Shown one piece after another: positions 1 through 48,356 of a DNA stretch of 48,356 nt. The notes under the pieces are model-generated. The model was given only the letters and a program-made list of their open reading frames with translations. It was not told where the DNA came from and ran no database searches. Numbering within the stretch: position 1 is the stretch's first letter; each line of letters begins with the position of its first letter. Origin of the DNA: Gammaproteobacteria bacterium (GTDB lineage: Bacteria; Pseudomonadota; Gammaproteobacteria; Chromatiales; Chromatiaceae); assembly GCA_030065815.1 (NCBI GenBank), contig JASJCU010000030.1, positions 1 through 48,356 on the forward strand, in the 5' to 3' direction. The translations under genes and the position numbers were made by a program.

Positions 1-18
1 GCCGAGAAGCGCAGGGAA

Positions 19-39
19 CCCCTCGCCAACGGCGAGGGG
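19..39. repeat. GC-rich hairpin at window start
   Basis: Perfect 9-bp inverted repeat CCCCTCGCC / GGCGAGGGG around an AAC loop. It is followed by a mixed, T-containing stretch rather than a clean U-run, so it could be the tail of a terminator for a gene left of the window or the first arm of a dispersed repeat element together with the next hairpin. Confidence 0.5.
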
Positions 40-65
40 CAAGTCGTCGGGGGCCTTTTCTTTTG

Positions 66-99
66 GGTACTTTTCTTTGGGCAAGCAAAGAAAAGTACC
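66..99. repeat. Long perfect inverted repeat (intergenic hairpin element)
   Basis: Arms of 14 bp (66-79 and 86-99, GGTACTTTTCTTTG / CAAAGAAAAGTACC) enclose the loop GGCAAG. The A/T-rich arms contrast with the very GC-rich surroundings. From memory, similar T-rich hairpins with a GGGCAAGCAAAG centre recur between genes in some gammaproteobacterial genomes; that it is a multi-copy element here is inference, since only one copy is in the window. Confidence 0.6.
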
Positions 100-170
100 G
101 CGGGTGCGCGCCGCCGCGCGCATCAAACTGGTCCTGACGCGAAGCGGCAACCAACCAACGGAATATCGCG

Positions 171-1352
171 GTGGAAGAAATCACCGACCTCGACATCGCC
201 ATCTTCGGCGCCGGAATCGCCGGCCTGTGGACCCTGGCGCGGCTGCAACAGGCTGGCTACCGCGTCGCGCTGTTCGAACGCGATGCGCTGGGCGGCATAC
301 AGTCGATCGCGTCGCAGGGCATCATCCACGGCGGCACCAAGTACGCGCTGACCGGCAGGCTGACCGGGTCGGCGATGGCGATCGGCGAGATGCCCGGCAT
401 CTGGCGCGCGGCACTCGCCGGCGACGGCGAGATCGACCTGCGCGACGTGCGCATCCTGTCGCCGCACCAGTACCTGTGGACCACCGGTTCGCTGAGCTCG
501 GGCATGGCCGGCTTCTTCGCCGGCAAGGTCATGCACAGCCGCATGCAGCCGCTCGAACGCGGCGCTTATCCGCCGCCGTTCGACGATCCGGCGTTTCGCG
601 GCCAGGTCTACCGGCTCGACGAACCGGTGCTCGATCCACGCTCGCTAATCCAGGTGCTCGGCGAGCGCTGTGCCGGCAGCTGCCATCGCGTCGCCGGTAT
701 CCCCGATTTCGCCCGCGACGACGACGGCTGGCGATGCGCGCTGCCGGCCGGCCCGGTGGTCCGCGCGCGCCACGTCGTGCTCGCCGCCGGGCGCGGCAAC
801 GCGCAGCTGCTGGCCGCGCTCGGCCACGACACGCCGCGGATGCAGACCCGGCCGCTGCACATGCTGATGCTGCGCGGTGCGCTGCCGATGCTGCACGCGC
901 ACTGCCTCGGCGCGAGTGCCAACCCGCGCCTGACCGTGACCAGCTACCCGCTCGAGCATGGCCAGGTCGTCTGGTACCTGGGCGGGCAGGTCGCCGAGGA
1001 GGGCAGCGGGCGCGATCGCGACGCGCAGATCCGCGCCGGCCGCGACGAGCTGGCGGCGCTGCTGCCGTGGCTGCGCAATGACGACGCGCAGTGGGCGACG
1101 CTCGAGATCGACCGCGCCGAGATCGCGACGCCGGGCGGGCGGCGACCCGACGACGCCTATGTCGGCAGCCGCGACGGCGTGATCACGTGCTGGCCGACCA
1201 AGCTGGCATTCGCGCCGCGGGTCGCGCGCCTGGTCGGCGACGCGATCGCTGCCGACGGCGTCGCGCCGGCGGGCCGCGACGGCCCCGCGATCGATCTGCC
1301 GCCACCACCGCTGGCGTCGCTGCCGTGGGACGGAGAGCTGGCATGGAGCTGA
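171..1352 (+). CDS. FAD-dependent oxidoreductase (DAO family)
   Basis: A 393-residue cytoplasmic flavoprotein. An N-terminal Rossmann fold binds FAD: residues about 5-30 carry GAGIAG, preceded by hydrophobic strand residues and followed by an acidic residue in LFERD. The body fits the D-amino-acid oxidase / glycerol-3-phosphate dehydrogenase superfamily; the substrate cannot be told. The start is GTG at 171, chosen because the Rossmann fold begins almost at once after it. Its stop lies inside the next gene (10-nt overlap with the aldo/keto reductase), so translation is probably coupled, and both precede waaA in one operon. The family call is fairly safe; the role is unknown. Confidence 0.8.
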   Translation: MEEITDLDIAIFGAGIAGLWTLARLQQAGYRVALFERDALGGIQSIASQGIIHGGTKYALTGRLTGSAMAIGEMPGIWRAALAGDGEIDLRDVRILSPHQYLWTTGSLSSGMAGFFAGKVMHSRMQPLERGAYPPPFDDPAFRGQVYRLDEPVLDPRSLIQVLGERCAGSCHRVAGIPDFARDDDGWRCALPAGPVVRARHVVLAAGRGNAQLLAALGHDTPRMQTRPLHMLMLRGALPMLHAHCLGASANPRLTVTSYPLEHGQVVWYLGGQVAEEGSGRDRDAQIRAGRDELAALLPWLRNDDAQWATLEIDRAEIATPGGRRPDDAYVGSRDGVITCWPTKLAFAPRVARLVGDAIAADGVAPAGRDGPAIDLPPPPLASLPWDGELAWS

Positions 1353-2128
1353 GGCCGCTCGGCAGCACCGGCCTGCAGGTCAGCCCGCTCGGTCTCGGCA
1401 CCGTCAAGTTCGGGCGCAACCAGCAGGTCAAGTACCCGCGGCCGTTCGCGCTGCCGGATGACCGGGCGGTACTGTCGCTGCTCGCGCTGGCGCGCGATCT
1501 CGGCCTCAACCTGCTCGACACCGCGCCGGCCTACGGCAGCAGCCAGCAGCGTCTCGGCAGGCTGCTCGGCGCGGCACGCCGCGACTGGGTCATCGTCTCC
1601 AAGGTCGGCGAGGTCTTCGCCGACGGCGTGTCGCGTTTCGACTTCTCGTACGCGCACACCGTCGCCAGCGTCGAGCACAGCCTGCGCACGCTGCGCACCG
1701 ATTACCTCGACTGCGTGCTCGTGCATTCCGACGGCGATGATGGCGCGATCTTCGACGACGGCGCCGCCATCGACGCGCTGCGCGAGCTCCAGCGACGCGG
1801 CCTGGTGCGCGCGATCGGCATGTCGAGCAAGACCGTCGACGGCGGCCTGCGTACGGTCGCCGAACTCGACGTCGTCATGGCGACCTGCAATCTGGCCTAC
1901 AACGACGAGCTGCCGGTCCTCGAGGCCGCGGCCGCGCGCGGCAAGGGCGTGCTGATCAAGAAGGGGCTGATGAGCGGTCACGTCGCCGACGCGGACATGG
2001 TCGAGCGGTCGTTCGCGCACGTGTTCGCGCAGCCCGGGGTGTCGAGCATGATCGTCGGCACGATCGACCCCGCGCACCTGCGCGACAATGTCGCGGCACT
2101 GCAGCGCGCGCTGGAGTCGCTGGCGTGA
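1343..2128 (+). CDS. Aldo/keto reductase family protein
   Basis: A 261-residue NAD(P)H-dependent oxidoreductase of the aldo/keto reductase TIM-barrel family. The expected tetrad is visible: Asp59 and Tyr64 (LLDTAPAYG), Lys87 (VSKVG) and His128 (LVHSDG). It is shorter than typical members (about 300-330 residues), mainly through a compact C-terminal half. The start ATG at 1343 overlaps the upstream oxidoreductase by 10 nt and gives the standard N-terminus MELRPLGSTGLQVSPLGLG. Its TGA overlaps the GTG start of waaA by 4 nt. Coupling to a flavin oxidoreductase suggests the two act on related metabolites, but the sequence gives no substrate. Confidence 0.85.
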   Translation: MELRPLGSTGLQVSPLGLGTVKFGRNQQVKYPRPFALPDDRAVLSLLALARDLGLNLLDTAPAYGSSQQRLGRLLGAARRDWVIVSKVGEVFADGVSRFDFSYAHTVASVEHSLRTLRTDYLDCVLVHSDGDDGAIFDDGAAIDALRELQRRGLVRAIGMSSKTVDGGLRTVAELDVVMATCNLAYNDELPVLEAAAARGKGVLIKKGLMSGHVADADMVERSFAHVFAQPGVSSMIVGTIDPAHLRDNVAALQRALESLA

Positions 2129-3381
2129 TCCGGCGCCTGTACACGCTGCTTTTGTACCTGCTGCTGCCGCTGGTGCTGCTGCGCCTGCTGTGGCGCAGCC
2201 TCAAGGCCCCGGCCTACCGGCGTCGCTGGGCCGAGCGCTTCGGCATCTTCGCCGCTCCGCGCGGCTGGGGCGGGATCTGGGTGCACGCGGTGTCGGTCGG
2301 CGAGGTGCAGGCAGTGCTGCCGCTGATTCGGCGGCTGCGCGACGACAACCCGGCCCTCGCGCTGACCGTGACGACGACCACGCCGACCGGCTCGGCGCGC
2401 GTCGTCGAGCAGCTCGGCGACCAGGTGTTCCACGTCTACCTGCCGTACGACCTGCCGGCGGCGTTGTCGGCGTTCCTGCGCCGCGTGCGGCCGCGCGTGC
2501 TGCTGATGGTCGAGACCGAGGTCTGGCCGAACCTGCTGCACGCCTGTCGCCGCCACGGTGTCTACACGCTGCTCGCCAACGCCCGCCTGTCCGACAAGTC
2601 GGCGCGGCGCTACGCGCGCCTCGGCAGCTTCACGCGGCAGACGTTCGCCAACATCGACTGCATCGCCGCGCAGGCCGAGGCCGATGCCGTACGCTTCCGC
2701 GACCTGGGCGTCGCCGCCGAGCGGGTGATCGTCACCGGCAGCATCAAGTTCGACATGCGCATCCCGGCGAGCCTCGAGGAACGGGTCGAGGTGCTGCGCC
2801 GTGACTGGGGCGGGCGCCCGGTCTGGGTCGCCGGCAGCACCCACGAGGGCGAGGACGAGCTGGTGCTGTTCGCCCATCACACGGTGCTGGCGCGCTTCCC
2901 GAACGCGCTGCTGATCCTGGTGCCGCGCCACCCGGAGCGCTTCGAGCGCGTCGCCGGGCTGTGCAAGCGCGAGCGCCTGCGCTTCGCGCGCCGTTCACGC
3001 CCCGGCGACTACGGCGAACAGACCCAGGTCTTTCTCGGCGACACGATGGGCGAGCTGCCGGTGCTGCTCGGTTCGGCCGACGTCGCGTTCATCGGCGGCA
3101 GCCTGGTGCCGACCGGTGGCCACAACATGCTCGAGGCCGCGGCCCAGGGCGTGGCCGTGTGTTTCGGTCCGCACGTGTTCAATTTCTCGACGATCAGCCA
3201 GCTGCTGATCGACGAGGGCGCCGCGGCCCAGGTCGACAGCGACAAGGCGCTCGGCGACCAGGTGACCCGCTGGTTCGCCGATGCCAGCCTGCGCGCCGAG
3301 GCCGGCGAGAACGGCCGCCGCGTGGTCGCGCAGAATCGCGGCGCGCTGGAGCGGCTGCTGGCGCTGCTGCCGCTGCGCTGA
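2125..3381 (+). CDS. waaA: 3-deoxy-D-manno-octulosonic acid (Kdo) transferase
   Basis: Transfers Kdo from CMP-Kdo to lipid IVA, building the inner core of lipopolysaccharide on the cytoplasmic face of the inner membrane. The 418-residue length is typical. Residues about 5-25 form a hydrophobic N-terminal anchor, followed by the signature HAVSVGE with the catalytic Glu near residue 60, then TTTTPTG, the VETEVWPN segment, GSIKFD, and the C-terminal donor-binding GGSLVPTGGHN. GTG start at 2125 overlaps the preceding stop (GTGA), so it is the third gene of a translationally coupled operon. Its presence indicates an LPS-bearing Gram-negative bacterium. Confidence 0.95.
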   Translation: MIRRLYTLLLYLLLPLVLLRLLWRSLKAPAYRRRWAERFGIFAAPRGWGGIWVHAVSVGEVQAVLPLIRRLRDDNPALALTVTTTTPTGSARVVEQLGDQVFHVYLPYDLPAALSAFLRRVRPRVLLMVETEVWPNLLHACRRHGVYTLLANARLSDKSARRYARLGSFTRQTFANIDCIAAQAEADAVRFRDLGVAAERVIVTGSIKFDMRIPASLEERVEVLRRDWGGRPVWVAGSTHEGEDELVLFAHHTVLARFPNALLILVPRHPERFERVAGLCKRERLRFARRSRPGDYGEQTQVFLGDTMGELPVLLGSADVAFIGGSLVPTGGHNMLEAAAQGVAVCFGPHVFNFSTISQLLIDEGAAAQVDSDKALGDQVTRWFADASLRAEAGENGRRVVAQNRGALERLLALLPLR

Positions 3382-3633
3382 CGCTTCTCATCAATTCTTT
3401 TTATCACTCAAGGCCCGCTCCTGATCGCCGTGGCCGCACGAGTTGCCGAAGCTGCGACCTGGCGCATATTTCGGCAATCGCGCTGTGATATAAACCTCGT
3501 TCCTATCCCCGTGATGTGGTGCGGTGGCTGGGACCACCCGCGCCTGAGCACCCGGCCCCGTTGCCGCTCACCCGGCCATTCGCCTGGTGCCGTCGAGCAG
3601 CGCGTAAACCAAGCAGTAACAGGAGGACCCTGT

Positions 3634-5034
3634 ATGGAGTCACTGAAATCTTTCAATCGCACCGGTCTGGCGCTTGCGATCACGGTCGCAGCGGCGCACA
3701 GCTGGGCGCAACCGGTCGACGCGACCAAGACACTGCCGAACGCCAAGCCCGGCGAGTGTTATGCGAAAGTCGTGATCCCGGCGCAGTACAAGACCGAGAA
3801 CGTCGACGTCACGATGCGCGAGGCCTCGGTACGCTACGAGACCGTGCCGGCCAAGTACGCGATGGTCGAGGAGAAGGTCCTCGTCAAGGAAGCGGCGAAG
3901 AAGATCGTGCCGGTCCCGGCCGAGTACGAGGTCGTCAAGGAGACCGTCGAGCTCGCACCGGCGAGCAAACAGTGGCTCGCCGGCAAGTCGCGCAAGTCCA
4001 TGCCGGCCAGTCCGGCGCTGCTGGCATCGATCACGGGCAGCGGCGTCAAGCTCGACCAACAGCAGGTCGGTGCATGCCTCAGCGAGTACTACGTGCCGGC
4101 ACAGTACAAGCAGGAAGACGTGCGCGTGCTCAAGACCGCGGCCTTCGACAAGATCGAGGTCGAGCCGGCCGCGTACGAGTGGGCCGAGGAGAAGGTGTTG
4201 GTCAAGGAGGCCAGCAAGAAGATCGTCGAGGTCCCGGCAGAGTTCGAGACCGTGACCGAGAAGGTACTGGTCAAGCCGGCGACCACAGCGTGGAAGCAGG
4301 GTCGCGGCCTGGTCGAGCGCATCGACAACACGACCGGCGAGATCATGTGCCTGGTCGAGATCCCGGCACAGTACAAGACCGTCGAGCGCAAGGTCATCAA
4401 GACCGCGGCGACGACCAAGGAGGTCGAGATCCCGGCCGAGTACGCGATCCAGAAGGTGCGCAAGCTGGTCAAGCCGGCGCAGGAGCGTAGGGTCAAGATC
4501 GAGCCGACCTACGAGACCGTCAAGAAGACCGTCAAGGTCGCCGACGAGAAGTTCTTCTGGCACCCGGACTGGGAAGACAAGCCGAAGGCGCGTGCCACCG
4601 GCAACACCGTTTGCCTGCGCGAAACGGCGGCCAAGATGGCGACGATCGAACAGCGCAAGGTCAAGACCCCGGCGACGATCCGCGAGGTCGAGATCCCGGC
4701 CGAGTACAAGACCGTCAAGGTGCGCAAGCTGGTGACTGCCGCCGAGCAGAAGAAGGTCGATATCCCGGCCGTCGTCGAGACGGTCGCCAAGCGCGTCAAG
4801 GTCAGCGACGAGCGCCTCGAGTGGCGCAGCGTGCTGTGTGAGACCAACATCACCGGCCGCATCATGACCGACCTGCAGAAGGCGTTGAAGGACGCCGGCT
4901 TCAACCCCGGGCCGATCGACGGCCAGGTCGGTGCGCAGACCCTGCGTGCGGTCGACAACTACCAGCGCGCCAAGGGCCTGGAGCGCGGCGGCCTGACGCT
5001 GAACACGCTGGAATCGCTCGGCGTCAAGATCTGA
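3634..5034 (+). CDS. Secreted 23-residue-repeat protein with C-terminal peptidoglycan-binding domain
   Basis: A 466-residue exported protein; I do not recognise the repeat as a named family. The start ATG at 3634 follows an AGGAGG site, and residues 1-25 form a signal peptide ending AHSWAQ. Residues about 40-402 are four modules, each opening with a Cys (C42, C148, C239, C327) and ending near a Trp (W114, W220, W309, W397). Within a module a unit of about 23 residues recurs up to three times, resembling P-A-x-Y-x-x-V-x-x-K-V-x-V-K-x-A (P49, P72, P95; P155, P178, P201; P244, P267, P291; P355, P378). A fifth Cys (C402) leads into residues about 406-460, a PG_binding_1-like helical domain with GPIDGQVGAQTLRAV. 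It probably sits in the periplasm on peptidoglycan. It stands alone, with its own terminator. Confidence 0.8.
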   Translation: MESLKSFNRTGLALAITVAAAHSWAQPVDATKTLPNAKPGECYAKVVIPAQYKTENVDVTMREASVRYETVPAKYAMVEEKVLVKEAAKKIVPVPAEYEVVKETVELAPASKQWLAGKSRKSMPASPALLASITGSGVKLDQQQVGACLSEYYVPAQYKQEDVRVLKTAAFDKIEVEPAAYEWAEEKVLVKEASKKIVEVPAEFETVTEKVLVKPATTAWKQGRGLVERIDNTTGEIMCLVEIPAQYKTVERKVIKTAATTKEVEIPAEYAIQKVRKLVKPAQERRVKIEPTYETVKKTVKVADEKFFWHPDWEDKPKARATGNTVCLRETAAKMATIEQRKVKTPATIREVEIPAEYKTVKVRKLVTAAEQKKVDIPAVVETVAKRVKVSDERLEWRSVLCETNITGRIMTDLQKALKDAGFNPGPIDGQVGAQTLRAVDNYQRAKGLERGGLTLNTLESLGVKI

Positions 5035-5070
5035 TCGCAGACCCCGCGGCGTACGCACGTCGACCCAGCA

Positions 5071-5098
5071 GCCCCGCCGCCGTGCGGGGCTTTTTTTT
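5071..5098 (+). terminator. Rho-independent terminator after the repeat protein
   Basis: Stem GCCCCGC (5071-5077) / GCGGGGC (5084-5090) with loop CGCCGT, followed by eight T residues. It lies 36 nt after the stop at 5034 and is the clearest classical terminator in the left half of the window. Confidence 0.93.
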
Positions 5099-5369
5099 GC
5101 ACCCGGTCGATTCGCCGGACAGGGTCGCGAGGCCGCCGAACAGATCGCCCGCGTGCTGCGGACCGGATTGGCGGGCGTGCGCAGCCCGGTGCCCGGTCGA
5201 CCTGCCGCGCGGTCGCAGGTCGCGTTTTCGTCGACCGGGTCGCAAAACGCCGCTGCGGCCCCGGAACCTCGGTCCCGGTCAGCGGTCTATTGTGCAGTGC
5301 ACCATTTTGGGTGGTGCCAGGGCGGGGTCGCGGTACCCAGTCCCACCAGCGGTATTCGGAGGAGACGGT
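5099..5369. other. Gene-free stretch before the acetyltransferase
   Basis: No convincing coding sequence. It holds a short inverted repeat (GCACCA 5299-5304 / TGGTGC 5312-5317, loop TTTTGGG) about 50 nt before the next start codon, and a good ribosome-binding site (GGAGGAG, 5358-5364). The hairpin could be an operator or 5' UTR element; no strong sigma-70 promoter stands out. Confidence 0.4.
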
Positions 5370-6110
5370 ATGAAGTTCAACCACGACTACGTCAAAGAGG
5401 TCCGCCTGTCGGCCGAGGAGCGCGTGCGCGTGCGCCTGCTGCGGGCCACCGACAAGCAACGCCTGCGTGAGGGTTTCGATGCGCTGTCGGCGGCGTCGCG
5501 CCAGAAGCGCTTCTTCGGTGGCAAGCACGCGCTGAGCGACGGCGAGTTGCGCTACCTGACCGAGGTCGACCAGGTCGACCACGTCGCCATCGGTGCCGTC
5601 ATGCTCGACGCCGCCGGTGACGAGGGCGCCGGCGCCGGCGTCGCGCGCTTCGTTCGCCTGCCCGCGGAGACGACCGTCGCCGAGGTCGCGCTGACGGTGA
5701 TCGATCGGATGCAGGGCCGGGGCATCGGCCGCCTGCTGCTGCGCCTGCTCGTCGAGGCCGCCGTCGAACGCGGCATCGAGCGTTTTCGTTTCGAATGCCT
5801 GGCGCACAACCAGGAGATGCACCGCCTGGTGCAGACGACCTGCGACGTGGTCGGGTACGTCAACGACGATGACGTGATCGTCGCCGAGGTGGCGCTGCCG
5901 GACCGCGATCGCGCCTCGCCCGACCTGTCGCACGAGGCGTTCGAACGGCTGTACGCGCTGTTGCGCGGGTTCGCGGTGCAGGCGATCGCGCTGCAGATGC
6001 ACACCGGTATCGACACCGTGCGGCGCACGCTCGACCTGGCGCTCGGCAGCGGCCAGCGCACGCACACCGCGGCGCCCGATCGCGAGTCGCGCGGGCCGGC
6101 CGACCAGTAG
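5370..6110 (+). CDS. GNAT acetyltransferase, resembling the GNAT domain of Pat-type protein acetyltransferases
   Basis: A 246-residue cytoplasmic N-acetyltransferase using acetyl-CoA. ATG at 5370 is preceded by GGAGGAG; longer in-frame extensions run back through the terminator and are not credible. Residues about 15-75 match the start of the GNAT domain found at the C-terminus of Pat/YfiQ lysine acetyltransferases (RVRLLRATDKQRLREGFDALS, then RFF, then LSDGELRYLTEVDQVDHVA). The acetyl-CoA pyrophosphate loop is QGRGIG at 115-120. The large CoA-ligase-like domain of full-length Pat is absent, so it is a stand-alone domain with an extra C-terminal region of about 70 residues. Protein lysine acetylation is inferred, and the target is unknown. 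Confidence 0.75.
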   Translation: MKFNHDYVKEVRLSAEERVRVRLLRATDKQRLREGFDALSAASRQKRFFGGKHALSDGELRYLTEVDQVDHVAIGAVMLDAAGDEGAGAGVARFVRLPAETTVAEVALTVIDRMQGRGIGRLLLRLLVEAAVERGIERFRFECLAHNQEMHRLVQTTCDVVGYVNDDDVIVAEVALPDRDRASPDLSHEAFERLYALLRGFAVQAIALQMHTGIDTVRRTLDLALGSGQRTHTAAPDRESRGPADQ

Positions 6111-6146
6111 GAACCGCACGCCAGGCGCGCGGCGCCGCGACGGCGA

Positions 6147-6656
6147 TCAGGCGCGGCGTGCGGCCATCGCGGCACCGATCCGCGCCAGCTGCGCGGCGTC
6201 GAGCAGCGTCGCGGCACGCGGCAGCAGCGCGCTGTCCTCACGCGCGACGTGGGCGCGACAGCTCGCGCTGAACGGCATGCCGACCGCGCGCAGTCCGTCC
6301 GGGTCGGCGCGCCCTGTCTTCAGTTCGGCGAGGGCCGCGGCGAGCTGTGCCCAGTTTGCATCGAGGGCGGCGTGGTCGCGGCGCAGCGTGTCGATCAGTC
6401 GCGCCAGCCCGGCATCGTCTGCGAGCAGCGGGAACAGGTCCTGCTCTTCGTTGCAGTGGTGCAGCGGCGCCGCGTCGGCGAAGTAGCGCCGGACCCGTTC
6501 AGCGGCGACCAGGGCCTCGTGATCGATGCCGTGCCGGGCGATCCAGTCGGGGAGGCGGTCGAGCAGCTCGCACTGTGCGAGCATGCGCTGGTGGCAGGCC
6601 GTGAGCATACCGAGCGGGTCGCCGAAATCCGGCGCCGGTTCGCCGAGCAGCGACAT
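6147..6656 (-). CDS. Hemerythrin-like HHE-domain protein
   Basis: A 169-residue cytoplasmic four-helix protein with the ligand pattern of the hemerythrin HHE family: His22 (ACHQRM), His66/His67 with Glu71 (HHCNEEQD), a later RRDHAALD, and RAHVAREDSALL near residue 145. Such proteins bind a di-iron centre and take part in oxygen, NO or iron handling; which applies here is not visible. It is the last gene of a minus-strand group, 9 nt after the rhodanese gene, so the two are almost certainly co-transcribed. Its 3' end faces the acetyltransferase gene. Confidence 0.82.
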   Translation of the reverse strand: MSLLGEPAPDFGDPLGMLTACHQRMLAQCELLDRLPDWIARHGIDHEALVAAERVRRYFADAAPLHHCNEEQDLFPLLADDAGLARLIDTLRRDHAALDANWAQLAAALAELKTGRADPDGLRAVGMPFSASCRAHVAREDSALLPRAATLLDAAQLARIGAAMAARRA

Positions 6657-6665
6657 GGTCGTCTC

Positions 6666-6986
6666 TCAGTACGTCGCCATCTGGCGGTCGACGTCGCGTG
6701 CCCAGGCAGCGACGCCGCCGGCCAGGTTGATGACATTGGTGAAGCCCTGGTAGTCGAGATACATCGCGACCTGGCGGCTGCGGATGCCGTGATGGCAGAT
6801 CACGACCGTCTCGCGTTGCGGATCGAGGGCGTTCAGCGATGCCGGCAGCTGGCCCATCGGGATCAGCTGTGAGCCGTCGATGTGACAGATACGGAACTCC
6901 CAGGGCTCGCGGACGTCGAGCAGCAGCGGGTCACTGTCGCCGTGCGCGAGGTGGTCGCGCAGCTGGGTCGGGGTGAAGTCGCGCAC
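6666..6986 (-). CDS. Rhodanese-domain protein (single-domain sulfurtransferase)
   Basis: A 106-residue single rhodanese domain, likely cytoplasmic. It shows DVREPWEF near residue 24, the HIDGS strand, and the active-site loop beginning at Cys64 (CHHGIRS), so the persulfide-forming cysteine is intact. Known roles of such proteins are sulfur transfer from thiosulfate or polysulfide; the acceptor here is unknown. It is 12 nt downstream of the methyltransferase gene and 9 nt upstream of the hemerythrin-like gene. A methyltransferase of this type next to a short rhodanese gene is, as I recall, a common gammaproteobacterial pairing. Confidence 0.9.
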   Translation of the reverse strand: MRDFTPTQLRDHLAHGDSDPLLLDVREPWEFRICHIDGSQLIPMGQLPASLNALDPQRETVVICHHGIRSRQVAMYLDYQGFTNVINLAGGVAAWARDVDRQMATY

Positions 6987-6998
6987 GCCCGGCGGCTG

Positions 6999-7661
6999 TC
7001 AGAACTCGAATCTGTCCGGCTGCGGCGCATGCTGCAGCGGCGGCAGCACGGTCTCGAACAGCGATTCGGTCCAGCGCTCGCCGTCGGCGTTGCGGCTGAC
7101 CAGCAGCGCCTCCATGGCCGGCGCCTCGCCGACGACGACGAACATGCGCCCGCCGGGTTTGAGCAGCTGTTCGAGGGCGTCGACATGGACCGGCAGCGAA
7201 CCGGTGACCGCGATGACGTCGAACGACTGCGGCGCGATGCTCGCGGCCAGGCCATTGCCGACCACCAGCTCGACGTTTTCGACGCCGAGCTCGGCCAGCC
7301 GGTGGGCCGCGGCCTCGCTGAGCCCGGCGTCGATCTCGTAGCTGGTCACGGTGCCGCCGAGGTGGGCCAGGCAGGCCGCCGTAAAGCCGCTGCCGGTGCC
7401 GATCTCGAGCACGCTGTCACCGGGGCGGACGTCGAGTGCCTGCAGCATGCGTGCCTCCTGGACCGGCTTCATCATCGTCTGGCCGGCACCGATCGGCACG
7501 GCGATGTCGGCATAGGCCAGGCCCTGGTAGTCGGCGCCGACGAAGCGCTCGCGGGGGACCTGTTCGAACGCGCCGAGCACGCGTTCGTCGATCACCTCCC
7601 ACGGGCGGATCTGCTGCTCGATCATGTTGAAGCGGGCGGTATCGAGATCGTTGGCGAGCAT
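6999..7661 (-). CDS. Protein-L-isoaspartate O-methyltransferase family protein
   Basis: A 220-residue SAM-dependent methyltransferase. Motif I is VLEIGTGSG at residues about 84-92, followed by an acidic strand end (SYEID). The N-terminus (ARFNMIEQQIRPW, then PRERFVGADYQGLAYAD) fits the PCMT family. The segment that in canonical Pcm contains a Ser/Thr-rich substrate loop reads GQTMMKPVQEARMLQAL, so this belongs to the divergent PCMT-like branch rather than the pcm gene usually next to surE. Repair of isoaspartyl residues is therefore uncertain. First gene of the minus-strand trio. Confidence 0.82.
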   Translation of the reverse strand: MLANDLDTARFNMIEQQIRPWEVIDERVLGAFEQVPRERFVGADYQGLAYADIAVPIGAGQTMMKPVQEARMLQALDVRPGDSVLEIGTGSGFTAACLAHLGGTVTSYEIDAGLSEAAAHRLAELGVENVELVVGNGLAASIAPQSFDVIAVTGSLPVHVDALEQLLKPGGRMFVVVGEAPAMEALLVSRNADGERWTESLFETVLPPLQHAPQPDRFEF

Positions 7662-8112
7662 GGTCGGGCTCCGGATTGCACCGTCAATGGACTGCAGGCG
7701 GCTAGCCTACGACCTGTGCGGGAGCGGAGCAAGTCCCTGAACCCGATGCGTTTTCTGGCCGAGTATGAAGTTTTTTGATGGCTTGCCCTGGGTCGCGCCC
7801 GCGCGCGCTCGCCAGGCCGGCCCACAGCCGCGCCGTTACCCGGGAAATCGGCTGTGGTGGTGGCCATACCGCACTGGTACAGTCGGGTTTTCGAACGCGC
7901 CGTCCCCGCGCCTCGACGCCGCGGCATCTTGGCTGGCCGGGGTGACCGGCCGACAGGGACCGTCTAATCCGGTCCGGCCGGGACCGGCGGCGGCTGTGCG
8001 GCGAGCGGACGCGCGGTGGGCGTGCGCGGCCGAACCAACGCCCCGCCAGAGATGACGGGGCCGGGGCCCGGTGAGTGCCCCGATCTGCGCCAGGACGGCG
8101 CAACGAGAACGA
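7662..8112. other. Divergent intergenic region between the PCMT-like gene and thiC
   Basis: About 450 bp without a convincing coding sequence, between genes pointing away from each other, so it must contain both promoters. A TCTAAT hexamer at 7963-7968 is a possible -10 element for the thiC transcript, but no good -35 accompanies it at 16-18 nt. Nothing else stands out. Confidence 0.4.
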
Positions 8113-10135
<2,023 letters not shown>

Positions 10136-10660
10136 TCGCCCAAGTGTCGGTGATGTACACGGATCGCGGCGGCCGGCGCGCGCCGCGACCGGCACCCCGC
10201 GGCCGCTCGACCGGTCACCGGTTCGCGGGCAGCGATGTCGCGCCGGCGCGGGGGCGGCGCTACAGGGCCGGGGCGCACGGTCGCAGCGGCGACGGGATCC
10301 ATCGACAACCCTAGCCACGGGTCCACGCCGCGCCGTCGGCTCGCCGGCCCACCGCCGGCGCATCCGCAACGCCGCCGGGTCGGTGGAAACTGCGTCGCTG
10401 GCCGGCCGCGCGCGCCTGCGTGCCCGGCGCGCGGCGTTTCTGGCTGCGACGCCTGCGCGGCACGGCAGCGACGTCCGCTCGGGGACCGGCGCCGCTTCGC
10501 GCCTGGCGCCGCTCGCCGCTAGCGCCGGATACCTTGCGCGACGCACCAGCAACGTGCCGATGTGCACTGCGCTCGCAGCAACCGCCACGGCCCTCGGGTT
10601 GCAGTCGTCGTCGGCTGCCGGCACGCTGTCGGTCGAACCGAAACTGTGAGCCCGCGAACG
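10136..10660. other. 525-bp gene-free stretch after thiC
   Basis: Several reading frames stay open here on both strands, but their translations are Arg/Ala/Pro-rich and show no family motif, as expected of chance open frames in GC-rich DNA. One GC-rich inverted repeat (TCGCGGCG at about 10164 with CGCCGCGA at about 10181) follows thiC but has no U-run, so it is a weak terminator candidate only. Confidence 0.45.
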
Positions 10661-11788
10661 ATGACCGGTCCCGACCCCGCACTGCGCCGTATCCGCTGGA
10701 TCCTGATCGGCTCGGCGATGCTGCTGGTGTTGTGGCAGTCGCTTCCCTGGGTGCAGCGCCAGCTGATCCAGATCGACGCCGAGCCGCGCAGCGTCGCCGC
10801 GCGTGGCGACCTGGCCGCCGACGAGCAGGCGACGATCGCGATCTTCGAAAGGACCAGTCCGTCGGTCGTGTTCATCACGACACGCCAGCGCGTCGTGAAC
10901 ATGTGGACACGCGATGTCACGAGCGTCAGGCGCGGCTCCGGTTCCGGTTTCTTCTGGGACGAGTTCGGGCACGTGGTCACCAACAACCACGTCATCGAGG
11001 GCGCCTCCGAGGCGATCGTCAGCCTGAACGACGGCCGCAGCTACCGTGCCGTGCTGGTCGGCCGCAGCCCGGCTCACGACCTCGCGGTGCTGCGCATCAA
11101 CGTGCCGTTCGATCGCCGCCCGCCGATCCCGCTCGGTACCAGCGGCGACCTGCGCGTCGGCCAGAAGGTGTTCGCGATCGGCAACCCGTTCGGCCTCGAC
11201 TATTCGCTGTCCGGCGGCCTGGTCTCGGCGCTCGACCGGTCGATCGATGACGACGACGGCGGCAGGATCGAGCACCTGATCCAGACCGATGCGGCGATCA
11301 ATCCGGGCAATTCGGGCGGGCCGCTGCTCGACAGTGCGGGTCGCCTGATCGGCATCAATACCGCGATCTACAGCCCTTCCGGTGCGTACGCCGGTATCGG
11401 CTTCGCGGTTCCGGTCGACACCGTGAACCGGGTCGTACCGCAGCTGATCGCCGAGGGCCGCTACGTGCGGCCGACGCTCGGCATCTCGGTCGACGAGGAT
11501 GTCAATCGCAGGCTGGCGCGGCGGCTCGACGTCGAGGGTGTGGCGGTGCTGCGGGTCGAGCCGGGTTCCGGGGCGGACATCGCCGGCCTGCAGGCGTTCT
11601 CGGTCGACAGCGGCGGCGACATCGTGTCCGGCGACATCATTCGCGCCGTCGACGGCAAACCGACGACCGACGTCACGACGCTGCTGTCGGTCCTCGACAG
11701 CTACGCGATCGGCGACGTGGTGTCGGTCACGGTCTGGCGCGACGGTCGTGAACGGAGCGTGACGATTACGCTCGGCGGTGGCGGCTGA
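10661..11788 (+). CDS. Trypsin-like serine protease with PDZ domain (HtrA/Deg family, membrane-anchored)
   Basis: A 375-residue envelope protease. Residues about 11-30 form one N-terminal transmembrane segment not followed by a clear signal cleavage site, so the protein is probably anchored with its body in the periplasm, as in DegS. The S1C catalytic triad is complete: His110 (TNNHVIEG), Asp140 (AHDLAVLRI) and Ser218 (NPGNSGGPL). A single PDZ domain follows from about residue 270 to the end (GVAVLRVEPGSGADIAGL, GDIIRAVDGK). One PDZ domain and the anchor favour a DegS-like form over DegP, but an in-family role in RseA cleavage cannot be shown. ATG at 10661 was chosen; an in-frame GTG at 10646 is a close alternative. 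Confidence 0.88.
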   Translation: MTGPDPALRRIRWILIGSAMLLVLWQSLPWVQRQLIQIDAEPRSVAARGDLAADEQATIAIFERTSPSVVFITTRQRVVNMWTRDVTSVRRGSGSGFFWDEFGHVVTNNHVIEGASEAIVSLNDGRSYRAVLVGRSPAHDLAVLRINVPFDRRPPIPLGTSGDLRVGQKVFAIGNPFGLDYSLSGGLVSALDRSIDDDDGGRIEHLIQTDAAINPGNSGGPLLDSAGRLIGINTAIYSPSGAYAGIGFAVPVDTVNRVVPQLIAEGRYVRPTLGISVDEDVNRRLARRLDVEGVAVLRVEPGSGADIAGLQAFSVDSGGDIVSGDIIRAVDGKPTTDVTTLLSVLDSYAIGDVVSVTVWRDGRERSVTITLGGGG

Positions 11789-11853
11789 TCGGCGCCGTCG
11801 CCCGGTGCCGCCGCCACGGACCGGGCGCAAGCGCGCCGGATCGGGGTGATTCG

Positions 11854-13197
11854 ATGGTCGGCTGGGTACGTCATTGCGGCTTCGTCGTCGGCGTGCTGTG
11901 CAGCGGCATGCTCGGCGCGGCCGACGGGCGCCGCGACGACGACTGTCAGCGTCATGCACAGGCCGAGCGCGCCGACATCGCGCAGCCCGGTGAGACCCGT
12001 GTCCAGCTCGGGCCGCGGCCGTACTTTCTCGTTGGCGACATGGCCCGGTCACGGCTCAAGCGCCGGCTCGAACGCTGCGCCGGAGGACCGTTCCGACCGA
12101 CCGATTTCTCGATCGGGCACCGCGGCGCGCCACGCCAGTTTCCGGAACACACCGAGGAGTCGTACCGCGCCGCCGCGCGCATGGGCGCCGGCATCGTCGA
12201 ATGCGACGTGACCTTCACGCGCGATCGCGAGCTGGTCTGCCGGCATTCGCAGTGCGACCTGCATACCACGACCAATATCCTGCTGACGTCGCTGGCCGCC
12301 AAGTGTTCGGTGCCTTTCGAGCCGGCCGATCCGGCGACCGACACCCCCGCCAGCGTGAAGTGCTGTACCAGCGACCTGACGCTCGACGAGTTCAAGTCGT
12401 TGAAGGGAAAGAGGGACGGGGCCGATGCACTGGCGACGACCGTCGAGGCGTACGTCGCTGGCACCACCGACCCACCGACCGACGGGTATCCGGATACCGA
12501 CGAGACCGGCGGCCACGGTACGCTGCTCAGCCACAAGGAGAGCATCGCGTTGTTCCGGGAGCTCGGTGTCAAGATGGCGCCAGAGCTCAAGTCGCCAGGC
12601 GTCGCGATGCCGTTCCAGGGCAGCTACACACAGCAGGACTACGCCCGGCAGATGATCGAGGAATACCGTAGTGCCGGTGTTGCGCCGCGCGATGTCTGGG
12701 CGCAGTCGTTCAGCCTCGCCGACGTCGAGTACTGGATCGCCAACGCGCCGTGTTTCGGCAGGCAGGCGGTGTACCTGGATGCGTCCTACGAACGCGACGA
12801 CTTCGCGGCGTTCATGGGCAGCGAGGCGATGTTGCGCGACTACATGGCGGATCTGGTGCGCCGTGGTGTGCCGATCGTCGCACCGCCGATGTGGATGCTG
12901 CTGACGACCGACGACGGCGGCCGCATCGTGCCGTCGCAGTACGCGCACGCCGCGCGGCGCGCCGGGCTCGATATCGTCACCTGGACGATCGAGCGCACCG
13001 ACCTGACCGACGGTGCCACGGGCGACTGGTACTTTGGCAGCGCGCTGCCGGAGGCGTCGCTGGAAGGCGTCATCGACCGACCCGGCGACCGCTACCTGGT
13101 CCTCGACGTGCTGGCCCGCGAGGTCGGCATCGTCGGGATCTTCAGCGACTGGCCGGCGACCGTGACCTATTTCGCGAACTGCATGGGGCTGCGCTGA
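11854..13197 (+). CDS. Exported glycerophosphodiester phosphodiesterase family protein
   Basis: A 447-residue TIM-barrel phosphodiesterase of the GDPD family, which hydrolyses glycerophosphodiesters to glycerol-3-phosphate and an alcohol. The catalytic blocks are His89-Arg90 (GHRGAPRQFPEHTEES), Glu116 and Asp118 (VECDVTFTRD) and His131 (CRHSQCDLHTTT). Residues 1-23 look like a signal peptide (hydrophobic core followed by AA-D), so it is likely periplasmic or extracellular, as GlpQ is. It is longer than E. coli GlpQ by roughly 90 residues, with an N-terminal Cys-containing extension and several extra cysteines that could form disulfides. It ends 12 nt from the convergent glutamate dehydrogenase gene. 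Confidence 0.88.
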   Translation: MVGWVRHCGFVVGVLCSGMLGAADGRRDDDCQRHAQAERADIAQPGETRVQLGPRPYFLVGDMARSRLKRRLERCAGGPFRPTDFSIGHRGAPRQFPEHTEESYRAAARMGAGIVECDVTFTRDRELVCRHSQCDLHTTTNILLTSLAAKCSVPFEPADPATDTPASVKCCTSDLTLDEFKSLKGKRDGADALATTVEAYVAGTTDPPTDGYPDTDETGGHGTLLSHKESIALFRELGVKMAPELKSPGVAMPFQGSYTQQDYARQMIEEYRSAGVAPRDVWAQSFSLADVEYWIANAPCFGRQAVYLDASYERDDFAAFMGSEAMLRDYMADLVRRGVPIVAPPMWMLLTTDDGGRIVPSQYAHAARRAGLDIVTWTIERTDLTDGATGDWYFGSALPEASLEGVIDRPGDRYLVLDVLAREVGIVGIFSDWPATVTYFANCMGLR

Positions 13198-13209
13198 CCG
13201 CGCCGTCGG

Positions 13210-16200
13210 TCACCGGCCATCACCGTCACCGTCACCGTCGACGTCGCGTGGCAGCAGTTCGTCGACCGCGGCCACGGCCAGCGACAGGATCGCGAAGTCG
13301 AACACCTTGCCGGCCTTCAGTTCCGCGACGAGCTGCGCGTGGCGGTCGAGCATCGCGCGGTTCTGCTGGCTCCACTGCTCGAGAATGCCGCGCGGGCTGG
13401 CCGCCTTGCGCGGGCAACGCAGCACCGCCTCGGTGAGGTCGCGCTGCTGCCGATCGAGTGCGGCGGCTAGCTTGGTCCGTGCCAGCAGGTGCCAGTGCGT
13501 GTGTACGCCCAGCGCCGCGATCTGGCGACGTGTCCAGTCGAGTTCGAGCTGATGGTTCAATGCGGAATGCACCCAGGCGGTCGCGGCGATGTCGCTGTCG
13601 GTCGCGCGCGCCACGTCGACGATGTCGAGCGCCGCGGCCATCGGCGCGAGCCCGGCGACCGACTTGGCGATGTCGAGCGGGACGCCGGCGGCGCCGAACT
13701 GTCGGGCGCGGCGGTTGAAGTCGGCCTTGTCCTTCGTCGCGAGCGGCCGCGGCAGTGCGTCCCAGAGCTCGGTCACGCCGCTGCGGAAGCGCTCGCTCAG
13801 AGTCTGCATGTCGAGACAGCGCCGGTAGGCGCGCAGCAGGCCGGTCAGCGTGTGCTCGAGGAAACCCGCCAGCGCCGTCAGCATGTCGATCTGCACGCGC
13901 GCCGCGACCTGGTTGTCGAGCGACTCGATCTGTGCGCAGAGCCGGTCGGTGGCGAAGATGTCGCTGACGACCAGGTACGCGCGCGCGACGTCGGCGATGT
14001 CGCAGCCGGTCTGTTCGCGAACGCGGAAGCCGATCCCCGGTCCGACGTGATCGACGACCTCGCGGGCGATCGCCGTCGCGACGATCTCGCGGCGCAGCGG
14101 GTGGCCGCTGATCTGCGCCGGGTAGCGCTCGCGCAGCTGCGGCGGGAAATAGCGCACCAGGCGTTCGCGGACATACGGATCGTCGGGGACCGTGGACTCG
14201 ACGACGGCCTCGTAGTAGTTCATCTTGCTGTACGCGAGCAGTACCGAGATCTCCGGCTTGCTCAGCCCCTTGCCGGCCGCCTGACGCTCGGTGATCGCCT
14301 TGCGGTCCGGCAGTCCTTCGAGCGCGCGGTCGAACCCTCCCTTTTGCTCGAGCAGCTCGATGAAGCGTGCCTGCTCGTACAGGCGGTCCGCGCCGGCGGC
14401 CGCGACGACGCTGATCGCCCGGGTTTGTGCGTAGTTGTCGGCGAGCACCAGCGCGGCGACGTCGTCGGTCATGTCGACCAGCAGCTGGTTGCGCTGCTTG
14501 GTCGTCAGGTCGCCGTCGGCGACCAGCTGGTCGAGCAGGATCTTGATGTTGACCTCGTGATCCGAGCAGTCGACGCCGGCCGAGTTGTCGATCGCGTCGG
14601 TGTAGATCTGTCCGCCGCCCAACGCGTACTCGATCCGTGCCAGCTGCGTAAAGCCGAGGTTGCCGCCTTCGCCGACGACCCGGCAGCGCAGCTCGGTCGC
14701 ATCGACGCGCACGCCGTCGTTGGCCTTGTCGCTCGCCTGCGCATGACTCTCGTGCGAAGCCTTGACGTAGGTGCCGATGCCGCCGTTCCACAGCAGGTCG
14801 ACCGGCGCCCTGAGGATCGCCTGGATCAATGCGTTCGGCGTGATCCGGTCGACGTCGAGCCCGAGCAGCGCCCGTATCTCTGCCGTCAACGGCAGCGACT
14901 TGGCGTCGCGCGAGTACACGTCGCCGCCCGCCGAGATCAGGTTGCGGTCGTAGTCGGCCCAGCCCGAACGCGGCAGCGCGAACAGGCGCTGGCGTTCGGC
15001 GAACGCACGCCCGGCGTCCGGGTCCGGGTCGATGAAGATATGGCGGTGGTTGAACGCGGCGACCAGGCGGATGTGCGGTGACAGCAGCATGCCGTTGCCG
15101 AACACGTCGCCGGACATGTCGCCGATGCCGACCACGCTGAACGGCTCGTTCTGGGTGTCGAGACCAAGCTCGCGGAAGTTGCGCTTGACCGACTCCCACG
15201 CGCCGCGCGCCGTGATGCCCATGGCCTTGTGGTCGTAGCCGGCCGAGCCGCCGGATGCGAACGCGTCGCCGAGCCAGAACGCGTAGTCGGCCGACACCCG
15301 GTTGGCGATGTCGGAGAACGTCGCCGTGCCCTTGTCGGCGGCGATCACGAGATAGGGGTCGTCGTCGTCATGGCGCACGACCCCCGGTGGCGGCAGCGGC
15401 CGGTTGCCGACCAGGTTATCGGTAAGGTCGAGCATGCCGCGCAACAGCGTCTGATAGCAGGCGACGACCTGTTGCATGAGCCGCTCGCGGTCGTCGGTGT
15501 CGATGCCGCGCTTGACGATGAAGCCGCCCTTCGAGCCGGCCGGCACGATCACGGTGTTCTTGACCATCTGCGCCTTCATCAGGCCGAGGATCTCGGTGCG
15601 GTAGTCTTCCATGCGGTCGGACCAGCGCAAGCCGCCACGGGCGACCCGGCCGCCGCGCAGGTGCACGCCCTCCATGTCGGCCGAGAACACGAAGATCTCG
15701 AACATCGGGCGTGGTTGCGGCATGCCGGGCACGCGCGTCGGATCGAACTTGAACGATAGGTACGGAACGGCCGCGGCGGCGCAGTCGTCGCGGAAGAAAT
15801 TGGTGCGCAGCGTGGCCTGGATCAGGTGCAGGAAGCTGCGCAAGATACGATCTTCCTCGAGGCTGCTGACCGCCTCCAGGCATTGTTCGAACTTCTCCGC
15901 GGCCGCGTCGGTAGTGGCCGCGTCGCCGTCGGCAGCGGGGTCGAAGCGCAGGCGGAACACATGGTTGAGTACCTGGACGACGTCGGGATGGCGGTTGAGC
16001 ACGGCGACCACGTAGTCCTGCGTGTAGGGCGCCTTGATCTGGTGCAGGTAGCGGCTGTAGGCGCGAAACACCAGCGCCTCGCGCCACGAGATCGCGGCAC
16101 GCAGGATAAGGCCGTTGAAGCCGTCGTTGTCGATCGCCCCGGCCCAGGCACGCAGAAACGCGCTCGCGAACGCCTCGCGTCGGGCGTCGCCGAGGCCGGC

Positions 16201-18069
16201 ATCGGCGGCGCCGGTCTGGCGGGTTGCGAAGTCGTGAATCCAGACCTCGCCGGCCGGGTGGCGAATGCGGTACGGCCGCTCACCGTGGACGCTGAGACCC
16301 ATGTTCTCGAGTATCGGGATCGCCTGCGACAGCGCGACCGGGTGGCGTGGCGAGTACAGCCGCACGTGCAATGCCGCGCTGGCCTCGTCGATCGGCTGGT
16401 ACAGGTGTAGCGCCAGGCCGTCGTCGCGACGCGCCCTTTCGATGCGTTCGATATCGCCGACGGCGATCCGCGGGTGGAAGTCGTCGCGGTAGCCGCTCGG
16501 AAAGGCGTGTGCGTAGGCATGCAGGTAGCGCGTCGCCAGGGCCTCGTCGACCTGGCCGTACAAGGCGTCACGCAGGCCGTCCTGCCAGGTCGTCGTCAGG
16601 TCGATGATCTGGCGTTCGAGGTCGTCGCTGTCGACGTCGGGCTCGGCGCCGGCCGGCATCCAGATCAGGAACGTGATGCGCGCGAGTATCGATTCGGAGA
16701 AATAGGTGTCGAAGACGACGTCGCTGCCGTCGAGCCGCACCATCAACAGCTGCTGGATGGCCAGTCGGACCTCGCGGCTGTAGCGCTCGCGCGGGATGTA
16801 GACCAGGCACGACACGAACCGCCGGAACGGGTCGCGGATCATGAACAGCCGCGTACGCTGGCGCTCTTGCAGGCTCAGTACGCCGAGCGTGGTCGCCAGC
16901 AGGTCGTCCCTGCCGGCCTGGAACAGTGCGTCGCGCGGGAAATTGTCGAGGATGTTGGTGACGACCCGGCCCGAGTGGCTGCGCGGCGACACCTCGGTCG
17001 CGGCGAACACCAGCTCGACCTTGCGGCGCAGTATCGGGATCTGGCGCGGCGGCGTGCTGTAGGCGGACGACGAGAACAGCCCGATCAGGCAGCTGACGCC
17101 GTCGACCTCGCCGGCCGGATTGCGATGCTTGATCGCGACGCAGTCGAGGTAGGCCGGGCGGTGGATCGTCGAGCGCGCATCGGCCTTGGTGATCAGCAGC
17201 TCGCTGTCGAACGCGCTGAGGTCGACGCCGAGCCCCGATATCCAGCGCGTGGCCAGCTCGTGGGCGCCTTCGCCGTCGCGCAGCACGCCGAGGCCGGAGT
17301 CGTCGGCGAACATCAGCGCGGCCTGCCTGTCGGCCGGGTCGAGGTCGAAGCGGCAGGTCGCGACGAACAGGAAATGATCGTTGATCATCCAGCTGAGGAA
17401 GGCCTGCATCTCCTCGGCATCGAACTGCGACGCCCGCGCCGGGACGTCCGCCAGGCCATCGCGCAACGTCTCGGCGACGTGCCGCATCTGCAGCCAGTCG
17501 GCGGTCGTGCGCTGCACGTCGTCGATGACCGAACGGACCAGCCGGGCCAGGGCGTCGAGCGCCTCGGCCGGCTGGCGGTCGACGTGCAGCTGGATCACGG
17601 CCTCGTCGGCGACGACGCCGTCGCCCTGGGTCGGCCGGGTGATGCGCGTGAGCAGGCCGCCGGCGTCGCGGGTGACCGCGAACACCGGGTGGATGGTCAG
17701 CTTGATCGCCATGCCGCGGCGGTTCAGCGCCGCCGAGATCGAGTCGACCAGGAACGGCATGTCGCCGGCGACGACCTCGACGATCGTGTCGCGGCTGCGC
17801 CAGCCGTAGTCTTCCTCGTTCGGGTTGTAGACGCGGACCTTGGCCTCGTCGGGGCGGCGCTGGCGCATCAGACGCCAGTGCGCGATCAGCGCGCCGAGCA
17901 GGTCGTGGGGATCGCGCTCGTCGAGGTCGCCGGGATCGATGTGGCGAAAATAGATCTTCAGCAGGTCGTGGATCTGGGCGGCCTCGAAGCCGCCGGCGCC
18001 GTCCGGCGGATTGTCGGCCAGCAGCTCGCTGAGCGTCACAATCAGCCGCGCACCGCTATCGGTCGACAT
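13210..18069 (-). CDS. gdhB: NAD-specific glutamate dehydrogenase, large (about 180 kDa) class
   Basis: A 1619-residue cytoplasmic enzyme that oxidatively deaminates glutamate to 2-oxoglutarate with NAD. Length and content match the GDH-180 class: a long N-terminal regulatory region with ACT-like folds, then the catalytic core with GGLRWSDRMEDYRTEILGLMK-type residues (protein about 830-860), VIVPAGSKGGF, GIGDMSGDVFGNGML and NGGIGTY. The start at 18069 was chosen because ATG there follows GGGAGGA at good spacing; the frame extends 18 codons upstream without a better site. The extreme C-terminus is an acidic DVDGDGDGDGR tail encoded by a short hexamer repeat. A PilZ gene lies 93 nt upstream on the same strand. 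Confidence 0.95.
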   Translation of the reverse strand: MSTDSGARLIVTLSELLADNPPDGAGGFEAAQIHDLLKIYFRHIDPGDLDERDPHDLLGALIAHWRLMRQRRPDEAKVRVYNPNEEDYGWRSRDTIVEVVAGDMPFLVDSISAALNRRGMAIKLTIHPVFAVTRDAGGLLTRITRPTQGDGVVADEAVIQLHVDRQPAEALDALARLVRSVIDDVQRTTADWLQMRHVAETLRDGLADVPARASQFDAEEMQAFLSWMINDHFLFVATCRFDLDPADRQAALMFADDSGLGVLRDGEGAHELATRWISGLGVDLSAFDSELLITKADARSTIHRPAYLDCVAIKHRNPAGEVDGVSCLIGLFSSSAYSTPPRQIPILRRKVELVFAATEVSPRSHSGRVVTNILDNFPRDALFQAGRDDLLATTLGVLSLQERQRTRLFMIRDPFRRFVSCLVYIPRERYSREVRLAIQQLLMVRLDGSDVVFDTYFSESILARITFLIWMPAGAEPDVDSDDLERQIIDLTTTWQDGLRDALYGQVDEALATRYLHAYAHAFPSGYRDDFHPRIAVGDIERIERARRDDGLALHLYQPIDEASAALHVRLYSPRHPVALSQAIPILENMGLSVHGERPYRIRHPAGEVWIHDFATRQTGAADAGLGDARREAFASAFLRAWAGAIDNDGFNGLILRAAISWREALVFRAYSRYLHQIKAPYTQDYVVAVLNRHPDVVQVLNHVFRLRFDPAADGDAATTDAAAEKFEQCLEAVSSLEEDRILRSFLHLIQATLRTNFFRDDCAAAAVPYLSFKFDPTRVPGMPQPRPMFEIFVFSADMEGVHLRGGRVARGGLRWSDRMEDYRTEILGLMKAQMVKNTVIVPAGSKGGFIVKRGIDTDDRERLMQQVVACYQTLLRGMLDLTDNLVGNRPLPPPGVVRHDDDDPYLVIAADKGTATFSDIANRVSADYAFWLGDAFASGGSAGYDHKAMGITARGAWESVKRNFRELGLDTQNEPFSVVGIGDMSGDVFGNGMLLSPHIRLVAAFNHRHIFIDPDPDAGRAFAERQRLFALPRSGWADYDRNLISAGGDVYSRDAKSLPLTAEIRALLGLDVDRITPNALIQAILRAPVDLLWNGGIGTYVKASHESHAQASDKANDGVRVDATELRCRVVGEGGNLGFTQLARIEYALGGGQIYTDAIDNSAGVDCSDHEVNIKILLDQLVADGDLTTKQRNQLLVDMTDDVAALVLADNYAQTRAISVVAAAGADRLYEQARFIELLEQKGGFDRALEGLPDRKAITERQAAGKGLSKPEISVLLAYSKMNYYEAVVESTVPDDPYVRERLVRYFPPQLRERYPAQISGHPLRREIVATAIAREVVDHVGPGIGFRVREQTGCDIADVARAYLVVSDIFATDRLCAQIESLDNQVAARVQIDMLTALAGFLEHTLTGLLRAYRRCLDMQTLSERFRSGVTELWDALPRPLATKDKADFNRRARQFGAAGVPLDIAKSVAGLAPMAAALDIVDVARATDSDIAATAWVHSALNHQLELDWTRRQIAALGVHTHWHLLARTKLAAALDRQQRDLTEAVLRCPRKAASPRGILEQWSQQNRAMLDRHAQLVAELKAGKVFDFAILSLAVAAVDELLPRDVDGDGDGDGR

Positions 18070-18162
18070 CGGTCCTCCCGCTTGGCGTTGCGGTGCCGAG
18101 AAGGCGGCACCCGCTACTAGCATAGGCCGCGGACGGGGCTATGCCACGGGCGCGCGGCGGTC

Positions 18163-18477
18163 TCAGTCGGCGGCGGAGTACTCGACGGGTTCGATCTCGA
18201 CGATCGACGCGGCGATATCGAAACCGTCATCGATCGCGAAACAACGCAGCACCGTGACCGCGGCCTGCAGCGGTGGCGTGATCGGGTTCGCGGGTCGCAG
18301 CGTCAGCTGCAGGTGTTCGCCGGCGCTCAGCTCGCGTGCGCTGACGAAGCGTACGCCGCTGGCGCTGAGGTCGCGCAGCTCGGCGGTTTCGTCGTTGGCG
18401 CTGCCGATCGGGCGGATCGCGACTGGGCAGTGCATCGCCATGCGTATGAAATCGCGTTTCTCGGAGTAGTCGATCAT
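18163..18477 (-). CDS. PilZ-domain protein (c-di-GMP binding)
   Basis: A 104-residue protein that is essentially one PilZ domain. The c-di-GMP-binding signatures are present: RxxxR as RDFIR near residues 8-12, and D-x-S-x-x-G as DLSASG near residue 38. PilZ proteins change partner activity on binding c-di-GMP, typically affecting motility, pili or exopolysaccharide. ATG at 18477 follows GGAGAG at good spacing; an upstream TTG in frame is less likely. It precedes the glutamate dehydrogenase gene on the same strand with a 93-nt gap, and is divergent from the TerB-like gene. Several other c-di-GMP proteins lie in this window. Confidence 0.88.
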   Translation of the reverse strand: MIDYSEKRDFIRMAMHCPVAIRPIGSANDETAELRDLSASGVRFVSARELSAGEHLQLTLRPANPITPPLQAAVTVLRCFAIDDGFDIAASIVEIEPVEYSAAD

Positions 18478-18659
18478 GCCATCTCTCCACAAGATGTTGG
18501 GTATCTGTAGGCCATCGGATACAACCTGTAGCGGAGACTAGCGCACCCGTGCCCGGCAATGGGGAATCTAGGTAGTGAGTTGCGCAGGCGCCGCCGGCGT
18601 AAGAGGATGCGTCGGAACCCGGTCGGTCGTGCACCGCCGCAGCGAACACGGAGAAACGC

Positions 18660-19103
18660 ATGCTCAGACGAATCCGCGATTTTCTCGCGACGCCGCCGGC
18701 CGTCGGCGAAGACGACGAGGCGGCGCTGCACCTCGCCGCGGCGATGCTGCTGATCGAGGTCGCCAAGGCCGACCACAGCCTCGATGACGACGAGCTCGAA
18801 CGCATGCGGGGCGTACTGGCGCGCAACTGGGGCCTCGGCGAGGACGAGCTCGCCGAGCTGCTGCGGGTCGCGCGCAATTCATCCGACACCAGCGTCTCGC
18901 TACACCGCCACATCGACCTGATCAATGCCAATTTCGCGCCGCAGCAGAAGGTCGACCTGGTGCGCGGGCTGTGGGAAGTGGCCTGTGCCGACGCGACGAT
19001 CCACCACCACGAAGAGGCCCTGATCCGGCGGCTCGCCGACCTGCTGTACGTGTCGCACACGGACTTCATCCGTACCAAGCATCGGGTACTCGACGGCGAA
19101 TGA
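18660..19103 (+). CDS. TerB-family (tellurite-resistance-like) protein
   Basis: A 147-residue soluble, all-helical protein with the TerB-like pattern: LHLAAAMLLIEVAKADHSLDDDELERM near residues 23-50 and a second, related helical half GLWEVACADATIHHHEEALIRRLADLL. The acidic D-x-x-x-D-x-x-E positions are those that bind metal in TerB folds. The family is widespread and mostly uncharacterised; there are no ter operon partners here, so tellurite resistance should not be assumed. It overlaps the MFS gene by 4 nt (ATGA), so the two are translationally coupled. Confidence 0.8.
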   Translation: MLRRIRDFLATPPAVGEDDEAALHLAAAMLLIEVAKADHSLDDDELERMRGVLARNWGLGEDELAELLRVARNSSDTSVSLHRHIDLINANFAPQQKVDLVRGLWEVACADATIHHHEEALIRRLADLLYVSHTDFIRTKHRVLDGE

Positions 19104-20302
19104 GCGCAGCGCGCGGCTGGCACCGGCGGCCGGCGGCGGTCATTGTCGCCGCCGGCCTGATCGTGCTCGTCAGCATGGGCCTGCGCCAGTCGTTCGGCAT
19201 CTTCATGCAGCCTATCGGCTGCGTGCTGGGTGTCGACCGCGAGACCTTCGGCCTGGCAATCGCCGTGCAGAACCTGATGCTCGGCCTGCCGCTGGCGGGC
19301 TACCTCGCCGACCGTTTTGCGCCGCGCCGTGTGGTCGCTGTCGGCGCGCTGCTGTACGTGTTCGCGATGTTCCTGATGACCGACGTCGGTGGGGCGCCCG
19401 GGCTGCTGCTGGTCCTCGGCCTGCTGACCGGGCTGGCGCAGTCGGCGACCACCTACGTCGTCGTGCTCGCCGCGGTTGCGCGGGTCGTGCCGGAGCAGCG
19501 CCGCGGCAGCGCGTTCGGCGTCGTGACCGGCCTCGGCTCGTTCGGTCTGTTCCTGATGGTGCCGCTGGCCAACCACTGGCTGCTCAACGGCGGCTGGCAC
19601 TGGGCGTTCGAGGCCCTGGCGTGGACCGCGCTGCTGATGCTGTTCGCGGCCTATTTCCTGCCCGACGACCGGCATGACGGCGCCGCGTCGGGGCTGTTGC
19701 CGCTGGTCAGACGTGCGGCGACGCACCGCGGCTATCTGCTGCTGATCGCCGGTTTCTTCGTCTGCGGCTTCCACGTCGCGTTCATCGCGACCCACCTGCC
19801 CGCGTATGTCGTCGATTCGGGGCTCGACCGCGAGACCGCCGCCTATGCACTGGCACTGGTCGGCCTGTTCAACATCGTCGGCTCGCTGCTGTTCGGCTGG
19901 CTCGGTGACCGTCACCGCAAGAAACACGTGCTCGCGACCCTGTACGGCATTCGCGCGCTGATCATTGCCGGTTTCCTGGTGGTTCCGCTGACGGCGACAT
20001 CGGCGCTCGTGTTCGGTGCGCTGATCGGCGTCGTCTGGCTGGCGACGGTTCCCGTGACCAGCGGGCTGGTCGGCCAGCTGTTCGGTGCACGTTATCTCGG
20101 CACGCTGTACGGCGTCGTGTTCCTCGGCCACCAGGTCGGGGCGTTCCTCGGCGCCTGGTGGGCCGGCCGGGTGTTCGATGCGACCGGCAGCTATTCGATC
20201 GTCTGGTGGGTCGCCGTCGTGCTCAGCGTCGGCGCTGCGCTGATTCACTGGCTGCTCGATGACCGCCCACAGGCGCTCGCCGCACCGGTGGCGGCACGCT
20301 GA
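19100..20302 (+). CDS. MFS transporter
   Basis: A 400-residue inner-membrane protein with about 12 hydrophobic helices in two halves separated by a charged loop near residues 190-210 (PDDRHDGAASG). The cytoplasmic loop between helices 2 and 3 reads LADRFAPRR, matching the MFS signature G-x-x-x-D-R-x-x-R-R in part, and the equivalent in the second half is GWLGDRHRKK. The N-terminus (SMGLRQSFGIFMQPI) resembles transporters of the oxalate/formate and monocarboxylate groups, so an organic anion substrate is a guess. Start ATG at 19100 overlaps the terB-like stop. It converges on the CheB-CheR-GGDEF-EAL gene 39 nt away. Confidence 0.88.
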   Translation: MSAARGWHRRPAAVIVAAGLIVLVSMGLRQSFGIFMQPIGCVLGVDRETFGLAIAVQNLMLGLPLAGYLADRFAPRRVVAVGALLYVFAMFLMTDVGGAPGLLLVLGLLTGLAQSATTYVVVLAAVARVVPEQRRGSAFGVVTGLGSFGLFLMVPLANHWLLNGGWHWAFEALAWTALLMLFAAYFLPDDRHDGAASGLLPLVRRAATHRGYLLLIAGFFVCGFHVAFIATHLPAYVVDSGLDRETAAYALALVGLFNIVGSLLFGWLGDRHRKKHVLATLYGIRALIIAGFLVVPLTATSALVFGALIGVVWLATVPVTSGLVGQLFGARYLGTLYGVVFLGHQVGAFLGAWWAGRVFDATGSYSIVWWVAVVLSVGAALIHWLLDDRPQALAAPVAAR

Positions 20303-20341
20303 GCGGTATCCGCGCGGACTGCGGGCGGAAGCTGGGCGCGC

Positions 20342-23300
20342 TCAGGTCTGGTCGAGGAAGGCCTCGAGCGACAGCGGGTCGCCGACCGCATGCCCCTGCA
20401 CGCAGCACACACCGAGTTCCTGCAGTTTGTCGACGATCGTCTCGGTCAACGCGAACTCGGCGACGGTGCGGATGTCCAGTTGCTGCGCGATCTCTACCAT
20501 CGCCCTGACGATCGACTGGCTCAATGGATCGGTCTCGATGTCCTTGACGAAACCGCCGTCGATCTTCAGGTAATCGACGTCCAGCTCCTTGAGGTACTTG
20601 AACGAACTCATGCCGGAGCCGAAGTCGTCGAGGGCGATCCGGCAGCCCAGGTCTTTCGCCCGGGCGATGAACGATTTGGCGGTTGTCATGTTCGAGATGG
20701 CCGCGGTTTCGGTAATCTCGAACGTGACCCGGCTCGGATCGATCTCGTAGTCGTCGAGACAGCGGTGTACGTGGTCGGTGATGCGCGCATCGGTGAACGA
20801 TGCGCCGGACAGGTTGACATTGAAATAGGGGTGCGAGCTGCCACCGTTTGCCGGGCGGTACTGATGCAACACGTGGAACAGCTTGTCGATGACCCATTCG
20901 TCGAGCTGCTGGATCAGGCCGTAGCGTTCGGCCGCCGGCAGGAACGTACCCGGCAGCAGCAGCTTGCCCTTGCGGTTGAACATGCGCAGCAGCGCTTCCC
21001 AGTGGGTCGCTTCGTCGTCGCGGAAGGTCCGGATCTGCTGCATGTAGAGGCGCAGGCGATCGTTCTCCATCGCATCGGTGATCTCCGACACCCAGTGCAG
21101 GTCGGCGCGTTGCCGCGCCAGTTCGTCGTCGTCCGGTGTGTGGATCTGGATGCGGTTGCGACCGCGCTCCTTGGCCGCGTAGCATGCAGAATCCGCGTTT
21201 GACAGCACGTCGGTGACGTGCCCGGAATCCGGGGTCAGTGCGACGATGCCGATCGAGATGCCGATACGGAAGACCTTGTCCTGCCAGTGGAAACGGAAGT
21301 CGGCGATCGCGCTGCGTATCTTTTCGGCGACCATCTCCGCTTCGCCGATCACGCAGCCCTCGAGAAGCACGCCGAACTCGTCGCCGCCGAGACGACCCAG
21401 GGTGTCACGGTGGCGGGTGTGATCGCGCAGGATTCGCGTGACCTGTTTCAGGAGCTCGTCACCGGCGAGGTGCCCGCAGCTGTCGTTGACGACCTTGAAC
21501 TGGTCTAGATCGAGGAACAGGAACACGGCCTCGCGTTTTCGGCCCTGTTGGATCGCGTTGAGCGCCGTCGATATGCGGCGTTCCATCTCGCGCCGGTTGA
21601 CGGCACCGGTGAGATCGTCGTGGCTCGATATCCACGACATGCGGTCCAGGGTCTCGTGGTGGTCGGTCATGTCGCGGAACGCGATCACCGCACCATTGGG
21701 TTCGCCACCGTGATCCGTGGTCGCGCCGATCGTGTAAGCGATCCGCGACTCGCGGCCGTCGCGCGACCGCATGACGCAATCGCCGTCCCGATGGCCCTGT
21801 AATTCACCGGCGGCCAGCAGCTTGGTGGCAATGTTGCCGAGCGGTTCGCCGTCGCGTGAACGCAGGGTAAGGACCTCGTCCAGACTGCTGCCGACGGCGC
21901 CGTTGCTGTCCCAGCCGAGCAGCTTGGCGGCGACCGGGTTGACATACTCGACCTTGCCGTCGACGTCGACGCGGAGCACGCCGTCACCAATCGACTCCAG
22001 GGTAATCTGCGCGCGTTCTTTCTCCTGGCGAAAGCGCTCCTGGGATTCGTAGAGTTCGCTGCTGTCGGTGAAGACCAGCACCGCGCCAGTCGCGCGGTTG
22101 CTGTCATCGATGAACGGCGACGCGTGCAGCTGCCAGACCTTGTCACCGAGCCGCATGATGCGGCGTTCCGCCTGGTGGGAGTCGATGACGCGGTTGAGGG
22201 CTTCGCGCAGTCCGTGTGGTTCGTGGCGCCACGGCAGCGCAGTGATGTGGTCGTGATCGCGAATCTGGGAGAGCGGCACGAGCTGCTCGACGTTGGGTAC
22301 GTAACGGGTCACGCGCAGGTTGTTGTCGACGACGATCAGCGGCGTGTCGATGCTGTTCTGGATGTTCTGCAACTGGTTCGCGAGGCTCTCGTAGGCGCGC
22401 GTCTTTTCCTGCAGCTCGTCGTTCAGCGTCAACAGCTCCTCGTTCGACGATTGCAGCTCCTCGTTGGTGGTCTGCAGTTCCTCGTTGGTCGATTGGAACT
22501 CCTCGTTCGACGACTGCAGCTCCTCGTTCGCGGCCTGCAGCTCTTCGTTGGTGGTTTCCAGTTCTTCGACGACGGTCTGCAGACTCTCGCGTGTCGACAG
22601 CAGCTCGTGCTCGAGCGCCATCATCAGCTGGGCATCTTCGTCATCGTCGCCCTTGTCGAGTACGAGCTCGTCGGCAGGGCGGCGTGCAATCGGCTGGAAC
22701 GAGATCAGCAGCCAACCCGGCCGGTTCGGATCGAACGGCGTGACGAGGATGCGCCGGCTCTGCGAATCCTTGAACGCGGCAATGACCTGCTCGACGGTAT
22801 CGGCAGACACGCTGGCCTCGCGTCGCACTTTGTACAGCAGCGCGCGCAAGGTCGAGCGTATCGCATTGTTGACCAGCGACAGGATGTCGAGCGATGCGGG
22901 CCCGGAGCGCACCGTCATCAGTTCGCTGAGATCGCCGTAGCTGTACATGATCTCGTTGCCCTGATTGATCACGGCGCTGGCCGGCCCGAAGCGGCCCGCG
23001 AGCTGGCGATGCAGGCGCTCCTCGATCCCTTCTAGGGGTGGGCGCGTCGTGTTGGCGGACAGCGCCGGACGCGACTTGTCGCTGAGCATATGCGGTATGC
23101 GCGCGCGGTGCCCGGGTACGTCCAGTGCGCGGTAGACCCTGGCCTTGGCATCGATGGGCGCAAACAGTTTCTCGCCCTGCGCATTGCTCTCGGACATGCC
23201 CAGCATCAGCAGGCCCTTGGCGCGCAGCGCGTAGTGAAAGGTGTCGAACACCTGGCGCTGCAGCTCGTTGTCGAAGTAGATCATGACGTTGCGGCAGCTG

Positions 23301-24532
23301 ATCAGGTCGAGCTTGGAAAACGGCGCGTCGCGGGTCAGGTCGTGGGTTGAGAAGACGACGTGATCGCGCAGACGCCGGATCACGCTGTAGCCGTTGGCGG
23401 TCTCGCGAAAATAGCGTCCGATGAGCGCGGCGTCGACCGCGGACAGGGCGTCGCTGCTGTACGTGCCGAGGCGGGCCGTCTTCAAAGGTTCGGTGCCGAT
23501 GTCGGTCGCAAAGATGCGGTAATCGAGATGGCGTTCGTTGTCGCGCTGGTACTCCTCCATCAACACCGCGATCGTGTAGGCCTCTTCGCCGGTCGCACAG
23601 CCCGGCACCCAGATGCGGATGTCGTCATCTTGCCCGCCGTCTTCGATAAACGCCGACAACTGTGCTGCCAGGGCGTCGAAGGCCTCCGGGTCGCGGAAGA
23701 AACCGGTCACGCCGATGAAGGCATCGCGGGCCAGGTCGTGGATCTCCTGCGGTTCGTTGTGCAGCAGCTCGATGTATTCCTCGAGCGTGTAGCGGTTGCA
23801 CAGGGACATGCGCCGGCGGATGCGGCGCTGGATGCTGTTCTTCTTGTAGTGCAACAGGTTCACGCCGGTTTCGCGAAGGACCAGGTCGACGATGGCCGTG
23901 TAGGTGTCGTCGCTGCCCTGCAGCGCGACGTCGGCGTTTGTCAGCCGGTTCTTGTCGAAGTTCTGCAGCGTCGCGGCCATGTCGGACGGTGCCATCACGA
24001 GGTCCGCGGCATCGGCGTGAATCGATGCCAGCGGCATGCCGTCGTACTTCGCGCTCTTTGGGTCCTGCGCGATCGTTATCCCGCCCGCGGACTTGATCTC
24101 GATCATGCCGGCGGCGCCGTCGGTACCGGTCCCGGACAGGATCATGCCGATGCAGCGGCTGCCGCAGTCTTCGGCCAGCGAGCGGAAGAAGCGGTTGATA
24201 TCGGGTTTCGGCATCGGCCCGGTACGGGCTTCGGACAGCCGGATCCGGCCGTCGCGGATCTCGATGTCACGGTTGGGCGGCGTGATGTAGATCTCGTTCG
24301 GCTTCGGTCGGCCGCCGTCGACGGCATCGTTGACGGCCAGGTCGCACTCGCGCCGGATCAGGTCGACCAGCATGCTGGTATGACTGGGGGACAGGTGTTG
24401 CGCGATCAGGAAGGTCAGTCGCAGGCTCGGCTCCAGGGCCTTCGTGAACTCGCGAATCGCCTCCAGCCCGCCGGCGGACGCGCCGATGCCGACGTAGATC
24501 AGCGGGCCGTCGCCCGAGTCGTTCTGTGTCAT
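20342..24532 (-). CDS. CheB-CheR-PAS-GGDEF-EAL fusion protein
   Basis: A 1396-residue soluble signalling protein. Residues about 10-190 are a CheB-type methylesterase with Ser19 (GASAGG), His46 (AQHLSP) and Asp138 (GTGTDGAAG). About 205-470 is a CheR methyltransferase with SAM motif VPGCATGEEAYT and ISCRNVMIYF. About 640-715 is a coiled coil of seven-residue units (LQSSNEE, LQTTNEE). Two PAS domains follow (about 717-825 and 840-960). The GGDEF domain (about 964-1124) has an intact GGDEF preceded by the RHRD inhibitory-site motif. The EAL domain (about 1144-1396) keeps EAL, NVNLS, EITE, DDFGSG, LKID and VQG residues. It is probably both cyclase and phosphodiesterase. No transmembrane segment or receiver domain is seen. 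It follows the BLUF gene by 49 nt. Confidence 0.93.
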   Translation of the reverse strand: MTQNDSGDGPLIYVGIGASAGGLEAIREFTKALEPSLRLTFLIAQHLSPSHTSMLVDLIRRECDLAVNDAVDGGRPKPNEIYITPPNRDIEIRDGRIRLSEARTGPMPKPDINRFFRSLAEDCGSRCIGMILSGTGTDGAAGMIEIKSAGGITIAQDPKSAKYDGMPLASIHADAADLVMAPSDMAATLQNFDKNRLTNADVALQGSDDTYTAIVDLVLRETGVNLLHYKKNSIQRRIRRRMSLCNRYTLEEYIELLHNEPQEIHDLARDAFIGVTGFFRDPEAFDALAAQLSAFIEDGGQDDDIRIWVPGCATGEEAYTIAVLMEEYQRDNERHLDYRIFATDIGTEPLKTARLGTYSSDALSAVDAALIGRYFRETANGYSVIRRLRDHVVFSTHDLTRDAPFSKLDLISCRNVMIYFDNELQRQVFDTFHYALRAKGLLMLGMSESNAQGEKLFAPIDAKARVYRALDVPGHRARIPHMLSDKSRPALSANTTRPPLEGIEERLHRQLAGRFGPASAVINQGNEIMYSYGDLSELMTVRSGPASLDILSLVNNAIRSTLRALLYKVRREASVSADTVEQVIAAFKDSQSRRILVTPFDPNRPGWLLISFQPIARRPADELVLDKGDDDEDAQLMMALEHELLSTRESLQTVVEELETTNEELQAANEELQSSNEEFQSTNEELQTTNEELQSSNEELLTLNDELQEKTRAYESLANQLQNIQNSIDTPLIVVDNNLRVTRYVPNVEQLVPLSQIRDHDHITALPWRHEPHGLREALNRVIDSHQAERRIMRLGDKVWQLHASPFIDDSNRATGAVLVFTDSSELYESQERFRQEKERAQITLESIGDGVLRVDVDGKVEYVNPVAAKLLGWDSNGAVGSSLDEVLTLRSRDGEPLGNIATKLLAAGELQGHRDGDCVMRSRDGRESRIAYTIGATTDHGGEPNGAVIAFRDMTDHHETLDRMSWISSHDDLTGAVNRREMERRISTALNAIQQGRKREAVFLFLDLDQFKVVNDSCGHLAGDELLKQVTRILRDHTRHRDTLGRLGGDEFGVLLEGCVIGEAEMVAEKIRSAIADFRFHWQDKVFRIGISIGIVALTPDSGHVTDVLSNADSACYAAKERGRNRIQIHTPDDDELARQRADLHWVSEITDAMENDRLRLYMQQIRTFRDDEATHWEALLRMFNRKGKLLLPGTFLPAAERYGLIQQLDEWVIDKLFHVLHQYRPANGGSSHPYFNVNLSGASFTDARITDHVHRCLDDYEIDPSRVTFEITETAAISNMTTAKSFIARAKDLGCRIALDDFGSGMSSFKYLKELDVDYLKIDGGFVKDIETDPLSQSIVRAMVEIAQQLDIRTVAEFALTETIVDKLQELGVCCVQGHAVGDPLSLEAFLDQT

Positions 24533-24581
24533 GCCTGGGTAATCCTGAATCTGACGCGTTGCGCGCTACGGACTGCGCCGG

Positions 24582-24998
24582 TCAACTCTTGGCGCGGAAC
24601 AGCAGCAAGAGCTTCTTGGCCCGAGTCAGATCGTCGAACATCGCACGCGCAGTCTCGCCCTGGTCCATGAAGTCGTTGTAGCCGACGATCGACGAGACGT
24701 CGAACCCGTTGAGGTTCTTGAAACCCATGCTCCAGTCCGGGAAATCGCGGCGCACGATGTCGCTCATGAACAATGTCTTGACCTTTTCGTGACGGCGGTC
24801 GCGTCGGATCCGGTCGTACAACGGCACGACGACGTCCTCGTCACCTTCGAGCACCTGGAGAAACGATCTATCCTTGTACAGCAGCATGCCGGTGATGTCG
24901 TGGCGCACGTTGAACTCGCGGCATTCGTCGAGCAGGTCGGCCAGGTCTGCGGTGGACATCAGCCGGGTCGCGGTGCTGACGTAGGCGAGGTGGATCAT
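24582..24998 (-). CDS. BLUF-domain blue-light photoreceptor
   Basis: A 138-residue short BLUF protein that should bind FAD and sense blue light. The photocycle residues fall at the positions seen in stand-alone BLUF proteins such as Slr1694 (offset of two): Tyr6 (AYVSTAT), Asn30 (EFNVRHDITG), Gln48 (FLQVLEG), Trp89 and Met91 (FPDWSMGF). There is no output domain, so it must act through a partner. The next gene downstream on the same strand, 49 nt away, is the CheB-CheR-PAS-GGDEF-EAL protein, making light control of c-di-GMP the natural inference. ATG at 24998 gives the standard BLUF N-terminus. Confidence 0.95.
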   Translation of the reverse strand: MIHLAYVSTATRLMSTADLADLLDECREFNVRHDITGMLLYKDRSFLQVLEGDEDVVVPLYDRIRRDRRHEKVKTLFMSDIVRRDFPDWSMGFKNLNGFDVSSIVGYNDFMDQGETARAMFDDLTRAKKLLLLFRAKS

Positions 24999-25240
24999 TG
25001 CGTGTCTGGCTGCAGGGTAGGGCGCTTCGAGTATATCCCCGATTGAGATAGGGCATTGTATGAGACAGGCGGCGCGCGGGGCACTCGGCCGCAGAAGGCC
25101 TATCGTGGGCAGCGCGCAACGGTCGTCGGCGCGTCTCTGTCCAGGACGCGGCCGCGGCCTGCCGTGCAGCCGGGCGCATTCCGGCGACCGGCGTTGCGCG
25201 ACGGCAACCCGGCTTTTCGACGGCCTGACAGGAGGGTGTG

Positions 25241-25735
25241 ATGCCGGAACGTTGGCTGCAGATCAAGGGCGATCCGTCGGTGCGGGCCTTCCTGTTCGAG
25301 CAACAGCGGGTGCAGAGCCTGTTCGACGAGCACCTCGACCGGGTGCTCGACACCATGCAGGTGTTGCTGACGAGCAAGGGCGTGTTCCACGTCAAGGTGC
25401 ACTTCTCGTCGTCGCAGCTGACCTGCTGGCTGTACGACGATCCCTACAACTACCGCGTCTACGTCCGTGAGCAGGCGCTTGCCCCCGGGTTCCTCGACGG
25501 CATGCCGACGCTCGATTTCGAAGGCCACCCGCCGTGCATCGCGCCGGCAAGGATCCGTCCGATTCTCGACGAGTTCCGCCGCCTGCGCCTGACCGACAGG
25601 CAGATCTATCTGCGCAACGCGTCGATCAATCGCATCAACGGCATGATCGGCATGACGTTTTCCTGCGACGGCAGCCATTACATCGACTGCGAAGACTTCT
25701 TTCGCCGGCTCGACTGCTTCGGCAAAGACGCCTGA
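25241..25735 (+). CDS. Hypothetical protein divergent from the BLUF gene
   Basis: A 164-residue soluble protein I do not recognise. ATG at 25241 follows GGAGGG; a GTG one codon earlier is possible. The sequence has balanced composition and five cysteines (including LTCWLYDD, HPPCIAPAR, FSCDGSHYIDCEDF and RLDCFG), aromatic stretches such as DDPYNYRVYVRE, and no signal peptide or membrane segment. Normal codon use and a strong ribosome-binding site support a real gene. It starts 242 nt from the BLUF gene in the opposite direction, and converges on lutC. Confidence 0.65.
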   Translation: MPERWLQIKGDPSVRAFLFEQQRVQSLFDEHLDRVLDTMQVLLTSKGVFHVKVHFSSSQLTCWLYDDPYNYRVYVREQALAPGFLDGMPTLDFEGHPPCIAPARIRPILDEFRRLRLTDRQIYLRNASINRINGMIGMTFSCDGSHYIDCEDFFRRLDCFGKDA

Positions 25736-25784
25736 CTGCGCCTGGGGCCTTTTTACGCCATGTGAGACGTAGCGTGAACAGGCC

Positions 25785-26426
25785 CTAGTCGAGCAGCAGC
25801 GTGATCAGCTGTTTCGGCCCGTGGATGCCATAGGCCAGGGTCTGTTCGATGTCCGCGGTCTTCGACGGCCCGGAGATCAGCAGGGCGTTGGTCGGCATGC
25901 CGTCGGCCCAATTCTCGACGGCGATCGCGGCGGCGAAGTTCTCATGCAGGCGGCCGACGTCGAGCAGGGCGATGTGCACGGGTGGCACCAGTGACATCAG
26001 GCGTGGTTCCGCGGCGTCCGGCCACAGCACCAGCGTACCGCTCTCCGCGAGCCCGGCCCGGGCAGCGGTGATCGCCACGTCGACGTCGTCGAACAGCGAG
26101 GCCTTCCACGCCTCGACCGGCTGGTCGTAGCGACGCAGCGCGATGCCGTCGGGCGCCCGCTCGGCCAGTTGGTCGCCGACGGCGCCGTTGCCGACCAGCA
26201 CCTGTCGCAGGCCGCGCGCGGGCAGCTCACGTGCCAGCCAGTCCGTCCAGGCATCGCGCGCGACCCGGTGGACCTCGCCGCGCACCGCCTGCATGCGTTC
26301 GCTGAACGCCGCGATGCGCCGCTCGCGATCCCAGCCGAGCGGCTTCTGGTACGCGTCGGGTGCCGGCGATGCCGCCGGACGGTTCGCGCGCAACCGCTTG
26401 AGGATGCGTTCGCGGGCCTCACTCAT
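25785..26426 (-). CDS. lutC: Lactate utilization protein C (LUD domain)
   Basis: A 213-residue LUD-domain protein, third component of the LutABC iron-sulfur system that oxidises L-lactate to pyruvate. The fold is recognisable from ARELPARGLRQVLVGNGAVG-like residues in the middle, then AITAARAGLAESGTLVLW and the C-terminal ALLISGPSKTADIEQTLAYGIHGPK, where a conserved GPS-x-T-x-DIE-x-x-x-x-G-x-HGP pattern closes the family. The start ATG at 26426 gives MSEARERIL and overlaps the end of lutB by 8 nt. Last gene of the minus-strand lut group. Confidence 0.92.
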   Translation of the reverse strand: MSEARERILKRLRANRPAASPAPDAYQKPLGWDRERRIAAFSERMQAVRGEVHRVARDAWTDWLARELPARGLRQVLVGNGAVGDQLAERAPDGIALRRYDQPVEAWKASLFDDVDVAITAARAGLAESGTLVLWPDAAEPRLMSLVPPVHIALLDVGRLHENFAAAIAVENWADGMPTNALLISGPSKTADIEQTLAYGIHGPKQLITLLLD

Positions 26427-27852
26427 GGCGGAAGCCCTCCTGGCGCACGAGTTCACGCAGCGGGCGTGACGCGGGTTTCGGCGCACTGCGATAGCGGGTC
26501 CATGCGCCGAGGCGCGGCGGCGTGAGCGCGCGCAGCCGTGTCGCCGCCCACGTGAACAGCCGGTACAGGCGCGGGCTCGCGTACAGCTGCCGCCAGACCC
26601 GCCAGGTGACCGCCTCGCCGGATTTGCGCAGGCTGCCGTGACCCGGCAGCCCGGCGTCGCTGCGCTGGCCGTCGACGGCCTCGGCGCGCAGGCGGTTGAT
26701 CAGCTTCGGCAGCGGAATGCGCACCGGGCAGACCTCGCCGCAGGCGCCGCACATCGTGCATGCCGACGTCAGCGTGCCGACCTTGTCGATGCCGACGCGC
26801 TGTGGTTCGAGGGCGAGACCGATCGGCCCCGGGTAGACCGTGCCATAGGCGTGGCCGCCGAGCTGCACGTAGACCGGGCAGTGGTTGATACAGGCGCCGC
26901 AGCGGATGCAGCGCAGCGTGTCGAGCAGCTCCTCGTCGACGCGGATGCGCGAGCGGCCGTTGTCGAGCAGTACCAGGTGCACGGCCTCGGGGCCGTCGAG
27001 TTCGCCCGGTTGGCGCGGCCGGCTGATCATGTTGAAGTAGGTCGTGATCGGCTGGCCGGTCGCCGACTTGGTCAGGATCTCGAGCAGCGGCGGCACGTCG
27101 GACAGCTTCTCGACGACCTTCTCGACGCCGGTGATCGCGATGTGCAGGCGCGGCGCGGTCGTGCTGAGGCGGCCGTTGCCCTCGTTCTCGACCAGGCACA
27201 GCGTGCCGGTCTCGGCGACCGCGAAGTTGACGCCGGAGATGCCGGCATCCGCATTGGCGAAGCGGTTGCGCAGGATCTGGCGCGCGCTCTGGGTCAGCGT
27301 ATCGATGTCCTCGGTGTACGGGATCTCCGGGTGGAAGCGCCGGAAAAGCTCGGCGACCTCGACGCGGTTCTTGTGGATCGCCGGCGCGACGATGTGCGAC
27401 GGCGGCTCCTCGGCGAGCTGGATGATGTACTCGCCGAGGTCGGATTCGATGACCTCGATGCCGCGCCGCTCGAGGAAATGGTTCAGTTCGGTCTCCTCCG
27501 AGACCATCGACTTGCCCTTGACGACGGTCTTTGCGCCGGCGGCGTCGAGAATTGTGTGGATGATCGCGTTGGCCTGCTCCGGCGATTCGGCCCAGTGCAC
27601 CTGGATGCCGTTTCCGGTCAGCTTGGTCTCCAGCTGTTCGAGCAGTTCCGGTTGACGCACCAGCGAGTTGGCGCGCACGGCGCGTGCCTGGTCGCGCAGT
27701 GCCTGCAGCTGTGCGTCGTCCGGGAACTGCTCGGCGCGCCGCGCCATGATCCCGGTCAGCGCGCTGCGGAAGTTGCGCCGCAGCTGGTCGTTGTGCAGCG
27801 CCTCGTCGATGCGCTGATGGAACGCCTCGGTCTGGTCCGCCGGCGTGCTCAT
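26419..27852 (-). CDS. lutB: Lactate utilization iron-sulfur protein B
   Basis: A 477-residue cytoplasmic protein combining an N-terminal LUD domain (KTVVKGKSMVSEETELNHFLE, ISGVNFAVAETGTL) with a ferredoxin-like region carrying two 4Fe-4S motifs, CIRCGACINHCPVY and CTMCGACGEVCPVRIP. It matches LutB/YkgF in length and order. Together with LutA and LutC it forms an L-lactate dehydrogenase complex known from Bacillus and related systems in proteobacteria. ATG at 27852 overlaps the lutA stop by 4 nt, and lutC overlaps its 3' end, so the three are translationally coupled. Confidence 0.95.
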   Translation of the reverse strand: MSTPADQTEAFHQRIDEALHNDQLRRNFRSALTGIMARRAEQFPDDAQLQALRDQARAVRANSLVRQPELLEQLETKLTGNGIQVHWAESPEQANAIIHTILDAAGAKTVVKGKSMVSEETELNHFLERRGIEVIESDLGEYIIQLAEEPPSHIVAPAIHKNRVEVAELFRRFHPEIPYTEDIDTLTQSARQILRNRFANADAGISGVNFAVAETGTLCLVENEGNGRLSTTAPRLHIAITGVEKVVEKLSDVPPLLEILTKSATGQPITTYFNMISRPRQPGELDGPEAVHLVLLDNGRSRIRVDEELLDTLRCIRCGACINHCPVYVQLGGHAYGTVYPGPIGLALEPQRVGIDKVGTLTSACTMCGACGEVCPVRIPLPKLINRLRAEAVDGQRSDAGLPGHGSLRKSGEAVTWRVWRQLYASPRLYRLFTWAATRLRALTPPRLGAWTRYRSAPKPASRPLRELVRQEGFRHE

Positions 27853-28583
27853 GAGGTGCGCTCCAGCAGGAACTCGGCGATGTGTTGCGTGGCCGGCCCG
27901 TCGCCCTGCTTGTCGAACGCGCCGCCGATGTTCATCAGGCAGCCGCAGTCCTGGCTGATCACGCGGCCGGCACCGGTCGCGCGCAGCGCCGCGGTCTTGT
28001 CGTTGACCATCGCGCCCGACACGGCGCCCTGCTTGACCGCGAACGTGCCGCCGAAGCCGCAGCACTCGGCCTTGCGCGCCTGATCGAGGACCTCGACCTT
28101 GTCGAGCTGCGCGACCAGCGACTCGATACGGTCGGCGACGCCCATCTCGCGTCGCGCCGAGCACGACGTATGGATCGCGATCCGGGTCGGTTCACCGAGA
28201 TCGCTGAGGCGCACATCGAGGACATCGACCAGGAACTCGGTCAGTTCGAACGTGCGTGCCGCGACTGCACGGGCGCGCGCCTCGTCGCGGTCGCCGGCGA
28301 ACAGTTCCGGCCAATGGTGCTTGATCATGCCGGCGCACGAGCCCGACGGCACGACGACCGGGATATCGCGCGCGAGGCAAGCGAGCTGCGCGCGTGCGAC
28401 CCGACGGGCCTCGTCGCGGTAGCCGGAATTGAACGCCGGTTGGCCGCAGCAGGTCTGGTCGTCGGGAAAGACAACGTCGACGCCCTCGCGGCGAATCAGC
28501 TGCATGCCGGCCAGGCCGGCACGTGGATACAGCAGGTCGACCAGGCAGGTGGCGAAGAAATAGATCGAGTCGGGTCTGTCCAA
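27849..28583 (-). CDS. lutA: Lactate utilization protein A (cysteine-rich CCG domains)
   Basis: A 244-residue protein with two CCG cysteine-rich domains of the heterodisulfide-reductase type: TCCGQPAFNSGY near residue 44 and ECCGFGGTFAV near residue 167. These likely bind an iron-sulfur cluster and pass electrons from lactate. The start is TTG at 28583: the family begins with a short leader before IYFFATCLVDLLYP, a GAGGA lies 8 nt upstream of the TTG, and no ATG is available close by. The length then matches B. subtilis LutA (about 238 residues). First gene of lutABC, 191 nt downstream of the GntR regulator gene on the same strand. Confidence 0.9.
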   Translation of the reverse strand: MDRPDSIYFFATCLVDLLYPRAGLAGMQLIRREGVDVVFPDDQTCCGQPAFNSGYRDEARRVARAQLACLARDIPVVVPSGSCAGMIKHHWPELFAGDRDEARARAVAARTFELTEFLVDVLDVRLSDLGEPTRIAIHTSCSARREMGVADRIESLVAQLDKVEVLDQARKAECCGFGGTFAVKQGAVSGAMVNDKTAALRATGAGRVISQDCGCLMNIGGAFDKQGDGPATQHIAEFLLERTS

Positions 28584-28774
28584 GGTCGGTGTCCTCAGTG
28601 GGCGGCCGCGCCGCGGCCGCGACCGTGGGGCAGGGCGTGAGTTCGGCCGCAATCACGTGGCCCGCGGCTCGCGGCCTCGTGGTCAGCGGCGATCGCGGGT
28701 GTGGCGCGGTCGAGCGGGCAGGCAACCGCATCGGCCGCGCGGCCGACCCTGCCCGGTGCGTGTCGCGCCGCCAT

Positions 28775-29539
28775 TCAGTCAGCGCCCCGGTCGTCGAAGA
28801 TCGACGAGTAGAGGCGCGAGTTGCGCGCCAGGCGCGCCTGGTTCTGGAACTCGCGAAACGATTCGTAGGCGAATTCCAGGTGGTGTTTCGCGGCGTCGCG
28901 TGCGGCATCCGGGTCGCGGTCCATGATCGTCGTGACCATGGCCTTGTGCTGACGGCACAGCACCTCGACGAACTTCGGCGACGCGTAGAACTGGTCGAGG
29001 TAGGAATTGATCGCGGTCTCGAGCACGTCCTGCACCGCGTGCATGAAGTGCAGCAGCACGACGTTGTGCGCGCTCTCGATCACCGCCATGTGGAAACCGG
29101 CGTCGGCCTTGAGCTTGTCGAGGCTGGCGGCGTCGGAGCGATGGACTTCGGCCATCGCGTTGTAACGCGACCAGATGCGTTCGCGGTCGGCGTCGGTCGC
29201 GCGCAGCGCGGCATTGAACGCCGCGACGCCTTCGAGCTCCTTGCGCACCTCGAGGGTGTCGAATTCGGCGTCGGCCTGGTCCTTGAGCAGCGCCAGCAGT
29301 GGGTCGCTGAAGCTCGTCGTCAGCGACTCCGCTACGAAGGTGCCGCCGCCCTGGCGGGTGTTCAGCAGGCCCTTGCTGGCCAGTTTCTGGATCGCCTCGC
29401 GCAGCGACGGCCGCGAGATACCGAGGCGCTCGGACAGCTGGCGCTCCGCCGGCAGGCGTTCACCGGGCTTGAGTGTGCCGTCGGCGATCATGCCCTCGAG
29501 TTGTTCGGCGATCTGGTCGGAGAGTTTGACGCGCTGCAT
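28775..29539 (-). CDS. GntR-family regulator, FadR/LldR-like
   Basis: A 254-residue transcription factor. The N-terminal winged helix is complete (SDQIAEQLEGMIADGTL, PGERLPAERQLSERLGISRP, SLREAIQKLASKGLL, RQGGGTFV). The C-terminal FCD domain carries Asp/His metal- or ligand-site residues (DAGFHMAV, RQHKAM, KHHLEF). The subgroup is that of LldR and PdhR, which sense lactate or pyruvate and bind sites of the type TGGT-n3-ACCA. It lies between lutABC and the TRAP operon. A matching motif sits just downstream of its own predicted promoter and another downstream of the dctP promoter. It therefore probably represses both transcripts until lactate is present; the ligand is inferred from context. Confidence 0.9.
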   Translation of the reverse strand: MQRVKLSDQIAEQLEGMIADGTLKPGERLPAERQLSERLGISRPSLREAIQKLASKGLLNTRQGGGTFVAESLTTSFSDPLLALLKDQADAEFDTLEVRKELEGVAAFNAALRATDADRERIWSRYNAMAEVHRSDAASLDKLKADAGFHMAVIESAHNVVLLHFMHAVQDVLETAINSYLDQFYASPKFVEVLCRQHKAMVTTIMDRDPDAARDAAKHHLEFAYESFREFQNQARLARNSRLYSSIFDDRGAD

Positions 29540-29547
29540 GCTTCTTC

Positions 29548-29563
29548 AATGGTCTTACCAATT
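29548..29563. promoter_or_regulatory. Predicted GntR/LldR operator, regulator side
   Basis: AATGGTCTTACCAATT, with the core inverted repeat TGGT-CTT-ACCA (29550-29560). It lies between the predicted transcription start of the regulator gene and its ATG, so binding would block the gene's own transcription. It shares TGGYCTTACCAATT with the site at 29774-29787. Confidence 0.72.
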
Positions 29564-29574
29564 ATCCGTAGCCA

Positions 29575-29603
29575 AGTGTAGACGCCTTTTCCCGGTCACT
29601 CAA
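29575..29603 (-). promoter_or_regulatory. Predicted sigma-70 promoter of the GntR gene
   Basis: On the minus strand, a -35 TTGAGT (29603-29598) and a -10 TACACT (29580-29575) are separated by 17 nt. Each matches four of six consensus bases. Transcription would start about 29568, immediately before the operator-like motif. Confidence 0.6.
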
Positions 29604-29741
29604 GCGCTCTTTGCGCGGCATCGTGGCGGCACTGTCCGCGACCAGGAGACACCGGTCTGGCCCCCCAAAAAAGCGCAAAATCGGCCGAAAATAATCAGTT
29701 TTTCATAATATTCAGATTGCATGGGACAGCCTGCTGCGGGC
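29604..29741. other. Core of the divergent regulator/TRAP intergenic region
   Basis: No gene. It includes an A/T-rich tract around 29680-29725 (AAAATAATCAG, TTTTTCATAATATTC), exceptional in this GC-rich DNA, which may be an UP element or binding site for a nucleoid protein or activator upstream of the dctP promoter. Confidence 0.4.
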
Positions 29742-29769
29742 TTGACAACGACAATTCCTCTGCCAGAAT
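29742..29769 (+). promoter_or_regulatory. Predicted sigma-70 promoter of the dctPQM operon
   Basis: A perfect -35 TTGACA (29742-29747) and a -10 CAGAAT (29764-29769, four of six consensus bases) with a 16-nt spacer. The start site would fall near 29776, inside the second operator-like motif, an arrangement expected for repression. Confidence 0.68.
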
Positions 29770-29773
29770 TCGC

Positions 29774-29787
29774 TGGCCTTACCAATT
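29774..29787. promoter_or_regulatory. Predicted GntR/LldR operator, TRAP side
   Basis: TGGCCTTACCAATT, differing from the regulator-side site by one base (C for T). It overlaps the expected transcription start of the dctP operon. A further TTACCAGTTGG just downstream (29788-29798) may extend the site. Confidence 0.72.
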
Positions 29788-29855
29788 TACCAGTTGGACA
29801 ACAAGCCTGGTCGACACCCAGCACCAAGAACCATCTGCCCCCGGAGGAGAGACGA

Positions 29856-30938
29856 ATGAAGAAGACGATTTTGAGCCTGGCGACCGCAGCCGCGCTGTCG
29901 CTGACCTTGGCGGCCACGCCGGCCGTCGCCGCGAAGAAAGTACTGTTGAAGGTGCCAGTCTGGTTCGGCACCCACCTGACCGGCCTCGGCTCGACGCCGA
30001 AGTGGCTGTCCGAGCAGGTCAACGAGGCGTCCGGCGGCAGTGTCAGGATCAAGATCTACGAGCCCGGCAAGCTGATCCCGCCAAAGGAGATGCTGGAGGC
30101 GGTATCCAAGGGGCAGGTCAACGCCGGCTGGACCACGCCTGGCTACAACACCGGCCTGCTGGGTCAGAAGGGTGCGATCTTCTCCGCCGTGCCGTTCGGG
30201 CCGGACGCCCCGGAGTTCCTCGCCTGGGTCTACTACGGTGACGGCCGCAAGCTGTGGCAGGAGACCTACGACAAGGCCGGTTACAACGTGCACTCGATCC
30301 CGTGCTCGATCATCGCACCGGAGACCTCGGGCTGGTTCTCCAAGGAGATCAACTCGCCGGCCGACCTCGACGGCCTGCGCATGCGCTTCTTCGGTCTCGG
30401 CGCGCTGGTCATGGAGAAACTCGGCGTCAGCACGTCGCTGCTGCCGTCGAAAGAGATATTCCCGGCCCTGGAGAAAGGCGCGATCGACGCCACCGAATTC
30501 TCGATGCCGGCCATCGACAAGCTGCTCGGCTTCCACAAGATACTCAAGTACAACTACTTCCCGGGTTGGCACCAGCCGGCGACGATGTTTGACCTGATCA
30601 TCAACAAGGACACCTGGAACAAGATGGACAAGCAGCAGCAGGCCGTCCTCGAGATGGGCTGCAAGGCCGCGATGCTCGACGGCCTGGCGCTCGGTGAGGC
30701 GATCCAGTTCCCCGAGATCAAGGCCAACGCCGAGCGCGGCGTCGAGGTTCGCTACTGGAGCGACGAGATGCTGAACGCGTTCCGCAGCAAGTGGGACGAA
30801 GTGGTCGCCGAGGAGAGCGCCAAGGACGCGGATTTCAAACGCATCTACGATAACCTGCAGGCCTTCCGCGCCGACTACGCGGAGTGGAACAAGCTCGGCT
30901 TCCTGCCGCGCCCTGGCACGCAGCGCGTCGCCCAGTAA
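29856..30938 (+). CDS. dctP: TRAP transporter substrate-binding protein (2-oxo/2-hydroxy acid type)
   Basis: A 360-residue periplasmic binding protein. Residues 1-25 are a signal peptide ending TPAVAA. The mature part fits the TakP-like branch of DctP receptors that bind monocarboxylic oxo or hydroxy acids: GWTTPGYNTG, ETSGWFSKEI, LRMRFFGLGALVMEKLG with the carboxylate-binding Arg, EIFPALEKGAIDATEF, and YNYFPGWHQP. Lactate or pyruvate is the best guess given lutABC and dld on either side, since lactate-binding members of this branch are known. ATG at 29856 follows GGAGGAG. First gene of dctPQM, behind a repressible promoter. Confidence 0.92.
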   Translation: MKKTILSLATAAALSLTLAATPAVAAKKVLLKVPVWFGTHLTGLGSTPKWLSEQVNEASGGSVRIKIYEPGKLIPPKEMLEAVSKGQVNAGWTTPGYNTGLLGQKGAIFSAVPFGPDAPEFLAWVYYGDGRKLWQETYDKAGYNVHSIPCSIIAPETSGWFSKEINSPADLDGLRMRFFGLGALVMEKLGVSTSLLPSKEIFPALEKGAIDATEFSMPAIDKLLGFHKILKYNYFPGWHQPATMFDLIINKDTWNKMDKQQQAVLEMGCKAAMLDGLALGEAIQFPEIKANAERGVEVRYWSDEMLNAFRSKWDEVVAEESAKDADFKRIYDNLQAFRADYAEWNKLGFLPRPGTQRVAQ

Positions 30939-30976
30939 GCCTCCGCGGCCTGCACACCGCAGCAGGCTGAACGGCT

Positions 30977-31007
30977 GTTCCGGGGAAGCGGCTGCTCTCC
31001 CCGGAAC
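30977..31007 (+). promoter_or_regulatory. Intercistronic hairpin between dctP and dctQ
   Basis: Perfect 10-bp stem GTTCCGGGGA (30977-30986) / TCCCCGGAAC (30998-31007) with an 11-nt loop and no U-run. In binding-protein transporter operons such hairpins protect the 3' end of the receptor mRNA and raise its level relative to the permease genes; that role is inferred here. Confidence 0.7.
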
Positions 31008-31030
31008 GGCGCCCAACACAGGTCACCGCC

Positions 31031-31657
31031 ATGTCTGCCGGAAACCCGACGCTGCAGTACCACATACCGGTCGTCGCCTTTCTCAATGCCATCGTACGGC
31101 GGATCGCCGAGACCACGGCCTGGTTCAACGTGATCCTGATTGGCGTGATCGTCGCCCAGGTTGTCATGCGTTACGGCTTCAACAAGGGCCTGGTGCCGCT
31201 CGAGGAGCTGATGTGGCACTTGTACGCCGTCGCGTTCATGTTCGGCATGGCCTACGCGGTGACCAACGACTCGCACATCCGCGTGGACCTCGTGCACATG
31301 GCGCTGCCGAAGCGCACCCAGCACGTGTTCGAGATCCTCGGCATCCTGTTGCTGCTGATGCCGTTCTTGTGGATCGTTTTCGACCACAGCCTGGGCTGGA
31401 CGCTCGAGGCCTACCGCGTCAACGAATCGTCCGCCAATCCGACCGGCCTGCCGTACCGCTGGCTGATCAAGGCCGTCGTGCCGATCACGATGGTGTTGAT
31501 CTTCATCGCCGCGCTGGCGCGCCTGATCCAGGAAGTGAGCCTGCTGCTGCACCACGGCAAAGAGCCGGATGACGATGTACCGGGTCGCGTGTCGATGATG
31601 CGCCACCTGTTCAAGCCGCAGCGCCGCGACGACGACGATGCCGGGGGTGCCCGCTGA
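31031..31657 (+). CDS. dctQ: TRAP transporter small permease subunit
   Basis: A 208-residue inner-membrane protein with four predicted helices (about residues 30-55, 62-85, 105-125 and 150-170). The family segment VVMRYGFNKGLVPLEELMWHLYAVAFMFG, with the EE-x-x-W pattern, is clear. Longer than a minimal DctQ because of N- and C-terminal cytoplasmic tails, the latter highly charged (PQRRDDDDAG). It supports the large permease in sodium-coupled uptake of the substrate delivered by DctP. Its stop overlaps the dctM start by one base (TGATG). Confidence 0.92.
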   Translation: MSAGNPTLQYHIPVVAFLNAIVRRIAETTAWFNVILIGVIVAQVVMRYGFNKGLVPLEELMWHLYAVAFMFGMAYAVTNDSHIRVDLVHMALPKRTQHVFEILGILLLLMPFLWIVFDHSLGWTLEAYRVNESSANPTGLPYRWLIKAVVPITMVLIFIAALARLIQEVSLLLHHGKEPDDDVPGRVSMMRHLFKPQRRDDDDAGGAR

Positions 31658-33051
31658 TGCACCTCGAACCCGAAAACTATCTCGTCATCGCGATGTTCGT
31701 GTCGTTCATCGCGCTGCTGTTTACCGGCTTCCCGGTGGCCTGGGTACTGGCCGGTGTCGGTATAGGCTTCGCCGGCATCGCGTACTGGACTGACAGCATG
31801 GACTGGACGGTCACCGGCCTCGACTACAACACGCTCGGCCTGCTGACCGGACGCATCTTCAGCATCATGGACAACTGGGTGCTGGTCGCGCTGCCGATGT
31901 TCATCTTCATGGGTTTGATGCTCGACAAGTCCGGCGTCGCCGAGCGCATGATGCATTCGATGCAGAAGCTGTTCGGCAACGTCAAGGGCGGCCTGGCGAT
32001 CACCGTGACGCTGATCGGCATCATCCTCGCCGCGTCGACCGGCATCATCGGCGCGTCGGTCGTGCTGCTCGGCGTGATGTCGCTGCCGATCATGCTCAAG
32101 CAGAGCTACCACAAGCCGCTGGCGCTCGGCACGGTCGCCGCCTCCGGCTGCCTCGGCATCCTGATTCCGCCGTCGATCATGCTGGTCATCATGGGCGACC
32201 AGCTCGGCGTCTCCGTCGGCGACCTGTTCATGGGCGCGGTGTTTCCCGGCCTGATCCTCGGCGTGCTGTACATCGCGTACATCTACACCTACGGCAGGCT
32301 GCGTCCCGAGAACGCACCGCTGGCCGCCGACCACAAGCCGATCGAGCTCGCCGACGTGCTGCGGGTCATGCTCGACATCCTGCCGCCTGCGGCGCTGATC
32401 CTCGCCGTGCTCGGTTCGATCTTCGCCGGTGTCGCGACCGTGACCGAGGCCTCGGGTATCGGTGCGCTGGGTGCGACCATCCTGTCGGCCGCGTACCGCA
32501 AGCTCGACTTCGCGGTGTTCAAGGAGGTCGTCATCAACACGATGAACACGTCGGCCTACATCTTTGCGATCTTCGTCGGCGCGACGATCTTCGCGCTGGT
32601 ATTGCGCGAGTGCGGCGGCGACGAGCTGATCGAGACGGCGCTGAATTCGCTGGGCCTCGGCCCGCTCGGCCTGATCGCCGTGGTCCTGGTGCTGATCTTC
32701 CTGCTCGGCTTCTTCCTCGACTGGATCGAGATCAGCCTGATCATGCTGCCATTGCTCGGCCCGGTGATCGCCGGCCTCGACCTCGCCGTTGAGGGCTACG
32801 GTGTCGTCGACAACCCGAACCTGGTCTGGTTCGCACTGCTGGTCGCGGTGACGCTGCAGACCTCGTTCCTGACGCCGCCGGTCGGCTTCGCGATCTTCTA
32901 TCTCAAGGGTGTCTGCCCGCCGGGCGTCAAACTGGTCGATATATATAAAGGTGTGGTGCCGTTCATCGTGCTGCAGCTGATCGGCCTCGGGCTGGTGTTC
33001 GCGTTCCCGCAACTGGTCACCTGGCTGCCGGCCATCGCCTACGCCAACTAG
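31657..33051 (+). CDS. dctM: TRAP transporter large permease subunit
   Basis: A 464-residue polytopic inner-membrane protein with about a dozen hydrophobic helices. DctM signatures include LFTGFPVAWVL near the start, MFIFMGLMLDKSGVAERMM, AASTGIIGASVVLLGVMSLP, SGCLGILIPPSIMLVIMGDQLGVSVGDLF-type residues, and GFFLDWIEISLIMLPLLGPV. It forms the ion-coupled translocation channel. It is translationally coupled to dctQ. A 268-nt gap with no evident terminator separates it from the dehydrogenase gene downstream. Confidence 0.95.
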   Translation: MHLEPENYLVIAMFVSFIALLFTGFPVAWVLAGVGIGFAGIAYWTDSMDWTVTGLDYNTLGLLTGRIFSIMDNWVLVALPMFIFMGLMLDKSGVAERMMHSMQKLFGNVKGGLAITVTLIGIILAASTGIIGASVVLLGVMSLPIMLKQSYHKPLALGTVAASGCLGILIPPSIMLVIMGDQLGVSVGDLFMGAVFPGLILGVLYIAYIYTYGRLRPENAPLAADHKPIELADVLRVMLDILPPAALILAVLGSIFAGVATVTEASGIGALGATILSAAYRKLDFAVFKEVVINTMNTSAYIFAIFVGATIFALVLRECGGDELIETALNSLGLGPLGLIAVVLVLIFLLGFFLDWIEISLIMLPLLGPVIAGLDLAVEGYGVVDNPNLVWFALLVAVTLQTSFLTPPVGFAIFYLKGVCPPGVKLVDIYKGVVPFIVLQLIGLGLVFAFPQLVTWLPAIAYAN

Positions 33052-33319
33052 TGCGCCTCAGGAGCAGCCGCGCCATGTTCAGCGTCCATCCAGAAAATCG
33101 AATCCAGCCACGCTGTGTCGCAGGTCGCCGACCCGCCGCCGGGCGGCGCGGCGCGGTTGCGCAGCATGCCCTGAGTCCGCAGCGGCTTGGCCTGGCGGCG
33201 CCCGCCACGCCATTGCCCCCGTCGCCACGCAAGGCGGCCCTCGCCTGCGGCACGTCCCTGGCCGAACGTGCTGCCGTGGCAATCGACTACCGCACGAGGG
33301 TGGTGCAGGACGACCGATC

Positions 33320-36187
33320 ATGAGCACCCGGGACATCGCCGCACTGAAACACGACCTCGCCGCGTTCATCGACGAAGACCGCCTGATCGATGACCCGCTG
33401 CGCACCTTGGCCTACGGCACCGACGCGAGCTTCTACCGCCTCGTGCCGCAGCTGGTCGTCAAGGTCGTCGACGAGGCCGAGGTGTCGGAGCTGCTGCGCC
33501 TCGCGCATCGCCACCGTACCCCGGTGACGTTTCGCGCCGCCGGTACCAGTCTATCCGGGCAGTCGATCACCGACTCGGTGCTGGTCATGCTCGACGGCGA
33601 TGCGTGGCGCGATTACGCCATCAACGAGGACGCGTCGACGATCCGCCTGCAGCCGGGGATCATCGGTGCGCAGGCCAACCGCTACCTGGCCGCGCACGGC
33701 CGCAAGATCGGGCCGGACCCGGCGTCGATCGCGACCTGCAAGATCGGTGGCATCGCCGCCAACAATGCCTCGGGCATGTGCTGCGGCGTTGCGCAGAACA
33801 GCTATCAGACGCTGGCGTCGATGCGCCTGATTCTCGCCGACGGGACGCTGGTCGACACCGGCGACGCGGCGAGCCGCGACGCATTCCGTGCCTCCCATGC
33901 CGAGCTGCTGGCCGGCATCGATGCCCTGTGCGCCGACGTCGCCGTCAACTCCGAGCTCGGTGCGCGCATCGCCCACAAGTTCAAGATCAAGAACACCACC
34001 GGCTACAGCCTCAACGCGCTGGTCGACTACGAGGATCCGATCGACGTCCTGCAGCACCTGATGATCGGTTCGGAGGGCACGCTCGGCTTCATCGCCGAGA
34101 TCACCTACCGCACCGTCGTCGAGCACGCGCACAAGGCGAGCGCGCTGGTGTTCTTCCCCGACGTCGCCGCGGCCTGTGACGCGGTCGCCCGGCTCAAGGC
34201 GGAGCCGGTCGATGCGGTCGAGATCATGGACCGCGCGGCACTGCGCTCGGTGCAGGATCAGCCGGGCATGCCGACGCAGCTCGCGACGCTGCCGGACGGT
34301 GCCGCGGCGCTGCTGATCGAGACCCGTGCCGGCTCGGCTCGCGGCCTCGCCGACAACATTGCAGCGATCACGCGGGCCCTTGCCTCGGTGGTCACGCTCG
34401 GCGCCGTCGAATTCACCGCCGATGCCGCGGAATGTGCGGCGCTGTGGAAGATCCGCAAGGGCATGTTCCCGTCGGTCGGTGCCATGCGCGAGGCGGGGAC
34501 GACAGTGGTCATCGAAGACGTCGCGTTCCCGGTGCCGCGGCTCGCCGCGGCGACGGTGGAACTGCAGGCGCTGTTCGCGACCTACGGCTACGACAACGCG
34601 ATCATCTTCGGCCATGCGCTCGAGGGCAACCTGCACTTCGTGATCACGCCGGACTTCGGCGTGGCCGCCGAGGTCGAGCGCTACCACGCGTTCATGGACG
34701 CCCTGTGTCACATGGTCGTCGAGACCTACGACGGCTCGCTGAAGGCCGAGCACAGTACCGGGCGCAACATCGCGCCGTACGTCGAGCTCGAATGGGGTGC
34801 CGACGCCTATGCGCTGATGCGGCGCATCAAGGCCCTGCTCGATCCGCACGGCCTGCTCAATCCCGGCGTGATACTCAACGACGATGCCGACGTGCACGTC
34901 AAGAACCTGAAGTCGATGGCCGCCGTCGATCCGCTGGTCGACCGCTGCATCGAGTGCGGGTTCTGCGAGCCGGTCTGTCCGTCGCGCGAGCTGACGTTGA
35001 GTCCGCGCCAGCGTATCGTCGTGCTGCGCGAGCGCGCGCGTCTCGGCGCTGCCGCGGGCAACGCCGACGATGTGCTGCACGGCGACGGGTTCGACTACGC
35101 GGTCGAGGAGACCTGTGCCGGCGACGGTCTGTGCGCGACCCGCTGCCCGGTCGGGATCGACACCGGTCAGATGATGCGCAGCCTGCGCGCACAGGGCAAC
35201 GGGGCCACCGGCACGCGCGTCGCCGGCTGGATCGACCGGCACATGGCCGGGGTGACGGCCGCGACGCGCACCGGGCTACGCCTCGTACACGGTGTCAGCC
35301 GCGTCACCGGGGAGGTGCCGCTGGAGAGGCTGAGCGGTGCGCTCCGCCGGGTCAGCGGTGATCGCGTGCCGGACTGGCACCGCTGGATGCCGCGTGCGGG
35401 ACGTCGCGTTTCCAATGCTCAGTCTGCAACAAATACTAGTGATCGCGAGCGCAAGCGCTGCGTATATTTCAGCGCCTGTGTCAGTCGCAGCATGGGCACG
35501 GCCAGCTGTGACAGCGAGTCGCGTGACCTCGTAGACGTCATGCATTCGCTGCTCGCCAAGGCCGGCTACGAGGTGGTGATCCCGCCGGACGTGAATGCCC
35601 AGTGCTGCGGCATGCCGTTCAACAGCAAGGGCTTCAACGACAGCGCCGAGGCGGCGGTGCGCCGCCTCGAAGAGAGCCTGTGGCTGGCCTCCGAGCAGGG
35701 CCGTCTGCCGGTCCTGTGCGATACCAGCCCGTGCACTGCCAGGATGCAGGCGCAGTTCGACAGGGACCTGAAGATCTATGAACCGGTGGGGTTCATCCGC
35801 GCGTTCCTGCTGCCCGAGATGGAGCGGGTCGCGCAGGTCGACAGCATCGCGCTGCACGTGACCTGCAGTGCCAAGAAGATGGGCCTCGACGAGGATTTTC
35901 ACGCCGTGGCCAGCGCCTGCGCGCGGCAGGTGTTCGTCCCCGAGGAGGAGGGCTGCTGCGGTTTCGCCGGCGACAAGGGCTTCCAGACTCCGGAGCTGAA
36001 TGCCAGTGCCCTGTCGCGGCTGAAACAACAGTTGCCTGAAGGTTGCGACCAGGGCTATTCGAACAGCCGCACCTGTGAGATCGGCCTGTCGCGCCACAGC
36101 GGAATTCCCTACCGGTCGATCGCGTACCTCGTCGACCGCTGCTACGCGGCGCGACGTGACGCGATCGCGACGGGATCAGAGATCTGA
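33320..36187 (+). CDS. dld: FAD- and Fe-S-containing D-lactate dehydrogenase (Dld type)
   Basis: A 955-residue membrane-associated, quinone-linked type dehydrogenase expected to oxidise D-lactate to pyruvate. An FAD_binding_4 (PCMH) domain occupies about residues 40-270 (FRAAGTSLSGQS, GPDPASIATCKIGG), then an FAD-oxidase C-terminal domain to about 530. Fe-S motifs follow at CIECGFCEPVCPSRE and CAGDGLCATRCPVG. The C-terminal third has two CCG domains, QCCGMPFNSKGF and GCCGFAGDKGF. This architecture matches the long D-iLDH of Pseudomonas lld operons; related 2-hydroxyacid dehydrogenases cannot be excluded. It follows dctM and probably shares that transcript. Confidence 0.87.
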   Translation: MSTRDIAALKHDLAAFIDEDRLIDDPLRTLAYGTDASFYRLVPQLVVKVVDEAEVSELLRLAHRHRTPVTFRAAGTSLSGQSITDSVLVMLDGDAWRDYAINEDASTIRLQPGIIGAQANRYLAAHGRKIGPDPASIATCKIGGIAANNASGMCCGVAQNSYQTLASMRLILADGTLVDTGDAASRDAFRASHAELLAGIDALCADVAVNSELGARIAHKFKIKNTTGYSLNALVDYEDPIDVLQHLMIGSEGTLGFIAEITYRTVVEHAHKASALVFFPDVAAACDAVARLKAEPVDAVEIMDRAALRSVQDQPGMPTQLATLPDGAAALLIETRAGSARGLADNIAAITRALASVVTLGAVEFTADAAECAALWKIRKGMFPSVGAMREAGTTVVIEDVAFPVPRLAAATVELQALFATYGYDNAIIFGHALEGNLHFVITPDFGVAAEVERYHAFMDALCHMVVETYDGSLKAEHSTGRNIAPYVELEWGADAYALMRRIKALLDPHGLLNPGVILNDDADVHVKNLKSMAAVDPLVDRCIECGFCEPVCPSRELTLSPRQRIVVLRERARLGAAAGNADDVLHGDGFDYAVEETCAGDGLCATRCPVGIDTGQMMRSLRAQGNGATGTRVAGWIDRHMAGVTAATRTGLRLVHGVSRVTGEVPLERLSGALRRVSGDRVPDWHRWMPRAGRRVSNAQSATNTSDRERKRCVYFSACVSRSMGTASCDSESRDLVDVMHSLLAKAGYEVVIPPDVNAQCCGMPFNSKGFNDSAEAAVRRLEESLWLASEQGRLPVLCDTSPCTARMQAQFDRDLKIYEPVGFIRAFLLPEMERVAQVDSIALHVTCSAKKMGLDEDFHAVASACARQVFVPEEEGCCGFAGDKGFQTPELNASALSRLKQQLPEGCDQGYSNSRTCEIGLSRHSGIPYRSIAYLVDRCYAARRDAIATGSEI

Positions 36188-36370
36188 GCCGCCGTATCCC
36201 ATGGCTCGGGGACGTTTTAGGCCCAACAGGCCTCGTTAATCGGCCATGTGCAGCGATCCTGCGCATGGGGGCGACAAACACGGCTGCTTGCCGCGTCGCG
36301 CGGGTCTCCGCCGGGGTGGTGAACGGCGCGTTGGTCCGCCTCGCTGCCACCACCCCGGAGGAAACAACAA

Positions 36371-39058
36371 GTGAATCAGAATCTGCCGTCCGATATCGAT
36401 CCCCAGGAGACCGGCGAATGGGAGGAGGCGATCGACGTCGTCGTCGAACGCGCCGGCGCCGAGCGCGCCGGCTTCCTGCTGCGCAAGACCATCGACAAGG
36501 CCTACGAGGTCGGCGTCGAGCCGCCGGACACGGCGCACACCCCGTACGTCAACACGATCCCCGCGGACAAGCAGCCGGCCTATCCCGGCAATCTCGAACT
36601 CGAGCGCCACATCCTGCGCGCGCTACGCTGGAACGCGACGGCCATGGTCACGCGTGCCAACCGCAAGCCGGCATCGCCGGGCGGGCACATCGCGTCGTTC
36701 CAGTCTTCGGCGATCATGTACGAGGTCGGTTACAACCACTTCTGGAAAGGCCCCGATCACCCGAACGGCCCGGACATGGTGTTCATCCAGGGCCACACGG
36801 CGCCCGGCACCTACGCGCGCGCCTACCTCGAGGGGCGTCTCGACGAGACCCAGCTCGACAACTTCCGCATCGAGGCGGACGGCAAGGGACTGTCGTCGTA
36901 CCCGCATCCCTACCTGATGCCGGATTTCTGGCAGTTCTCGACGGTGTCGATGGGTCTCGGCCCGATCATGGCGATCTACCAGGCGCGCTTCCTCAAGTAT
37001 CTCGAGCACCGCGGCCTTGCCAAGGTCGCCGACCAGCACAACGAGGGCCGCAAGGTCTGGGCCTTCCTCGGTGACGGCGAGATGGACGAGCCGGAGTCGC
37101 AGGGCGCGATCGCGCTGGCCGCGCGCGAGAAGCTCGACAACCTGGTGTTCGTCGTCAACTGCAACCTGCAGCGGCTCGACGGCCCGGTGCGCGGCAACGG
37201 CAAGATCGTGCAGGAGCTCGAGGGCAACTTCCGCGGCGCCGGCTGGAATGTCATCAAGGTGCTGTGGGGGGGCGGCTGGGACCGCCTGCTGCAGCAGGAC
37301 CACACGGGGCTGTTGCACCAGCGAATGATGGAATGCATCGACGGTGAGTACCAGAACTTCAAGAACAAGGGCGGCGCCTACACGCGCGAGCATTTCTTCG
37401 GCAAGTACCCGGAACTGAAGGCGATGGTCGCCGATATGAGCGACGACCAGATCTACTACGAGCTGCTGCGCGGCGGTCACGACCAGGAGAAACTGTTCGC
37501 CGCCTACGATGCCGCGACCCGCGAGGTCGACCGACCGACCGTGATTCTCGCCCACACGGTAAAGGGCTACGGCATGGGCGTGGCCGGCGAGGGTATGAAC
37601 ATCTCGCACCAGCAGAAAAAGCTGTCCGACGAGCAGCTGGTCAAGATCCGCGAGCGCTTCAGCATCCCGGTAAGCGACGAGGTGCTGCACGATGCGGGTT
37701 TCTATCGCCCGGCCGCTGACAGTCCCGAGATCCAGTACCTGCACGCGCGTCGCAAGGCGCTCGGTGGCTATCTGCCGCAGCGGCCGATCGAGGTCGAGAA
37801 GCTGAACATCCCTGAACTGTCGATCTTCGAACCGGTTCTGAAAGACACCGGTGAGCGCACGATGTCGACGACCATGGCGCTGGTGCGCCTGATGGTCACG
37901 CTGGCGCGCAACAAGGAGATCGGTCCGCGCCTGGTGCCGATCGTGCCCGACGAGGCGCGCACCTTCGGCATGGAGGGTATGTTCCGCCAGGTCGGCATCT
38001 ACGCCCCGGAAGGCCAGAAGTACGAGCCGATGGATGCCGCCGACATCATGCCGTACAAGGAATCGTCGAAAGGCCAGATGCTGCAGGAGGGCATCAACGA
38101 GGACGGCGCGATGTCGTCGTGGATCGCCGCAGCGACGTCATACGCGAACAACTGCGTGACCATGATCCCGGTCTACATCTTCTACTCGATGTTCGGCTTC
38201 CAGCGCATCGGCGACCTCGCCTGGGCAGCCGGCGACATGCTGGCGCGCGGCTTCCTGGTCGGCGGCACGTCCGGGCGGACGACGTTGAACGGCGAGGGCC
38301 TGCAGCACCAGGACGGCCATAGCCAGGTGTTCGCCGGCACCATACCGAACTGTATCTCGTACGACCCGACCTTCGCCTACGAGGTCGCCGTGATCTTCCA
38401 CGACGGCCTCAAGCGCATGTACGAGAACGGCGAGAACGTCTACTACTACATCACGACGCTGAACGAGAACTACAGCCATCCGGCGCTACCCGAGGGCGCC
38501 GAGGAAGGGATCATCAAGGGCATGTACCGCTTCCGCGCCGCCGCCGGTGACGGCAAGCCAATGGTGCAGCTGATGGGTTGCGGCGCGATCCTCAACGAGG
38601 TCATCGCAGCCGCCGATCTGCTCGGCGACGATTGGGGTGTCGATGCCGACATCTGGTCGACACCGAGTCTCAACGAACTGGCCAGGGACGGTGCCGACGT
38701 CGAGCGCTGGAACCTGCTGCATCCCGACCAGACGCCGCGCAAGAGCTGGGTCGCACGCTGTCTCGAAGGGGCCGAAGGCCCGGTGGTCGCCGCGACCGAC
38801 TACGTGCGCAGCTATGCCGAGCAGATCCGCGCCTACGTGCCGGGAGATTTCCGCGTCCTCGGCACCGACGGTTTCGGGCGCTCCGACAGCCGCGAGGCCC
38901 TGCGCCGGCATTTCGAGGTCGACCGCTACTACGTCACGATCGCCGCGCTCAAGGCGCTCGCCGACCAGGGCGCCGACGGCATCACGGCCAGCACGGTGCT
39001 AGACGCGATGGCCAAGTACGGCATCGACGCCGAGAAGCCCAACCCGCTGTACGTCTGA
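36371..39058 (+). CDS. aceE: Pyruvate dehydrogenase E1 component, homodimeric type
   Basis: An 895-residue thiamine-diphosphate enzyme that decarboxylates pyruvate and acetylates the lipoyl group of E2. Length and sequence are those of the single-chain E1 of Gammaproteobacteria: NTIP near residue 58, GHIASFQSSA, the ThDP motif GDGEMDEPES...N (about 236-275), and GFQRIGDLAWAAGD, SGRTTLNGEGLQHQDGHS. GTG start at 36371 follows CGGAGGA with good spacing. First gene of the aceE-aceF-lpdA operon. The enzyme needs thiamine diphosphate, to which thiC in this window contributes. Confidence 0.98.
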   Translation: MNQNLPSDIDPQETGEWEEAIDVVVERAGAERAGFLLRKTIDKAYEVGVEPPDTAHTPYVNTIPADKQPAYPGNLELERHILRALRWNATAMVTRANRKPASPGGHIASFQSSAIMYEVGYNHFWKGPDHPNGPDMVFIQGHTAPGTYARAYLEGRLDETQLDNFRIEADGKGLSSYPHPYLMPDFWQFSTVSMGLGPIMAIYQARFLKYLEHRGLAKVADQHNEGRKVWAFLGDGEMDEPESQGAIALAAREKLDNLVFVVNCNLQRLDGPVRGNGKIVQELEGNFRGAGWNVIKVLWGGGWDRLLQQDHTGLLHQRMMECIDGEYQNFKNKGGAYTREHFFGKYPELKAMVADMSDDQIYYELLRGGHDQEKLFAAYDAATREVDRPTVILAHTVKGYGMGVAGEGMNISHQQKKLSDEQLVKIRERFSIPVSDEVLHDAGFYRPAADSPEIQYLHARRKALGGYLPQRPIEVEKLNIPELSIFEPVLKDTGERTMSTTMALVRLMVTLARNKEIGPRLVPIVPDEARTFGMEGMFRQVGIYAPEGQKYEPMDAADIMPYKESSKGQMLQEGINEDGAMSSWIAAATSYANNCVTMIPVYIFYSMFGFQRIGDLAWAAGDMLARGFLVGGTSGRTTLNGEGLQHQDGHSQVFAGTIPNCISYDPTFAYEVAVIFHDGLKRMYENGENVYYYITTLNENYSHPALPEGAEEGIIKGMYRFRAAAGDGKPMVQLMGCGAILNEVIAAADLLGDDWGVDADIWSTPSLNELARDGADVERWNLLHPDQTPRKSWVARCLEGAEGPVVAATDYVRSYAEQIRAYVPGDFRVLGTDGFGRSDSREALRRHFEVDRYYVTIAALKALADQGADGITASTVLDAMAKYGIDAEKPNPLYV

Positions 39059-39082
39059 TCACCGAGTCCGGAGCAAAACACA

Positions 39083-40354
39083 ATGGCAAAAGAAATCTTC
39101 GTTCCCGACATCGGTGACTTCTCCGATGTCGATGTCATCGACGTCCTGGTCGCGGCCGGCGACACCATATCGATCGACGACCCGCTGATCACGCTCGAAT
39201 CCGACAAGGCCTCGATGGATATCCCGGCACCGGAAGGCGGCGTGGTCAAAGAACTCAAGGTCGCGGTTGGCGACAAGGTCTCCGAGGGCAGCCTGATCCT
39301 GGTGCTCGAGGGTGCGGGCGGCGGTACCGCAGCGCCGGCCCCGGCGGCCGAGGCGGGCGCCGCCCGGGCACCGGCGCGGGTGCCGGCCGCGGCATCGGTC
39401 GCCGACGCCGCGGCATTCCGCCGCGCCCACGCCAGCCCGTCGGTGCGGCGCATCGCGCGCGAGCTGGGCATCGACCTGGCGCAGGTCGTTGGCACCGGGC
39501 GCAACGGCCGGATCACCGACACCGATGTGCGCAACTTTGCCAATACCGGCGGCCAGGCAGCCGCGGCGTCGACACCGGCCGCCGCTCCGGCAAAGGCCGC
39601 AGCGGCCGGCGGCGAGATGGGAATCCCGTTGATCACCCAGCCCGACTGGTCGAGTTTCGGCGAGACCGAGACCGTGCCGATGAGCCGCATCAACAAGCTG
39701 TCGGCCAAGCACCTGCACAAGGCCTGGCTGAACGTGCCGCAGGTGACCCACTTCGACGAGGCCGACATCACCGGGCTCGAGGCCTATCGCCAGTCGATCA
39801 AGGGCAAGGCCAAGGAAATGGGCTTCAATTTCACGCCGCTGGTTTTCGTGATGAAGGCCGTGGTCGCGGCGCTCAAGGAATACCCCAAGTTCAACTCGGC
39901 GATGGACGATGCCGGTGAGAACCTGGTCATGCGCAAGTACTTCAACATCGGCATCGCCGTCGACACCCCGGACGGCCTGGTCGTACCGGTGATCCGCAAC
40001 GTCGACCGCAAGGGCCTGTTCGAGCTCGCGCGCGAACTCGGCGAGGTCTCGAAGCGCGCCCGTGACGGCCAGCTCAAGGCCGCCGACATGCAGGGCGGTT
40101 GCTTCTCGATATCCAGCCTCGGCGGCATCGGCGGCACCAACTTCACGCCGATCGTCAATGCGCCGGAGGTCGGCATCCTCGGCCTGACGCGATCGCAGGA
40201 ACGCCTCAAGCGCGTCGACGGCGAGATCGTCGACCGCCTGATGCAGCCGCTCGCGGTGTCGTACGACCACCGCGTGATCGACGGCGCCTACGCGGCACGT
40301 TTCGTCAGCCATATCGCGTTCGTGTTGTCGGACGTGCGCAACCTGATGCTGTGA
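39083..40354 (+). CDS. aceF: Dihydrolipoamide acetyltransferase (E2 of pyruvate dehydrogenase)
   Basis: A 423-residue core subunit of the pyruvate dehydrogenase complex. It has one lipoyl domain (residues 1-75, lipoylated Lys42 in ESDKASM), an Ala/Pro-rich linker, the E1/E3-binding domain (about 113-150, SPSVRRIARELGIDLAQVVGTG) and the catalytic domain with the active-site His in YDHRVIDGA near the C-terminus. E. coli E2p has three lipoyl domains; this one has a single copy, with another on Lpd. It lies 24 nt after aceE and 24 nt before lpdA. Confidence 0.97.
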   Translation: MAKEIFVPDIGDFSDVDVIDVLVAAGDTISIDDPLITLESDKASMDIPAPEGGVVKELKVAVGDKVSEGSLILVLEGAGGGTAAPAPAAEAGAARAPARVPAAASVADAAAFRRAHASPSVRRIARELGIDLAQVVGTGRNGRITDTDVRNFANTGGQAAAASTPAAAPAKAAAAGGEMGIPLITQPDWSSFGETETVPMSRINKLSAKHLHKAWLNVPQVTHFDEADITGLEAYRQSIKGKAKEMGFNFTPLVFVMKAVVAALKEYPKFNSAMDDAGENLVMRKYFNIGIAVDTPDGLVVPVIRNVDRKGLFELARELGEVSKRARDGQLKAADMQGGCFSISSLGGIGGTNFTPIVNAPEVGILGLTRSQERLKRVDGEIVDRLMQPLAVSYDHRVIDGAYAARFVSHIAFVLSDVRNLML

Positions 40355-40378
40355 CCCCGGGACCTATCGGAGAGAACG

Positions 40379-42133
40379 ATGAGCGATACGATTGAAATCA
40401 AGGTCCCGGATATCGGCGACTTCAGTGACGTCGATGTGATCGACGTGTTGGTGAGCGCCGGCGACAGCGTCGCGGTCGACGATGCACTGATCACCCTCGA
40501 GTCCGACAAGGCGTCGATGGACATCCCGTCACCGCATGCCGGCACGATCGCCGAGATGAAGATCGCGGTCGGCGACAAGGCCTCCGAGGGCACGCTGATC
40601 TGCGTGATGCAGGCGAGCGGCGCCGCCGCCGGCGACGCGGCAAGCGCCGAAGCGCCGCCGCCGGCCGCGGCCGCAGCGGTGACCGCGCCGGCCGCCGCGA
40701 CGCACAGCGGTGGCGCCGACCTGAGCTGCGAGATGCTGGTGCTCGGTGCCGGTCCCGGCGGCTACACGGCCGCGTTCCGCGCCGCCGACCTGGGCATGAA
40801 GACGATACTGGTCGAACGCTGGAAGACCCTCGGCGGCGTTTGCCTGAATGTCGGCTGCATCCCGTCCAAGGCCCTGCTGCACGCGGCCAAGGTCATCGAC
40901 GAATCGGCGGACATGGGCGCGCACGGCATCAAGTTCGCCAAGCCCGAGGTCGACGTAGACGCGCTGCGCAGCTGGAAGGACAAGGTCGTCGGCCGCCTGA
41001 CCGGCGGTCTCGCGGGCCTGGCCAAGCAGCGCAAGGTCGAGGTCGTCAACGGCATCGGCCGCTTCCTCGACGCCCATCACGTCGAGATCGTCGACGACGC
41101 CGGCGGCCGCAAGGTCGTCAAGTTCGACAATGCGGTCATCGCCGCCGGATCGGAGGCGGTCAAGCTGCCGTTCATCCCGGACGATCCGCGGGTCATCGAT
41201 TCGACCGGCGCGCTGGCGCTCGACGGGGTGCCGGAGCGCATGCTGGTCATCGGCGGTGGCATCATCGGCCTGGAGATGGCGACCGTGTACAGCGCGCTCG
41301 GCGCGAAGATCACGGTCGTCGAGATGCTCGACAACATCGTCGCCGGCGCCGACAAGGACATCGTCAAGCCGCTGTTCAGCCGCATCAAGAAACGCTACGA
41401 GGCGATCCTGCTGAAGACCCGGGTGACCGCAGTCGCGGCGACGCCCGACGGCATGCAGGTGACCTTCGAGGGCGCCAATGCGCCGGCCGAGCCGCAGCTC
41501 TACGACCGCGTCCTGGTCGCCGTCGGCCGCACGCCGAACGGCAAACTGATCGGTGCCGATAACGCCGGGGTCGCGGTCGACGATAGCGGCTTCGTCCAGG
41601 TCGTCGACACCCAGATGCGCACCACCCAGCCGAACATCTTCGCGATCGGCGACATCATCGGCCAGCCGATGCTGGCGCACAAAGCGGTCCACGAGGGCAA
41701 AACCGCCGCCGAGGCGGCGGCCGGTCTGCCCAGTCATTTCGATGCGCGGGTGATCCCGTCGGTCGCCTACACCGATCCCGAGGTCGCCTGGGTTGGCGTG
41801 ACCGAGGAAGAGGCCAAGGCGCAGGGCATCAAGTATGGCAAGGGTGTGTTCCCGTGGGCCGCCAGCGGTCGTGCGCTGGCACTGGCACGCGAAGAGGGTA
41901 TGACCAAGCTGATCTTCGACGAAGAGACCGAGCGCCTGATCGGCGCCGGGATCGTCGGCGTCGGCGCCGGTGACCTGATCGCCGAGGCCGCGCATGCGAT
42001 CGAGATGGGTTCGAACGCTGCCGACATCGGCCTGACCGTGCACCCGCACCCGACCTTGTCGGAGTCCGTGGGCATGGCGGCCGAGGCGTTCGAGGGGACG
42101 ATCACCGATCTGTACATGCCGAAGAAGCGGTGA
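40379..42133 (+). CDS. lpdA: Dihydrolipoamide dehydrogenase with N-terminal lipoyl domain (E3)
   Basis: A 584-residue flavoprotein that reoxidises dihydrolipoyl groups with NAD. Residues 1-75 are a lipoyl domain (Lys44 in ESDKASM), then an Ala/Pro linker, then a complete E3: FAD motif LGAGPGGYTAAFRAADLG, redox disulfide CLNVGC (about 154-159), NAD motif IGGGIIGLEMA, FAIGDI, and the C-terminal dimer-interface HPHPTLSE with the catalytic His. Lipoyl-bearing E3 subunits are known, for example in Neisseria. The lipoyl domain is strongly similar to that of AceF. Last gene of the operon. Confidence 0.97.
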   Translation: MSDTIEIKVPDIGDFSDVDVIDVLVSAGDSVAVDDALITLESDKASMDIPSPHAGTIAEMKIAVGDKASEGTLICVMQASGAAAGDAASAEAPPPAAAAAVTAPAAATHSGGADLSCEMLVLGAGPGGYTAAFRAADLGMKTILVERWKTLGGVCLNVGCIPSKALLHAAKVIDESADMGAHGIKFAKPEVDVDALRSWKDKVVGRLTGGLAGLAKQRKVEVVNGIGRFLDAHHVEIVDDAGGRKVVKFDNAVIAAGSEAVKLPFIPDDPRVIDSTGALALDGVPERMLVIGGGIIGLEMATVYSALGAKITVVEMLDNIVAGADKDIVKPLFSRIKKRYEAILLKTRVTAVAATPDGMQVTFEGANAPAEPQLYDRVLVAVGRTPNGKLIGADNAGVAVDDSGFVQVVDTQMRTTQPNIFAIGDIIGQPMLAHKAVHEGKTAAEAAAGLPSHFDARVIPSVAYTDPEVAWVGVTEEEAKAQGIKYGKGVFPWAASGRALALAREEGMTKLIFDEETERLIGAGIVGVGAGDLIAEAAHAIEMGSNAADIGLTVHPHPTLSESVGMAAEAFEGTITDLYMPKKR

Positions 42134-42468
42134 CACCGCAGGAGGCCAACTCTGCCGGCGGCGCGCCCCTCTGTATCGAGTGCGCCGACGCCCAAGATCG
42201 GCCTTTGCTGCGCTCTGCGGCTTGCGCAGGCCGTTCGTGGATCCACGGATGTTGTTGGTTCGGTGCAGGCAGCGGGGTTGTTCGCGCTGGCGCGCGAGTT
42301 ATTTTTTCAATGCGCTCCGCCGAGCGCATTCAAGAACAAACCCCGCGCGCAGCGCGAGCAGAACCCCCGTCCCCCCAAACCAACAGCAAACGGACACACA
42401 CGCACCGGCGAGCGCATCAGGAATTCGCTCCGCGCTACTGCGTGCTCAACCCCGGATGACCCACTGAA
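42134..42468. other. Gene-free stretch between lpdA and lipA with inverted repeats
   Basis: Frames are open here, but their translations show no family features. The right half differs in composition (C/A-rich, with ATTTTTTC and CCCCCCAAACC runs). A perfect 9-bp hairpin AATGCGCTC (42309-42317) / GAGCGCATT (42322-42330) is present; a second region near 42411-42440 repeats related words (GAGCGCAT, TTCGCTCCGC). Neither hairpin is followed by a U-run on either strand, so they look like a dispersed repeat rather than a terminator. The lipA promoter presumably lies here. Confidence 0.45.
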
Positions 42469-43428
42469 ATGAGCAACCAGAAACCCCAACCCGGCGTCCC
42501 ACTGCGCCGCGCCGAAAAACTCGCCCGCATCCCGGTCAAGGTCGTCCCCAGGGAGCAGCCGCTGGCCAAGCCCGAATGGCTCAAGGTCAAGCTGCCGACC
42601 CGCGACCAGGCCGCGCGGGTGCGCCGCCTGCTGCGCAGCAACGCGCTGCATACCGTCTGTGAGGAGGCGGCGTGCCCGAACCTGCCGGAGTGCTTCGGAC
42701 ACGGCACCGCGACCTTCATGATCCTCGGCCGGGTGTGCACGCGGCGCTGCCCGTTCTGCGAGGTCGGTCACGGTCGGCCGCTGCCGGTCGACGCGGCCGA
42801 ACCGGCGCAGCTCGCGGACGCGGTGCGCCGCATGCAGCTCGACTACGTCGTGATCACGTCGGTCGACCGCGATGACCTGCGCGACGGCGGCGCCGCGCAC
42901 TTCGCGGCCTGTGTCGCGGCGGTGCGCGCGGCACGACCGGGCATCCGGATCGAGATTCTCACACCGGATTTTCGCGGCCGAATGAACGAAGCGCTCGATG
43001 CCTTGTCAGAAGCGACGCCCGACGTGTTCAACCACAACATCGAGACCGTTCCGCGCCTGTACCGCCAGGCGCGCCCCGGCGCCGATTACGCGTGGTCGCT
43101 TGAGCTACTGCAGCGCTTCGCCGAGCGTCACCCGTCGGTCCCGACCAAGTCGGGGTTGATGGTGGGAATGGGCGAGGACCTGTCGGAGGTCATGCAGGCA
43201 ATGTGTGATCTGCGTCAAAATAGTTGCAGGATGTTGACGATTGGACAGTACCTGGCGCCTTCAGATTCACACCTGCCGGTCGAACGCTATTACACGCCGG
43301 CAGAGTTCGACGACCTGAGGCGGTATGGGTTGGAGATCGGGTTCGAAAGCGTGGCCAGTGGGCCGTTGGTGAGGTCTTCGTACCACGCCGACCGTCAATC
43401 TGGTCTACTCTTAGACGATACGCATTGA
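42469..43428 (+). CDS. lipA: Lipoyl synthase
   Basis: A 319-residue radical-SAM enzyme that inserts two sulfurs into octanoyl groups on lipoyl domains, completing the cofactor used by AceF and LpdA next door. Both clusters are marked: the auxiliary cluster by Cys64, Cys69 and Cys75 ([12 protein letters not shown]) and the SAM cluster by Cys90, Cys94 and Cys97 (CTRRCPFC). The C-terminal RSSYHAD, which ligates the auxiliary cluster through serine, is present. Placement right after the pyruvate dehydrogenase operon ties cofactor synthesis to its main client. No lipB is in the window. Confidence 0.98.
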
Positions 43429-43478
43429 ATTCAGTGCGTTGAATCGTGTTATTAACTGCAAGCTCTAAGGAGAGCGAC

Positions 43479-43667
43479 ATGTCGATTGATAATGAAGGCC
43501 TTCCCGTCAGCTGGGACGAAATAAAAAAGGCCTCGCGCCGCCTCGACTGGGGTGGCAATGAACAGATCGCGAAGACAGAGAAGAAGGTTGTCAGGAAATA
43601 CCTCGCCGACGAAGACTCCGAAGACAATCGGGTCAAGGACCACCTGGCGATACCCGGCTACAACTGA
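43479..43667 (+). CDS. Small hypothetical protein after lipA
   Basis: A 62-residue, highly charged soluble protein of unknown function. ATG at 43479 follows AAGGAGAG at ideal spacing, which is the main support. The sequence is Lys/Asp/Glu-rich (DEIKKASRRLDWGGNEQ, KTEKKVVRKYLADEDSEDN) without cysteines or a membrane segment. The local DNA (about 43400-43670) is less GC-rich than its neighbours, which may indicate a recently acquired or lineage-specific gene. It could share a transcript with lipA (50-nt gap). Confidence 0.6.
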   Translation: MSIDNEGLPVSWDEIKKASRRLDWGGNEQIAKTEKKVVRKYLADEDSEDNRVKDHLAIPGYN

Positions 43668-43784
43668 TTTTTTCCTCGTCGTGCCCGACGGCCTGAGCGC
43701 CGTCGCCGCTGGTCCGCCTCGCGGGCGGATTTGCCAGCCCGGGCGCGGCTGAGGCACACTCTGCGCATGCTCACAGGGAACGTC

Positions 43785-43850
43785 ATGTCAGCGACCGTCC
43801 GAAGCCACCGCGTCCTGCGCGTCTGGCCCGATGGCGGCGTGCCTTTGTAG
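43785..43850 (+). CDS. Possible leader peptide before the EamA transporter
   Basis: A 21-codon open frame with ATG at 43785 (an in-frame ATG at 43767 lies upstream), preceded by AGGGA, ending TAG 35 nt before a strong terminator. The peptide ends RVLRVWPDGGVPL. Its end (GCCTTTGT) is nearly complementary to the terminator's left arm (ACAAGGC), so pairing between them could prevent terminator formation. This is the arrangement of a transcription attenuator, but coding status is unproven. Confidence 0.35.
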   Translation: MSATVRSHRVLRVWPDGGVPL

Positions 43851-43885
43851 AGCAGACAGTCCGAAACAGTTCCGACGTACTGATC

Positions 43886-43928
43886 GCAACAAGGCCGCAG
43901 CCCACAAAGCTGCGGCCTTGTTGCTTTT
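43886..43928 (+). terminator. Strong hairpin terminator, possibly an attenuator
   Basis: Perfect 16-bp stem GCAACAAGGCCGCAGC (43886-43901) / GCTGCGGCCTTGTTGC (43909-43924), loop CCACAAA, then TTTT. It lies only 35 nt before the start of the EamA-family gene in the same direction, so it either ends an upstream transcript or attenuates the transporter transcript. Confidence 0.88.
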
Positions 43929-43963
43929 CGGGCCCGTGTCATTCGTGCGAGGAGGAACCAAAC

Positions 43964-44851
43964 GTGTCCGTGCCGGCCGCTTTTCTGGGTGTCATCCTGA
44001 TCTGGGCGACCACGCCGCTGGGCATCAAGTGGAGTGGCGAGGGCGTCGGTTTTCTGTTCGGCGTCGCCGGGCGAATGGCGATCGGCCTCGTGGCCTGCCT
44101 GCTGCTGGTCGCGCTGCTCAGCCGCCGCATGCGCTGGCACCGGCGAGCGCGGCAGACCTACCTGGTCGCCGGCATCGGCATCTGGGCGGCGATGTCCAGC
44201 GTCTACTGGGCCGCACAGCATATCCCGTCGGGACTGATCTCGGTCGTGTTCGGTCTGACGCCGGTGGTGACCGGAGCGCTGGCCGCGGTATGGCTGCGCG
44301 AGCACGCGTTCACGCCGTTCCGGGTCGGCGGCATGCTGCTCGGGGCGTGCGGCCTGGTCGTGATCTTCGGTCAGCTGCCGGCGCTCGGCGTACACGCCGT
44401 GGTCGGGGTCAGCGGCGTACTGCTGGCGGTGATCGTGCACTCGCTGAGCGCGGTCTGGGTCAAGCGGCTCGACGTGCCGATGCACCCGCTGGAGACGACG
44501 ACCGGCTCGCTGATCGTCGCGGTACCCCTGTTCCTGGTCACCTGGGCGGTGCTCGACGGGCAATGGCCGGCGGTGCTGCCGCGACGGGCGCTGGGGGCGA
44601 TCGTCTACCTTGCGCTGTTCGGTTCCGTGCTCGGCTTCGTGCTGTACTTCTACCTGCTGCGGCACAGCCAGGCCAGCCGGGTCGCGTTGATCACGCTGGT
44701 CACTCCGGTGCTGGCGCTGCTGCTTGGACAGTTCCTCAACCATGAGGCCGTTGGTACGCGGGTCTGGTTCGGCACGGTCGTGATCCTGCTCGGCCTGGCC
44801 AGCTACCAATGGGGCGATCAGTGGCGGATGCAGCGCTTGCGCGCGGACTGA
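43964..44851 (+). CDS. EamA/DMT-family transporter
   Basis: A 295-residue inner-membrane protein with about ten hydrophobic helices in two EamA repeats (about residues 5-135 and 145-285). Typical repeat ends are seen: HIPSGLISVVFGLTPVVTGALAAVWLREH-type residues in the first half and YFYLLRHSQASRVALITLVTPVLALLLGQFL-type residues in the second, followed by GTVVILLGLASYQWG. Members export amino acids, metabolites or sugars; the substrate is unknown. GTG start at 43964 follows GAGGAGG. The terminator immediately upstream suggests regulated readthrough. Confidence 0.88.
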   Translation: MSVPAAFLGVILIWATTPLGIKWSGEGVGFLFGVAGRMAIGLVACLLLVALLSRRMRWHRRARQTYLVAGIGIWAAMSSVYWAAQHIPSGLISVVFGLTPVVTGALAAVWLREHAFTPFRVGGMLLGACGLVVIFGQLPALGVHAVVGVSGVLLAVIVHSLSAVWVKRLDVPMHPLETTTGSLIVAVPLFLVTWAVLDGQWPAVLPRRALGAIVYLALFGSVLGFVLYFYLLRHSQASRVALITLVTPVLALLLGQFLNHEAVGTRVWFGTVVILLGLASYQWGDQWRMQRLRAD

Positions 44852-44861
44852 AACCAGGTGT

Positions 44862-46109
44862 TCAGCGGCGGCGGCGCGACCTGCCGGTGCGCGGCGCGCT
44901 GCCGTCGCCGCGATCCCCGGTGGCGACGACGTAGCGGCCGCCGCCGGTGGACTTGGCCCGGTACATGGCCTGGTCGGCGGCGTGCAGCAGGTCATCGAGA
45001 TTGTCGGCATGCGTCGGCGCCAGCGCGATGCCGATGCTAACGGCGGGCTGGTAGGCCTTGTCGTGGACACGCATCGGCGCCATCAGCGCGCGCAGTATGC
45101 GCCCGGCGACCGGTTCGATCGATGCCCCGGGGTCGAGCCGGTACAGCGCGATGAACTCGTCGCCGCCGATGCGCGCCGTGTCGAGCGGCGTGTAGGCGAT
45201 CATCTCGCGCAGTCGCGAGTTGTCTTCGATGCGCTGCGACAGCTCGATCAGCACCGCGTCGCCGGCGGCGTGGCCGAGCGTGTCGTTGATCGACTTGAAG
45301 TTGTCCAGGTCGATCAGCATCAGCGCCAGGGTGTCGCCGTCGCGTCGCCGCGCCAGCAGTTCCTGGGTCGTCTTCTCGAAGCTGCGGCGATTGGACAGGC
45401 CGGTCAGCGAGTCCTGGTATGCCATGCGCTCGAGCTCGTCGTTCATGCTGTGCACCTCGTGCAGCAGCATCTCGTTCTCGATGTCGCGCATCAGGCTGCT
45501 GCGCAGGCTCGCGTTGTAGCGCCAGGCCGTCACCGCGATCAGGGCCGAGTAGATGGTCGCCAGCAGCGAGAACTCGATCGCCATCTCCGGTACCCGCCAC
45601 CAGGCCCAGTACAGCATCGCCGCGTAGAACGGCAACGAGAACGCGAAGAACACCGGGCGGTAGATCGCGTTGGTCGACAGGCTCGCGACCGGCAGGCCGA
45701 CGAGGACGATCAGTACCATCAGGCGGGCGCCGATCGGGTGGCCGACATCGTCGAAGTACGCGAACAGCCCCCAGGTGACGCCGCCGACGGCCGCCAGCGC
45801 CGCGTAGATACCGCCGATCAACTGCGCATTGACGTCGTCGAGGTGCCTGCGCAGCAGCGGTACCAACAGCAGGCGCAGCAGCGACACACCAACCACGCCG
45901 CCGATCCACAGCAGGATGGCGTCGACGCCGGATGTGCGCCAGACCGCGTAGCCGACGAGTACGCTGACGACGGCGCCGAACACCAGCGTCGAACCGGCGT
46001 TGTCGAGCAGGTTGCGCAGCAGGCGCCGATCGACGACCTGCGCGATCGCCGGTGTCGGCGGCGCGTTGCCGTCGGGGTGAGTGCCAGCCGCTGCCTTGTC
46101 GTTACCCAT
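44862..46109 (-). CDS. Membrane-bound diguanylate cyclase (GGDEF)
   Basis: A 415-residue protein that makes c-di-GMP. Residues about 30-225 hold roughly six hydrophobic helices, forming an N-terminal membrane sensor region that I do not assign to a named family. A helical linker then leads to the GGDEF domain (about 245-405), with ALMLIDLDNFKSINDTLGHAAGD and the active-site IGGDEF intact. The RxxD inhibitory-site motif is absent (YTPL at the equivalent place), so product inhibition is probably lacking. The C-terminus is Arg-rich. ATG at 46109. It converges on the EamA gene 10 nt away. Confidence 0.92.
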   Translation of the reverse strand: MGNDKAAAGTHPDGNAPPTPAIAQVVDRRLLRNLLDNAGSTLVFGAVVSVLVGYAVWRTSGVDAILLWIGGVVGVSLLRLLLVPLLRRHLDDVNAQLIGGIYAALAAVGGVTWGLFAYFDDVGHPIGARLMVLIVLVGLPVASLSTNAIYRPVFFAFSLPFYAAMLYWAWWRVPEMAIEFSLLATIYSALIAVTAWRYNASLRSSLMRDIENEMLLHEVHSMNDELERMAYQDSLTGLSNRRSFEKTTQELLARRRDGDTLALMLIDLDNFKSINDTLGHAAGDAVLIELSQRIEDNSRLREMIAYTPLDTARIGGDEFIALYRLDPGASIEPVAGRILRALMAPMRVHDKAYQPAVSIGIALAPTHADNLDDLLHAADQAMYRAKSTGGGRYVVATGDRGDGSAPRTGRSRRRR

Positions 46110-46297
46110 AACGCTGCCGTGCGAACGCGGGACGCCGCCTATCGTCGTCCGGGAACGCGTGGCCGGCCAGCCGCGGCGCCTGTGCTGCAGGCGCCGGGGT
46201 CGTGGGCTCGCCAGCCGATCCTACTGCTTAGCGGCAGCGTGGCGATGTTCTGAAAGCGCCGGCCGCGGTGGCCGGCGTCGTGCTACGGCGCGATCGT

Positions 46298-46429
46298 TCA
46301 GGCCTTGGGGTCGCCCGAACGCCCCATGAAGAAGACGATGAAGAACAGCGCGATCAGGATCACGAAGGCGATGACGCCGAACGACAGGATGCCGGTCCAG
46401 TCCGAAAACAGCTCCGACCACAGTTCCAT
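46298..46429 (-). CDS. DUF3149-like small membrane protein
   Basis: A 43-residue protein starting MELWSELFSDWTGILSF and containing one transmembrane helix (about residues 14-36), ending MGRSGDPKA. ATG at 46429 is preceded by GGAGG at ideal spacing. The N-terminal MELW-x-x-LF pattern and size agree with the small DUF3149 membrane proteins of proteobacteria as I remember them. Function is unknown. It lies upstream of the diguanylate cyclase gene on the same strand, 188 nt away. Confidence 0.75.
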   Translation of the reverse strand: MELWSELFSDWTGILSFGVIAFVILIALFFIVFFMGRSGDPKA

Positions 46430-46531
46430 ACGGGCCTCCACAGAGACGGTCACAGGTGTCGCCATGCTAGGCGCTATCGGTGCCGCGCATGCTGATCGGG
46501 GTCAACCACGGCGCCGTTTCGACGCGCCCGA

Positions 46532-46831
46532 TCACCGCCGCGGCATGCCCTGCTGCCCGCCTTGCTGCTGCATGCGCTGACGCATCTCCTGCATCCGCTG
46601 CTCCATCTCGGCGTTGAAGGCCTTGACCTCGGCCTGGTCCAGCGCGCCGTTGCGGTCGCGGTCCATGTGGTCGAACTGGGCCTCGGTCGGCGCCAGGAAT
46701 TCGGCGCGGCTGACCTGGCCGTCCTGGTTGCTGTCGAATTGCTTGAAGAACATCTCCTCAAGATTCGGCATCTGCTGCTGGGCCAGCGCCGGCGCGCTAC
46801 ACAGCGCGAGTGCGATCACGATCTTTTTCAC
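46532..46831 (-). CDS. Secreted EF-hand calcium-binding protein
   Basis: A 99-residue protein with a signal peptide (residues 1-18, MKKIVIALALCSAPALAQ) and a pair of EF-hands with complete calcium loops: DSNQDGQVSRAEF near residue 33 and DRDRNGALDQAEV near residue 57. The C-terminal third is Gln/Met/Arg-rich (EQRMQEMRQRMQQQGG). It should bind Ca2+ in the periplasm or outside the cell. Small EF-hand proteins of this kind are common in Gammaproteobacteria, with no established role. Confidence 0.88.
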   Translation of the reverse strand: MKKIVIALALCSAPALAQQQMPNLEEMFFKQFDSNQDGQVSRAEFLAPTEAQFDHMDRDRNGALDQAEVKAFNAEMEQRMQEMRQRMQQQGGQQGMPRR

Positions 46832-46909
46832 GGGACGGGGTCTCCTTGGCGGGCGTCGGCGGCGCCGCGCTGCTGAACGATGGATTCGACGGCGGATACT
46901 AGCAGCTTG

Positions 46910-47260
46910 TCAGTCCGTCGATAGTGCCTTCAGCTGGGCCTGGATCACGGATTCGAGCGCCGCCAGCGCCTGCGCGGTCTGTGCGGCGCCCAACGGCGGA
47001 TCGATGCCGGCGAGCGCGTCGCGGTAGGCGTCGCGCACGGCCCAGGCACAGGCCTCGAGCGCGCTGCCCGGGACCTGCTCCGGGAGCCGCGGCGACGCCA
47101 CGGCATGCGCGTCGCCGGCGAGCCGGGTGACGGCCGCCGAGCGCGGCACCAGGCGCTGCGTGGCCTCGTCTTCGTGCTCGGCCTTGAGCGGCGAGATCTT
47201 GCGGTAGGTGGCGGCGCGGTAGGTGAAGCGCGCGCCGATCGGCAGCTGGTGGAACTTCAC
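46910..47260 (-). CDS. Hypothetical protein, 116 residues
   Basis: Not recognised as a named family. GTG at 47260 gives the natural start MKFHQLPIGARFTYRAATYR; a GAGAG lies upstream. The N-terminal half resembles a small beta-type module (LPIGARFTY, YRKISPLKAEHEDEA, RLVPRSAAVTRL), also seen, as I recall, in short proteobacterial hypotheticals; the C-terminal half is Ala-rich and helical (LEACAWAVRDAYRDALAG, TAQALAALESVIQAQLKAL). No signal peptide. The preceding open frame further upstream is Pro/Arg-rich and unlikely to be translated. Confidence 0.62.
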   Translation of the reverse strand: MKFHQLPIGARFTYRAATYRKISPLKAEHEDEATQRLVPRSAAVTRLAGDAHAVASPRLPEQVPGSALEACAWAVRDAYRDALAGIDPPLGAAQTAQALAALESVIQAQLKALSTD

Positions 47261-47315
47261 GCGGGCTCTCGGGATCGACCAAAGCCCGCAGTCTAGCGCG
47301 TGACCGGCGCGCGGT

Positions 47316-47900
47316 TCAGCCGGTTCGGGCGAGTTCGGCGAGGTTGCCGGCGATATCGGTCGTATCGATGGTCTCGCCGAGCTGGCGGCCGATCTGGGTC
47401 GTCGACAACAGACCGCGGATGGTCTGTCTGCCGGCACTGTCGCGGTCGACGACCAGCGCGTGCTGGCGGCCCATGCGTTTCAGCGTCAAGACGATATCGC
47501 CGACCCGGGCGGTTGCGACGTCGCCCATCTCGAGCACGTCGATGCGGTGCTGCGGCGTCATGATATCGCGCACGATCAGGTCCTTGCGCGCGCTGCCCGA
47601 GTCGTGGATCAGGCTCAGGATACGCTCACCGCTGACGTCCTTCGCGGTGACGATGCCGATCACATGGTTGAGCGCACTGGTCACAAACAGCAGACGCACG
47701 CCGCTCGCGATCATCTGCTCCTCGGCGTCGTCGACCGACGCGTTCGGTGACACGGTTTCGGCGCGCACCAGCGCCAGGTCGGTCATGACGTCGATCGCGG
47801 GGCTGTCGAGGGTCACGTGCTCGGGCAGGTTCTGGCGCGGCCGCTGGAAGCTGCTGCCGGTGTCGAGCGTGCCGGCATTGAGGGCGCGAAACTGGGTCAT
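47316..47900 (-). CDS. CBS-domain pair protein
   Basis: A 194-residue protein with two CBS motifs: about residues 38-100 (DVMTDLALVRAETVSPNAS, VRLLFVTSALNHVIGIVTAKDV) and about 110-175 (IVRDIMTPQHRIDVLEM, GRQHALVVDRDSAGRQTIRGLLS). Such pairs bind adenosine nucleotides and regulate an attached or separate partner; there is no attached domain here. ATG at 47900 follows GGAGAG and gives MTQFRALN. It is divergent from rsuA, with 151 nt between. Confidence 0.87.
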   Translation of the reverse strand: MTQFRALNAGTLDTGSSFQRPRQNLPEHVTLDSPAIDVMTDLALVRAETVSPNASVDDAEEQMIASGVRLLFVTSALNHVIGIVTAKDVSGERILSLIHDSGSARKDLIVRDIMTPQHRIDVLEMGDVATARVGDIVLTLKRMGRQHALVVDRDSAGRQTIRGLLSTTQIGRQLGETIDTTDIAGNLAELARTG

Positions 47901-48051
47901 AATGGCTCTCCGTTGGGCGCTCGACGGGTGCCGATGCTGCTGCCGCACTGCCCGCCCGGCAGGGCTCACCCGGTTGTGCCGCCGCGTTCGGTGGACTGTC
48001 TACTCTAAAGTAGGCCGGGGGTGTCGATTTGCAAACCCGGGAGTTGCGCCG

Positions 48052-48356
48052 TTGAGGCTCGACCGTTACATCAGCCACGCCACCGGCCGGACCCGCAGCC
48101 GGGCGCGCTCGCTGGTACGCGCCGGACGGGTAGCGGTCGGCGGTGCGACGGTGCGTGACGTCGGGTTCGACATCGGCGACGGCGCCTCCGTGACCTGCGA
48201 CGGCGTGATCCTGGCGCTGCCGGGGCCGCTCTACCTGATGTTGCACAAGCCCTGTGGCGTGGTCAGCGCGACCCGCGACGGCCGCCACGCGACCGTGTCG
48301 TCGCTGCTGCCTGCGGCGCTGGCCGCACGCGTGCACCTGGTCGGGCGCCTCGACAA
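48052..48356 (+). CDS. rsuA: 16S rRNA pseudouridine synthase RsuA, 5' part (runs off the window)
   Basis: The first 101 codons of a pseudouridine synthase of the RsuA family, which modifies 16S rRNA (U516 in E. coli). The start is TTG at 48052 behind a CGGGAG ribosome-binding site. The N-terminus RLDRYISHATGRTRSRAR is the S4 RNA-binding domain (residues about 1-60), followed by YLMLHKPCGVVSATRDG and ending at HLVGRLD, where the catalytic Asp lies in the G-R-L-D motif. The pattern PLYLMLHKP-x-GVVSATRDGRH fits RsuA better than RluB/E/F. Confidence 0.9.
   Translation, partial: MRLDRYISHATGRTRSRARSLVRAGRVAVGGATVRDVGFDIGDGASVTCDGVILALPGPLYLMLHKPCGVVSATRDGRHATVSSLLPAALAARVHLVGRLD

Follow-up and report, generated by a model that had tools for sequence, protein, structure and literature searches.

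The window, i.e. the whole stretch of 48,356 nt analysed here (contig JASJCU010000030.1 of a gammaproteobacterium of the Chromatiaceae, assembly GCA_030065815.1), contains a repeat protein gene flanked by a KDO transferase gene and a GNAT gene (Table 1). The first-pass annotation had placed this gene between its own 5′ region and a terminator, and this placement held up, given the AGGAGG sequence, a conserved extended −10-like element and a hairpin followed by T7. The TGnTATAAA element, 140 nt upstream of the gene, was present in all four aligned upstream regions, the window included; despite this conservation, a sigma-70 consensus scan of the upstream region returned no site. The terminator scan produced 2 sites where 1.6 were expected from shuffles, and the hairpin at 5070-5091 is backed by its place and strength only. 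When four close relatives were compared (six pairs), dN/dS values of 0.13-0.28 were obtained and the changes were mostly synonymous; the repeat gene is under purifying selection. Elsewhere in the window, a TPP riboswitch was detected at 8110-8204 on the + strand (65.5 bits vs. 54.3) with thiC directly downstream at 8243, and positions 10562-11785 (+) encode a DegP-like trypsin-type serine protease with a PDZ domain.

Table 1. Features of the repeat protein locus in the window, and the Sel1-repeat and trypsin-like genes next to the repeat gene at other loci
Feature	Position	Strand	Basis
Probable extended −10, TGnTATAAA	3486..3494	+	Kept in near relatives
Ribosome-binding site AGGAGG	3621..3626	+	Sequence; ATG begins 7 nt further on
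Repeat protein gene, 466 aa	3634..5034	+	ORF list and substitution analysis
N-terminal signal peptide, about residues 1-25, without lipobox	3634..3708	+	Read by eye; lipobox pattern negative
Module 1, C42 to W114, units at 49, 72, 95	3757..3975	+	Self-comparison and register of units
Linker 115-147, possible short helix 127-136	3976..4074	+	Helix seen only in poor AlphaFold model
Module 2, C148 to W220, units at 155, 178, 201	4075..4293	+	Self-comparison and register of units
Inter-module link KQGRGLVERIDNTTGEIM	4294..4347	+	Kept in most homologues (alignments A1, A4, A5)
Module 3, C239 to W309, units at 244, 267, 290 (290 degenerate)	4348..4560	+	Self-comparison and register of units
Module 4, C327 to W397, units at 332 (degenerate), 355, 378 (degenerate)	4612..4824	+	Self-comparison and register of units
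C402 of LCETN motif, fifth conserved Cys	4837..4839	+	Invariant in 23/23 rows of A5
PG_binding_1 domain, residues 412-458	4867..5007	+	E 1.8e-8, over Pfam gathering cut-off
Intrinsic terminator-like hairpin, then T7	5070..5091	+	Terminator scan
Sel1-repeat and trypsin-like genes beside repeat gene	L132:6252-7718, L130:6606-8066, L131:7178-8479, L133:7136-8464, L127:6070-7272, L111:6621-8018

Self-comparison of the window protein gave peaks at lag 23 (z 7.8) as well as at lags 88 (z 7.7) and 106 (z 8.0), the latter two being the module-to-module distances. These peaks (0.22-0.30) were never reached by 500 shuffled controls, whose maximum was −0.10, and in a second run lag 23 had a z of 8.0, compared with −2.2, 0.7 and −1.2 for lags 22, 24 and 12. 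The repeat seen initially is thus real, but the 11-12 copies spaced 23-24 residues apart have to be corrected to twelve in-register units, which follow each other within a module always after 23 and never after 24 residues. Nine of the twelve start with PA.[YF]; units 9 (EPTY), 10 (AAKM) and 12 (PAVV) are degenerate. From 364 units in 34 proteins the consensus P-A-x-Y-[KE]-T-V-T-[EK]-[RK]-V-L-V-[KS]-[PE]-A-[ST]-[TE]-[KR]-x-x-x-[IV] was derived.

The units are arranged in four modules, as had been read from the sequence before, each opened by a Cys and ended by a Trp that is residue 20 of its third unit, and a fifth Cys (C402) closes the array. The Cys residues at the module boundaries were invariant in all 23 long and all 11 short homologue rows, and their number is odd, with five in long-form and three in short-form proteins, always one above the number of modules. 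Three of the four module-ending Trp residues were invariant across the 23 long rows, W114 was conserved in at least 90%, and four of these rows had an insertion at the inter-module link KQGRGLVERIDNTTGEIM.

No credible match to the repeat region was obtained in Pfam, NCBIfam, PHROGs or PDB, in line with the earlier statement that the repeat is not a recognised named domain. Every database match better than E 0.003 covers either the lipoprotein N-terminus or the PG-binding tail; some of the tail matches extend back into the last repeats (e.g. endolysin family phrog_1493 at 306-454), and repeat-only matches were scattered singles with E 0.003 or worse. The open-licence PMC literature yielded nothing on this 23-residue repeat, nor did it contain the motif strings PAEYKTV, PAVYKTV, PATYKTV, TEKVLVK and GEIMCLVE. 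Among plasmids and phages the window protein had no match, and alignment A1 had no relative among viral contigs; the short-form repeat region matched no phage and one Methylobacterium plasmid, to which the queries L071 and L078 both led. On the basis of these searches, a phage or mobile origin of the family was rejected.

The peptidoglycan-binding tail proposed in the first-pass annotation was recovered as a PG_binding_1 domain (PF01471), scoring 34.8 bits where the cut-off is 23. Its closest solved sequences were SleB and an L,D-transpeptidase (E 0.001-0.002). The window protein resembles PG_binding_1 proteins (SleB N-domain, L,D-transpeptidases, endolysins) in this C-terminal domain; unlike them, it has no detected catalytic domain, the remainder being the repeat.

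AlphaFold gave poor models both for the full-length protein with 4 rows (pLDDT 50, pTM 0.22) and for module 3 with 18 rows (pLDDT 49, pTM 0.22). The full-length model, which is unreliable, placed strands about 12 and 6 residues long in each unit, and the likewise unreliable module 3 model had strands only at its two ends. A test for alternating hydrophobic residues within the unit gave no significant signal (p 0.29 and 0.87). The array may adopt a beta-rich, rigid fold, and the protein may be elongated.

The window genome holds one copy of the repeat protein and no second one. Counting the window genome in each case, the protein was found in 14 of 56 genomes of relatives, in 13 of 96 family genomes (E <= 1e-6) and, as read from the match list, in 45 of 369 class genomes with a best match at E <= 1e-20; at E <= 1e-3, 130/369 class genomes matched, many of them through the PG domain alone. 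In the phylum sample, 28 of 398 genomes matched the short-form repeat profile, and among these matches are short proteins of about 130-240 aa that look secreted. The loci L069-L086, in other Pseudomonadota, code for short secreted-looking proteins carrying about four to six units each. None of the five secreted-looking relatives that were scanned (L068, L070, L071, L078 and L086; the short type plus one longer protein) had a recognised domain, PG-binding included, which suggests that the repeat has a role apart from peptidoglycan.

Two layouts dominate, a long form of four modules with three units each and a short form of two modules with four units each; module number across homologues therefore mostly follows these two patterns, with few expanded exceptions, and extra units were seen in L094, L013 and L068. 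Of the 23 long-form rows, 19 span 364-368 aa from GxC to the LCETN end and the other 4 span 390-397 aa. In the short form the repeat region is 218 aa throughout A4, whose 11 rows aligned gap-free, and likewise in G837 and G801. Distant members matched over 214-224 aa. Ten incomplete ORFs were left out of this sorting, and L049 (259 aa), first sorted as short, is a broken-off long form outside the 11 short rows. Array size therefore varies little, unlike that of a freely varying ruler, yet it is not strictly fixed. In G626 the unit is carried by L068:3-1148 (−) and the next ORF, one of which has many near-identical 23-residue copies. At L050 (G218) the member is broken up over two frames, the match containing a TGA, and this match appears at two places of G218 on opposite strands.

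The export signal reported before is supported by an N-terminal signal peptide, read by eye only. The pattern search found no lipobox in the window protein, which is of the signal-peptide-only type, as are its near kin. A lipobox was present in 25 of 51 homologue rows checked; a 26th pattern match, in L046, was set aside since its Cys appears to belong to an ordinary signal peptide. All 25 lipobox rows have a residue other than Asp at position +2, and in all of them the first module is preceded by a segment of 58-94 residues, of which A, E, L, K, Q, R and M make up 44-71%. By the E. coli +2 sorting rule, a lipoprotein without Asp at +2 goes to the outer membrane. With this +2 residue and the stalk-like segment, the lipobox-bearing relatives look like outer-membrane lipoproteins with a PG-binding end, and sorting to that membrane is what their sequences would predict.

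An Lpp/OprI alanine-zipper model matched 12 of the 25 lipobox N-termini at E <= 0.05 (L014 scored 24.1 vs. a cut-off of 43). This match is unspecific, because models of the SA0632 lipoprotein (12/25) and of the flagellar collar protein FlbB (9/25) matched equally or nearly as often. A crude heptad test for coiled coils in the 25 stalks gave p < 0.05 in only one, and two unlipidated rows (L037 and L044) also have a long N-terminal stretch. Among 45 rows placed on a tree the anchor label switches three times, and the window protein belongs to two starred sets (4 and 7 rows) and one unstarred set (15 rows) made up of unlipidated rows only. Seven of the 14 class genomes carrying the unlipidated long form additionally encode a lipobox-bearing one (G043, G306, G196, G165, G373, G277 and G392), as read from printed N-termini, the SSGC of G392 being missed by the lipobox pattern; this count is without the second copies of G160 (N-terminus unreadable) and G346 (not retrieved). 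The window genome holds the unlipidated form alone.

The lipobox-bearing relatives resemble lipoproteins of the Lpp/OprI/Pal type in their stalk-like segment and PG-binding end, whereas the window protein differs from that type by its missing lipobox. Attachment to the wall is achieved by a C-terminal Lys in Lpp and by an OmpA-type domain in Pal, while in the repeat family the wall end is PG_binding_1, and lipoproteins of this type are not known to contain such a repeat array. Lpp (PF04728) scored over the cut-off in none of the 369 class genomes and below it in four, with the E. coli control detected and the OprI family outside this search. The absence of Lpp is general across the sample and does not single out genomes with the repeat protein.

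We also surveyed the neighbourhood of the repeat gene in 40 loci, in 39 of which a family gene was called (none in L099), genes being called by a crude longest-ORF rule. There was no general neighbour, as no neighbour cluster occurred in more than 6 of the 39 loci, and an operon partner was rejected on this count. Three Amidase_2 proteins were found among 73 flanking ORFs. In six of the 39 loci, from several families and in varying orientation, the repeat gene adjoins a gene for a Sel1-Trypsin_2 fusion (Table 1); judged by coordinates, the two are adjacent in G297 as well. The array could be regarded as a binding platform for another envelope protein, with the PG domain only placing it and the adjacent Sel1-trypsin protein as partner in some lineages. 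Ten class genomes matched the fusion at E <= 1e-59, G297 in its protease half only, and eight of these carry the repeat protein, compared with 45/369 overall (Fisher p 1e-6, uncorrected for kinship; the genomes are not independent, 5/7 families). However, 37 of the 45 repeat-bearing class genomes lack a fusion match at this threshold, two of the ten fusion-like genomes (G250 and G110) are without repeat protein, the genes lie on different contigs in G236, and in the window genome there is no fusion, the Sel1 and trypsin matches being separate. We consider a binding platform unlikely on balance, although it is the best placed of the alternatives.

Less likely still, the invariant Cys at the module boundaries may join the protein by disulfides into an oligomer or a network on the wall, the odd Cys pairing between molecules. 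The count of one Cys above the module number would suit such pairing, but it equally fits one free thiol beside intramolecular bonds. Disulfides of some kind may be present in the window protein. Membership in the epiplastin/alveolin/articulin membrane skeletons is by far the least probable alternative. These protist proteins share Val/Pro/charged tandem repeats with the window protein, the Val/Pro/Glu/Lys-containing units of which are possibly beta, and articulin-like proteins have been reported in Caulobacter according to PMC6212826. The same paper gives about 33% V+I and near exclusion of A and G as epiplastin criteria, and PMC4303705 describes a 12-residue periodicity for alveolins and articulins. 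The window protein, in contrast, has 18.5% V+I (vs. 33 ± 7%), 14.3% A+G (vs. about 1.4%) and 7.7% T (vs. 3%), i.e. it is rich in Ala and Thr, and its period is 23 and not 12 residues, as seen in the second self-comparison. A Pfam scan to E 5 gave six families, none of them alveolin. Moreover, it is bacterial, probably exported, and built of Cys/Trp modules with a PG domain. With both composition and period contrary, this identity was rejected.

We favour, with a probability of about 0.5, the reading that the window encodes a periplasmic, wall-bound protein that exposes a twelve-unit array of an undescribed repeat family and serves as a size-defined spacer or scaffold, its lipidated relatives being likely tethers between outer membrane and peptidoglycan. 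This reading draws on the exact repeat, the match to the PG domain, the conserved Cys and Trp residues, purifying selection and the lipobox-bearing relatives, and it is further favoured by the little-varying array length and by the genomes that hold both the unlipidated and the lipobox-bearing form. The poor structure models and the missing hydrophobic alternation speak against it. The window protein would be exported to the periplasm via its signal peptide, and the C-terminal PG_binding_1 domain would hold it on peptidoglycan; a periplasmic location seems likelier than the surface location that had also been considered. The four Cys-to-Trp modules of three units would form a structured array held out from the wall, where it may fill this spacer or scaffold role. 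In the lipidated relatives the same array would be flanked by a probable lipid anchor in the outer membrane on one side and the PG-binding domain on the other, linking outer membrane and peptidoglycan, whereas the window type, without lipid and stalk, would be fixed at the wall end only. Since a lipid anchor is missing from the window protein and its genome carries no further copy, the term tether is not directly applicable to it. Furthermore, the window genome has nine OmpA-type domains over the cut-off, so the repeat protein is not needed as the sole link between outer membrane and wall.

Somewhat more tentatively, we propose that the PAxY unit of 23 residues, set in Cys-to-Trp modules of three or four, represents a new envelope repeat fold of near-quantised size, and that the family includes a new class of outer membrane-peptidoglycan tethers of Gammaproteobacteria together with unlipidated, wall-bound partners. 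The repeat type is new to Pfam. In Gram-negative bacteria that lack Lpp, the attachment of the outer membrane to the wall is only partly understood. A widespread, uncatalogued repeat family of near-constant length, with a probable lipid anchor at one end and a PG-binding domain at the other, would offer a testable candidate for such a tether.
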